DNA from: Cryomorphaceae bacterium
Lineage (GTDB): Bacteria > Bacteroidota > Bacteroidia > Flavobacteriales > Flavobacteriaceae
DNA length: 45,606 bases
Reading direction: 5' to 3'
Assembly: GCA_018646865.1 (NCBI GenBank)
Contig: JABGTW010000035.1
Location: 1-45,606, forward strand
This document shows, in pieces, positions 1 to 45,606 of the stretch. A model generated the notes under the pieces. It saw only the letters and a program-made list of their open reading frames with translations, did no database searches and was not told the DNA's origin. Position 1 is the first letter of the stretch. Every line of letters starts with the position of its first letter. A program made the translations under genes and the position numbers.

Positions 1-1494
1 CACTCTGGAGTTGGACTAATATATGTAGAGAATCTTATTGGGGAAAAAGACTTCAGGAATTTAATAGAAAAGATTAATAATATAAATACAAGGAAAGAAT
101 TGAATAGTCTCTTTTTAAATTACAATAAGGCTGATCTAAGTTGGTTTATTGATGATTATATTGGTAAAAGACAATCTCTTGACCTGAAGTTTAAAAGATT
201 CAATAAGAATGAACTACAAGTCGAAGAGAAGAATAATATCTCCATACCCTACTCTATTGGTTTCTTAAAAAATGATTCAATAATTCAAAAAAATAATTTT
301 GAAGACTATAATAAAATTGAAGTACCCAATATCGATTTTGACTACATAGTCATAAATCCTATAGTATCACTTCCTGAGTCAAACAAGAGTAATAACTGGG
401 TTTACAATAAGTCCAAGAGTAACTTGAAACCTTTAAGAATAAAGTTAATAGGTGACCTTGAAAATCCTAAATATAAAGCCCTTTATTTGAGACCTGAAGT
501 TACTTACAATTTATATGATGGAATCTCACCAGGTTTTAATATTTTAAATAAGGGTTTAAAAAATAAGCCTTTCAGTTATGAGGTGTTTACCCAGTATGCA
601 TCTAAAGAAGAAACTCTAGTTGGGTCACTAAACTTTAAATATCAAATCAATAATGAAGTTAAAAATAACTATTCAACTGTATTTAATTTATTCTATACGA
701 CTAATCATTTTGATGAAAACTTAAGATATCAGGTTTTTTCTCCTTCCATAAGAGTAAATTTTAGAGATAACAAAAACTTGAGATCTAAAATCAAGAAATC
801 ATTTACATTATCTCTATTTAATGTAAACAAAGACACTTATGTACAAAGCAATAATTCACTAGATAATTATTCTATATATAATTTAGGCTATTATTATTCC
901 GACATAGGGATCATTAGATATCTTAAAAGCTCTATAAATACAGAGTTCTCAGATAATTTCAGTAAAATTAATCTTGTATTTGATTACAGAAAACTTCTTA
1001 AAAGTAATAGACAATTTCAAGCTAGAGTATATCTTGGAAAGTTTTTCTGGAATAATGATCAGTTTGATAATTTTAATTATAATCTCGAAAGATCTAGTGG
1101 GTATTTGTTTTCTCAAAATTATCTAGGGAGATCTGAAAGAACAGGTTTATTAAGCCAGCAATTTATAATGGCAGGTGGAGGTTTTAAATCCTTTTTTAAT
1201 GATCCTACCACAAACAACTTTATACTTACAAGTAACTTAAATGTCGGTATCTGGAAATGGATAGAAGGTTACCTTGATATAGGTATTCTTAAAGATAGTG
1301 GTGAAGATTCTAGGTATTATTATGGAACAGGGTTAAGACTTAATCTTCTACCAGATTTCTTTGAACTTTACTTTCCTATAAGTTCTAGTAATGGATTTGA
1401 GCTTAATGATTTTAGATATAATAATAAAATTAGATTTATAGTTTCATACAACTTGGAATCGTTGAGTAGACTTTTCTCTAGAAGGTGGTTGTAA
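1..1494 (+). CDS. C-terminal part of an M1-like metallopeptidase (5' end off window)
   Basis: The reading frame is open from base 1, so this is the last 497 residues of a longer protein; the TTG at 100 is not a convincing start. The segment starts HSGVGLIYVENLIG and contains KADLSWFIDDYIGKR, then a beta-rich region ending in LFSRRWL. From memory this matches the C-terminal half of large flavobacterial M1/gluzincin-type aminopeptidases, where a peptidase domain is followed by a long beta-strand region resembling an outer-membrane barrel. The HExxH zinc site expected of the family lies upstream and cannot be checked. The likely location is the cell envelope, but no signal peptide is visible. 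Family assignment is by resemblance; the partial status is certain. Confidence 0.65.
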   Translation, partial: HSGVGLIYVENLIGEKDFRNLIEKINNINTRKELNSLFLNYNKADLSWFIDDYIGKRQSLDLKFKRFNKNELQVEEKNNISIPYSIGFLKNDSIIQKNNFEDYNKIEVPNIDFDYIVINPIVSLPESNKSNNWVYNKSKSNLKPLRIKLIGDLENPKYKALYLRPEVTYNLYDGISPGFNILNKGLKNKPFSYEVFTQYASKEETLVGSLNFKYQINNEVKNNYSTVFNLFYTTNHFDENLRYQVFSPSIRVNFRDNKNLRSKIKKSFTLSLFNVNKDTYVQSNNSLDNYSIYNLGYYYSDIGIIRYLKSSINTEFSDNFSKINLVFDYRKLLKSNRQFQARVYLGKFFWNNDQFDNFNYNLERSSGYLFSQNYLGRSERTGLLSQQFIMAGGGFKSFFNDPTTNNFILTSNLNVGIWKWIEGYLDIGILKDSGEDSRYYYGTGLRLNLLPDFFELYFPISSSNGFELNDFRYNNKIRFIVSYNLESLSRLFSRRWL

Positions 1495-1515
1495 TTAGTT
1501 TCATTTAATTATTTG

Positions 1516-1523
1516 TAAGTTTG
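1516..1523 (+). promoter_or_regulatory. Candidate -7 promoter element (TAnnTTTG) for the E1 gene
   Basis: TAAGTTTG matches the Bacteroidota -7 consensus TAnnTTTG exactly and ends 8 bases before the ATG at 1532. No well-spaced TTTG -33 box is visible. Transcription would begin only a few bases before the start codon, giving a nearly leaderless mRNA. Confidence 0.5.
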
Positions 1524-1531
1524 CAATCCCT

Positions 1532-3931
1532 ATGAGTATATCTAGTTCTACAAAAGAGGAGATTAGCTTAAAAAAATTTAAGGAAAAAGTAATAAATGAT
1601 TTCAGGACAATATCCTTGAGTCGTGAAATAAGTGTCCAAGGTAGAAGAGAAGTTCTTCTTGGAAAAGGTAAATTTGGAATTTTTGGTGACGGAAAAGAAT
1701 TACCTCAAATTGTAATGAGTCATTTCTTTAAAAAAGGTGACTATAGATCAGGTTATTATAGAGATCAAACAATATTAATATCTCAAGATTTACTTTCAGC
1801 AAGAGAGATTTTTGCAGCAGTATATGGACATCCTGATAAAGTGTACGAGAGAATGTCAGGTGGTCGACAAATGTCAGGTCACTTTTTAACAAATATTGTA
1901 GATGAAGAAGGTAATTGGATCGACCAAACAAAGAAAAAAAATCATATTTCAGATGTTTCGCCACTAGCTACTCAAATGTCTAGACTTGTTGGATTAGGTC
2001 TAGCCTCAAAAATTTACAGAAATAATAAAGTTAATAATTCTGAAAAATTTTCAAATAATGGTAATGAGATTGTATGGGGTACCATTGGAAATGCCAGTAC
2101 AAGTGAAGGTGTATTTTTCGAAGCAGTTAATGCATGTGGAGTTCTTCAAATTCCAGCTATTATAAGTGTCTGGGATGATGACTACGGAATATCAGTTAAT
2201 AATAAAGATCATACAACTAAAGAAAGTATATCTAAAGCTCTTTCAGGTTTTAAAGTAACATCTGAATCATCAGGAATTGAAATTCTTGAGGTTAAAGGTT
2301 GGGACTACCAATCATTAATAAAAACATATTCATATGCAGAAAAAATAGCTAGAGATCATCACATTCCCGTAATAATTCATGTAACTGAATTAACTCAACC
2401 TCTTGGTCATTCTTCATCAGGATCTCATGAAAGATATAAAACTGAGGAAAGACTTATGTGGGAGTCTCAGAATGATTGTAATAAGAAATTTGAAGAATGG
2501 ATTATTAAAAATAAAATATGCTCAAATAAGAAGCTAGAAAATATCAAGAAAGAGATTTCAAATTATGTTAAAGATGAAAAAAAATTAGCATGGGATCTAT
2601 ATCAAAGACCTATAAAAGATGCTAAATCTGATTTAATTGAAACAATAAATACTCTAAATATTTCAATAAACAGTGAGAAGATTAATGAAATGTTTAATAA
2701 TATAGACGATTCCAATTTCTCTGAAATTATTAAAATTTGTAGAAGGATAATATATGAACTAGATCCAGGAGATTCAAAAGATAGAAGAGATTTAATTAAT
2801 TGGAAGAATAAGTATATTAATATTCTCTCAGAAAAATACTCTACTGATCTCTATTCCTTAAATTTAGAAACTCTCAAAGATCTTGATACAACAAGTCCTT
2901 CATACTCTGATGATGATCATATGGTTGATGGTAGAATAATTATTAGAGATAATTTTGATAAACTACTTGAAAATAATAATAAAATTTTCATTTTTGGAGA
3001 AGATGTTGGTATGATTGGAGATGTGAATCAAGGACTAGAAGGTTTACAAATTAAATACGGTAAGAATAGAGTTTTTGATACTGGTATCAGAGAGTCTACT
3101 ATTATTGGACAAGGTATTGGTATGTCGATGAGGGGTTTAAGACCTATTGCAGAAATTCAATATTTAGACTATATCTTATACGCATTACAGATTCTAAGTG
3201 ATGATTTAGCAACATTAACTTTTAGAACTCATGGTGGTCAAAAAGCTCCATTAATTATTAGAACTAGAGGACACAGACTTGAAGGTATTTGGCATTCTGG
3301 ATCACCTTTGGGAGGTATGCTTGGTTTTTTAAGAGGGATATTTATACTTACTCCGAGGAATATGATCCAAGCAGCAGGTTTTTATAACTCTTTGTTAGAA
3401 ATTGATCAACCAGCAGTTGTGATAGAACCCTTGAATGGTTATAGAACTAAAGAACAACTCCCATTAAATTACGGTGAATTTAAGACTCCAATTGGTGAAA
3501 TAGAAATTCTTAAAGAAGGAAAAGATATTACTCTAGTTTCATACGGGTCAACTTTAAATATAGTCAATGAAGTGGCTAAAGAAATTAAAAAGTTTGATAT
3601 AGATTGTGAAGTAATAGATGTTCAAAGTTTAATTCCCTTTGATTTATCTAAAAATATTTCTAAAAGTGTCATCAAAACAAATAGATTGATGATAATTGAT
3701 GAAGATGTTCCAGGAGGTGGATCTAGTTTTATTCTACAAGAATTATTAAATAATCAGGATGTTTATGAGCACTTAGATAGTAAGCCATGTTTAGTGACAG
3801 CTAAAGAGCATAGGCCAGCATACGGATCTGATGGCGACTATATTAGTAAACCTTCATTCGAAGATATTTTTGAAGAAATTTATACTGTTATGAATGAAGC
3901 TAACCCTAGTAAATACAAAAATATTCTTTAA
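1532..3931 (+). CDS. Fused 2-oxoacid dehydrogenase E1 alpha/beta (thiamine diphosphate enzyme)
   Basis: This 799-residue protein joins an E1-alpha-like half (about 1-350) to an E1-beta-like half (about 460-799). It probably acts as the E1 of a branched-chain 2-oxoacid dehydrogenase complex, decarboxylating the oxoacid and passing the acyl group to a lipoyl E2 that is not in this window. The alpha half carries the thiamine site GNASTSEG (186-193), followed 26 residues later by DD (215-216); the usual motif is GDG-X26-NN. The beta half has RVFDTGIREST, AEIQYLDY and the C-terminal AYGSDGDYISKPSFEDIF. The ATG at 1532 has no Shine-Dalgarno sequence but follows a promoter-like element. The stop is 2 bases from the convergent PEGA gene. 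The fusion is common in Bacteroidota; the exact substrate is inferred. Confidence 0.88.
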   Translation: MSISSSTKEEISLKKFKEKVINDFRTISLSREISVQGRREVLLGKGKFGIFGDGKELPQIVMSHFFKKGDYRSGYYRDQTILISQDLLSAREIFAAVYGHPDKVYERMSGGRQMSGHFLTNIVDEEGNWIDQTKKKNHISDVSPLATQMSRLVGLGLASKIYRNNKVNNSEKFSNNGNEIVWGTIGNASTSEGVFFEAVNACGVLQIPAIISVWDDDYGISVNNKDHTTKESISKALSGFKVTSESSGIEILEVKGWDYQSLIKTYSYAEKIARDHHIPVIIHVTELTQPLGHSSSGSHERYKTEERLMWESQNDCNKKFEEWIIKNKICSNKKLENIKKEISNYVKDEKKLAWDLYQRPIKDAKSDLIETINTLNISINSEKINEMFNNIDDSNFSEIIKICRRIIYELDPGDSKDRRDLINWKNKYINILSEKYSTDLYSLNLETLKDLDTTSPSYSDDDHMVDGRIIIRDNFDKLLENNNKIFIFGEDVGMIGDVNQGLEGLQIKYGKNRVFDTGIRESTIIGQGIGMSMRGLRPIAEIQYLDYILYALQILSDDLATLTFRTHGGQKAPLIIRTRGHRLEGIWHSGSPLGGMLGFLRGIFILTPRNMIQAAGFYNSLLEIDQPAVVIEPLNGYRTKEQLPLNYGEFKTPIGEIEILKEGKDITLVSYGSTLNIVNEVAKEIKKFDIDCEVIDVQSLIPFDLSKNISKSVIKTNRLMIIDEDVPGGGSSFILQELLNNQDVYEHLDSKPCLVTAKEHRPAYGSDGDYISKPSFEDIFEEIYTVMNEANPSKYKNIL

Positions 3932-3933
3932 TC

Positions 3934-4395
3934 TTATTTAAGAACAATAGTTGTTTCTATTAGTTTTTCATGAGTATATACTTTTACTTCTGTAATATTT
4001 CCATTTTTAATAGCATCATCTATAAAAGCATTTCCATCTGAAGATTTTTCTAAACTAACCTTAACATATTTAGTGTTTACTCTCTTTAACGAACCGGTTA
4101 AGGCATCTACACCCCATCCAATTAAAGAGAATCCATTTATAATTGCTACTAAGTTAAAATCCGAATCCATTATAACAACTCTTTCTCGATAATTATCAAG
4201 CCTAAAGTCTACCCTATCGTCTGCTTCTACTCTTAAAGTAGTGGGAGTTTTACCTTGTTCAAGTCCATTAATAAATACTAATGCACCAGAAGGATTAGAT
4301 TCAAAAAGAACAGATCTTTTAGAACCGGTTAAAATAGAAGCACAAGAAGATAAAAGTAATAAGAGGGAGCCTGTGAAAATTAATTTTTTTATCAT
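3934..4395 (-). CDS. PEGA-domain lipoprotein
   Basis: A small 153-residue lipoprotein. Residues 1-17 form a signal peptide with lipobox LSSC, and C18 is the lipidated cysteine. Residues about 29-70 read SNPSGALVFINGLEQGKTP followed by a strand-rich segment, which fits the PEGA surface domain (a carbohydrate- or wall-associated fold). A hydrophobic stretch, NGFSLIGWGVDALTG, lies near residues 87-101, as in other small Bacteroidota lipoproteins of this kind. It is probably anchored in the envelope; its partner is unknown. It converges on the E1 gene with a 2-base gap and no terminator between them. The domain call is fairly firm; no function can be given. Confidence 0.75.
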   Translation of the reverse strand: MIKKLIFTGSLLLLLSSCASILTGSKRSVLFESNPSGALVFINGLEQGKTPTTLRVEADDRVDFRLDNYRERVVIMDSDFNLVAIINGFSLIGWGVDALTGSLKRVNTKYVKVSLEKSSDGNAFIDDAIKNGNITEVKVYTHEKLIETTIVLK

Positions 4396-4538
4396 AAAGA
4401 AAGTTTTTAAGAACTGTAATATAAAAAACTCACCAGATTAAAGAGAATATAAATCTAATATTTAGCAGATTGGAGTCTACTTTAAAAGTTTATAGTTATA
4501 AAATATTGATATAATAAATTTTCAAAAATAAATTAAAG
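4396..4538. other. 143-base gap before the PEGA gene, no clear feature
   Basis: The longest intergenic stretch in the window lies between holA (its stop) and the PEGA lipoprotein start, both minus strand. It is AT-rich; I see no tRNA, hairpin with T run, or exact TAnnTTTG box. Confidence 0.5.
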
Positions 4539-5549
4539 TTAATTTGATTTAAATATTTTATAGATCAAATCATTAAGAATTCCTATTTGATTGGTGTTAT
4601 CAAACTCAATTCCTTTAGATCTTTTGTCAGCTTCCAGTAGGTATCCAAAAATTCTTGATATACGTTTCATAGAAAAAACAATTGAAGCTTCTCTATACTC
4701 ATTTATGAAATATGGGTTTATTCCTAATAATTTAGATGCTTCATTCTTATTTTCAATAGAATGATAAATAAACAACTTATTAAAAAAAGAATAAACTGTA
4801 CCAATAATTAAAGGCAAAGGGTATTTTTTTGTATTTTTTGACATGTATGATACAAGCTCAAGAGATTTATTGTAATTATTTTTTCCGATTACTTTAGTTA
4901 ACTCAAAAAAGTTGTATTCTTTACTAAAACCTATTATATCTTCCACTTCCTCAGGTCTTATTATCTCATCTTTACTTGAATTAAGCTTAAGTTTTTCAAG
5001 TTCATTATCAATTTGTGAAAGGTCATTTCCTGTAAAATCAGCTATAATTTTAATTGAATTAGGATGAAGGTTTAATGACTTATACTTACATTGATTTTCT
5101 ATCCAAGTATAGACGTGATTTTCATAAATTTTTTTAGACTCATAAACAATTCCATATTTTAAGGATGATTTATATATTTTTTTTCTTTTGTCTACATTAT
5201 TATTAAAAGTCAAGACTAAAATTGATTTAGAATTGATATTCTCAATGTATGATATTATGTTTTTGAAATCAGAAGATAAATTTTTTGAATCTTTGACTAT
5301 AAGTAAATTATAATCCCCGCTTAATGGAAATCTTTTTACAAAATCTATTACCTCATTTTCCTGAGTTTCATCTGTTTTTTTACCATATATTTTTTTTAGA
5401 TCAAAATCAGCAGAGGTCTCATTTATAACGGAATCAGTAATATTTTTTATAATATTATTTGTAAAATAACTCTCTTCACCATGAATTAAATAAACTGGTG
5501 ATAATTTACCATTATTTATATCATTAATTAATTTATTATATTCTGTCAT
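4539..5549 (-). CDS. holA: DNA polymerase III subunit delta
   Basis: This 336-residue protein has the length and layout of DNA polymerase III delta, the clamp-loader subunit that opens the beta clamp. It opens with KLSPVYLIHGEESYF, the degenerate P-loop region of the family. A delta-type AAA+ core follows, with FPLSGDYNLLIVKDSKNL and later DLSQIDNELEKLKL, then a C-terminal helical domain (about 210-336) for assembly. Its target clamp gene, dnaN, is also in this window at 33086. It starts with ATG and diverges from the neighbouring nuclease-domain gene with only 10 bases between start codons, so its promoter must lie in that neighbour's coding sequence. Confidence 0.9.
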   Translation of the reverse strand: MTEYNKLINDINNGKLSPVYLIHGEESYFTNNIIKNITDSVINETSADFDLKKIYGKKTDETQENEVIDFVKRFPLSGDYNLLIVKDSKNLSSDFKNIISYIENINSKSILVLTFNNNVDKRKKIYKSSLKYGIVYESKKIYENHVYTWIENQCKYKSLNLHPNSIKIIADFTGNDLSQIDNELEKLKLNSSKDEIIRPEEVEDIIGFSKEYNFFELTKVIGKNNYNKSLELVSYMSKNTKKYPLPLIIGTVYSFFNKLFIYHSIENKNEASKLLGINPYFINEYREASIVFSMKRISRIFGYLLEADKRSKGIEFDNTNQIGILNDLIYKIFKSN

Positions 5550-5559
5550 TATTTAGTTG

Positions 5560-6003
5560 ATGAAAAAACTTAATCTACCATTATTCGAGTTTAAAATTAA
5601 AAAAGAAAACAAGAATAATATCATTTTTGATGAAATAAGAAAGAAGTGGATAATTTTAACACCGGAGGAATGGATTAGACAAAATTTTATCAAATACATT
5701 ATTTCAAAAAAATATCCAGCATCTCATATAAACTGTGAAAAAGTATTCTATATTAACAAAGTTCAAAAAAGGTATGATATAGTAGTATACAACTCATCTG
5801 GTGAAGTTGAAATATTAGTTGAATGTAAATCACCAGATATTAAAATTAATAATGATCATTTTGATCAAGTAATGAGATACAACATTAAATTAAAAAGTAA
5901 AAGAATCATTGTTACTAACGGTCTTGAAAATTATTATTTTAAATTCAACGAAAAAAATAAGGAATATATTCAAGAGAAAGATCTATTTAATTATTCAAAA
6001 TGA
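5560..6003 (+). CDS. Orphan HsdR N-terminal-type (PD-(D/E)xK) nuclease-domain protein
   Basis: The 147-residue protein resembles the stand-alone type I restriction enzyme R N-terminal domain (HSDR_N_2). The nuclease core is visible as KRYDIVVY (D73), then EILVECK with E88 and K90, giving a D-X14-ExK arrangement that looks intact. No helicase, methylase or specificity subunit is nearby, so this is not a restriction system here. A TTG lies directly before the ATG at 5560; ATG is preferred. Its stop overlaps the ATG of the next gene (ATGA), implying co-translation with the glycosyltransferase. Placement next to holA recurs in Bacteroidota from memory and hints at a repair or replication role; that is inference. 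Confidence 0.75.
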   Translation: MKKLNLPLFEFKIKKENKNNIIFDEIRKKWIILTPEEWIRQNFIKYIISKKYPASHINCEKVFYINKVQKRYDIVVYNSSGEVEILVECKSPDIKINNDHFDQVMRYNIKLKSKRIIVTNGLENYYFKFNEKNKEYIQEKDLFNYSK

Positions 6004-6983
6004 AAATTGGAATTGTTATTATAAACTGGAATGGTGTAAATCTTTTAAAGAAATATCTAAAAGTAATCATAGAAAACTCTAACAATTGTTCTGTTTACAT
6101 AATTGATAATAATTCATCAGATGAATCAATATTTTATGTAAAGCAAAATTTCAAAAAAGTACAGGTAATATCTTTAGATAAAAACTATGGTTTTGCAGAG
6201 GGCTATAACAAAGGATTAAAGGAGGTTAAGGAGGAATATGTTTGCATAATAAATAATGATATTCTAGTTACAAAGGACTGGTTAAATCCAATAAGAGAAA
6301 AACTAAAGCTACATCCCACATCTATTATTCAACCAAATATACTAGATATAAACAATGTTGATTATTTTGAATATGCAGGTGCTTCAGGAGGTTTTATTGA
6401 TAAATATGGATATCCATATTGTAGAGGAAGAATATTTGGTACGTTAGAAAAAGATGATGAACAATACTCAGATTCTAAAATATTTTGGGCATCAGGTGCA
6501 TGTTTCTTCATATCCAAAAAGGTTTTTTATGAAATTGGAGGATTTGATAAAAGATTCTTTGCTCATATGGAAGAAATTGATTTGTGTTGGAGAGCATTCA
6601 ACCTAGGTTTTGATTGTTATTCTGTAACCTCATCTAAAGTATTTCATGTAGGAGCAGCAACAATTAAGAAAAATTCCAAAAAAATATACCTAAACTATAG
6701 GAACTCATTGCTAATGATGACTAAAAATCTCCCTTTAAAAAATCTTTTGTCTACTCTATTCGTAAGATTAAATTTAGACATAATTTCTTCTTTTAAGTTG
6801 TTGATTCAAGGTGACACTTCTTTTTTCATAGCAATATACAAGGCACATATTGATTATTTTTTTATACTTAGATCCATTTTAAAAGAAAGAGACAATGCTT
6901 CTAAAAAAGCTAATTATTTTAAAATCAATAGTATAGTTTATAAATACTTTCTTTTAGGTAAGAAAAAATTCTTTCAACTGTAA
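6000..6983 (+). CDS. Family 2 glycosyltransferase
   Basis: A 327-residue GT-A fold enzyme of family GT2, rhamnosyltransferase-like. It begins MKIGIVIINWNGVNLLKKYL, has YIIDNNSSDES and NYGFAEGYNKGL for nucleotide-sugar binding, and the metal-site segment CIINNDILV in place of a strict DxD. A typical acceptor-side region follows: FWASGACFFISKKVFYEIGG, then FAHMEEIDLCWRAFNLG with the ED-type catalytic acid. The C-terminal 70 residues are hydrophobic and basic, suggesting membrane contact. It probably adds a sugar to a surface polysaccharide or lipid; donor and acceptor are unknown. It overlaps the upstream gene by 4 bases. Confidence 0.9.
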   Translation: MKIGIVIINWNGVNLLKKYLKVIIENSNNCSVYIIDNNSSDESIFYVKQNFKKVQVISLDKNYGFAEGYNKGLKEVKEEYVCIINNDILVTKDWLNPIREKLKLHPTSIIQPNILDINNVDYFEYAGASGGFIDKYGYPYCRGRIFGTLEKDDEQYSDSKIFWASGACFFISKKVFYEIGGFDKRFFAHMEEIDLCWRAFNLGFDCYSVTSSKVFHVGAATIKKNSKKIYLNYRNSLLMMTKNLPLKNLLSTLFVRLNLDIISSFKLLIQGDTSFFIAIYKAHIDYFFILRSILKERDNASKKANYFKINSIVYKYFLLGKKKFFQL

Positions 6984-7007
6984 TACAATAATTTACTATA
7001 AAAATAT

Positions 7008-7015
7008 TAAGTTTG
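7008..7015 (+). promoter_or_regulatory. Candidate -7 promoter element for the OmpA-like gene
   Basis: TAAGTTTG is an exact match to TAnnTTTG and ends 33 bases before the ATG at 7049. It sits in the 65-base gap after the glycosyltransferase gene, so the OmpA-like gene is probably its own transcription unit. No good -33 box is visible. Confidence 0.45.
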
Positions 7016-7048
7016 TAACTGACTAATTAATAACCAACTATTTTTGAA

Positions 7049-7972
7049 ATGAAAAAAAATATAATAATTGTAGGTGTTGTAGGTTTACTTTTATCTTCAT
7101 GTGTTTCTCAAAAGAGATACTCTGATTTAGAAAGTCTTCAACAAAACACAAAAGAACTTTTAGATAGCGCAACTTCTAAACTTGGTACAACAGAAACTCA
7201 ACTTTCTGCTTCATCTGAAAGATTATCTGCTTTATCTGAACAAAATAAGTTTTTAAGAGCTAATAATCAAGATTTGATTAACAACATTGGTAATCTAACT
7301 ACCCTTACTCAAAAAGGTGCTGAAAACCTTGAAAAATCTCTTGAAAGCATTAAAGAAAAAGACCTTGTCATTACTAGAATGCAAGATGCAGTTACTAGAA
7401 GAGATTCTGTAACCTTAGCACTTGTTCAAAGTTTCAAAAGCTCATTAGGAACACTTAGTGATGATGATATTCAAATTAACGTAGAAAAAGGTGTTGTATA
7501 CGTATCTATTTCAGACAAGTTACTATTCAATAGTGGTAGCTTTACAGTTACAACAAGAGCAAGAAACGTTTTAGAAAAAATTGCTAAAGTTATTAGTGAT
7601 AAGCCAGATCTTGAGTTTATGGTAGAGGGTCATACTGACAATTTACTTATAGATCAAGAAAAAGCTTCTGAAACCATTCCTGGTATTGTTGACAATTGGG
7701 ATTTATCTGTTAAAAGAGCTACATCTGTAGTAAGAATTCTTCAGAATGATTATGGAGTTGATCCAACTAAATTAGTTGCTGCAGGAAGAAGTTTCCACAT
7801 GCCAATTGCCGATAATGATTCAAGTGTTACTAGAGCAAGAAATAGAAGAACTAGAATTATAGTACTTCCTAAATTAGACCAGTTTGCTAATTTGATTGAA
7901 GAAGGGATGTCTATGAATGTTCCTGTAACGGGACCTAGCAATACTATTAACTCAGAAAATAAACCTGATTAA
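7049..7972 (+). CDS. OmpA-family lipoprotein
   Basis: The 307-residue protein has a lipoprotein signal ending in LLSSC (C18), then a polar helical stretch (about 22-120) rich in Ser, Glu and Leu that is likely a coiled coil, and an OmpA/MotB peptidoglycan-binding domain (about 140-275). In the latter, LLFNSGSFTVTTRARNVL, MVEGHTDN, SVKRATSVVRIL and SVTRARNRRTRIIV match the family, including the Asp and Arg that contact diaminopimelate. It most likely tethers the outer membrane to peptidoglycan. Codons are richer in preferred forms than in the neighbours, and a strong terminator follows, as for an abundant protein. A tail of about 30 residues after the OmpA domain is unassigned. Confidence 0.9.
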   Translation: MKKNIIIVGVVGLLLSSCVSQKRYSDLESLQQNTKELLDSATSKLGTTETQLSASSERLSALSEQNKFLRANNQDLINNIGNLTTLTQKGAENLEKSLESIKEKDLVITRMQDAVTRRDSVTLALVQSFKSSLGTLSDDDIQINVEKGVVYVSISDKLLFNSGSFTVTTRARNVLEKIAKVISDKPDLEFMVEGHTDNLLIDQEKASETIPGIVDNWDLSVKRATSVVRILQNDYGVDPTKLVAAGRSFHMPIADNDSSVTRARNRRTRIIVLPKLDQFANLIEEGMSMNVPVTGPSNTINSENKPD

Positions 7973-7997
7973 AAAATAATATTGATTAGTTAAAAAG

Positions 7998-8028
7998 AAT
8001 AGCATGACTTAGGTCATGCTATTTTTTT
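7998..8028. terminator. Bidirectional hairpin terminator
   Basis: An 11-base-pair perfect stem (AATAGCATGAC pairing with GTCATGCTATT) with loop TTAG is followed by a T run on the + strand, and A-rich sequence precedes it. It lies between the convergent OmpA-like and UvrD-like genes and can serve both, though its distal end overlaps the last bases of the helicase stop region. Confidence 0.85.
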
Positions 8029-10267
8029 ATATTTTATTTAATTTAGCAAACCTAAGTAGTAAGTTTTTTTCTCCAAACTTCTTAAAATCAACAGTAGCTT
8101 TTGCATCATTTCCATTTCCTTCAATTCTAACTACTTGTCCTAAACCAAATTTTTCATGACTAACATTGTCTCCAGCAGAAATATTTATTTTTACATTATA
8201 ATCAATAGAGGTTTTTTTAGATAACCTCTTCAAATTAGGTTTAGTATTATAGATAATATTTTTTTTAGGATAATCAGAAATTGATGGTTTAAAGTTATTT
8301 GGCTTTATGATCTTAACAAACTCTTTGTCAATTTCATTTAAAAACCTACTTTCTTCACAATATATAAGCTTACCCCATCTGTATCTTGAATTAGCATATG
8401 ATAAATAAAGATTCTCTTTAGCTCTAGTAATCCCTACATAAAATAGTCTTCTTTCTTCTTCAAGTTCAGATCTAGTGTTATAGCTTAGTGCAGAAGGAAA
8501 TAGATCTTCTTCTAGACCAACGATAAAAACATTTTTAAACTCTAACCCTTTTGATAAATGAAGAGTCATCAATGAAACTTTATCTTCATCAGGATTATTG
8601 AGATCAAAATTTGTTGATAATGAAACAGTTGATAAAAATTCAGACAAGTTATCATTGGAATCAACAATTTCCTTCTGATCTTCTATGAAATCTCTTATAC
8701 CATTTAATAATTCTTGAACATTTTCAATTCTTGAAATACCTTCTGGTGATTCATCTTTTTTTAGTTCATCTATTATTCTTACTTTATCAATAACTTCTTT
8801 AGTAAGGTCAAAAGCATTTAGTTTTTGATTTTCAATTTTTAAAACATCTATTAAGTCTATAAAATTTTGAAGTTTTAATGATACAGAACTTGAAAATTCT
8901 ATTGATAATTCCTTATGTTTTTTAATAGTCTCATATAGTGTTAAATTATTTTTTTGAGCAGCTATTATTATTTTATTAATTGTGACTTGACCTATTCCTC
9001 TTGCAGGATAGTTTATTACTCTCTTTAGACTTTCTTCATCACTGCTATTAATTATTACCCTTAAATAAGCTAAAACGTCCTTAATTTCTTTTCTATTATA
9101 AAAAGATACTCCTCCAAAAATTTGATACGGTATTTTATTTAATCTTAAGGAATCTTCAATAGGTCTTGATTGAGCATTTGTTCTGTAAAGAATTGCTATA
9201 TCTGAAAAACTCGTATTATTAAGAGAAGTGATTTTTTGACATAAGCCCCTAGCTTCTGCAATATCAGATTGATTAGAGTAAATTTCAACTCTATCACCAA
9301 AATCATTGTCTGTCCAAACTTCCTTGTCTATTTTATTCTTATTATGATCTATCACTGAATTTGCAGCATTAACAATATTTTTAGTTGATCTGTAATTTTG
9401 TTCAAGTCTAAAAATTTCAACATTATCATAATCATTCCTAAAGTTTATAATATTATTAATATTAGCACCCCTGAAGGAGTAAATACTTTGAGCATCATCA
9501 CCCACAACACAAATGTTCTGATATTTATCTGAAAGTGATTTAACAATTAAGTACTGGGAATTATTGGTGTCTTGATACTCATCAACAAGAATATATTTAA
9601 ACTTTTCTTGATATTTAGCTAAGACTTCTGGATGATTATTTAACAGCTCATTGGTTTTCATCAATAAATCATCAAAATCCATAGAATTAGATTTAATTAA
9701 CCTCTCATTATATTCTTTATAAATATTTCCAGTTTCAGGCTTTCTTGAGAGTTTGTCAGACTCAACCAATTCATTATTAGAAAAATATCCTGTTACTGTT
9801 ATAAAATTGTTTTTTAGTGATGATATTCTATTTCTAATTGATTTAGTTCTGTATACATCTTTATCTAAGGTTTTTTCTTTAATTATTGAAGAAATAAGTC
9901 TTTCTGAGTCCTGAACATCATAAATTGTGAAATCTGATGTAAAACCTATCTTATGAGCTTCAAATCTTAAAATTTTTGCAAAAACAGAATGAAAAGTTCC
10001 CATCCAAATATTCTTTGATTCACTCTCTCCAATCATAGCAGAAATTCTCAATTTCATCTCTCTTGCTGCTTTGTTTGTGAATGTCAATGCTAATATTTCA
10101 AATGGATCTATATCATTATTTACAAGATGGACAATTTTATATGTTAATACTCTTGTTTTACCTGATCCTGCACCAGCAATTACCATAGATGGACCATCAG
10201 TTTTAATCACTGCATTTAGTTGAGCATCATTAAGATCTTTTAGGTAAGATTTGTTATCTTCTAACAT
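8027..10267 (-). CDS. UvrD/PcrA-family DNA helicase
   Basis: A 746-residue superfamily 1A helicase. The Q motif is LNDAQLNAV (12-20) and Walker A is GAGSGKT (32-38). Further motifs are LTFTNKAAREM, GTFHSVFAKILR, YILVDEYQDTN (Walker B), VGDDAQSIYSFRGA, EQNYRST, and near the C-terminus MTLHLSKGLEF and VGITRAKENLYL. The last 50 residues (DNVSHEKFGLGQVVRIEGNG) form the Tudor-like tail found in PcrA/UvrD. It would unwind 3'-tailed DNA in repair and clear replication blocks. The length matches PcrA. It converges on the OmpA-like gene and diverges from the M20 gene with 64 bases between. A TAAATTTA element sits 5 bases before the ATG. Confidence 0.93.
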   Translation of the reverse strand: MLEDNKSYLKDLNDAQLNAVIKTDGPSMVIAGAGSGKTRVLTYKIVHLVNNDIDPFEILALTFTNKAAREMKLRISAMIGESESKNIWMGTFHSVFAKILRFEAHKIGFTSDFTIYDVQDSERLISSIIKEKTLDKDVYRTKSIRNRISSLKNNFITVTGYFSNNELVESDKLSRKPETGNIYKEYNERLIKSNSMDFDDLLMKTNELLNNHPEVLAKYQEKFKYILVDEYQDTNNSQYLIVKSLSDKYQNICVVGDDAQSIYSFRGANINNIINFRNDYDNVEIFRLEQNYRSTKNIVNAANSVIDHNKNKIDKEVWTDNDFGDRVEIYSNQSDIAEARGLCQKITSLNNTSFSDIAILYRTNAQSRPIEDSLRLNKIPYQIFGGVSFYNRKEIKDVLAYLRVIINSSDEESLKRVINYPARGIGQVTINKIIIAAQKNNLTLYETIKKHKELSIEFSSSVSLKLQNFIDLIDVLKIENQKLNAFDLTKEVIDKVRIIDELKKDESPEGISRIENVQELLNGIRDFIEDQKEIVDSNDNLSEFLSTVSLSTNFDLNNPDEDKVSLMTLHLSKGLEFKNVFIVGLEEDLFPSALSYNTRSELEEERRLFYVGITRAKENLYLSYANSRYRWGKLIYCEESRFLNEIDKEFVKIIKPNNFKPSISDYPKKNIIYNTKPNLKRLSKKTSIDYNVKINISAGDNVSHEKFGLGQVVRIEGNGNDAKATVDFKKFGEKNLLLRFAKLNKI

Positions 10268-10331
10268 TGTTATAAATTTAAGTAATTAATGAATTTTAAT
10301 TGCCCATTAATAATTAATTAAATCAATACTT

Positions 10332-11579
10332 ATGAAGAATTTATCATTTATATTTTTTGTACTAATTTCTCAATTTTCACATTCCCAAACCCTAGATAAT
10401 CAAATCAATGAAATTGAGGATAAATTAATTTCTTGGAGACATGATTTTCATAAATATCCTGAGGTTTCTAATAGAGAATTTAGAACTTCAGAAGTTATAG
10501 CTAAACATCTTGAATCTCTTGGAATTACTGTTACAAGAAATGTTGGGGTAAATGGAGTTGTTGGTATTCTTGAAGGAAAAAATAAAGGAAAAGTTGTTGC
10601 TTTAAGATCTGATATGGATGCTCTTCCTATAACTGAAAATAATAACCTTAATTATCAATCTGTTAATGATGGAGTTATGCATGCATGTGGACATGATAGT
10701 CATATGTCTATTCTTATGGCTACAGCTGAAATACTTTCAAAAAATAATGATTTTAACGGAACTGTTAAGTTTATTTTTCAAGGAGCAGAGGAAGGACCAC
10801 CTCCAGGAGAGGAAGGTGGGGCAAGAATGATGATTAAAGAAGGTGTTTTAGAAAATCCTGAAGTAGATGCTATTTTTGGACTTCATATTAGCTCATTGCT
10901 ACCCATGAATAAGGTATTTTATAAACCTAAAGGATTTTTTGCCTCTTCATCAAGGTTTACAGTAAAGGTAATTGGAAGTCAATCTCATGGGGGTACACCT
11001 TGGCTTGGAGTTGATCCAATAGTAATATCATCTCAAATAATAAATTCTTTTCAAACAATTATTTCTAGAGAATCTAATTTAACTAATGAACCTGCCGTTA
11101 TATCTTTTGGTATTATAGAAGGGGGAAATAGATTTAATATTATACCTAATGAAGTTAATCTAGTTGGAACTATTAGATCATTAGACTATGAAATGAGAGA
11201 TTATATTAAACAAAGAATGATTGAGCTAGCGGAAGGTATTGCAAAATCATATGGAGGAACTGCAATTGTTGATATAGTTGATGGAGCTGATATAACATAC
11301 AATGATCCTGAATTAATGGAACAAATGCTTCCTTCATTAAAAAGTTCTGCAGGAAATAATAATGTAATACTTAACAGTGCCAAAACAATAGCTGAAGACT
11401 ATGCTTATTATTTAAATGAAATTCCAGGATTTATGTTTGAGCTTGGTGGGTATAATATAAATGAAGAAAGAAAAGCTCCACCTCACCATACTCCAGATTT
11501 CTTCATTGATGACAGTTCAATGCTTCTTGGCGTTAAGGTTATGACTAATTTAGCTTTAGATTTTTTAGATAGTGAATAG
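10332..11579 (+). CDS. Exported M20 amidohydrolase
   Basis: A 415-residue M20 family enzyme with an N-terminal Sec signal (MKNLSFIFFVLISQFSHSQ) for export. Metal-site motifs of the hippurate/IAA-amino-acid hydrolase branch are visible: RSDMDALPI, MHACGHDSHMS (Cys and His ligands), QGAEEGPPPGEEGG (catalytic Glu pair), FGLHISS, and APPHHTPDFFID near the C-terminus. The lid domain contains SQSHGGTPWLGVDPI. It probably cleaves N-acyl or N-amino-acyl amides in the periplasm; the substrate is unknown. The recG start codon lies inside its last codons, so the two are probably co-translated although unrelated in role. Confidence 0.9.
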   Translation: MKNLSFIFFVLISQFSHSQTLDNQINEIEDKLISWRHDFHKYPEVSNREFRTSEVIAKHLESLGITVTRNVGVNGVVGILEGKNKGKVVALRSDMDALPITENNNLNYQSVNDGVMHACGHDSHMSILMATAEILSKNNDFNGTVKFIFQGAEEGPPPGEEGGARMMIKEGVLENPEVDAIFGLHISSLLPMNKVFYKPKGFFASSSRFTVKVIGSQSHGGTPWLGVDPIVISSQIINSFQTIISRESNLTNEPAVISFGIIEGGNRFNIIPNEVNLVGTIRSLDYEMRDYIKQRMIELAEGIAKSYGGTAIVDIVDGADITYNDPELMEQMLPSLKSSAGNNNVILNSAKTIAEDYAYYLNEIPGFMFELGGYNINEERKAPPHHTPDFFIDDSSMLLGVKVMTNLALDFLDSE

Positions 11580-13677
11580 TGATATCTTAAATCAATCTAT
11601 TGAATTTATAAAAGGTATAGGTCCTACTAGATCTAAGTTGCTTAATGAAGAATTAAACCTTAAAACCATAAAAGATCTAATTGATTTTTATCCATATAGA
11701 TATATAGACAGATCAAAGTTTTTTAAAATTAATGAACTACCTAAGAATCAATCAGAAGTTCAAATAATTGGTAAAATAAAATCTATAAAAAGAACTAAAG
11801 TAAGATTTAGAGATAGACTGAATTGTGAGTTTTATGATTCTACTGGAAAAGTAGATTTAATATGGTATAGAGGATTTAATTGGGTTGAAGAGTCTATAAA
11901 AACTAATGAAGAATATGTTATTTATGGAAAACTCAGTTGGTTTGGAAGTAATCCATCAATAGCTCACCCTGAAATTAAAACAAAATCCAGTTTTAACAGA
12001 AATATACCAAGAAGACTTCATGGAATATACTCTTCAACAGAAAAACTTGTAAACGAGGGAGTTACTCAAAAATATTTTGTTAAAATAATTTATAATCTAT
12101 TAAATAGTCTCCAAAATCAAATTAAAGAAAATCTATCTTCATCAATTTTAAATGAATATAATCTTATTGATAGATATAAGGCTATTATCAATATTCACCT
12201 ACCTGAGTCTCAAGAGCTACTCTCCCATTCAACTAAAAGATTAAAATTTGAGGAATTATTTTTTAATCAACTTGGATTTCAGTTAAGCAAAAATGAAAGA
12301 ATTCAAAAATTAAATGGTTTTAAATTTGAAAAAATTGGTGATAATTTAAATGAGTTTTACAAAAACAGTCTTCCATTTGAACTTACTAGTGATCAAAAAA
12401 AAGTGATCAAAGAAATTAGAAATGATTTTAGAGATGGAAAACAAATGAATAGACTATTACAAGGAGATGTAGGGTCTGGAAAGACTATAGTTTCATTAAT
12501 GGTAATGTTAATTGCTATAGATAATGGTTTTCAATCGTGCATTCTAGCTCCAACAGAAATACTTGCAAACCAACACTATAAATCAATAAAGGTGCTGTTA
12601 TCTGATTTAGATATAAAAATAGACCTATTAACTGGTTCGGTTAAAACAAAAGACAGGAAAGTAATTCATAAAGATTTATTAACTGGTGAAACCAAAATAT
12701 TAGTTGGAACTCATGCTATACTAGAAGATATAGTTCAATTTAAAAATCTTGGACTTAGTATTGTTGATGAACAGCATAGGTTTGGTGTGGCTCAAAGAGC
12801 TAAACTTTGGAAAAAGAATACTCCAGCACCACACGTGCTTGTAATGACAGCTACGCCAATACCAAGAACTCTAGCTATGAGTCTTTATGGTGATTTAGAT
12901 ATATCTTCAATAAAAGAATTGCCACCTGGAAGAATTACTACAAAGACTGCTCATAAATATGATAAAAATAGATTGAGTGTTTTTAAATTTTTAAGAGAAC
13001 AAATAAAAAAAGGAAGACAAATTTATTTAGTTTATCCATTAATTAATGAATCAGAAAAACTTGATTATAAAGATCTTATGGATGGATATGAAAGTATTGT
13101 AAGAGAATTTTCTAGACCAGAGTTTCAGGTTAGCATAGTTCATGGAAAGATGAATTCAAAAGATAAAGACTATGAAATGGGAAGATTCATCAATAAAGAA
13201 ACCCAGATTCTAGTATCAACAACTGTAATAGAGGTTGGTGTAAATGTGCCTAATGCATCTGTAATGGTGATTGAAAGTGCTGAAAGATTCGGACTATCTC
13301 AATTACATCAGTTAAGAGGAAGAGTCGGAAGGGGAAATGAAGAGAGCTACTGTATTTTAATGACCAAAGATAATCTATCTGAAGATTCAAAAATAAGAAT
13401 AGATACAATGGTTAAGGTTAGTGATGGGTTTAAATTAGCAGAAGTAGATTTAAAATTAAGAGGTCCAGGTGATATGATGGGAACTAAGCAAAGTGGAATA
13501 CTTAAGTTTAAACTAGCAGATATTATTTACGATACAGAAATATTGAATAATGCACGAAAATGTGCATATAAATTATTAGAGTCTGATCCAAGACTTACAA
13601 AAAAAGAGAATTACCCTATTAGATATGAAATATCATCTTCTTCAAATTCAAAAAATTTATGGAGATATATTAGCTGA
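11572..13677 (+). CDS. recG: ATP-dependent DNA helicase RecG
   Basis: The 701-residue protein has the RecG layout: an N-terminal wedge/OB domain (about 1-210, with FIKGIGPTRSKLLNEELNL and DLIDFYPYRYIDRS) and two helicase lobes. Motifs include GDVGSGKT (298-305), LAPTEILANQH, DEQH (399-402) in VDEQHRFGVAQRAKL, TATPIPRTLAM, VSTTVIEVGVNVP and QLRGRVGRG, then the RecG tail LRGPGDMMGTKQSG. It remodels stalled forks and Holliday junctions. The start is GTG at 11572, overlapping the preceding gene by 8 bases; no better start exists upstream. The family identity is unambiguous. Confidence 0.95.
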   Translation: MNSDILNQSIEFIKGIGPTRSKLLNEELNLKTIKDLIDFYPYRYIDRSKFFKINELPKNQSEVQIIGKIKSIKRTKVRFRDRLNCEFYDSTGKVDLIWYRGFNWVEESIKTNEEYVIYGKLSWFGSNPSIAHPEIKTKSSFNRNIPRRLHGIYSSTEKLVNEGVTQKYFVKIIYNLLNSLQNQIKENLSSSILNEYNLIDRYKAIINIHLPESQELLSHSTKRLKFEELFFNQLGFQLSKNERIQKLNGFKFEKIGDNLNEFYKNSLPFELTSDQKKVIKEIRNDFRDGKQMNRLLQGDVGSGKTIVSLMVMLIAIDNGFQSCILAPTEILANQHYKSIKVLLSDLDIKIDLLTGSVKTKDRKVIHKDLLTGETKILVGTHAILEDIVQFKNLGLSIVDEQHRFGVAQRAKLWKKNTPAPHVLVMTATPIPRTLAMSLYGDLDISSIKELPPGRITTKTAHKYDKNRLSVFKFLREQIKKGRQIYLVYPLINESEKLDYKDLMDGYESIVREFSRPEFQVSIVHGKMNSKDKDYEMGRFINKETQILVSTTVIEVGVNVPNASVMVIESAERFGLSQLHQLRGRVGRGNEESYCILMTKDNLSEDSKIRIDTMVKVSDGFKLAEVDLKLRGPGDMMGTKQSGILKFKLADIIYDTEILNNARKCAYKLLESDPRLTKKENYPIRYEISSSSNSKNLWRYIS

Positions 13678-13682
13678 TTAAG

Positions 13683-13690
13683 TATATTTG
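13683..13690 (+). promoter_or_regulatory. Candidate -7 promoter element for pheT
   Basis: TATATTTG matches TAnnTTTG exactly in the 30-base gap between recG and pheT. It ends 17 bases before the GTG start at 13708, predicting a leader of roughly ten bases. No -33 box is evident. Confidence 0.4.
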
Positions 13691-13707
13691 TTAATTAAAT
13701 AAAACCT

Positions 13708-16116
13708 GTGAAAATATCAATTAATTGGCTTAAAGATTACGTGGAAATCAATTCCCAACCTGAAGAAATATCTGAGATATTAACTAACCTAGGACTTGAA
13801 GTAGAAAAACTTTCATCTTTTGAATCTGTAAAAGGAGGACTTACAGGTGTGGTAGCAGGAAAAGTTTTAAAATGCGAAAAACATCCTGATGCAGATAGAT
13901 TAAAAATCACTTCTATTGATTTAGGTAATGATGAAATTTATGAAATTGTATGCGGAGCTCCTAATATTAAAAAAGGACAAATTGTTCCAGTTGCTAAAGT
14001 TGGTTCTAAAATATACACAAATGATAGTACTGAAATAAAAATTAAAAAATCAAAGATACGAGGAGTTGTAAGCAATGGAATGGTTTGTGCTGAAGATGAA
14101 ATTGGTTTAGGGGAATCGCATGAAGGAATTATGGTTCTTGATAATCATATTAAACCAGGAACACCTATAAGTGAAGTATTTAATGTTGAAAATGATAATA
14201 TTCTTGAAATTGGTCTAACTCCCAATAGGTCTGACGCTATGTCTCATTATGGTGTAGCAAGAGATTTAAAAGCTTTTTATGACTTTAAATCTTTAAAAAG
14301 TAAAATTGTTCTTCCTAGCATTAGTAGTTTTAATTCAGTAAAATTAGAGGAAGATTTTAAAATTAATGTTGAAGACACTAATAGGTGTCCTTTCTATTCA
14401 GGGTTAATAATAAAAAATATTAAAGTTGGTCCTTCATCAAAAGAATTACAAAACAAATTAAAATCTATTGGGTTAAAACCAATTAATAATATAGTAGATA
14501 TAACAAATTTTGTAATGCATGAAATTGGTCAACCTCTTCATGCATTTGATCTAGATAAGCTTGAAAACATAAATGTTAAGTCCTTAAAATCAGGAACAAA
14601 ATTTAAAACTCTAGATGAAAATATAATTGAATTAGACAAAGAAGATTTAATGATTTGTTCTAATAATAAACCTCTTTGTTTAGGAGGGGTATATGGTGGT
14701 TATGATTCGGGAGTTTCAAATTCAACAACAAACTTATTTTTAGAATCTGCTATTTTTGACCCTATAACAATTAGAAAATCATCTAAAAGACATCAGCTAT
14801 TTACTGATGCTTCTTTTAGGTATGAAAGAGGAATTGACCCTGATAAAGTAATATATGCTCTCAAAAGAGCATCAATTCTATTAAAAGAATTAAACCCAGA
14901 CTCTTCTGTATCAGAAATTATAGTAGAGGATAATTTAAAATTAAAAAGAAAGGATATATATCTGAGATATCATAAAATAGACAGCATTACAGGTCAAAAG
15001 ATAGATAAAGATATAATAACTCAGATTCTTAGTTCATTAGACTTTGAAATTATAAACCATAGCGAAGATGGACTGAATATAGTTTCTCCAAACTATAGAC
15101 ATGATGTTTATAGAGAAATTGATGTAATCGAAGAAATTCTTCGAGTTTATGGATTCAATAACATACCTATTGATTCAAAAATTTCTATCGCAATTCCAGA
15201 GATAGGACAAAATAAGATTAATAAAATTGAATCGCTTATTAGTGATAATCTAGTTGGTATCGGGTTTAATGAAATTATAAATAACTCTATTTGTTCTCCT
15301 AGTATTAATGAAAAATTCAACAATGTAGCTGTAAACCTTTTAAATCCGAAAGGAATTGAACTATCTAACTTAAGAGCTTCTCTAATTCCTAATGCATTAG
15401 AAACTATTAAACATAATTCTAATAGACAAAATAAAAATCTTAAGATATTTGAAATTGGAAAAACATACTCATTAAAAGGTGAGACTTATATTGAAAATAA
15501 AAGATTGAATATATCCGTTACTGGAGAAATATTTGATGAAAATTGGATTTCTAAATATTCAAAAAATAATTTCTATTATCTAAAGGGAGTTTCTGAAAAT
15601 TTACTAAAAAAGTTAAATATCATAAATGTAAAATACGAGATAATTAATGATGATCTATTTGAATATAAACTTGATATATATAACAACAATAAACATATTG
15701 GTTTTATTGGTGAATTAGATTCTGATTATACTCAAGAATTTTCGTTAGAACAGAAAATACACATACTTAATTTTGACCTTGACAACATAAAGTTAAGATC
15801 TATAAATATTAAACATAAAGAATTATCTAAATTCCCATCTTCAAGAAGAGATCTTTCTATGATCTTAGATGATGAAATAACTTTTGAGACTATCAAAAAT
15901 TTAGCATTTAAATTAGAAAATAAGATCTTAAAAAATGTCAATCTTTTTGATGAATATAAAGAAAAAAACATAGGAGATAAAAAGAAATCTTTCGCTGTGA
16001 GTTTTACATTTAATGACTCCAAAAAGACATTAACTGATAAAATCATTGATAAGGTAATGGTAAAGTTGGCTGATAAATATATAACAGAGCTTGGAGCAGT
16101 TCTAAGAGATAAATAG
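13708..16116 (+). CDS. pheT: Phenylalanine--tRNA ligase beta subunit
   Basis: The 802-residue protein matches bacterial PheT in length and domain order. It has an N-terminal MKISINWLKDYVEI segment, a tRNA-binding EMAP-like domain (about 40-150: VVAGKVLKCEKHPDADRLKI, VCGAPNIKKGQ), the B3/B4 editing domain with VDITNFVMHEIGQPLHAFD, and B5 with DVYREIDVIEEILRVYG. A catalytic-like core and the C-terminal anticodon-binding fold (FPSSRRDLSMILD) complete it. With PheS (not in the window) it charges tRNA-Phe. The start is GTG. Its TAG stop lies one base from the convergent ABC-F stop. In this genome pheS and pheT are therefore not adjacent on the 5' side. Confidence 0.95.
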   Translation: MKISINWLKDYVEINSQPEEISEILTNLGLEVEKLSSFESVKGGLTGVVAGKVLKCEKHPDADRLKITSIDLGNDEIYEIVCGAPNIKKGQIVPVAKVGSKIYTNDSTEIKIKKSKIRGVVSNGMVCAEDEIGLGESHEGIMVLDNHIKPGTPISEVFNVENDNILEIGLTPNRSDAMSHYGVARDLKAFYDFKSLKSKIVLPSISSFNSVKLEEDFKINVEDTNRCPFYSGLIIKNIKVGPSSKELQNKLKSIGLKPINNIVDITNFVMHEIGQPLHAFDLDKLENINVKSLKSGTKFKTLDENIIELDKEDLMICSNNKPLCLGGVYGGYDSGVSNSTTNLFLESAIFDPITIRKSSKRHQLFTDASFRYERGIDPDKVIYALKRASILLKELNPDSSVSEIIVEDNLKLKRKDIYLRYHKIDSITGQKIDKDIITQILSSLDFEIINHSEDGLNIVSPNYRHDVYREIDVIEEILRVYGFNNIPIDSKISIAIPEIGQNKINKIESLISDNLVGIGFNEIINNSICSPSINEKFNNVAVNLLNPKGIELSNLRASLIPNALETIKHNSNRQNKNLKIFEIGKTYSLKGETYIENKRLNISVTGEIFDENWISKYSKNNFYYLKGVSENLLKKLNIINVKYEIINDDLFEYKLDIYNNNKHIGFIGELDSDYTQEFSLEQKIHILNFDLDNIKLRSINIKHKELSKFPSSRRDLSMILDDEITFETIKNLAFKLENKILKNVNLFDEYKEKNIGDKKKSFAVSFTFNDSKKTLTDKIIDKVMVKLADKYITELGAVLRDK

Positions 16117-16117
16117 A

Positions 16118-17740
16118 CTATCTATAAAGTTTCTCTCTTAAGGATAGAACTTTCTGATCAATAATATATTCATTAAAAGGTAAATAACTATCAATTATCC
16201 CATTAGGAGTGATTTCAATAATTCTATTTGCAACAGATTGAGCAAAAGCTCTATCATTAGTGCTTAATAGAACAGTACCTTTAAAGTTTATCAGAGAATT
16301 ATTGAAAGCTGTAATTGATTCAAGATCAAGATGATTTGTTGGTTCATCTATAAGTAAAACATTAGGCTTACCCATCATAATTTTTGACAACATACATCGA
16401 ACTTTTTCTCCTCCTGATAAAACAGTACAAGATTTAAGTGCCTCATCACCACCAAACAACATTCTACCAAGAAAACTTCTAATAAACAATTCTTCCCTTT
16501 CCTCATCATTATTTGACCACTGTCTCAGCCAGTCAACTAAGGAAATGTTTTTATCAAAATGAGAATGATTATCCATCGGGAGGTATCCAGATGAGGTAGT
16601 AACTCCCCAGTCATAAGAACCAGATGTTTGATTTAGAGTTCCAGAAATACAATCATAAAATAAATTAATTGATCTTGAATTCTTGGATATGACAAGAACC
16701 TTCTCTCCTTTATTTAAGTTGAAACTTATATCTTTAAAATATATTTCACCATCTTTTTCATAGGATAAAGACTTAAGTTCTAAAATTTGATCACCAGCTT
16801 CCCTCTCTTGATCAAATATAATAGCAGGATACCTCCTACTAGATGGTTTAATTTCTTCAATATTAAGTTTTTGAATCATCTTCTTTCTAGCCGTAGCTTG
16901 TTTTGATTTAGCAACATTAGCAGAGAATCTAGAGATAAATTCTTGTAATTCTTTTTTCTTTTCCTCAGATTTCTTATTCTGTTGTAATTTTTGTCTAGCT
17001 GCAAGTTCACTTGATTGTTGCCAGAAAGAATAATTACCAGAAAAATGATTTATTTTACTAAAATCAATATCAGAGGTGTGGGTACATACAGCATCTAGAA
17101 AGAATCTATCATGGGAAACTACAATTACGGTATTTTCAAAATCATTAATAAAATTTGTCAGCCATTCAACTGTATTGTAATCAAGATCATTAGTAGGCTC
17201 ATCCATAATTAGTACATCTGGATTTCCAAAAAGACATTGAGCTAGAAGAACTTTAACTTTTATTTTTTGATCAATATCACTCATTTTATTTTGATGAATA
17301 GCTTCACCTATTCCAAGGCTAGAAAGCAAGTATGCAGCATCAGCATCAGCATTCCAACCATTCATTTCCTCAAAAGAAGCTTGAAGTTCCCCTACTCTAT
17401 CAGCATCTTTATCAGAAAAATCTTCTTTTGCATAAATTGAATCAATCTCACTCTTCAAATCAAACAACTTTTGATTACCAAGTATTATAGTTTCAATAAC
17501 AGTATTATCATCATAACTATTATGATTCTGTTCAAGAACTGAAAGTCTCTTTCCTGGTTCAAGAAAAACAGATCCAGTATTTGGTTCTAAATCTTTAGAT
17601 AAAATTTTAAGAAATGTTGATTTACCAGCACCATTGGCACCTATAATACCATAACAATTTCCAGGAGAAAAAGTTATATTTACCTCATCAAAGAGGATTC
17701 TCTTACCAAATTGCAACGATAAATTAGAAACAGATAACAT
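16118..17740 (-). CDS. ABC-F family ATPase (YbiT/YkpA type)
   Basis: A 540-residue ABC-F protein with two nucleotide-binding domains joined by a charged helical linker (about 245-305, KSEEKKKELQEF then ARKKMIQKL); no membrane segments. The start is ATG at 17740 (MLSVSNLSLQFGKR), seven codons inside the longest frame, matching the family N-terminus. Domain 1 has Walker A GANGAGKS (34-41) and DEPTNDLD (180-187), but its signature reads MSDIDQKIK instead of LSGGQ. Domain 2 has signature LSGGEK (441-446) and DEPTNHLD (465-472), but its Walker A position reads SKNSRSIN and its switch His is Asn. It probably acts at the ribosomal E site in translation quality control. The start codon is 4 bases from a divergent gene's. 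Confidence 0.92.
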   Translation of the reverse strand: MLSVSNLSLQFGKRILFDEVNITFSPGNCYGIIGANGAGKSTFLKILSKDLEPNTGSVFLEPGKRLSVLEQNHNSYDDNTVIETIILGNQKLFDLKSEIDSIYAKEDFSDKDADRVGELQASFEEMNGWNADADAAYLLSSLGIGEAIHQNKMSDIDQKIKVKVLLAQCLFGNPDVLIMDEPTNDLDYNTVEWLTNFINDFENTVIVVSHDRFFLDAVCTHTSDIDFSKINHFSGNYSFWQQSSELAARQKLQQNKKSEEKKKELQEFISRFSANVAKSKQATARKKMIQKLNIEEIKPSSRRYPAIIFDQEREAGDQILELKSLSYEKDGEIYFKDISFNLNKGEKVLVISKNSRSINLFYDCISGTLNQTSGSYDWGVTTSSGYLPMDNHSHFDKNISLVDWLRQWSNNDEEREELFIRSFLGRMLFGGDEALKSCTVLSGGEKVRCMLSKIMMGKPNVLLIDEPTNHLDLESITAFNNSLINFKGTVLLSTNDRAFAQSVANRIIEITPNGIIDSYLPFNEYIIDQKVLSLREKLYR

Positions 17741-17744
17741 AAAT

Positions 17745-19148
17745 ATGCGCAAAAATAACAAGTTGAAATTTCTAAAACTAATTATAGTTGTTATAATTTT
17801 ATTTTTTTCTAACTCGTGTAATAATGATACTTTAAGTGATGATTTTTTCTTAGGAGGTGAAATAATTAACCCATCTTCTAATTATGTTAATTTCTATTAT
17901 AATAATATCAAAATTGATTCAATTAGACTTGATTCTAAAAATAAATTTTTTAAAAAACTTGAAAACATACAGCCTGGAATTTACAGAATTGAACATATTC
18001 CAGAGAATCAATATGTGATTATTGAAAATGGAGATAGTCTATGGATAAGAGTTAATGTTGAGGATTTTAAAGAGTCATTAACTTTTAGTGGAAAAGGATC
18101 ATCAAAAAATAATTTTTTAGTTGATATATCTAATCTAAATGATTATGAAAATGATTTTCTTTCACAAATATATAACCAAGAAAGTAAAATTTATAAAAAA
18201 GCTATTGATTCACTTATGGAAGAAAAGAATAATATATGGAGTCTTTTTAATAAAAGTGTAAATCAAAAACGTCTCTCTCAAAATATAACTAAAGCTTCAA
18301 TAAAGTATAATTATTACAATAAACTTGAAAGATATGCTCTCTTAAGAGGTAAAGATTGGTCAGCAGGTGAGAGAAAAGATTATTTCAGCTACAGAAATGA
18401 AGTTAACTTAAATGATTCTGAGCTATCACTATTTGAGCCTTACATAACTTATCTAATGAATTATTTTAACGAAAAGACATTAGACAGTGGACAAGTTTAT
18501 TTTTTTGAAAAAAATAAAACTGATTTTAATATAAAAAAATTATTGATAATTGACTCTCAAGTGAATGAATCTTATTTAAAAAACAATCTAGCTAGAGCAA
18601 CTGCAATTGAAGAAATCTTAAATTTTAAAAATAATGATTTTCATGATAATTTTATAGACTACTACACTTATGTAAATACTTCTGAAAAATATTTAAATGA
18701 AATTTTAAAGCTTTATAAAGACATAAAAAAAATGAAAAAAGGGAATATTCTACCTGAAGTAGATATTCTTAATTTTAATGGTAATAAGATCTCAAGTAAA
18801 ACTGAATTTACAGGATCTAAAACGTTTATATATTTTTGGTCACAAACCCAAATGGATCACTATAGAAGAACAATTAGAAGAGTTGAAGAACTTAAACAAG
18901 AATTTCCAAAATACAGGTTTGTTGGAATATGTATTCAGCCATATACAGACATGGTAAGTCAAGCGCAAAACCTACTAAACCTTGATTTATCAAATCAATT
19001 TTCTTTTAGTGATTTTGAAAGTTCAAGTAAAGATTGGGTTTTAACCTTTCTTAATAAGACTATTATTGTTGACGAAAAAGTAATAATAATAGATGGTTTT
19101 AGTAACCTTTTTACTAATGATATTGAGAAAATTTTAGAAACTAATTAG
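17745..19148 (+). CDS. Thioredoxin-fold lipoprotein without the CxxC motif
   Basis: A 467-residue predicted lipoprotein: a basic N-terminus, a hydrophobic core (LIIVVIILFF) and FSNSC with C25 lipidated. The N-terminal 30-120 region is beta-rich (GGEIINPSSNYVNFYYNN), resembling the DUF4369 domain that often precedes TlpA-like domains in Bacteroidota. A helical middle follows, then a thioredoxin-like end from about 335 (ILPEVDILNFNGNKISSK, FIYFWSQTQMDHYRR, RFVGICIQP). Where TlpA/ResA has WCxxC, this has W365-S-Q-T-Q, so it cannot be a thiol-disulfide reductase by that site. The ATG at 17745 is chosen; an in-frame TTG at 17763 is the alternative. Function unknown. Confidence 0.7.
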   Translation: MRKNNKLKFLKLIIVVIILFFSNSCNNDTLSDDFFLGGEIINPSSNYVNFYYNNIKIDSIRLDSKNKFFKKLENIQPGIYRIEHIPENQYVIIENGDSLWIRVNVEDFKESLTFSGKGSSKNNFLVDISNLNDYENDFLSQIYNQESKIYKKAIDSLMEEKNNIWSLFNKSVNQKRLSQNITKASIKYNYYNKLERYALLRGKDWSAGERKDYFSYRNEVNLNDSELSLFEPYITYLMNYFNEKTLDSGQVYFFEKNKTDFNIKKLLIIDSQVNESYLKNNLARATAIEEILNFKNNDFHDNFIDYYTYVNTSEKYLNEILKLYKDIKKMKKGNILPEVDILNFNGNKISSKTEFTGSKTFIYFWSQTQMDHYRRTIRRVEELKQEFPKYRFVGICIQPYTDMVSQAQNLLNLDLSNQFSFSDFESSSKDWVLTFLNKTIIVDEKVIIIDGFSNLFTNDIEKILETN

Positions 19149-19275
19149 TCTTATAAGATATCCTATATATTATTGGCTAAATTAGAAAACTTAATTAAAT
19201 TATCTATTAAATTAGTTTTGATCATAAAAATCAATATATATTATATACTAACTTTCAAATTGATAATTTAAAAAT
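19149..19275. other. 127-base gap between convergent genes, no clear feature
   Basis: AT-rich sequence between the thioredoxin-fold lipoprotein and transaldolase stops. An imperfect pairing of AAAACTTAATT with AAATTAGTTTT is the only dyad noted; no convincing terminator or RNA gene. Confidence 0.5.
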
Positions 19276-19929
19276 TTAGTTTCCTTTTTTGTAATCACTT
19301 AAAAACTTCTCCAATCCACTGTCTGTTAAAGGATGTTTCAATAATCCCTTAATTGAAGATAAAGGACTTGTAATTACATCTGCTCCAATCTTTGCACAAT
19401 CAATTATATGCATCGTATGTCTTATCGATGCAGCTAAAATCTGTGTTTCATATCCATAATTATCATAAATATCTCTAATATCAGATATTAGATCTAAACC
19501 ATCTGTAGAAATATCATCTAGTCTTCCAATAAAAGGTGAAACATAAGTAGCTCCTGCTTTAGCAGCTAAAAGAGCTTGACCAGAAGAAAAAACAAGTGTA
19601 CAATTAGTTTTAAGTCCTTTATCACTGAAATATCTTATTGCTTTGACACCTTCTTCTATCATTGGTACTTTTATTACTATCTGATCATGAAGAGATGCAA
19701 GTGCTTCTCCTTCCTTAATAATACCATCATAATCTACAGATATAACTTCTGCTGAAACATCACCATCAACAATTTCACATATTTTCATGTAATGATTAAT
19801 TATATTTTTACTTCCGGTAATTCCTTCCTTAGCCATTAATGAAGGATTAGTTGTTACTCCATCAAGAATACCAAGGTCTTGAGCATCTTTAATTTGATCT
19901 AAATTAGCAGTATCTATAAAAAATTTCAT
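19276..19929 (-). CDS. Transaldolase (TalC/FSA-size)
   Basis: A 217-residue single-domain TIM barrel of the TalC/fructose-6-phosphate aldolase family. It transfers a dihydroxyacetone unit between sugar phosphates in the non-oxidative pentose phosphate pathway. [28 protein letters not shown], the Schiff-base lysine K87 in [24 protein letters not shown] and [11 protein letters not shown] are all present. F133 in SPFIGR occupies the position held by Tyr in true aldolases, so transaldolase activity is more likely. It follows the SDR gene with a 6-base gap, probably in one operon. The transketolase halves at 44204 onward act in the same pathway. Confidence 0.92.
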
Positions 19930-19935
19930 AAGTTT

Positions 19936-20730
19936 TTAATTGTAAAGTTTCATAATAATTTTTTGAAAAAATTTATCCGGAAATAAACTTTTCAATATGA
20001 TTTTCTTTTCGAGGAAACCACCGACAAGGTAATTAATTTTAGGATTCTTTTGTTCAATAATTTTCAACACTAAATCAGCTACTTCATTAGGATTTCTTCC
20101 ATGTTCCATTTTACCATTAACACTATTAATGACTTTAATATATTCTTTATGATAAGGAGAACTAGTAGCTATGCTAGAATCAACCCTATTGCTTAAAATT
20201 TCTGTTTTATAGTCTCCAGGAGCAATATTTACAACATTAATATTAAATTTTTTTAATTCAATATTTAAACTTTCTGCAATTACATTAAAAGAAGCTTTGG
20301 AGGCACAATAAGCTCCCCAAAATGGTAAACCAAGATAACCAGCAATAGAAGTTATATTAATTATTAAACCTGAACGATTTAGTCTCATACCTGGAAGTAC
20401 GGATTGAATAACATTCAAATGGCTAAAAAAATTAGTTTCAAAGACTTTCTTTATATCAGAAATCTCCATTGATTCTAAAGGTCCTGTAATATTAATTCCT
20501 GCATTATTTATTAATATATCTATTTTACCATGGTTGTTAATGATTTCACCAATAAGCTGCTTGGTCATTTCGTAGTCATTTATATTAAGACTCATTGTTA
20601 AATAGTCAGATTTTATATTATCTGCATTTCTTGAAGTACCAATTACTATATGTCCAGAGGAGTGAAGTTTCTCAGCAATTGATTTACCAAAACCGGAGGA
20701 TGTTCCTGTAATTAAAATTACCTTACTCAT
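19936..20730 (-). CDS. Short-chain dehydrogenase/reductase
   Basis: A 264-residue classical SDR. The NAD(P) site is TGTSSGFGKSIAEKL near the N-terminus, with GTSRNADN after strand two (an Arg at the position favouring NADP). Other motifs are INNAG (about 74-78), ITSIAG for the catalytic Ser, and AYCASKASF for Tyr-x3-Lys. The C-terminal substrate region gives no clear ligand. The first of a two-gene unit with transaldolase; it diverges from the glutaminyl cyclase gene across 34 AT-rich bases. Substrate unknown. The family call is secure. Confidence 0.9.
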   Translation of the reverse strand: MSKVILITGTSSGFGKSIAEKLHSSGHIVIGTSRNADNIKSDYLTMSLNINDYEMTKQLIGEIINNHGKIDILINNAGINITGPLESMEISDIKKVFETNFFSHLNVIQSVLPGMRLNRSGLIINITSIAGYLGLPFWGAYCASKASFNVIAESLNIELKKFNINVVNIAPGDYKTEILSNRVDSSIATSSPYHKEYIKVINSVNGKMEHGRNPNEVADLVLKIIEQKNPKINYLVGGFLEKKIILKSLFPDKFFQKIIMKLYN

Positions 20731-20764
20731 TATTTATTAAATATATTAGTAATAAATTTAATTA

Positions 20765-21781
20765 ATGAAGCATACTATTGTTTTTTTGATTTTTTTATCA
20801 GTATTAAATTGCAACTCTGATATTACTGGTGGATTTAAAATTTTAATTAACTCTTCTAATAGTTCAATCTCATTGGATAATGAAATTACTATAGATATTA
20901 AATCATCTACCAATAAGGTAATTGATTCAGTAAATTATTTTTTAAATGACATCAAGACTACCAATAAGATTAAACTAAATGACAATAAAGTTGGAGAGAA
21001 CTTAGCTAAGGTTGATATATACTCAAACGGAAAGAAGTTTTCATTAAATAAAAAATTTGACATCTTTTCTAATATTAAACCAGAGTTAATGACATATGAA
21101 ATTGTTGAAGAATATAGGCACGACCAAGAAGCATATACTCAAGGACTTGAGATTTATAATAATTTTTTATTTGAAAGTACAGGATTAAATGGAAAATCAT
21201 CAGTAAGAAAGATAAACATGAAAAGTGGAGAAATTTTAGATATAATTAATCTTGATTATGAATATTTCGGAGAAGGCTTAACTATATTAAATGACAGAAT
21301 ATATCAATTAACTTGGAAAAATAGAATTGGCTTCATTTATGATCTAGACTTAAATAAAATTGCAACCTTCAACTACAAAAATAGTCAAGAAGGATGGGGG
21401 TTATGTAATGATGGAGAGTATTTATATAAATCTGATGGAACAAGTAAAATATGGAGATTAAATCCGAATACATTGGAAGAGATTGATTTTGTTGATGTGA
21501 TGACAGATAAATCTAGAATTAAGAACATTAATGAGCTAGAATTTATAGATGGGAAAATTTATGCAAATACATATCAATTTAATCGTGATGTAGTAATAGT
21601 TATAAATCCATCAAATGGAGTAGTTGAGAAAGTAATTGACTTCAGTGGTATAAGGGATAAAGTCTTACAAACACCAGATATTGACGTAATGAATGGAATA
21701 GCTTATAACAGAGGGAAAATATTTGTCACAGGTAAAAATTGGAATAAAGTTTTTGAAGTAAAAGTTTATTCTAAGAATTAG
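20765..21781 (+). CDS. Glutaminyl-peptide cyclotransferase (plant-type fold), lipoprotein
   Basis: The 338-residue protein has a short signal ending in SVLNC (C17), an unusual lipobox with Asn before Cys, so lipidation is likely but not certain. Residues about 110-338 match the five-bladed beta-propeller glutamine cyclotransferase family: [60 protein letters not shown] and [17 protein letters not shown]. The enzyme would cyclise N-terminal Gln to pyroglutamate on exported proteins. About 90 residues of beta-rich sequence precede the propeller. Its last 11 bases overlap the convergent glyA gene. Confidence 0.85.
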
Positions 21782-23045
21782 AGAATAAAGGTCTTTCTAT
21801 CATATAAGATTCTACTTTCTTTCCAATATCACTTAACAGATTGTCATTTTGGTGGGATTTAATAGATGAATCAATTGACTCAGCAACGAAATCCATATCA
21901 TTCTCTATAAGTCCTCTAGTTGTAATTGCTGGTGTGCCTATTCTAATTCCACTTGTAACAAAAGGAGATTGGTCATCAAAAGGAACCATATTTTTATTTA
22001 CAGTTATTTTAGATAATCCCAAAACTCTTTCAGCATCTTTTCCAGTTATATTTTTATTTCTTAAATCAATTAGTAATAGATGATTATCTGTTCCGCCTGA
22101 AATAATATTGTATCCTAGATCAGAGAGGACTTTAGATAATCTCTTTGCGTTAACTATTATTTGACTAATATATTTCTCAAAAAGTGGGTCTAAAGCTTCT
22201 CCAAAGGCAATTGCTTTAGCTGCTATAACATGTTCAAGAGGTCCACCTTGATTTCCTGGGAAAATAGCAGAATCAAGAAGAGAAGACATTTTTTTAAGAT
22301 TTCCATTTTTTAATTTTAATCCAAATGGATTATCAAAATCTTTCCCCATCATCAATACACCACCTCGAGGACCTCTTAAGGTCTTATGAGTTGTTGATGT
22401 TATAACATGACAGTGAGGTACAGGGTCACTTAAAAAACCTTTGGCTATAAGACCAGCAGGATGGGCAATATCTGCATGTAGAAAGGCTCCAACTTCATCA
22501 GCAATTTCTCTAAACTTTTCAAAATCTATATCTCTTGAATAGGCAGATGCACCAACAATAATAAGATGTGGCTTAACTTCTTTTGCTCTTTTTAAAATTT
22601 CATTGTAATCAAAGATTCCCTCTTTAGTTACTCCATAAAAATTAGAGTTATATATTTTTCCAGAAAAATTAACGCTAGATCCATGTGTTAAATGTCCACC
22701 ATGAGATAAATCTAGGCCAAGAATCTTATCACCTGGTTTAAGAAAAGCATCAAATACAGCTGTGTTAGCTTGAGATCCTGAATGAGGTTGAACATTAGCA
22801 TATTCAACGTTGAACAATTTTTTAAGTCTATCTATAGCTAAATTTTCAATTTTATCTACAATCTCACATCCTCCATAGTATCTTTTACCTGGGTAACCTT
22901 CAGCATATTTATTTGTTAATATTGAGCCAGTAGCCTTCATTACATTTTCACTTGTAAAGTTTTCTGAAGCTATTAGTTCTAGACCTCCTAGTTGTCTATT
23001 TCTTTCCTCGTAAATTAGATTAAATATTTGTTCTTGATTATTCAT
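21771..23045 (-). CDS. glyA: Serine hydroxymethyltransferase
   Basis: A 424-residue fold-type I PLP enzyme making glycine and 5,10-methylene-tetrahydrofolate from serine. Key segments are [66 protein letters not shown] and [16 protein letters not shown] with the PLP lysine K221, then [17 protein letters not shown]. Everything needed for activity is visible. It starts at ATG 23045, 46 bases from the divergent smpB start. It supplies one-carbon units that would feed purine synthesis (purC is also in the window). Identity unambiguous. Confidence 0.97.
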
Positions 23046-23091
23046 TGATAAAAATTAAAGTGCTAAAGTAACAAATTCGTAATTTTACAGT

Positions 23092-23550
23092 GTGAATAAC
23101 TCTGTTAATATAAATAATAAGAAAGCAAAGTATGATTATTCCTTATTGGATAAGTATACTTGTGGTATAGTTTTAAATGGTAATGAAATTAAATCTATTA
23201 AGAATTCCAAGGCTTCTTTAAATAACTCATATTGTGAATTTGAGGGTGATGAGCTTTATGTGATCAACATGCATGTTGATCAATATGAAAATTCAAGTGA
23301 GTTAAACTATGAGCCAAAAAGAAGAAGAAAATTACTTTTGAACAGACAAGAATTAAAAAAAATTCAAAAACAAGTTATAGATGTTGGTATTACAGTTGTT
23401 GCTACATCTCTCTTTATAACTAAAAAAGGTATCGCAAAACTCAACATTTCTATAGCTAAAGGTAAAAGAGAATTTGATAAAAGAAATTTAATAAGAGAGA
23501 GAGAGAGTAAAATAAGTTTAAAGAGAATTAAGAAAAATTTTAATAATTAA
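23092..23550 (+). CDS. smpB: SsrA-binding protein SmpB
   Basis: The 152-residue OB-fold protein binds tmRNA and rescues stalled ribosomes. It has NNKKAKYDYSLLDKYTCGIVL, GNEIKSIKNSKASLNNSYCEF, PKRRRKLLLNRQELKKI and the tail GKREFDKRNLIRERESK, whose basic helix enters the ribosomal mRNA channel. The start is GTG at 23092; no better in-frame start is present. A TAATTTTA element ends just two bases upstream, so the transcript may be leaderless. The stop overlaps the convergent pcm stop by 4 bases. The tmRNA gene itself is not in the window. An (AG)7 tract codes for part of the tail. Confidence 0.94.
   Translation: MNNSVNINNKKAKYDYSLLDKYTCGIVLNGNEIKSIKNSKASLNNSYCEFEGDELYVINMHVDQYENSSELNYEPKRRRKLLLNRQELKKIQKQVIDVGITVVATSLFITKKGIAKLNISIAKGKREFDKRNLIRERESKISLKRIKKNFNN
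23494..23507 (+). repeat. (AG)7 dinucleotide tract in the 3' end of smpB
   Basis: Fourteen bases of uninterrupted AG lie in the codons for the RERES segment of the SmpB tail. A slip of one unit would change the last fifteen or so residues. The strand and frame show no present disruption. Confidence 0.85.
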
Positions 23551-24188
23551 TCCTTCTCCTTCAACATTGGCACAAACTTAAAATTACCAAATGTTTCTTT
23601 TTTAAATTCAGTTTTACCAACTCTTGTAATCTTAGTCATAACTTGAGTTTCTTTACCAACAGGAATAATCATCTTTCCTCCCACTTTAAGTTGTGATAAT
23701 AATTTTTTTGGAATACTTGGAGATCCAGCTGTAACTATTATTCCATCAAAAGGCGAACTATCAATCAACCCATTAAAACCATCTCCATAAATAATTTTTT
23801 TTGGATTAATATTTAACTTTTTAAAAAGTTTAGATGTAATTCTAAATAAATCATGATTCCTTTCAATCGTAAAAATTTCAAGTTTTAAATAATTTAAAAT
23901 TGCAGTCTGATATCCAGAACCTGTTCCAATTTCAAGTATTCTATCACCAGATTTTGGATCTAGAAGCTGAGTTTGAAAAGCTACTGTAAATGGTTGTGAA
24001 ATAGTTTGATTGTTTTCTATTGGTAAAGCTTTATCTAAATAAGCTTGTTCAGAAAGTCCTGGATCAATAAATAAATGTCTTGGAGTATTCTTTATAGAAT
24101 CTAAAATCCTAAGATTAACTATACCCTTTTTTTTGAGCTCTAGAGCAAGTATTCTTCTTCTACCTTTGAACTTAAAGTTATCTTCCAC
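23547..24188 (-). CDS. pcm: Protein-L-isoaspartate O-methyltransferase
   Basis: This Rossmann-fold SAM methyltransferase repairs isoaspartyl residues in damaged proteins. It has IKNTPRHLFIDPGL, ALPIENNQTISQPFTVAFQTQLL, the SAM motif ILEIGTGSGYQTAIL, and FDGIIVTAGSPSIPKKLLSQL with GGKMIIPVG. The best start is GTG at 24188 (MEDNFKFKGRRRIL, 213 residues), which aligns with flavobacterial homologues from memory; the longer frame opening with TTG at 24224 adds 12 unlikely residues. It diverges from the oxidoreductase gene at 24247 and overlaps smpB by 4 bases at the 3' ends. The family is firm; the start is moderately sure. Confidence 0.9.
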   Translation of the reverse strand: MEDNFKFKGRRRILALELKKKGIVNLRILDSIKNTPRHLFIDPGLSEQAYLDKALPIENNQTISQPFTVAFQTQLLDPKSGDRILEIGTGSGYQTAILNYLKLEIFTIERNHDLFRITSKLFKKLNINPKKIIYGDGFNGLIDSSPFDGIIVTAGSPSIPKKLLSQLKVGGKMIIPVGKETQVMTKITRVGKTEFKKETFGNFKFVPMLKEKD

Positions 24189-24246
24189 AGTTACTAATAT
24201 TAAATTAATACTCGATAATTCCAAAAGAAGATTGTATTTTTAGCAA

Positions 24247-25203
24247 ATGATAAAGGTTGGTGTAATAGGAGCTGGTCATTTAGGGAAGATACATCTTAAT
24301 ATACTTAGCACTTCAAATTTTAACCTTATTGGTTTTTATGATACCGATGTATCTAATTCAGAAAAATTAGCTTCTGAAAAAGGATATCAATTTTTTAAAA
24401 ATATAGATTCCTTAATAGACTCTATAGATGCTGCTGTAATAGTTTCCCCTACAATTACTCATTTTGAAATTGCAAAAAAATGTATAGAAAATGGTAAACA
24501 TATATTCATTGAAAAACCATTAACCACAAATTCTAAAGAAGCTAGAATCATTAACAAACTGGCAAAAGAGAAAAATATTATTGGACAAGTTGGATTTGTA
24601 GAAAGATATAATCAAGCTTTTATTTCTTGTAGAGAATTTATTGATACTCCTAAATTCATAGAGTCTCACAGATTATCAGACTTTAATCCAAGAGGCACTG
24701 ATGTTTCAGTGATTATGGATTTAATGATACATGATATAGATATTATCTTAAATATTAATAAATCAAAAGTTAAAAAGATAGATGCTTCAGGTGTTTCAAT
24801 TATTAGTTCAACCCCAGATATTGCCAATGCAAGGATAGAATTTGAAAATGGATGTATTGCTAATCTAACTTCAAGTAGAATTTCACTTAAAAAAATGAGA
24901 AAAATTCGAGTCTTTCAAAAAGATGCATATATATCGATAAATTTTTTAGAAAAAGATTTTCAGGTTGTTAAAATAAGAGACAAGAACACTGATGATAATG
25001 AAAACTCATTAGTAATAAAGAATAATTTAGGTGAGGAAAAAGTTATTTTCTTTGAAAATCCTGATATAAATGAAATTAACTCTATCGAAGCTGAATTAAA
25101 TGATTTCTTTGATTCAATTGAGAATAAATCAGAATCTAAAGTAAGTTTAAATGATGGTCTTATGGCTCTTGAGGTTGCAGAAGAGATAATGAGTCAATTA
25201 TGA
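24247..25203 (+). CDS. Gfo/Idh/MocA-family oxidoreductase
   Basis: A 318-residue NAD(P)-dependent oxidoreductase. The nucleotide-binding site is VGVIGAGHLGKIHL (about 4-17), and the family signature IFIEKPLTTNSKEA (about 90-103) includes the catalytic EKP motif. A C-terminal alpha/beta domain has VIMDLMIHDIDIIL, with the conserved His of the active site. The substrate is probably a sugar or inositol-like alcohol but cannot be deduced. First gene of a six-gene run; the next start overlaps its stop (ATGA). A TATTTTTA element ends 4 bases before the ATG. Confidence 0.88.
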   Translation: MIKVGVIGAGHLGKIHLNILSTSNFNLIGFYDTDVSNSEKLASEKGYQFFKNIDSLIDSIDAAVIVSPTITHFEIAKKCIENGKHIFIEKPLTTNSKEARIINKLAKEKNIIGQVGFVERYNQAFISCREFIDTPKFIESHRLSDFNPRGTDVSVIMDLMIHDIDIILNINKSKVKKIDASGVSIISSTPDIANARIEFENGCIANLTSSRISLKKMRKIRVFQKDAYISINFLEKDFQVVKIRDKNTDDNENSLVIKNNLGEEKVIFFENPDINEINSIEAELNDFFDSIENKSESKVSLNDGLMALEVAEEIMSQL

Positions 25204-25850
25204 GTATAAAAAATAGAATTTCAATAATTAATGGCGAAATAAAAGATAATGCAGAACTAATAGTTGTATCTAAGACAAGAAGTGTTGAAGAAATAGTCCA
25301 AGCTTATGATCAAGGTCATAAAAAGTTTGGCGAAAATAGAGTTCATGAGATAGTTGAGAAACACAATATTTTACCAAAGGATATAGAATGGCACATGATT
25401 GGTCATCTTCAAAAAAATAAAGTAAAATATATTTCTGAATTCATTTCTTTAATTCATTCACTTGATAGATTGTCATTAGCAAAAGAAATTGATAAAAATG
25501 CAGAAAAGCAGAATAGATCATTAGACTGTTTAATACAAATTAAAATATCTAAGGAAGAGACTAAATATGGATTAAATCCTATAGAACTTGATTCATTTTA
25601 TAATGATCTTAAAGAATTTAAAAATATAAAAATAGTTGGATTGATGGCCATGGCTACTTTTACAAATGATCAAGATTTAATAGCTGAAGAGTTTAAAGAA
25701 ATGAAAAGATTATTTAAAAAGATGAAAACTATCAATTCAAATTTTAAAATTCTTTCAATTGGAATGAGTGATGATTATAAATTAGCTATTAAAAATGGTT
25801 CTAATATGATAAGAGTTGGAAGTAAAATTTTTGGTAAAAGAAATTATTAA
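25200..25850 (+). CDS. YggS/PROSC-family PLP-binding protein
   Basis: A 216-residue fold-type III TIM-barrel protein that holds pyridoxal phosphate and keeps B6 levels in balance. IVVSKTRSVEEIVQAYDQG contains the PLP lysine, and KFGENRVHEIVEK, EWHMIGHLQKNKVKYI, GLMAMATFTND and LSIGMSDDYKLAIKNGSNMIRVGSKIFG follow, all typical. The usual YggS barrel is a little longer, and its N-terminal helix is short here. It overlaps the upstream gene by 4 bases and the next by 1 base (TAATG). Several PLP enzymes lie in this window (glyA and the pair at 34210-36511), but no direct link is shown. Confidence 0.93.
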   Translation: MSIKNRISIINGEIKDNAELIVVSKTRSVEEIVQAYDQGHKKFGENRVHEIVEKHNILPKDIEWHMIGHLQKNKVKYISEFISLIHSLDRLSLAKEIDKNAEKQNRSLDCLIQIKISKEETKYGLNPIELDSFYNDLKEFKNIKIVGLMAMATFTNDQDLIAEEFKEMKRLFKKMKTINSNFKILSIGMSDDYKLAIKNGSNMIRVGSKIFGKRNY

Positions 25851-26977
25851 TGTATACAATCATTGATCTAGAAACTACTGGAGGAAAATTTAATGAAGAA
25901 TCAATAATTGAAGTTGCTGCTTATAAATTTAATGGAACCTCTATAACAGATCAATTTATTAGCCTAGTTAATCCTCAAAGGGATATACACCCCTATGTAG
26001 AAAAACTTACTGGTATAACATCAAAAATGGTTAAAACAGCTCCTAAATTCCATGAAATAGCTAAAAGAGTTATAGAGATAACATCAGACTCTATTTTAGT
26101 TGCTCATAATGCACAATTTGATTATAGAATTCTACAATTAGAATTTAAGAGACTAGGGTATGAATTTTCAATGAAATCACTATGTACTGTAATTCTATCT
26201 CAAGAACTACTTCCAGATCAAGAATCTTATAAATTAGGAAGGCTTTCAAGAAGTCTGGGAATTCCTTTGAAAGACAGACATAGAGCTAGTGGTGATGCAC
26301 TTGCTACGGTTGAACTATTCAAAATTTTAATGGATAAAGATATTAAACAGGAAATAATTAAAAAAAGTATAGTTGAATTAGCTGGTGAAAGTATGAGTTC
26401 AATTTTTAAAGATACTATTCAGAGTCTTAAAAATGAAACAGGTGTATTTTATATATATAATGAAAATAAAAAACTTATATATATTGATTATAGCAAGGAC
26501 ATTAAAAATAAAGTTGTAAAACTATTTACAAGTAAAAAATTTATTCCAAAATATGTTCAGAATAACTTCAAATCTATAAAAGTTTATAGTACTGGAAGTA
26601 TTAGTATTAGTATTCTTAAGGTTTTACACGAAATAAGAGTTCTAAATCCAAAAATCAATAACAATATTGATTCCAAAATATTTCGTAAAATAGATAAGCC
26701 AGATATTATTACCAATCTAAAAGATTTCATTATCACTTTCAATGGTAAAAAAGAAGATAATAAAAGTTTTATTTATTTTAAAAATGAAATATTTATTGGT
26801 TACGGCTACTTTGACCTATTTAATAATATAAATAGTGAAAAAAAAATAAATTCAAGAGTTGTGAAAGTTGATGAGTCTACTAAAGTAAAAAATTATGTAT
26901 ACAGGATAATTTCTCAAAAGAAATATAAAAAACTACTAACTTTGAAGGAAATTTATAAATTTTCAGATCTTGAATAA
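25850..26977 (+). CDS. DnaQ-type exonuclease fused to a GIY-YIG-like domain
   Basis: The 375-residue protein joins a 3'-5' DEDDh exonuclease domain (1-165) to a UvrC/Cho-like domain. The exonuclease residues are intact: D6 and E8 (IIDLETTG), D91 (AHNAQFDYRIL), H144 and D149 (DRHRASGDALA). The second domain (about 195-275) keeps the GIY-YIG outline TGVFYIYNENKKLIYID but lacks the catalytic Arg (KDIKNKV) and Glu (ISILKVLHEIRVL), so it is probably inactive and may only bind DNA. The last 100 residues are unassigned. In Flavobacteria this fusion recurs from memory with an apparently active GIY-YIG half. It likely works in DNA repair. Confidence 0.85.
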   Translation: MYTIIDLETTGGKFNEESIIEVAAYKFNGTSITDQFISLVNPQRDIHPYVEKLTGITSKMVKTAPKFHEIAKRVIEITSDSILVAHNAQFDYRILQLEFKRLGYEFSMKSLCTVILSQELLPDQESYKLGRLSRSLGIPLKDRHRASGDALATVELFKILMDKDIKQEIIKKSIVELAGESMSSIFKDTIQSLKNETGVFYIYNENKKLIYIDYSKDIKNKVVKLFTSKKFIPKYVQNNFKSIKVYSTGSISISILKVLHEIRVLNPKINNNIDSKIFRKIDKPDIITNLKDFIITFNGKKEDNKSFIYFKNEIFIGYGYFDLFNNINSEKKINSRVVKVDESTKVKNYVYRIISQKKYKKLLTLKEIYKFSDLE

Positions 26978-27791
26978 GACTCGTCAAAAAATACATGATA
27001 TAATTTATGAGGCTGATACTCCAGCAGGTAAGGCATTTGATATATCACTAATTATACTGATAATTATTAGTGTAATCCTTGTTGCATTAGAGACTGTTGG
27101 GTGGATAAATGATAAATACTCTAATATTTTTAATATTGCAGAGTGGGTTATTACCATATTATTCACTATAGAATATATACTTAGGATTATATCTATTCAT
27201 CATCCAAAGAAATATATTTTCAGTTTTTACGGAATAATTGATTTGCTTGCTACTATACCAAAGTATGTGTCTTTAATTTTTGTTGGTGCACACATTGAAA
27301 CTATCATGGCTATTAGAGCTCTCAGAATTTTAAGAATATTTCGTGTCCTGCGCATTTCAAGATATATTGGTGAATCTACTTTCCTTGTAAGGTCTTTATT
27401 AGTTAGTAGAGCAAAAATTATAATATTTTTACTTTTTGTATTAATAATGTGTATTCTTTTTGGGACTATTATGTATTTAATAGAAGGGCCTGAAGCTGGT
27501 TTTGATAATATTCCTGAAAGTATTTATTGGTGTATTAGTACAATTTCTACTGTTGGCTATGGTGATATAGTCCCCTTGACAGGAATGGGTAAGTTCATAG
27601 CTTCTTTATTGATGATTCTAGGATATGGAATTATAGCTGTTCCAACTGGTATAATTTCTGCAGAAATGGCTCAAAGAAAAAAGGATATTGATGTTACTAC
27701 TAGAGTTTGTGTAGAATGCCTGAACGATAAGCATAAAGATGCAGCAGTATACTGTCATAAATGTGGTTCACACCTAGATGAGGAAAAATAA
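26970..27791 (+). CDS. Voltage-gated potassium channel-like protein with C-terminal zinc ribbon
   Basis: A 273-residue six-helix channel subunit. Segments are S1 (about 24-41), S2 (54-75), S3 (86-104), an S4-like sensor with regular Arg (RALRILRIFRVLRISRY, 116-132), S5 (149-170) and S6 (208-230). The selectivity filter is STVGYGD (193-199), so K+ selectivity is expected. After S6, residues 247-265 form CVEC and CHKC with 11 residues between, a probable zinc ribbon. The start is TTG at 26970, inside the exonuclease gene by 8 bases; no ATG is available. The miaA start overlaps its 3' end by 14 bases. Confidence 0.87.
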   Translation: MNKTRQKIHDIIYEADTPAGKAFDISLIILIIISVILVALETVGWINDKYSNIFNIAEWVITILFTIEYILRIISIHHPKKYIFSFYGIIDLLATIPKYVSLIFVGAHIETIMAIRALRILRIFRVLRISRYIGESTFLVRSLLVSRAKIIIFLLFVLIMCILFGTIMYLIEGPEAGFDNIPESIYWCISTISTVGYGDIVPLTGMGKFIASLLMILGYGIIAVPTGIISAEMAQRKKDIDVTTRVCVECLNDKHKDAAVYCHKCGSHLDEEK

Positions 27792-28674
27792 AAACTTAAT
27801 TTATATTGCTGGTCCTACTGGTATTGGTAAAACTAATCTAAGTATAGAAATTGCAAAGAAACTTAATTCAGAAATACTTTCTTGTGATTCTAGACAGTTT
27901 TATAAGGAACTTAATATTGGAACCTCCCCACCCTCTTATTCTCAATTAAATGATGTAAAACATCATTTTATTCATAATAAAAGTATTCATGATATTTATA
28001 ATGTAGGTAACTATGAAAAAGAGGCAATTACATTAATAAATAAATTGTTTGAAGATAAAGATGTCTTAATATTAGTAGGAGGCTCAGGATTATACGCAGA
28101 TTCAATTATGTATGGAATTGATGAATTTCCTGAAATACCTACAAATATTAGAGAAAGTTTTATAAATGAATATAATTCTAGTGGTTTGGAGTTAATTCAA
28201 AATAAACTTAAAAAGCTAGATATTAAATATTACAACGAAGTTGATTTAAATAATTCGAATAGGATCATCAGAGCATTAGAGATAATTGAGTTTACAGGAA
28301 AGGAGTTTTCTTTATTTAGAACTAAAAAGCAGAAAGAGAGAGTCTTTCAAAGTCAAGTAATAGTTATGGAATGTGAAAGAGAAAAACTTTATAATAGAAT
28401 TAATACTAGAGTTGATAATATGATAGAAAAAGGTCTAGAGAAAGAGGTGTTAGAATTAAGAGATTTTAAACACTTAAACACGTTGAACACCGTTGGTTAT
28501 AAAGAGTTTTTCAACTATTTTGAAGGTAAATCAAACTATTTAGATACTTTAGATAAGATAAAGCAGAATACTAGAAACTATGCAAAGAGACAAGTTACAT
28601 GGTTGAAGAGATATAAGAAATCAATTAAAGTACATTGCAATCAAGAAGTGGATAAAATTATTAATGAGTTATAA
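27778..28674 (+). CDS. miaA: tRNA dimethylallyltransferase
   Basis: The 298-residue enzyme adds dimethylallyl to A37 of tRNAs reading UNN codons. The P-loop is GPTGIGKT (12-19), followed by LSCDSRQFYKELNIGTSPPS with the catalytic Asp, VKHHFIH, LVGGSGLYADSIMYG, SNRIIRALEI and TVGYKEFFNYF; the tail ends with QNTRNYAKRQVTWLKRY. The ATG lies inside the end of the channel gene and overlaps it by 14 bases, suggesting translational coupling. Family and length are fully typical. Confidence 0.95.
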   Translation: MRKNKNLIYIAGPTGIGKTNLSIEIAKKLNSEILSCDSRQFYKELNIGTSPPSYSQLNDVKHHFIHNKSIHDIYNVGNYEKEAITLINKLFEDKDVLILVGGSGLYADSIMYGIDEFPEIPTNIRESFINEYNSSGLELIQNKLKKLDIKYYNEVDLNNSNRIIRALEIIEFTGKEFSLFRTKKQKERVFQSQVIVMECEREKLYNRINTRVDNMIEKGLEKEVLELRDFKHLNTLNTVGYKEFFNYFEGKSNYLDTLDKIKQNTRNYAKRQVTWLKRYKKSIKVHCNQEVDKIINEL

Positions 28675-28685
28675 AAATTTATAAA

Positions 28686-30215
28686 ATGAAAAAATTAATT
28701 ACTATATCAATCTTAAGTTTAATATTTAGCGTAAATTCTTTTTCACAAAGACTTTATGAAGAAAAAGCCCTGGAAGTTGGAATTGAGAGCATTAAAGATT
28801 TTAAAGAATTTTTATCATTAAAGAATGATGCAAATAATAAAAATGAACTTGAGCCATTGATTCAATGGGGTATTGATAATTTTGAAAAATATGGATTTAA
28901 AGTTGAAAGATTAGACACTCCTGAATTACCACTATTACTTGCTAGCAAAATTATCTCAAAAAGTGCAAAGACTATTCTTATTTATCTTCAATTTGATGGC
29001 CAACCCGTAGATGAGTCAGAATGGAATCAAGAGAATCCTTACAAGGCAGAATTAAAAATCTATGAAAATGGAGAATATAAATCAATTAGCTGGAATGTTT
29101 TAGAAAATATTACAACAAAAAATATAAATGATTCAGATATTAGAATTTTTGCAAGATCTACATCTGATGGTAAAGGTCCAGTATTGATGCTTTTGAATGC
29201 TCTTGAGATAATGAAAGAAACTGATTTAAAATTAAAGTATAATCTTAAAGTGATAATGGATTTTGAAGAAGAATTGGGTTCACCTAATATAACTAATGCA
29301 GTTAATAAATATTCAGATAAACTTAAGACCGATGCACTGTTAATTTATGATGGTCCTGAACATCCATCAAACCTTCCTACTTTAGAATTTGGTGCAAGAG
29401 GAATTTCACAAATTACATTAACATCTTATGGCCCTGTGGTTCCTCAACATAGTGGTCACTTTGGAAATTATGCTCCTAATCCTGTATTTAGAATGTCTGA
29501 GATACTAAATTCAATGAAAGATAAAAATGGAAGAGTTATAATTGAAGGTTTTTATGATGGAATAGATATTGACGATAAAACTTTGAAAATTTTAAGAGAA
29601 GTTCCTGATAACGAACTTAAAATGAAGGATAAAATGCAGTTTAAAACTCCAGATGATGTTGCTTCTACTTATCAAGAATCTATTCAATATCCTTCACTTA
29701 ATGTTCGAGGAATACAGTCAGGATGGGTTGGAGATGAAGTAAGAACAATTGTTCCATCTGAATGTGTAGCAGAAATTGATGTTAGATTAGTACTCGAATC
29801 AGATGCTAATATCCTTATTAATTTAATTAAAAATCATATTGAAGATTTAGGATATCTTGTATTAGACAGGAAACCTTCTAAAGATGAAAGATTAAAGAAT
29901 AACAAAATTATTACTATGAATTCTTCAATAAGTTATGATGCATATAGAACAGAAATTGATTCTTTTATTGGAGAATGGCTTATAGCTTCTCTAAAGAAAA
30001 CATTTAATGTTGAACCAGTTAAGATAAGAACTAGCGGTGGTTCAGTTCCTATATCCCCTTTTGTAAAAATATTAGGTATCCCTGCTGTATCTGTTCCTAC
30101 AGTTAATAAAGACAATAACCAACACAGTCCAAATGAAAATATTAAAATCTCTAACTATATAAGAGGAATTGAGGCTTACTTAGGAATACTTTTAGAGGAT
30201 CTCCCGAACAGGTAG
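28686..30215 (+). CDS. Exported M20-family metallopeptidase
   Basis: A 509-residue M20/M25/M40 hydrolase with a signal peptide (MKKLITISILSLIFSVNSFS, cut near residue 20). The usual first metal His (HxD) is replaced by Q102 in IYLQFDGQPVD. The bridging Asp D161 (STSDGKG), the FEEELGSP Glu pair, the Asp in LIYDGPEHPS, the lid segment HSGHFGNYAPNPVF and the C-terminal QHSPNEN His are retained. It likely hydrolyses peptides in the periplasm. It follows miaA by 11 bases and ends 4 bases from the convergent purC stop. From memory the Gln variant is a recognisable flavobacterial group, but activity is not assured. Confidence 0.85.
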   Translation: MKKLITISILSLIFSVNSFSQRLYEEKALEVGIESIKDFKEFLSLKNDANNKNELEPLIQWGIDNFEKYGFKVERLDTPELPLLLASKIISKSAKTILIYLQFDGQPVDESEWNQENPYKAELKIYENGEYKSISWNVLENITTKNINDSDIRIFARSTSDGKGPVLMLLNALEIMKETDLKLKYNLKVIMDFEEELGSPNITNAVNKYSDKLKTDALLIYDGPEHPSNLPTLEFGARGISQITLTSYGPVVPQHSGHFGNYAPNPVFRMSEILNSMKDKNGRVIIEGFYDGIDIDDKTLKILREVPDNELKMKDKMQFKTPDDVASTYQESIQYPSLNVRGIQSGWVGDEVRTIVPSECVAEIDVRLVLESDANILINLIKNHIEDLGYLVLDRKPSKDERLKNNKIITMNSSISYDAYRTEIDSFIGEWLIASLKKTFNVEPVKIRTSGGSVPISPFVKILGIPAVSVPTVNKDNNQHSPNENIKISNYIRGIEAYLGILLEDLPNR

Positions 30216-30219
30216 ATAA

Positions 30220-31167
30220 TTAGAGAGTCTCTAGTCCTTTAATTATGTTTTTCTCAATTTGATTAATAGAGTTTGTGTTATTTGATTTGTTAAACTTTAG
30301 TCCTAGGATTTGATTGTAAAGTTCTATATATCTATTAGATACATCATTAACAATTTTATCTGTTATTTTTGGTAAATTTTGATTTTCTTTTCCTTGAAAG
30401 TTATTCTCAATTAACCATTGTCTAAAAAACTCTTTAGATAGCTGCTTTGGTGACAATCCATTATCAATAGACTCATTATAACTGTCCATGTAAAAATATC
30501 TAGATGAATCAGGTGTATGGATTTCATCAATTAAATAAAGTTTATTGTTACTGTCATATCCAAATTCATATTTAGTATCTACTAATATTAATCCTCTTTT
30601 TTTTGCTATTTCAGTTCCTCTTTTAAATAGTTTGTATGTAATCTGCTCAATTTCTTCATACTGATCAATTGATAAAATTTTTTGTTTTAATATTTGAAGT
30701 TTAGAGATGTCTTCATCATGACCTTGGTCAGCTTTAGTACTTGGAGTAATAATTGGTGTATCAAATTTTTGATTTGAAACAAGACCATCTGATAATTTAA
30801 CGCCACATATGCTCCTTTTGCCTGATTTATAAACTCTATCAGAATGTCCGCTTAAATAACCTCTAATAACCATTTCAATTTTGATTGGATTAAGCTTTCG
30901 TCCAATTGAAACATTAGGGTCTGGAGATGAAATCAACCAATTATCTATAATATCTTGAGTAGAATTTAACATCTCAAGAGATATTTGATTAAGAATTTGA
31001 CCTTTATTAGGGATTGGTCTTGGCATTATAATGTCAAAAGCAGAAATTCGATCAGAAGCTATAACAACTAATATATCATCTTCAATTGTATATACATCTC
31101 TTACTTTGCCTTCGTATTTTGATGTTTGACCTGGAAAATTAAAATCTGTTTTATAAATACTATTCAC
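30220..31167 (-). CDS. purC: Phosphoribosylaminoimidazole-succinocarboxamide synthase (SAICAR synthase)
   Basis: A 315-residue enzyme of de novo purine synthesis that joins aspartate to CAIR with ATP. The N-terminus has YEGKVRDVYTIEDDILVVIASDRISAFD, then PIPNKGQILNQIS, VIRGYLSGHS, TKADQGHDE, LVDTKYEFGYD, LIDEIHTPDSSRY and LSKEFFRQWL. This is the longer form (about 300-315 residues) seen in Bacteroidota and eukaryotes. Its ATG overlaps the phoH stop by one base, so the two form an operon. No purine riboswitch is visible upstream. The stop lies 4 bases from the M20 gene's. Confidence 0.96.
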   Translation of the reverse strand: MNSIYKTDFNFPGQTSKYEGKVRDVYTIEDDILVVIASDRISAFDIIMPRPIPNKGQILNQISLEMLNSTQDIIDNWLISSPDPNVSIGRKLNPIKIEMVIRGYLSGHSDRVYKSGKRSICGVKLSDGLVSNQKFDTPIITPSTKADQGHDEDISKLQILKQKILSIDQYEEIEQITYKLFKRGTEIAKKRGLILVDTKYEFGYDSNNKLYLIDEIHTPDSSRYFYMDSYNESIDNGLSPKQLSKEFFRQWLIENNFQGKENQNLPKITDKIVNDVSNRYIELYNQILGLKFNKSNNTNSINQIEKNIIKGLETL

Positions 31168-32102
31168 TAATTATCTTTTTCAACTTTATTATATGCCTCA
31201 ATCACTTTTTTAACAATTGGATGTCTAATTACATCCTTATCATCTAGGTAAATTATTTTAATTCCTCTTTTATTAGAAAGTATTTTTATTGCTTCTTTCA
31301 GCCCAGAGTTTTCTTTTCTAGGAAGATCAACTTGACCGGGATCACCAGTTACCATAAATTTTGCATTCATACCCATTCTAGTTAGAAACATTTTCATTTG
31401 AGCTGGAGTTGTATTTTGAGCTTCATCCAGAATAACAAATGCATTATCAAGAGTTCTACCTCTCATGAAAGCAAGAGGAGCAATTTCAATAGTTCTATCC
31501 TCTAGGAATTTTTCAAGTTTGCTATATGGAATCATATCAGTTAATGCATCATATAGAGGCTGCATATATGGATCTAATTTTTCTTTTAGATCACCTGGTA
31601 GATATCCCAAATTTTCTCCAGCTTCGACAGCTGGTCTAGTTAAAATGATTTTTTTTATTTCTTTTTCCTTAAGAGCTTTAACAGCCATAGCAACTCCAGT
31701 ATAAGTCTTACCTGTTCCAGCTGGTCCAATAGCAAAAATCAGATCATTAGATGTAATTGAATTATGAAGTCTCTTTTGGTTTACAGTTTTAGCTAGAATA
31801 GGTTTACCTGAAATGCCATGTAAAATTAGTGAAGGTTTATCACCGTTAAACTTAACGTCTTTAACAACTATATCATTTATAACATTAGGATCTATTGAAT
31901 TATACTCTGTATAATAATTTAATAAGCTTCTAAATTTTTTATCAAATTCCTTTAATTCACTCTTTTCTCCTAGTGCTTTAATTGTCTGTCCTCGCTGGAT
32001 AAGTTTAATTTTTGGGAAACTTGATTTTAAAGAATTTAAATTATCTCTTGAAAAAAAGTATTGTGGGTCAACATCGGTTAATTCAAATTGAAGATCACTC
32101 AA
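31167..32102 (-). CDS. PhoH-family ATPase
   Basis: A 311-residue PhoH-like P-loop protein. The N-terminal part (1-105) resembles the small RNA-binding region of PhoH/YbeZ. The ATPase has RLHNSITSNDLIFAIGPAGTGKT (Walker A 126-133), RPAVEAGENLGYLPGDLKEK, FMRGRTLDNAFVILDEAQNT (Walker B DEAQ) and VTGDPGQVDLP. Family members are tied to ribosome and rRNA maturation with YbeY, which is not in the window. The start is TTG at 32102, since no ATG fits. First of a two-gene unit with purC. It diverges from the SAM adenosyltransferase gene. Confidence 0.9.
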   Translation of the reverse strand: MSDLQFELTDVDPQYFFSRDNLNSLKSSFPKIKLIQRGQTIKALGEKSELKEFDKKFRSLLNYYTEYNSIDPNVINDIVVKDVKFNGDKPSLILHGISGKPILAKTVNQKRLHNSITSNDLIFAIGPAGTGKTYTGVAMAVKALKEKEIKKIILTRPAVEAGENLGYLPGDLKEKLDPYMQPLYDALTDMIPYSKLEKFLEDRTIEIAPLAFMRGRTLDNAFVILDEAQNTTPAQMKMFLTRMGMNAKFMVTGDPGQVDLPRKENSGLKEAIKILSNKRGIKIIYLDDKDVIRHPIVKKVIEAYNKVEKDN

Positions 32103-32143
32103 TAGATTATATTTAAAAATTTGTTATAGTAGATTATTTGATT

Positions 32144-32151
32144 CAAATTTA
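32144..32151 (-). promoter_or_regulatory. Candidate -7 promoter element for phoH-purC
   Basis: On the minus strand the sequence reads TAAATTTG, an exact TAnnTTTG match, 41 bases before the TTG start of phoH. It lies within the divergent gap, close to the start of the SAM adenosyltransferase gene at 32180. No well-spaced -33 box was found. Confidence 0.4.
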
Positions 32152-32179
32152 CATAAATTTTATAAAGTTTATTAATCAA

Positions 32180-33007
32180 ATGTCTATCATAACATTAACA
32201 ACAGATTATGGAAATAAAGACTATTTTGTTAGCTCTTTAAAAGCTAAGTTAATAAGCAACATAGATATAACAAACATTGTAGATATCTCACATGAAATTA
32301 GCCCTTTCAACCTTACAGAAGCTGGTTATGTTCTTGAAGGAGCATTTAATAATTTTCCAAAGGGAACTATTCATATTCTAAGTGTTGATTCAGAATTAAC
32401 TCCAGAAAACAAACATATAGCAATAATGTATGATGGATGCTATTTTATAGGTGCAGATAATGGTGTTTTTTCATTAATATTTAGAGATAAAAAACCAGAT
32501 CAAATTGTTGAAATTAATTTACACAGCAATTACAATCACAAAATTTCAGCAGATGACTTATTTGTCAAAGTAGCTGCCCATGTTCATAGGTCAGGGCCGT
32601 TAAATGTTGTTGGCACTGAAATAAATAGTATTAAAGAAATAACCAATTTAAGACCTGTGGTAAACAAAGAGGAAAGTCAAATAATTGGAAGTGTAATATA
32701 TATTGATAACTATGGAAATGTCGTTACTAATATTACTGAGAAGCTGTTTAAGGAAGTATCTAAGACTAGACCATTCACAATAAATGCTAGAAATATAAAG
32801 TTTTCAAAAATTCATAAAAATTACTCTGATGCAATTGATTTTAATTTAGAAAAAAAAGATAGAGAGGAGGATGGAAAAAAGATTGCTTTATTTAATAATC
32901 TTAGCTACCTTCAGCTAAGCATATATAAAAGTAATCCTCAGACAGTTGGAAGTGCAAGTTCACTTTTTGGATTAAGCTATAGAGATGTAGTAAGTGTTTA
33001 TTTTTAG
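32180..33007 (+). CDS. SAM hydroxide adenosyltransferase (DUF62 family)
   Basis: The 275-residue protein belongs to the SAM-dependent chlorinase/fluorinase-like family, whose common members hydrolyse SAM to adenosine and methionine. MSIITLTTDYGNKDYFV, IVDISHEISPFNLTEAGYVLEG, FPKGTIHILSVDSEL, CYFIGADNGVFSLIF, DLFVKVAAHV and YIDNYGNVVTNIT are visible. The ATG at 32180 fits the family; an earlier in-frame TTG at 32138 adds 14 residues that do not. No halogenase-specific loop could be recognised, so halogenation is not claimed. The biological role is uncertain in all members of this group. Confidence 0.9.
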   Translation: MSIITLTTDYGNKDYFVSSLKAKLISNIDITNIVDISHEISPFNLTEAGYVLEGAFNNFPKGTIHILSVDSELTPENKHIAIMYDGCYFIGADNGVFSLIFRDKKPDQIVEINLHSNYNHKISADDLFVKVAAHVHRSGPLNVVGTEINSIKEITNLRPVVNKEESQIIGSVIYIDNYGNVVTNITEKLFKEVSKTRPFTINARNIKFSKIHKNYSDAIDFNLEKKDREEDGKKIALFNNLSYLQLSIYKSNPQTVGSASSLFGLSYRDVVSVYF

Positions 33008-33066
33008 TGTTTGTATCTAGTAGATAACTTTTATTAATTATACTAAGAAATATAGTTTCAATTAAA

Positions 33067-33074
33067 TATATTTG
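33067..33074 (+). promoter_or_regulatory. Candidate -7 promoter element for dnaN
   Basis: TATATTTG matches TAnnTTTG exactly and ends 11 bases before the ATG at 33086, in the 78-base gap after the preceding gene. A transcript from here would have a leader of only a few bases. No clear -33 box. Confidence 0.5.
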
Positions 33075-33085
33075 AAAAAAAACAT

Positions 33086-34213
33086 ATGAAATTCATTGTT
33101 TCATCTTCTTTATTATATAAAGAAATTCAAGTCTTAGGGGGTATTATTAACTCAACTAATACTTTACCAATTCTTGACAACTTTTTATTTGAAATAAATA
33201 ACAATAAACTCGTTATAAGCTCTTCAGATCTAGAGTCAACAATGACTTCTGAAATTGAGATTGAGTCAACTTCTACTGATAAAATTGCTATATCAGCAAA
33301 ACTGCTAACAGATATTTTAAAAACTTTCTCTGAACAGCCTTTAACCTTTATTAAAAAAGATAATAATACTGTAGAGATAAGTGCTAGCAATGGTAAGTAT
33401 TCATTAGCATACCTTAAAGGAGATGAATTCCCTAAGCAAATTGAGATATTGGATGCACATGAGACCAGAATTAAAGGCTCAGATCTTTGGAATGCTATAA
33501 ATTCTACAATTTTTGCATCAGGTACAGATGATCTAAGGCCTGTCATGAGTGGTGTTTTCTTTCAGTTTAATAGTGAGTCATTAAAATTTGTAGCTACCGA
33601 TGCTCACAAACTAGTTAAATTTGAGACCTCAGAATATACAGCTAATGAAGTTTCAGAGTTTATTATGCCTAAAAAACCTCTTCAAATTTTGAAAGGTATT
33701 CTCCAAACAGAAAGTTCAGAGCTAACAATTCAACACAATGACTCTAATGCAAAATTTGTATTTGATAAATCTTCTATCATTTGTAGATTAATTGATGGGA
33801 AATTTCCAAATTATGAAGCTGTTATTCCAAAAGATAATCCTAATGTTTTAACAATAGACAGGCAGTTATTTCTTAATTCAGTAAGAAGAGTTAGTATTTT
33901 TTCTAATAAAACTACTAATCAGATTAGACTTAAACTTGCTGGTACACTTTTAAACATAAGTGCTGAAGATTTTGATTTTAGCAATAAAGCTGATGAAAAC
34001 TTAGAATGTCAGTATTCAGGTGATGATATACAAATTGGTTTTAATTCAAAGTTTTTGATTGAAATGTTAAACAACTTAGAGTCTGACATGATCACCCTTT
34101 CTATGTCTCATCCTAATAGAGCGGGGATAATTAGACCATTAAATGAGAGTGGTGAATCTAAGGAAACCATTACAATGCTAGTTATGCCTGTAATGTTAAA
34201 TGATAATGATTAA
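33086..34213 (+). CDS. dnaN: DNA polymerase III beta subunit (sliding clamp)
   Basis: The 375-residue protein has the three-domain clamp layout and standard length. MKFIVSSSLLYKEIQVLGGIINSTNTLPIL marks the N-terminus, with SSDLESTM, then FASGTDDLRPVMSGVFF and FVATDAHKLVKFE in the middle domain, RLIDGKFPNYEAVIP, and a C-terminal GIIRPL and VMPVML end that binds polymerase and repair clients. dnaA is not next to it, unlike the ancestral dnaA-dnaN order; the window shows it downstream of a DUF62 gene. Its stop shares 4 bases with the convergent acyltransferase gene. holA and dnaB also lie in this window. Confidence 0.96.
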   Translation: MKFIVSSSLLYKEIQVLGGIINSTNTLPILDNFLFEINNNKLVISSSDLESTMTSEIEIESTSTDKIAISAKLLTDILKTFSEQPLTFIKKDNNTVEISASNGKYSLAYLKGDEFPKQIEILDAHETRIKGSDLWNAINSTIFASGTDDLRPVMSGVFFQFNSESLKFVATDAHKLVKFETSEYTANEVSEFIMPKKPLQILKGILQTESSELTIQHNDSNAKFVFDKSSIICRLIDGKFPNYEAVIPKDNPNVLTIDRQLFLNSVRRVSIFSNKTTNQIRLKLAGTLLNISAEDFDFSNKADENLECQYSGDDIQIGFNSKFLIEMLNNLESDMITLSMSHPNRAGIIRPLNESGESKETITMLVMPVMLNDND

Positions 34214-35466
34214 TCAATTGATTTCTCAACACCTTCAGGTGATTTTTTATAAATTCCTTCTTCTAACTTTTCCCTAATTAATGCAAATGCATCAAGAGTT
34301 TCTATAATATCTTTTTCATTATGAGAAGATGTCGGGATAAGTCTTAGAAGAATTAGTCCTTTAGGAATAACTGGATATACAACAATTGAACAAAATATTT
34401 GAAAGTTTTCTCGGAGATCTCTAACAAGAGCCATAGCTTCCGGGACACTACCTTCTAAATAAACAGGAGTCACACAACTTTGAGTTGAACCAATATCAAA
34501 GCCTCTTTCCTTTAAACCAGATTGAAGCATATTAACATTTTCCCAAAGTTTATTCTTTAATTCAGGTTTAGTTTTAAGTAATTCAAGTCTTTTAAGAGCT
34601 CCTATAACCAACTGTATTTGAAGTGATTTAGCAAACATTTGTGAACGCATATTATATCTTAAATAGCCAATTATTTCAGTATCACCAGATATAAAAGCAC
34701 CTGTAGAAGCCATTGATTTAGCAAAAGTTGCAAAATAAACATCAATTTGATCTTGAACACCCTGTTCTTCACCTGTTCCTGCACCAGTTTTACCAAGAGT
34801 ACCAAAACCATGAGCATCATCAACTAGTAATCTAAATTTGAATTTATTCTTCATGTGAACAATCTCCTTAAGCTTTCCTTGTTCGCCTCTCATACCAAAT
34901 ACTCCTTCTGAGATAACTAAAATACCACCTCCAGTTTGTTCAGCCATTTTTGTTGCTCTTTCAAGATTTTTTTCAAGACTTTGCATATCATTATGTTGGT
35001 AAGTAAATCTCTTACCTAAGTGAAGTCTAACACCATCAACTATACATGCATGAGCATCAACATCATAAACAATAATATCATTCTTAGAGACTAATGAGTC
35101 TATAGTGGAAAGTATACCTTGATATCCAAAATTTAAAAGATAAGCTGATTCCTTAGAAGTAAATTCTGCTAATTCTAATTCTAACTTTTCATGGAACTTA
35201 GTATGTCCTGACATTAGACGTGCTCCCATTGGGTAAGCACTTCCAAAATCCTTAGCAGCTTCAGCATCAGTCTTTCTAACTTCAGGATGATTAGCAAGAC
35301 CTAAATAGTCATTTACACTCCATGTAACAACCTCTTTACCATTAAATTTCATTCTATTCGATATAGGTCCTTCTAGCTTTGGAAAAGCAAAGTAACCCTC
35401 AGCTATAGAAGCCCATTTTCCTAGAGGACCTTTGTTTTTATATATTTTTTCAAATAAATCTTGCAT
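34210..35466 (-). CDS. Alpha-oxoamine synthase (serine palmitoyltransferase/cysteate acyltransferase-like)
   Basis: A 418-residue fold-type I PLP enzyme that would condense an amino acid with a fatty acyl thioester. The start is ATG at 35466 (MQDLFEKIYKNKGPLG); the open frame upstream overlaps the neighbouring gene. Key segments are TWSVNDYLGLANHP, YPMGARLMSGHT, AYLLNFGYQG, LLVDDAHGFGTLGKTGAG (D216, H219) and TFAKSMASTGAF with PLP lysine K250. Homologues in Flavobacteria are reported as cysteate-fatty acyltransferases for capnine, the sulfonolipid base. The gene directly upstream, 4 bases away, resembles cysteate synthase, which supports that reading over sphingolipid synthesis. Amino acid specificity is inferred from context. 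Confidence 0.82.
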   Translation of the reverse strand: MQDLFEKIYKNKGPLGKWASIAEGYFAFPKLEGPISNRMKFNGKEVVTWSVNDYLGLANHPEVRKTDAEAAKDFGSAYPMGARLMSGHTKFHEKLELELAEFTSKESAYLLNFGYQGILSTIDSLVSKNDIIVYDVDAHACIVDGVRLHLGKRFTYQHNDMQSLEKNLERATKMAEQTGGGILVISEGVFGMRGEQGKLKEIVHMKNKFKFRLLVDDAHGFGTLGKTGAGTGEEQGVQDQIDVYFATFAKSMASTGAFISGDTEIIGYLRYNMRSQMFAKSLQIQLVIGALKRLELLKTKPELKNKLWENVNMLQSGLKERGFDIGSTQSCVTPVYLEGSVPEAMALVRDLRENFQIFCSIVVYPVIPKGLILLRLIPTSSHNEKDIIETLDAFALIREKLEEGIYKKSPEGVEKSID

Positions 35467-35470
35467 GATA

Positions 35471-36511
35471 TTATACGTAATTAATTGAGTTTGTTTCAGG
35501 TTGATAAAAAGTACTATCATAGAACCCTTGATTGTTCATCCATTCATCTGAATAAATCTTACTTAAATATCTTGAGCCATGATCAGGGAATACAATCACA
35601 ACTAAACTATTACTGTTAAATTCATTCTCTTCATTTAAAATATTAGCAGCTTGAAAAGCGGCACCAGAGGTATATCCTACAAATAATCCTTCTTTTAAAG
35701 TGATTTCTCTTGCCATATGAGCACTATCTGAATCTGTGACCTTAACAAACTTATCAATAATTTTGAAATCAGTAGCTGAAGGAACTATATTTTTACCTAA
35801 TCCCTCAATCCTATATGAATAAATCTCATTTGGATCGATTTTACCAGTTTCATGATATTTCTTAAGAATAGAACCATATGCATCTACACCAATTATTTTA
35901 ATATTACTATTTTTTTCTTTTAAAAAACGACCTATTCCAGAAATTGTACCTCCAGTTCCACTACATGCAATTAAATGAGTGATTTTCCCATTAGTTTGAC
36001 TCCAGATTTCAGGTCCAGTAGTTTCATAATGGGCCTCTATATTAAGTTCATTAAAATACTGATTTATATGTACTGAATTTTTAGTCTCATTAGTAAGTCT
36101 TTTAGCAACTTCATAATATGATCTAGGATCATCATAAGAAACATTTGAAGGACAGACATATATTTCTGCTCCCAAACATTTCATCATATTAATCTTATCT
36201 TTAGAAGCTTTTGAACTAACTGCTAAAATGCATTTATATCCTTTTAAAAGCGAAACCATTGCTAAACTAAATCCAGTATTACCAGATGTAGTCTCAATTA
36301 TTGTGCTACCCTTTTTTAATATGCCTTTCTTTTCAGCTTGATTTAGGATATGAAGTGCAATTCTATCTTTGCTTGAGTGTCCTGGATTATAACATTCATA
36401 TTTCGTAAAATAAGAACCTAAAAAATTTTTTGTTAACTCATTTAGTTTAATTAGAGGTGTGTTACCAATAAGTTCAAGAATGTTATTGTAAGATTTATTG
36501 TCTTGTGACAT
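35471..36511 (-). CDS. Cysteine synthase/CBS-fold PLP enzyme, possible cysteate synthase
   Basis: A 346-residue fold-type II PLP enzyme. It shows [16 protein letters not shown], the PLP lysine K48 in [25 protein letters not shown] (76-80 SGNTG) and [15 protein letters not shown] (GTGGT 185-189). The C-terminal segment [25 protein letters not shown] is typical of a Bacteroidota CBS-like subgroup. It lacks the CBS-pair regulatory domain and the heme region of human CBS. It could make cysteine, cystathionine or cysteate; tight coupling (4-base gap) with the acyltransferase gene suggests cysteate for sulfonolipid. The fold is firm; the product is inference. Confidence 0.8.
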
Positions 36512-36549
36512 TATATCGTATAAATAAACTACGAATTTACAGAAAAAAA

Positions 36550-38916
36550 CTAGTAATCACATGAAAAATTTCCAATTGGGGAACCATCTGGAATTTTTGT
36601 TTTTTCTACTGGCTTATATTTATCAGGGTTATCTAAAAATCCTTTAATTTTATTTAGCAGAAAACTATTGTAATCATTTGAATCTTTTAATAATTTCTTC
36701 ATAGTATCCATAATACTGGCAAGAATTAATGATTTTGAAATATCATTTGTTTTAGTACTGTTGAACGCCATAAATAGATGGTCTAAATAAAGAGACGAAG
36801 TATTTTTACTAATTGAATTCTCATAAACATTCATCTTTTTATTACTAAAAATTGAGTTACTAATTTTTAATAGATAATTCTCAAGCTTTAATATGTTTTC
36901 TCCAAACATATTTTGTTGATTAATTCTATTAATCCTCTCAGGATTTAATAAAAAGGTGAGAGTATGGTTTATTAGAGAACTTGAAGCATTTATAAAGTCA
37001 AATGCAACGCCTGTATTAGACGCAAAATTTTCTCTTGTTCTAGGGTTTCTAAATGATCTAGGAGATAGAATATCAATTAAATTATTAGGTAAAACTAAGT
37101 TGCTTGGCTTTAAAACATTTAATAGAGATTCAAGTGATTCACTCTGTAATTTACTATCAACAAATTTAACTTTATCATTACTTTTATTTTTAACAAAATA
37201 AAGGTAATCAACTCCACCAATAGCTTTAGCAGCTGCTTCAATCTGATATCTATGTAACATGTAAATTGGTACTAAAATATCTTCTATCCTATCATAAGGT
37301 TCTCCATCGATAAGATTATCTAAATCAATATTTTTTAAAGCTAAATCACGAACTTTTAAAAGTTTATTTAATTCTTTAAATGGATACTCTCCATTATCCC
37401 ACAAGTGTGAAAATGGGTTAGCACTTCCAACTGGTCTTGAATCTGAGTCACTTAAAAAATACAAACCATTATCTACAGCTTTTTCGATAATTTTATTTAG
37501 CTCAATATCTTCATTCTCAAATATTGAAAAATCCCTATATGCATAATTTACACTGACTTTATCCCAATCACCAATATTCTCTGAATAAGCATTGTCAATA
37601 TTTATATCCCCATCTACAAGATCTATTTTAGGATGAGGATAGTCCATAACTGATGACCTATTATTAGCACTAGAAATATAATTGTGTGCAAAACCTAGTG
37701 TATGTCCAATTTCATGGGCAGACAACTGTCTGATTCGATCGAGAGAAGTTTTTTTAATTAAAGACTTATTTTCAATATTATTAGGATTATCTACTAAACC
37801 ACTTAAGATCATATAATCCTGTCTAACCCTTAAACTTCCAAGACTAACTTGACCTTTTATAATTTCACCAGTTCTTGGATCGACTATGCTTGCACCATAA
37901 CTCCAACCTCTTGTTGACCTATGAATCCACTGAATTAAATTATATCTAACATCCATAGGATCTGCATCTTCAGGTAGAACTTCAATTCTAAATGCGTCTT
38001 TATAACCAGCACTTTCAAATGCTTGATTCCACCAGTTTCCACCATCAATTAATGCACTTTTAACAGGCTCAGGAGTACCATTATCTATATAATAAATTAT
38101 AGGTTCTACAGGTTCACTAATTTCATTATTAGGATTCTTTTTGTTTAACCTGTGCCTAACTATAAATCTTTGCTCAAGTTTTTGATCTATAGGAGTTGAA
38201 TAATCATAGACTATAAAAGGATTACTTCCACTTCTTGGATCAAATTTTCTTTTATAAAAATTATTATCAGGAAGCTTAACAAAAGAGTGGTGTTGATTAA
38301 CAGTAAGGTTAGAAGCAGTTGGTGTGACACTTCTTACTAGATTCCCTGATGGATTACCTGTGAATGTAAGCAAAACATCAAATTCAATATTTTCAGGAAA
38401 TGATTTAGTTCTTTCTAAATCAATGGCTGACATAGATTTATTAAGAGTATATGAGCCTGATTTTAAGTATTTTAATCTAAGTGATACTCCATGTGCATCA
38501 TTTATTAAGAATGGTGTTAAATCAACTTTGTATGAATCTTCAGATTTTTCAATTATTTCAAAACCAAATAAAACAGATCTTGCAAAAGCTTCCTCTACTG
38601 CTTTGTTCTCAAGATTATTTGATGAAGTAGAAATATACCTTAAGTTAGGCTGAATTAATAAAATCTTATTACCTCTTTTAGTAAAATAAACTATTCTAGA
38701 ATTACCTAATTGCCCCCTATCTAATCCTAAATCATTATTACCTACTCCCCTACTTAATGAATTTATATAAAGAAACTCAGTATCAAGATTATCAATTTCT
38801 AGAATTATTTTACCTGAATCATCATTATAAGAAAAATTCATAAAACCATGATAGTCAGATACTTGTGAGAATGAAAAATATGAAATTAAAATAAATGATA
38901 AAAGAAATTTTTTCAT
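36550..38916 (-). CDS. Exported zinc-dependent metalloprotease (DUF5117/DUF4953-type)
   Basis: A 788-residue metallopeptidase with an N-terminal signal ([17 protein letters not shown]), starting at ATG 38916; the longer frame adds 12 unlikely residues. The zinc site [11 protein letters not shown] (401-411) gives the extended HExxHxxGxxH pattern of metzincin-like enzymes, followed by SVMDYPHPK, which supplies a Met-turn-like Met. Other conserved pieces are [19 protein letters not shown] and the C-terminal [17 protein letters not shown]. Large proteins of this layout are common and poorly characterised in Bacteroidota. It probably digests protein outside the cytoplasm. It diverges from prfB over 57 bases that hold an eleven-base T run. 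Confidence 0.85.
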
Positions 38917-38938
38917 AGCTAATTTTTTAGAAATATAA

Positions 38939-38949
38939 TTTTTTTTTTT
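38939..38949 (+). repeat. Homopolymer tract T11 in the divergent protease/prfB gap
   Basis: Eleven T residues on the plus strand (A11 on the minus strand) lie 23 bases upstream of the protease start. On the minus strand the tract sits between a TTG and a TATATTTC element, so changes in its length would alter promoter spacing. That effect is speculation. Confidence 0.7.
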
Positions 38950-38973
38950 CAATTCATATAATTAATTTAAGAC

Positions 38974-40054
38974 ATGTTTTCAAAGGAAAATATCAAAGTG
39001 GTCAAAAAACGTATTGATACGTTAAGGGGGTATCTTTGACGTTGAGTCAAAAGAAAAAATTCTAAATAAACTAGAGAAAGAATCTTCATTTCCTGACTTT
39101 TGGTCAAAGTCAAAAGAAGCTGAACAAACTGTAAAAAAAATTCAAAATTTAAAAAAGCAGTTATCTGACTTCATAAATCTTAATTCTCAATATGATGATG
39201 TTATTGTTTTAAGTGAATTTCTTTTAAATAAGGAGGTATCTGAAGATGAAATAAACACATCTTTTAAAGAGTTGCTCATTTCAGTTGAAGATATGGAGTT
39301 CAAAATGATGTTGAGTAAAAAAGAAGATAAGATGAGTGCAATACTTCAAATAACTGCTGGTGCTGGTGGAACTGAATCTTGTGATTGGGCTGAAATGTTA
39401 ATAAGAATGTATTTAATGTGGGGAGAAAAAAATAATTTCAAGATCAAAGAATTAAATAGTCAATCAGGTGATGTTGCTGGAATTAAGACTGCAACAATTC
39501 AAATCGATGGAGAATACGCATTCGGTTGGTTAAAAGGAGAAAATGGAGTACATAGACTTGTAAGAATATCCCCTTTTGACAGTAATGCTAAAAGACATAC
39601 ATCATTTGCATCAGTATATATATACCCTCTTGTTGATGATAGTATTGAAGTTGTTATTAATGCATCAGACTTATCATGGGATACAATGAGATCAGGTGGT
39701 GCTGGTGGCCAAAGTGTAAACAAAATTGAAACTGCTGTTAGACTTAAACATAAACCTACTGGTATCACCATTGAGAATTCCGAAACAAGATCACAACTAG
39801 ATAATAAAGAAAAAGCATTAATGTTACTTAAATCTCAGCTTTATGAAATTGAGATTCAAAAAAATAATGAAGAGAAAAAGAAAATTGAGGAGTCAAAAAA
39901 GAAAATTGAATGGGGTTCACAAATAAGAAATTATGTTCTTCACCCATATAAGATTGTAAAGGACGTTAGAACAGGATATGAATCAGGAAATACCGAAAAT
40001 ATATTGAATGGAGACATAAATGGTTTCCTAAAGTCTTTTTTGCTAAATCGTTAA
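38974..40054 (+). CDS. prfB: Peptide chain release factor 2, with programmed +1 frameshift
   Basis: The coding sequence is split: 38974-39036 in the first frame and 39038-40054 in the second, giving a 359-residue protein. The ATG at 38974 opens MFSKENIKVVKKRIDTL, and an in-frame TGA at 39037 is bypassed by slipping one base. The second part has the RF2 tripeptide-type SPF in VRISPFDSNAKRHTSFASV, and the catalytic GGQ (244-246) in SGGAGGQSVNKIETAV. RF2 ends translation at UGA and UAA, so the frameshift makes its own level control the read-through. The product is complete and ends with LNGDINGFLKSFL. This is not a pseudogene. Confidence 0.95.
39025..39040 (+). other. Programmed +1 frameshift site of prfB
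   Basis: The sequence AGGGGG TAT CTT TGA C is identical to the classical prfB site: an internal Shine-Dalgarno-like AGGGGG, the slippery CTT, the UGA stop at 39037-39039 and the following C. The ribosome shifts forward one base at CTT-T. When RF2 is scarce, slow termination at UGA favours the shift and restores RF2. Confidence 0.96.
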
Positions 40055-40092
40055 AAAAATAGAAATTAAAGTGATTTATTAAAATATTAGAG

Positions 40093-40100
40093 TAATTTCG
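40093..40100 (+). promoter_or_regulatory. Possible -7 element for the cold-shock gene
   Basis: TAATTTCG differs by one base from TAnnTTTG and ends 23 bases before the ATG at 40124. A leader of about 15-20 bases would result, much shorter than the long cold-box leader of E. coli cspA. Weak support. Confidence 0.25.
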
Positions 40101-40123
40101 CTAAAATTATTAAAAATTAAAAT

Positions 40124-40315
40124 ATGAGTACAGGATTAGTAAAATTCTTCAACGAGGCCAAAGGTTATGGTTTTATTAAAGAAGATGATAACGATACAGA
40201 ACATTTCGTTCATGTTTCAGGTCTTATTGACAGGATTACAGAGGGAGATAAAGTAGAATTTGAATTAAAAGAAGGTAATAAAGGTTTAAATGCTATTAAC
40301 GTAAAAGTTATTTAA
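40124..40315 (+). CDS. Cold-shock protein (CspA family)
   Basis: A 63-residue single cold-shock domain that binds single-stranded RNA and DNA. RNP1 appears as KGYGFIKED (about 13-21), and RNP2 is HFVHVSGL (about 27-34), where the family often has FVHFS. The C-terminal strand EGNKGLNAINVKVI is typical. The gene is a single unit between prfB and a strong bidirectional terminator, and codon choice suggests good expression. Which member of the Csp family it equals cannot be decided. The role is RNA chaperoning in growth or stress. Confidence 0.93.
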   Translation: MSTGLVKFFNEAKGYGFIKEDDNDTEHFVHVSGLIDRITEGDKVEFELKEGNKGLNAINVKVI

Positions 40316-40333
40316 ATTTCCCTATTACAATAT

Positions 40334-40360
40334 AAAAAAGCCCCTAGGGGCTTTTTTTTT
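40334..40360. terminator. Bidirectional hairpin terminator
   Basis: An AAAAAAGCCC arm pairs with GGGCTTTTTT around the loop CTAG, followed by T9 on the plus strand and preceded by A6, which is a T run for the minus strand. It lies between convergent cold-shock and dnaB genes and can end both transcripts. The strongest terminator in the window. Confidence 0.92.
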
Positions 40361-40405
40361 GCATTAAACTTAATTATTCTAATGAAATATTAGAGTTTAT
40401 TATGA

Positions 40406-41908
40406 TTAAAATGGCATATCATCATCATCTTTATTAGAAGGCTCACTAAAGTCACTTAACTTATTCTCAGGATTAAGCTTAGATTGAAATTCAAATGGTG
40501 AGTCAAATCCACCTAAATCTTCAAACTTACCTAGGTTAGCAATAAATTTAAGTTTTATAGAGTCTAGTGCTCCATTTCTATGTTTGGCAACAATAAATTC
40601 ACCTTGACCCTCAGATGGTGTCTTCATATCGTCGTCCCATTCTGTTATACCATAATATTCTGGTCTATAAAGAAATGAAACAATATCTGCATCTTGCTCA
40701 ATTGCACCAGACTCTCTAAGATCAGATAAAATTGGTCTTTTAGTACCTCCTCTTGTTTCAACAGCTCTAGAAAGCTGAGATAAAGCAATCACTGGAATAT
40801 CAAGTTCTTTAGCTAATGCTTTAAGGTTTCTTGATATTGTTGAGATTTCTTGCTCTCTATTCCCAGCCTTATTTGAAGATCCTATATTCATCAATTGTAA
40901 ATAATCAATTATAATAAGTTTAATCCCATGAGATGAAGCAAGTCTTCTGGCTTTAGCTCTTAATTCAAATATCGTTAATGATGGGCTATCATCTATATAC
41001 AAAGGTGCTGATTCAAGATCTGAAACTTTAATATTTAGTTGTTGCCATTCGTGATCTGCAAGTTTACCAGTTCTAAGTTTATCAGATGACAAGCCTGTTT
41101 CAGATGAAATTAATCTCGTAATAAGTTGGACTGATGACATTTCAAGTGAAAAGAATGCAACAGGAATTTTTTGTTGAACAGATATATTTCTTGCCATTGA
41201 AAGCGCTAAAGCTGTTTTTCCCATACCAGGTCTAGCAGCAACAATTACAAGATCACTTGGCTGCCAACCAGAAGTCAGTTTATCAAGTTTTTCAAAACCT
41301 GTAGAAACACCACTAAGCCCCTCTTGTTTAGCAATTTCTTCAATTCTAGTTTTAGCTCTAATCACAAGATTTTGAGCAGATTCAGTTGATGTCTTAATAT
41401 TACCTTGTGCTACATCATATAATTTTGATTCAGCTTCATCTAAAAGATCCATTACATCAGTACTTTCATTGTATGATTTTTGAATAATTTCGTTAGAAAT
41501 TGTGATCAATTTTCTTTGGATATATTTTTGCAGAATAATTCTAGAATGAAATTCTATGTGAGCAGAAGATGAAACTTTTTGAGAAAGACTTATTAAATAA
41601 AAATCTCCTCCAGCAGATTCGAAGTTTTTATTCTTTTTTAAATCTGCAGAAACAGTTAATAAGTCAATAGGCTCAGATTCTCTGAAAAGTCGCTCAACAG
41701 ACTCATATATAAGCTGATGAGATCTTTTATAAAAAACTTCAGGAGATAATAATTCAATTATTTCATTAACACCCTTTTCATCAATAAGCATAGCCCCTAG
41801 TACCGCTTCTTCTAAATCAATTGCTTGAGGTGGAATTTTACCATCAGATAAATTTACTACAGCTTGATCTTCAGTTTCATATATTTTAAGGGGGGTCCTT
41901 TTCTGCAT
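40406..41908 (-). CDS. dnaB: Replicative DNA helicase
   Basis: The 500-residue protein is a DnaB hexameric helicase. The N-terminal domain (about 25-170) has PPQAIDLEEAVLGAMLID and KRSHQLIYESVERLF, then a linker and the RecA-like ATPase with Walker A ARPGMGKT (225-232), FSLEMSSVQLITRLISSE, LIIIDYLQLM (Walker B), LSQLSRAVE, RPILSDLRESGAIEQDADIV and FIVAKHRNGAL. The acidic C-terminal tail is rich in Asp, Ser and Asn and ends DDDDMPF, similar to the tail by which SSB meets partners, although in DnaB its role is unknown. No intein is present. It unwinds DNA at the fork. A TACATTTA element lies 4 bases before the ATG. Confidence 0.96.
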   Translation of the reverse strand: MQKRTPLKIYETEDQAVVNLSDGKIPPQAIDLEEAVLGAMLIDEKGVNEIIELLSPEVFYKRSHQLIYESVERLFRESEPIDLLTVSADLKKNKNFESAGGDFYLISLSQKVSSSAHIEFHSRIILQKYIQRKLITISNEIIQKSYNESTDVMDLLDEAESKLYDVAQGNIKTSTESAQNLVIRAKTRIEEIAKQEGLSGVSTGFEKLDKLTSGWQPSDLVIVAARPGMGKTALALSMARNISVQQKIPVAFFSLEMSSVQLITRLISSETGLSSDKLRTGKLADHEWQQLNIKVSDLESAPLYIDDSPSLTIFELRAKARRLASSHGIKLIIIDYLQLMNIGSSNKAGNREQEISTISRNLKALAKELDIPVIALSQLSRAVETRGGTKRPILSDLRESGAIEQDADIVSFLYRPEYYGITEWDDDMKTPSEGQGEFIVAKHRNGALDSIKLKFIANLGKFEDLGGFDSPFEFQSKLNPENKLSDFSEPSNKDDDDMPF

Positions 41909-41912
41909 TTAG

Positions 41913-41920
41913 TAAATGTA
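41913..41920 (-). promoter_or_regulatory. Possible -7 element for dnaB
   Basis: On the minus strand TACATTTA, one base from TAnnTTTG, ends 4 bases before the ATG at 41908. The same octamer precedes the transketolase gene. A transcript from it would begin at or next to the start codon. Chance occurrence in AT-rich DNA is possible. Confidence 0.3.
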
Positions 41921-41937
41921 TGGAAAATGAATTTTTA

Positions 41938-41962
41938 AATATCACAATTAACTAGTGATATT
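41938..41962. repeat. Inverted repeat upstream of dnaB
   Basis: AATATCAC and GTGATATT form a perfect 8-base inverted repeat with a 9-base centre, about 30-54 bases upstream of the dnaB start. It could be an operator or a weak hairpin ending accA transcripts; there is no long T run, so a terminator is less likely. Confidence 0.5.
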
Positions 41963-41983
41963 AATTAAAAGTTTAAACAAGTG

Positions 41984-42014
41984 ATTTGTTAATAACTAAA
42001 GAAATTTGTTAATA
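41984..42014. repeat. Direct repeat ATTTGTTAATA, two copies 20 bases apart
   Basis: Copies at 41984-41994 and 42004-42014 are identical over 11 bases with a 20-base period, about two helical turns. They lie in the 112-base gap between accA and dnaB. No function is known. Confidence 0.5.
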
Positions 42015-42020
42015 CTGATA

Positions 42021-42974
42021 TTAACCTTTAAAGTTTCCAATATTAGTGAACTTTTTTCTTCTAAGCTCTATCATTTTATCTTTCGATAATGAGTTTATTT
42101 TTTTAGTAAAATATAAAATATTTTCCTTGACAGACTTAAATGCTTCTGATGGGTTATAATGGGCACCACCAAGAGGTTCATTAATAATTTTATCAATTAG
42201 TTTATTCTTAAGCATATCTTTAGCTGTAAGTTTTAGAGCTTCAGCTGCCTCTTCTTTATGATCCCAACTTCTCCATAGAATAGATGAACATGATTCAGGA
42301 GAAATAACAGAATACCAAGTATTTTCAAGCATTGATATCTTATCTCCAACACCAATACCTAGAGCTCCTCCAGATGCACCTTCACCAATAACTATACAGA
42401 TAATTGGAACTTTTATATTCATCATCTCATATAAATTCCTAGCAATAGCTTCACCTTGACCTCTTTCTTCTGCCTCAAGTCCAGGAAAAGCACCTGGAGT
42501 ATCAATTAATGTAACAATTGGAATATTAAATTTTTCGGCTTGTCTCATTAATCTAAGAGCCTTTCTATATCCCTCTGGATTTGCCATACCAAAATTTCTA
42601 TATTGTCTAGTCTTCGTATTATATCCTTTTTGGGTACCTATAAACATATATGATTGATCATCTATTTTACCTAAACCTCCAATCATTGCCTTGTCATCAC
42701 CAAAATTTCTATCTCCATGTAATTCAAGAAATGATTCACCACAAATATTATTGATATAATCTAATGTGTAAGGTCTATTAGGATGACGAGATAGTTGAAC
42801 TTTTTGCCAAGCAGATAAATTACCATAAACATCCTTTTTGGCATCAGCTAGCTTTTTTTGAAGAAGATTATAAGTCTTAGTGATATCAACATCACTTTCA
42901 TTCTTGATTGACTTACACTTATCAATTTGATCTAAAATTTCTTTAATAGGAACTTCAAATTCTAAAAACTCCAT
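42021..42974 (-). CDS. accA: Acetyl-CoA carboxylase carboxyltransferase subunit alpha
   Basis: The 317-residue subunit acts with AccD to carry carboxyl from biotin to acetyl-CoA, the first step in fatty acid synthesis. The family landmarks are [98 protein letters not shown] and [14 protein letters not shown]. The length matches. accB, accC and accD are not in this window. It follows the LptF/G-like gene by 37 bases on the same strand; a TAAATTTT element ends four bases before its ATG, so it may have its own start. Confidence 0.96.
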
Positions 42975-43011
42975 AGCTAAAATTTATGTAAATATAGTTT
43001 AATTATGTAAT

Positions 43012-44079
43012 CTATCTAATTGCTTTTTTTAATAAAAATAGAGCAATTGTAAGGAATACTAAAAGTATACCCCATGAAGCTATTGCAGGAGGAAAATTAG
43101 ATTTTATGACTAAGACACTGAATATTTTGTCTAAGAATATAAACAAGAAACCTAGAGAAACTCCAATAGCAAGATTACTTCCAGTTCCACCTCTTCTTTT
43201 GAAAGAGGAAACAGAGATTGCTATCAAGGTTAATATAAAACAAGATAGTGGTATTGTGTATCTTTTGTGGCGGACAAGCAAATGAGAATTAATTAGAGGG
43301 GAACCTGCTCTTTTTTCATACCTAATCAACTCATCTAACTCAAAAAAATTGAGAGTTTCAGCTACATAGTTTAAAGGGGATAAGTCATCGATATTAAAAT
43401 CTAATATTGTGTCTTTTCTTGTTACTTTTTTTATAATTTCCTGTTCACCAACTATAGACCTCTTAACATAATTTGTTAATCTAAAAATAGAATCATCCCA
43501 TCTTATAGTTGTAGCAGTTATTTTGTGTTTTAATTTATTTCCTTCAAAATTTTCTAGAGTAAAATTGAGTCCTCGTCTCCTCTTAGGATCGTAACTACTA
43601 ACATATATGTATTCTGTATCATTTATTTGCTTAAATAATCTAGATGTTTTTCTTTTTTCCTCAGATTTAACGTATTCAGAAACAAATTCATTAAAGTTTT
43701 GATTGGATTTTGGAACAATAAACATTCCTGCAAAAAGAGCAAAAAATACAATTACAGATGCTGATATAAAGAAGGGCTTAGTAAATCTTTGAAAAGATAG
43801 ACCTGAAGATAAAATAGCTGTTATTTCAGTGTTATTAGCTAATCTAGATGTGAAAAATATAACTGCTAAAAAAAGAAATACGGGATAAAGCTGACTTCCA
43901 AAGTACCATACAAAATCAATGTAATAATTTAAAATTAAATCTGCAGGAACTTCATTTTCTCGAAATTTATCAATCTTCTCTGCAAAATCAACCATTATTC
44001 CAATCGGAATAAATAAGCCAAACATTACAAAAAAAGTGCTGAGATATTTCTTGATTATATACTTATCTATAATCTTCAT
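43012..44079 (-). CDS. LptF/LptG-family permease
   Basis: A 355-residue YjgP/YjgQ-type permease of the lipopolysaccharide transport system. MKIIDKYIIKKYLSTFFVMFGLFI starts a membrane segment (about 12-32), with further ones near 52-78, 98-122, 270-290, 300-322 and 330-352. The large loop between (about 125-268) is the periplasmic beta-jellyroll domain. NTEITAILSSGLSFQRF and LIRYEKRAG are typical of the family. Together with a second permease and LptB it would extract lipid A-linked LPS from the inner membrane. Whether it is LptF or LptG is not decided. A TAATTTTG element is 5 bases from its ATG. Confidence 0.9.
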   Translation of the reverse strand: MKIIDKYIIKKYLSTFFVMFGLFIPIGIMVDFAEKIDKFRENEVPADLILNYYIDFVWYFGSQLYPVFLFLAVIFFTSRLANNTEITAILSSGLSFQRFTKPFFISASVIVFFALFAGMFIVPKSNQNFNEFVSEYVKSEEKRKTSRLFKQINDTEYIYVSSYDPKRRRGLNFTLENFEGNKLKHKITATTIRWDDSIFRLTNYVKRSIVGEQEIIKKVTRKDTILDFNIDDLSPLNYVAETLNFFELDELIRYEKRAGSPLINSHLLVRHKRYTIPLSCFILTLIAISVSSFKRRGGTGSNLAIGVSLGFLFIFLDKIFSVLVIKSNFPPAIASWGILLVFLTIALFLLKKAIR

Positions 44080-44084
44080 TAAAT

Positions 44085-44092
44085 CAAAATTA
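44085..44092 (-). promoter_or_regulatory. Candidate -7 promoter element for the LptF/G-like gene
   Basis: On the minus strand TAATTTTG matches TAnnTTTG exactly, ending 5 bases before the ATG at 44079. The transcript would be nearly leaderless. Confidence 0.5.
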
Positions 44093-44165
44093 GTAAAGTA
44101 ATTAACATCATAAATAGATTGTTAATTATTTCTATATAATTTATGATAAAAAGAATTTAAAGAGT

Positions 44166-44196
44166 TTTGTATCTCATATGTTTAATTATACATTTA
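44166..44196 (+). promoter_or_regulatory. Candidate promoter for the transketolase genes
   Basis: TTTG at 44166-44169 is followed after 19 bases by TACATTTA at 44189-44196, close to the Bacteroidota TTTG-N19-TAnnTTTG arrangement with one mismatch in the -7 box. The ATG at 44204 is 7 bases further on. This is the only well-spaced -33/-7 pair I found. Confidence 0.5.
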
Positions 44197-44203
44197 CCAT
44201 TAT

Positions 44204-45031
44204 ATGACTGAAGATTTAGATAAGTTGGTTTCTCAAGTTCGAAGAGATATTTTAAGAATGGTTCATACAGTAAATTCAGGTCATCCAGGTGGATCTCTTG
44301 GTTGTGTTGAATTTTTTGTTTCACTTTATAAAAGAGTTTTAGAAACTGAAAGTAATAGTAACTCAAAAGATATATTTATTCTTTCTAATGGTCATATATC
44401 ACCAGTATATTATAGCACACTTGCTAGATGTGGTTATTTTGATATAAAAGAACTAAATACTTTTAGGAAAATTAATTCTAGACTTCAAGGACATCCAACC
44501 AACCATGATGGTTTACCAGGTATAAATATTTCTTCCGGCTCACTTGGACAAGGTGTTTCCGTTGGACTTGGAATTGCACTATCAAAAAAAATTAATAATG
44601 ATCCTTCACTAGTGTATGTGTTAACTGGAGATGGTGAGCTTCAAGAAGGTCAAAATTGGGAAGCTTTTATGTATGCATCAGCAAACAAAGTTGATAATAT
44701 AATAGTTACTGTTGATCACAATGGACAACAAATAGATGGTTCAACTGAGGATGTATTAGATATAGGGAACTTAAAAGAAAAGTTTAAATCTTTTGGATGG
44801 GAAGTCCTAGAAGTTGATAATGGAAATTCTTTAGATAACATCTATGAAGCTTTAAAAATTGCAAAAGAAAGCTCTAAAAAGGGTAAACCTATTGCAATTC
44901 TAATGAATACAGTAATGGGAAATGGTGTTGATTTTATGATGCATACACATGAATGGCACGGGAAAGCCCCTAATGATGATCAATTAGAAATTGCCCTTAA
45001 TCAAAATCCTGAAACTTTAGGTGACTACTAA
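44204..45031 (+). CDS. Transketolase N-terminal subunit
   Basis: A 275-residue protein equal to the thiamine-binding half of transketolase. [69 protein letters not shown] and [19 protein letters not shown] hold the pyrophosphate-binding GDGE motif, followed by [15 protein letters not shown] (the NN-type Asn), and [12 protein letters not shown]. Split transketolase is common in Bacteroidota and Firmicutes. The C-terminal half follows after one base. It joins transaldolase (19276) in the pentose phosphate route. Confidence 0.95.
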
Positions 45032-45032
45032 T

Positions 45033-45606
45033 ATGGAAAAATATAAAAATCAAGGAGATAAAGATACTAGATCAGGTTTTGGAGAAGGTTTAACAGAACT
45101 TGGAAGATCAAATAAAAATGTTGTAGCATTGTGTGCAGATCTGACAGGTTCTTTGAAGATGAATACTTTTGCTGAAGAAAATCCTGAAAGATTTTTTCAA
45201 GCGGGAATTGCAGAAGCCAATATGATTGGACTAGCTGCTGGACTTGCTACAGGAGGTAAAATTCCATTTACTGGAACATTTGCTAACTTTTCAACTGGTA
45301 GAGTATATGATCAAATAAGACAGTCAGTTGCTTATTCTAATAAAAATGTCAAGATATGTGCTTCTCATGCAGGTATTACATTAGGAGAAGATGGTGCTAC
45401 ACATCAAATTCTTGAAGACATTGGTTTAATGAAAATGTTACCAGGCATGACAGTAATAAATACTTGTGACTTTAATCAAACCAAATCTGCAACCATTGAG
45501 ATTTCTAATTTTGATGGTCCTGTCTATTTAAGATTTGGAAGGCCTAAAGTTGCAAACTTTACAGATGTGTCTCAAAAATTTGAAATTGGGAAAGGTTTGA
45601 AGTTAA
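45033..45606 (+). CDS. Transketolase C-terminal subunit (3' end off window)
   Basis: The ATG at 45033 opens a frame running past the window edge; 191 residues are visible of an expected 310-320. [52 protein letters not shown], and the pyrimidine-domain Glu in AEANM are visible, then [39 protein letters not shown] and [10 protein letters not shown]. This is the partner of the preceding subunit, separated by one base, so both are one operon. The remainder, including the third domain, is not seen. Confidence 0.93.

Follow-up and report, generated by a model that had tools for sequence, protein, structure and literature searches.

The ybiT-type gene and its surroundings

The window analysed here is the whole stretch of 45,606 nucleotides of contig JABGTW010000035.1, which belongs to the 1.3 Mb draft genome of a Cryomorphaceae bacterium. 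On its minus strand, at positions 16118..17740, lies a ybiT/ykpA-type ABC-F gene for a protein of 540 amino acids, with the ATG at 17740 and the stop codon at 16118-16120; it was recognised from the open reading frame, the NCBIfam model NF011646/PRK15064 and the PDB match 9njf_Y. Two plus-strand genes flank ybiT in 17/17 genus loci examined, namely pheT (window 13708-16116) and a gene for a 467-amino acid protein without Pfam match (window 17745-19148), whose reading frame begins 4 bases from the ybiT start and runs divergently. Further along the plus strand, at window 20765-21781, Pfam identifies a glutamine cyclotransferase domain protein (PF05096).

Of the 25 genomes of the genus, which are incomplete drafts, 18 gave ABC-F genes in a search with the linker domain and seven gave none. 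YbiT is the sole ABC-F protein found in 14 of these 18 genomes, both good-quality ones included, and the other four, among them the genome studied here, additionally carry one or two Uup/EttA-like genes. The second ABC-F protein of this genome (L002:891-2798, minus strand, contig C43) reads AKNGSGKT at its first Walker A, which is a Gly to Ala change, and is otherwise canonical at the counted residues.

Assignment to the YbiT/YkpA subfamily

Pfam model PF00005 (ABC_tran) matches two stretches of the protein, and PF12848 (ABC_tran_Xtn) matches with 62.5 bits at a cut-off of 25.9. This is the composition that defines ABC-F proteins, i.e. two ABC domains in one chain and an ABC_tran_Xtn linker. 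A further segment of ybiT, at 16820..17071 on the minus strand, was mapped by the Pfam search and the linker scan of the genus. The top NCBIfam model is NF011646/PRK15064 (E. coli YbiT type), whose cut-off of 762 bits is not reached (590.9 bits). As this cut-off is passed in 0/148 genomes of the phylum sample and in 1/14 control genomes, it seems to suit the E. coli-type branch only. The top PDB sequence match is 9njf_Y, E. coli YbiT on the ribosome (E 5.6e-141), and in a phylogenetic tree the window protein shares one clade with E. coli YbiT, separate from EttA, Uup, YheS and YdiF (SH-aLRT 99). Judged by these sequence comparisons, it is an ABC-F protein of the YbiT/YkpA subfamily.

An AF2 model of the protein (mean pLDDT 88.3, pTM 0.83) gave the EQ2-YbiT chains 9njf_Y and 9nlf_Y (E. 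coli, on the ribosome) as first Foldseek matches. VIA-align 2 placed human ABCF1 (Z 31.3, rmsd 3.5, 437 residues aligned) and two YbiT chains (30.7, 7.8, 485 and 30.1, 5.8, 492, respectively) on top. A predicted model is no basis for deciding on nucleotide binding at either ATP site.

Two composite ATP sites of unequal completeness

Each ATP site was defined by 12 residues. Site A comprises the Walker A motif, the Q-loop, the Walker B Asp, the Glu and the switch His of domain 1, together with the signature of domain 2; site B is the reverse, with the motifs of domain 2 and the signature of domain 1. All motifs described below lie on the minus strand.

Site A of the window protein is complete (0/12 departures). 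Its Walker A is GANGAGKST (residues 34-42, 17615..17641), which is canonical in 235/235 YbiT-type sequences with letters at this place, one further row (L311) being cut. The Q-loop residue is Gln71 (17528..17530), a Gln in 236/236 rows. Walker B, the catalytic Glu181 and the D-loop are contained in VLIMDEPTNDLD (residues 176-187, 17180..17215), with DEPTN at residues 180-184. The switch His210 lies in VVSHDR (residues 207-212, 17105..17122; SHD at 209-211), and the domain 2 signature is VLSGGEKVR (residues 440-448, 16397..16423), with LSGGEK at residues 441-446.

At site B, 10/12 residues depart. In the signature region of domain 1, SDIDQKIKVK (residues 154-163, 17252..17281), the sequence MSDIDQKIK stands in place of LSGGE, and the positions S157, G158 and G159 are occupied by D, Q and K. 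The Walker A of domain 2 is degenerate, SKNSRSINL (residues 352-360, 16661..16687); all five of its positions are changed, and Ile358 occupies the place of the Lys. Met389 replaces the Q-loop Gln (16574..16576), and Asn495 replaces the switch His in LSTNDR (residues 492-497, 16250..16267). The sole survivors are Asp465 and Glu466, within the segment VLLIDEPTNHLD that holds Walker B, Glu466 and the D-loop (residues 461-472, 16325..16360). The D-loop Asp472 of the same segment is an Asp in 203/203 rows.

A sequence-only reading of this DNA had noted the intact Walker A and the altered signature MSDIDQKIK of domain 1, as well as the intact LSGGEK, the Walker A SKNSRSIN and the His to Asn change of domain 2; all of this is read directly in the open reading frame, with STND in the switch region, and the Q-loop change to Met389 adds to its list of losses. 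Its claim that every change falls on one composite site is borne out by the counts given above. The protein thus has the arrangement of a degenerate site, in which all non-canonical motifs belong to one composite site and the other is complete, and lacks the arrangement of the EttA/Uup type, where a consensus Walker A meets a consensus partner signature at both sites. Such a sequence is most naturally read as having one site competent for hydrolysis. By our arithmetic, the chance that ten random changes among 24 positions all fall on site B, C(12,10)/C(24,10), is ~3e-5, but residues within a motif are non-independent, so that the decisive test is how relatives compare.

Sampling of relatives and controls

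YbiT-type rows were obtained from 18/25 genomes of the own genus, 113/120 genomes of the family (98/99 of the good-quality genomes) and 33/149 Bacillota genomes, in addition to the phylum sample of 148 genomes. A scan of named genomes with the peptide pattern SHDRHFL[DN] or PTNHLDLE contributed its best 80 loci, 19 of the 52 records of a plasmid collection were used, and E. coli K-12 was added. Up to 30 loci were taken per genome search, and 30 lower-ranking loci were added deliberately. The sample is weighted to Bacteroidota and Bacillota, with seven rows from Pseudomonadota and one to three from each other phylum. Species present both named and unnamed may count twice, and no two rows are identical over the last 450 amino acids.

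As controls, 69 rows of other ABC-F proteins were included: 31 EttA, 31 Uup-like (matches to the Uup model or from E. coli) and 7 other ABC-F. Thirty Bacillota rows among the Uup-like controls score under the cut-off of the Uup model. One gene appears twice among the controls, as L149 and L259, and L235 matches L236 in its last 400 amino acids. A count by regular expression gave canonical motifs in 30/30 EttA and 25/30 Uup-like proteins; on reading, the other five were misses of the pattern. In the column-based count, both sites are canonical in 31/31 EttA and 31/31 Uup-like rows, the E. coli protein included.

Conservation of the asymmetry across the subfamily

None of the 236 YbiT-type rows departs at site A (L311 has no letters at Walker A), and each departs at site B, in 1-11 residues with a mean of 7.0. 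When only the rows below 80% identity are considered (n=105), 0/1260 cells depart at site A and 702/1260 at site B. The 69 control rows show 12/12 canonical residues at site B, and their lone departure at site A is the Gly to Ala change in the second ABC-F protein of the own genome. An alignment artefact is excluded, because the same alignment shows a fully canonical site B in these 69 rows, and so is a bias from the peptide-pattern scan, since the picture is unchanged without its 80 rows (156 left).

The two halves of site B are never both intact. A full domain 2 Walker A occurs in 10/236 rows, each with a broken domain 1 signature, and a domain 1 Ser-Gly-Gly in 3/236 rows, all from Bacillota and with a broken Walker A; none of the 236 rows has both. 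The ten rows with the full Walker A come from six Gammaproteobacteria, one Neisseria, one chlamydial and two odd Bacteroidota sequences, and the domain 2 Gln, Asp, Glu and His are all present in them too. The full motif is absent from all Bacillota rows and from all Bacteroidota rows except these two. Its Lys is present in 49/236 rows (29/41 in Bacillota), the domain 2 Glu is replaced in 54/236 and the domain 2 His in 47/236. Counted over 11 residues, the mean loss at site B is 4.3 in Bacillota and 9 in the own genus. In all 18 rows of the genus, 10/12 site-B residues are lost, the maximum in any row being 11. Asp465 and Glu466 are present in 18/18 of them, and site B is therefore not wholly erased even there.

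At the other end of the range, the seven Pseudomonadota rows, E. coli included, depart only at one or two of the three signature residues of site B, with Ala-Pro-Gly or Ser-Pro-Gly for Ser-Gly-Gly. Because only these signature residues depart, ATP probably binds at site B of these proteins and its hydrolysis is possible. A site B with Ala-Pro-Gly or Ser-Pro-Gly may still work, and here the case is at its weakest.

The comparison over Bacteroidota YbiT/YkpA homologues that the sequence-only reading had suggested shows the asymmetry to be conserved; it was found throughout the subfamily sample and in other phyla as well. The search for homologues with canonical motifs at the altered positions, its own test of the claim, has a mixed outcome that on balance favours it: no row has both motifs, although ten have the full Walker A, three have the Ser-Gly-Gly, and the seven Pseudomonadota rows are off at just one or two signature residues. 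The presentation of the pattern as peculiar to the window protein has to be given up, since every sampled member of the subfamily shows it, to a widely differing degree.

History and constraint of the two sites

A tree was obtained by a quick search with 77 rows, to which a set of 203 had been thinned at 78% identity; its outgroup of seven rows sits on long branches, which were flagged by a tool warning. The YbiT rows group together in a single clade (SH-aLRT 99, 77 rows), within which the rows without a full domain 2 Walker A form one nested clade (SH-aLRT 98, 72 rows), the type of the ten full-Walker-A rows branching earlier. Over the 77 tips, 0-1 changes per column are counted at site A and 3-36 at site B (11 columns each), with a median of 14 for all columns. 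With the trait columns excluded from the tree, canonical status changes at least 4 times at the Lys, 7 times at the Glu, 12 times at the His and 17 and 20 times at two signature positions, and not once at three site-A residues tested. Joint loss at the positions of Glu466 and Lys358 was a test without power, with just three independent pairs on the starred branches. The asymmetry is ancient and extends well beyond this one genome.

In the own genus, ybiT is under purifying selection. For 17/18 rows, pN/pS is 0.100 for the whole protein and 0.017 for the site-A motifs. Domain 2 as a whole has 0.122, its Walker A 0.117, its switch 0.131 and its Q-loop region 0.164, and the domain 1 signature 0.114. 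These values put the site-B positions close to the background rate, which gives the appearance of lost constraint and not of a newly conserved motif. The domain 2 Walker B and D-loop are still conserved (0.048), which would fit their touching site A from the other side of the interface. As far as the alignment tells, one site has thus been given up, with its parts drifting off separately, and the other has been kept without exception in the sample.

A probable translation factor with one catalytic ATP site

We consider it likely, from its sequence and those of its relatives, that the window protein is a YbiT/YkpA-type housekeeping ABC-F translation factor working with one catalytic ATP site. 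As judged from homologues such as 9njf, it would bind the E site of the ribosome in its closed state, with its linker extending towards the P-site tRNA and the peptidyl transferase centre, and assist ribosomes past difficult (charged) stretches. This activity is reported for B. subtilis YkpA, which relieves stalling on charged stretches according to sections of PMC11381351. The anatomy of the protein suggests that the clamp would be closed by ATP at site A, between the Walker A of domain 1 and the signature of domain 2, and that hydrolysis at site A would open it and release the protein, at one ATP per cycle. Site B would no longer hydrolyse ATP and, in the window lineage, would probably bind it poorly or not at all; what is left of it may act as a static hinge, with a D-loop and a Walker B backbone that continue to support site A.

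Site A would be the counterpart of NBS-I in mycobacterial EttA, because the residues named there, A-loop His15 and H-switch His214, belong to domain 1. In passages of PMC8782954, the H-switch and A-loop of NBS-I are described as moving with a linker helix during 30S rotation. Such a coupling of site A to the linker would explain why this site rather than site B has been kept.

B. subtilis YkpA (YbiT) is of the same subfamily by name, as given in parts of PMC11381351 and PMC6723617. Its stand-in in our sample, the close B. velezensis relative L186, reads GRNELAVTTL at the domain 2 Walker A, and Bacillota proteins have more of site B left than the genus of the window. Since YkpA is functional and L186 is broken at this site, a broken site B presumably leaves a YbiT-type factor able to work. 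We tentatively extend this to the entire subfamily, with a confidence somewhat short of even: all YbiT/YkpA proteins may be one-stroke ABC-F proteins, in which a single ATP at site A suffices for loading onto the E site and for release. Site B would have been abandoned early and dismantled unequally by phylum: Pseudomonadota would have lost one or two signature residues, and Bacteroidota probably all nucleotide binding.

Alternative explanations

In exporters with a degenerate site, ATP stays bound there. Site B might likewise be hydrolytically dead and still bind ATP tightly, so that two ATP molecules clamp the protein, one is hydrolysed per cycle and the other acts as glue. We give this possibility nearly an even chance. 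It is favoured by the intact domain 2 Walker A of E. coli-type YbiT (the ten rows) and by the Walker A Lys retained in 49 rows, and parts of a review (PMC7756269) describe how exporters with such a site hydrolyse ATP asymmetrically. However, the window protein has all five domain 2 Walker A positions and the Q-loop Gln changed, and its closest parallel is Pdr5, which the same parts of the review (PMC7756269) place among the most deviant cases.

It is unlikely that site B has been reused, its altered pocket binding a ligand other than ATP, such as another nucleotide, rRNA or a protein, and thereby regulating the factor. In favour of this idea, members of one group resemble each other in the altered Walker A region, with S-K/R-D/N-S-R-A in many Flavobacteria rows and S-R-D-P-R-A-M in many Bacteroidales rows. 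A reused pocket is expected to evolve more slowly than its surroundings, whereas the five Walker A positions change at the background rate, both in the pN/pS of the genus (0.117, compared with 0.100 for the protein and 0.122 for domain 2) and on the tree, with 9-26 changes per column at a median of 14.

Plain decay in a reduced genome, with the asymmetry as a stage of function loss, is refuted in the main and very improbable: the genome is small and the site B of its genus ranks with the most degraded ones, but the asymmetry is present in large-genome relatives and other phyla, the gene has no internal stop in 18/18 rows of the genus and is under purifying selection, YbiT is more conserved than the product of the neighbouring pheT (80-97% identity to the window over 17 genus loci, compared with 52-82% for the nearest stretch of PheT, of at most 499 amino acids), and it is the sole ABC-F found in most genus genomes that have one. 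The sequence-only reading had also judged that the pattern is not random decay, and the same direction of change in 236/236 YbiT-type rows supports it.

Relation to known ABC proteins

ABC-F proteins are usually portrayed as two-ATP machines. EttA and Uup share with the window protein the tandem ABC domains, the ABC_tran_Xtn linker and binding to the E site, but differ in that their two ATP sites are both canonical (31/31 rows each). E. coli YbiT (9njf, 9nlf) is its best full-length match in sequence and in Foldseek and has the same linker, a complete site A and a likewise non-canonical domain 1 signature (VAPGWK). In contrast to the window protein, to which it is 41% identical, its domain 2 Walker A, Q-loop, Glu and His are intact.

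Non-canonical motifs on one composite site are also known from Pdr5, ABCB2/B3, ABCC1 and ABCC7, as described in parts of PMC7756269, although these are membrane exporters and a channel from other ABC families. For Pdr5, the same parts of the review state that every motif of its degenerate site is changed and that canonical motifs put at this site abolished activity (PMC7756269). Sections of PMC11282234 describe ABC-F proteins with consensus motifs in both domains, and the main text of a large ABC-F survey (PMC6723617) contains neither 'degenerate' nor 'asymmetr'. Among the open papers searched, we found no account of a degenerate site conserved across an ABC-F subfamily, including YbiT/YkpA. 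Degenerate composite sites are thus well known in exporters, and here one is likely a general rule for an ABC-F subfamily.

The sampled rows of this widespread subfamily always keep the same single site, which hints that a single site is sufficient for the ribosome cycle and shows which of the two it would be. The mild E. coli type and the extreme Bacteroidota branch form a natural experiment on the role of each ATP in E-site factors. Ribosome work on YbiT used a double Glu-to-Gln mutant, by which the two sites are not separated. For proteins in which the domain 2 Glu is naturally replaced (54/236 rows), double Glu-to-Gln constructs would amount to single-site mutants.

Observations on individual lineages

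The idea that the domain 2 P-loop has turned into helix was considered and dropped. In the AF2 model of the window protein, the helix that follows Walker A starts at residue 355 in domain 2 and at residue 40 in domain 1, so that it sets in earlier within the motif in domain 2. In the control L039, which has an intact domain 2 Walker A (weaker model, pLDDT 85.1, pTM 0.68), the helix starts at the equivalent residue 357, with the motif from 354, and it is early in the intact domain 1 too (residue 37), so that the difference is uninformative.

Several Bacteroidales rows, e.g. L089, L090, L097 and L107, have Thr or Ser at the position of the domain 2 Glu (DTPTN, DSPTN), and the lineage of the window keeps the Glu. 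The two Bacteroidota rows with an intact domain 2 Walker A, L039 and L040, belong to group f26. L039 pairs with a Neochlamydia plasmid gene on the tree, and gene transfer is possible in its case.
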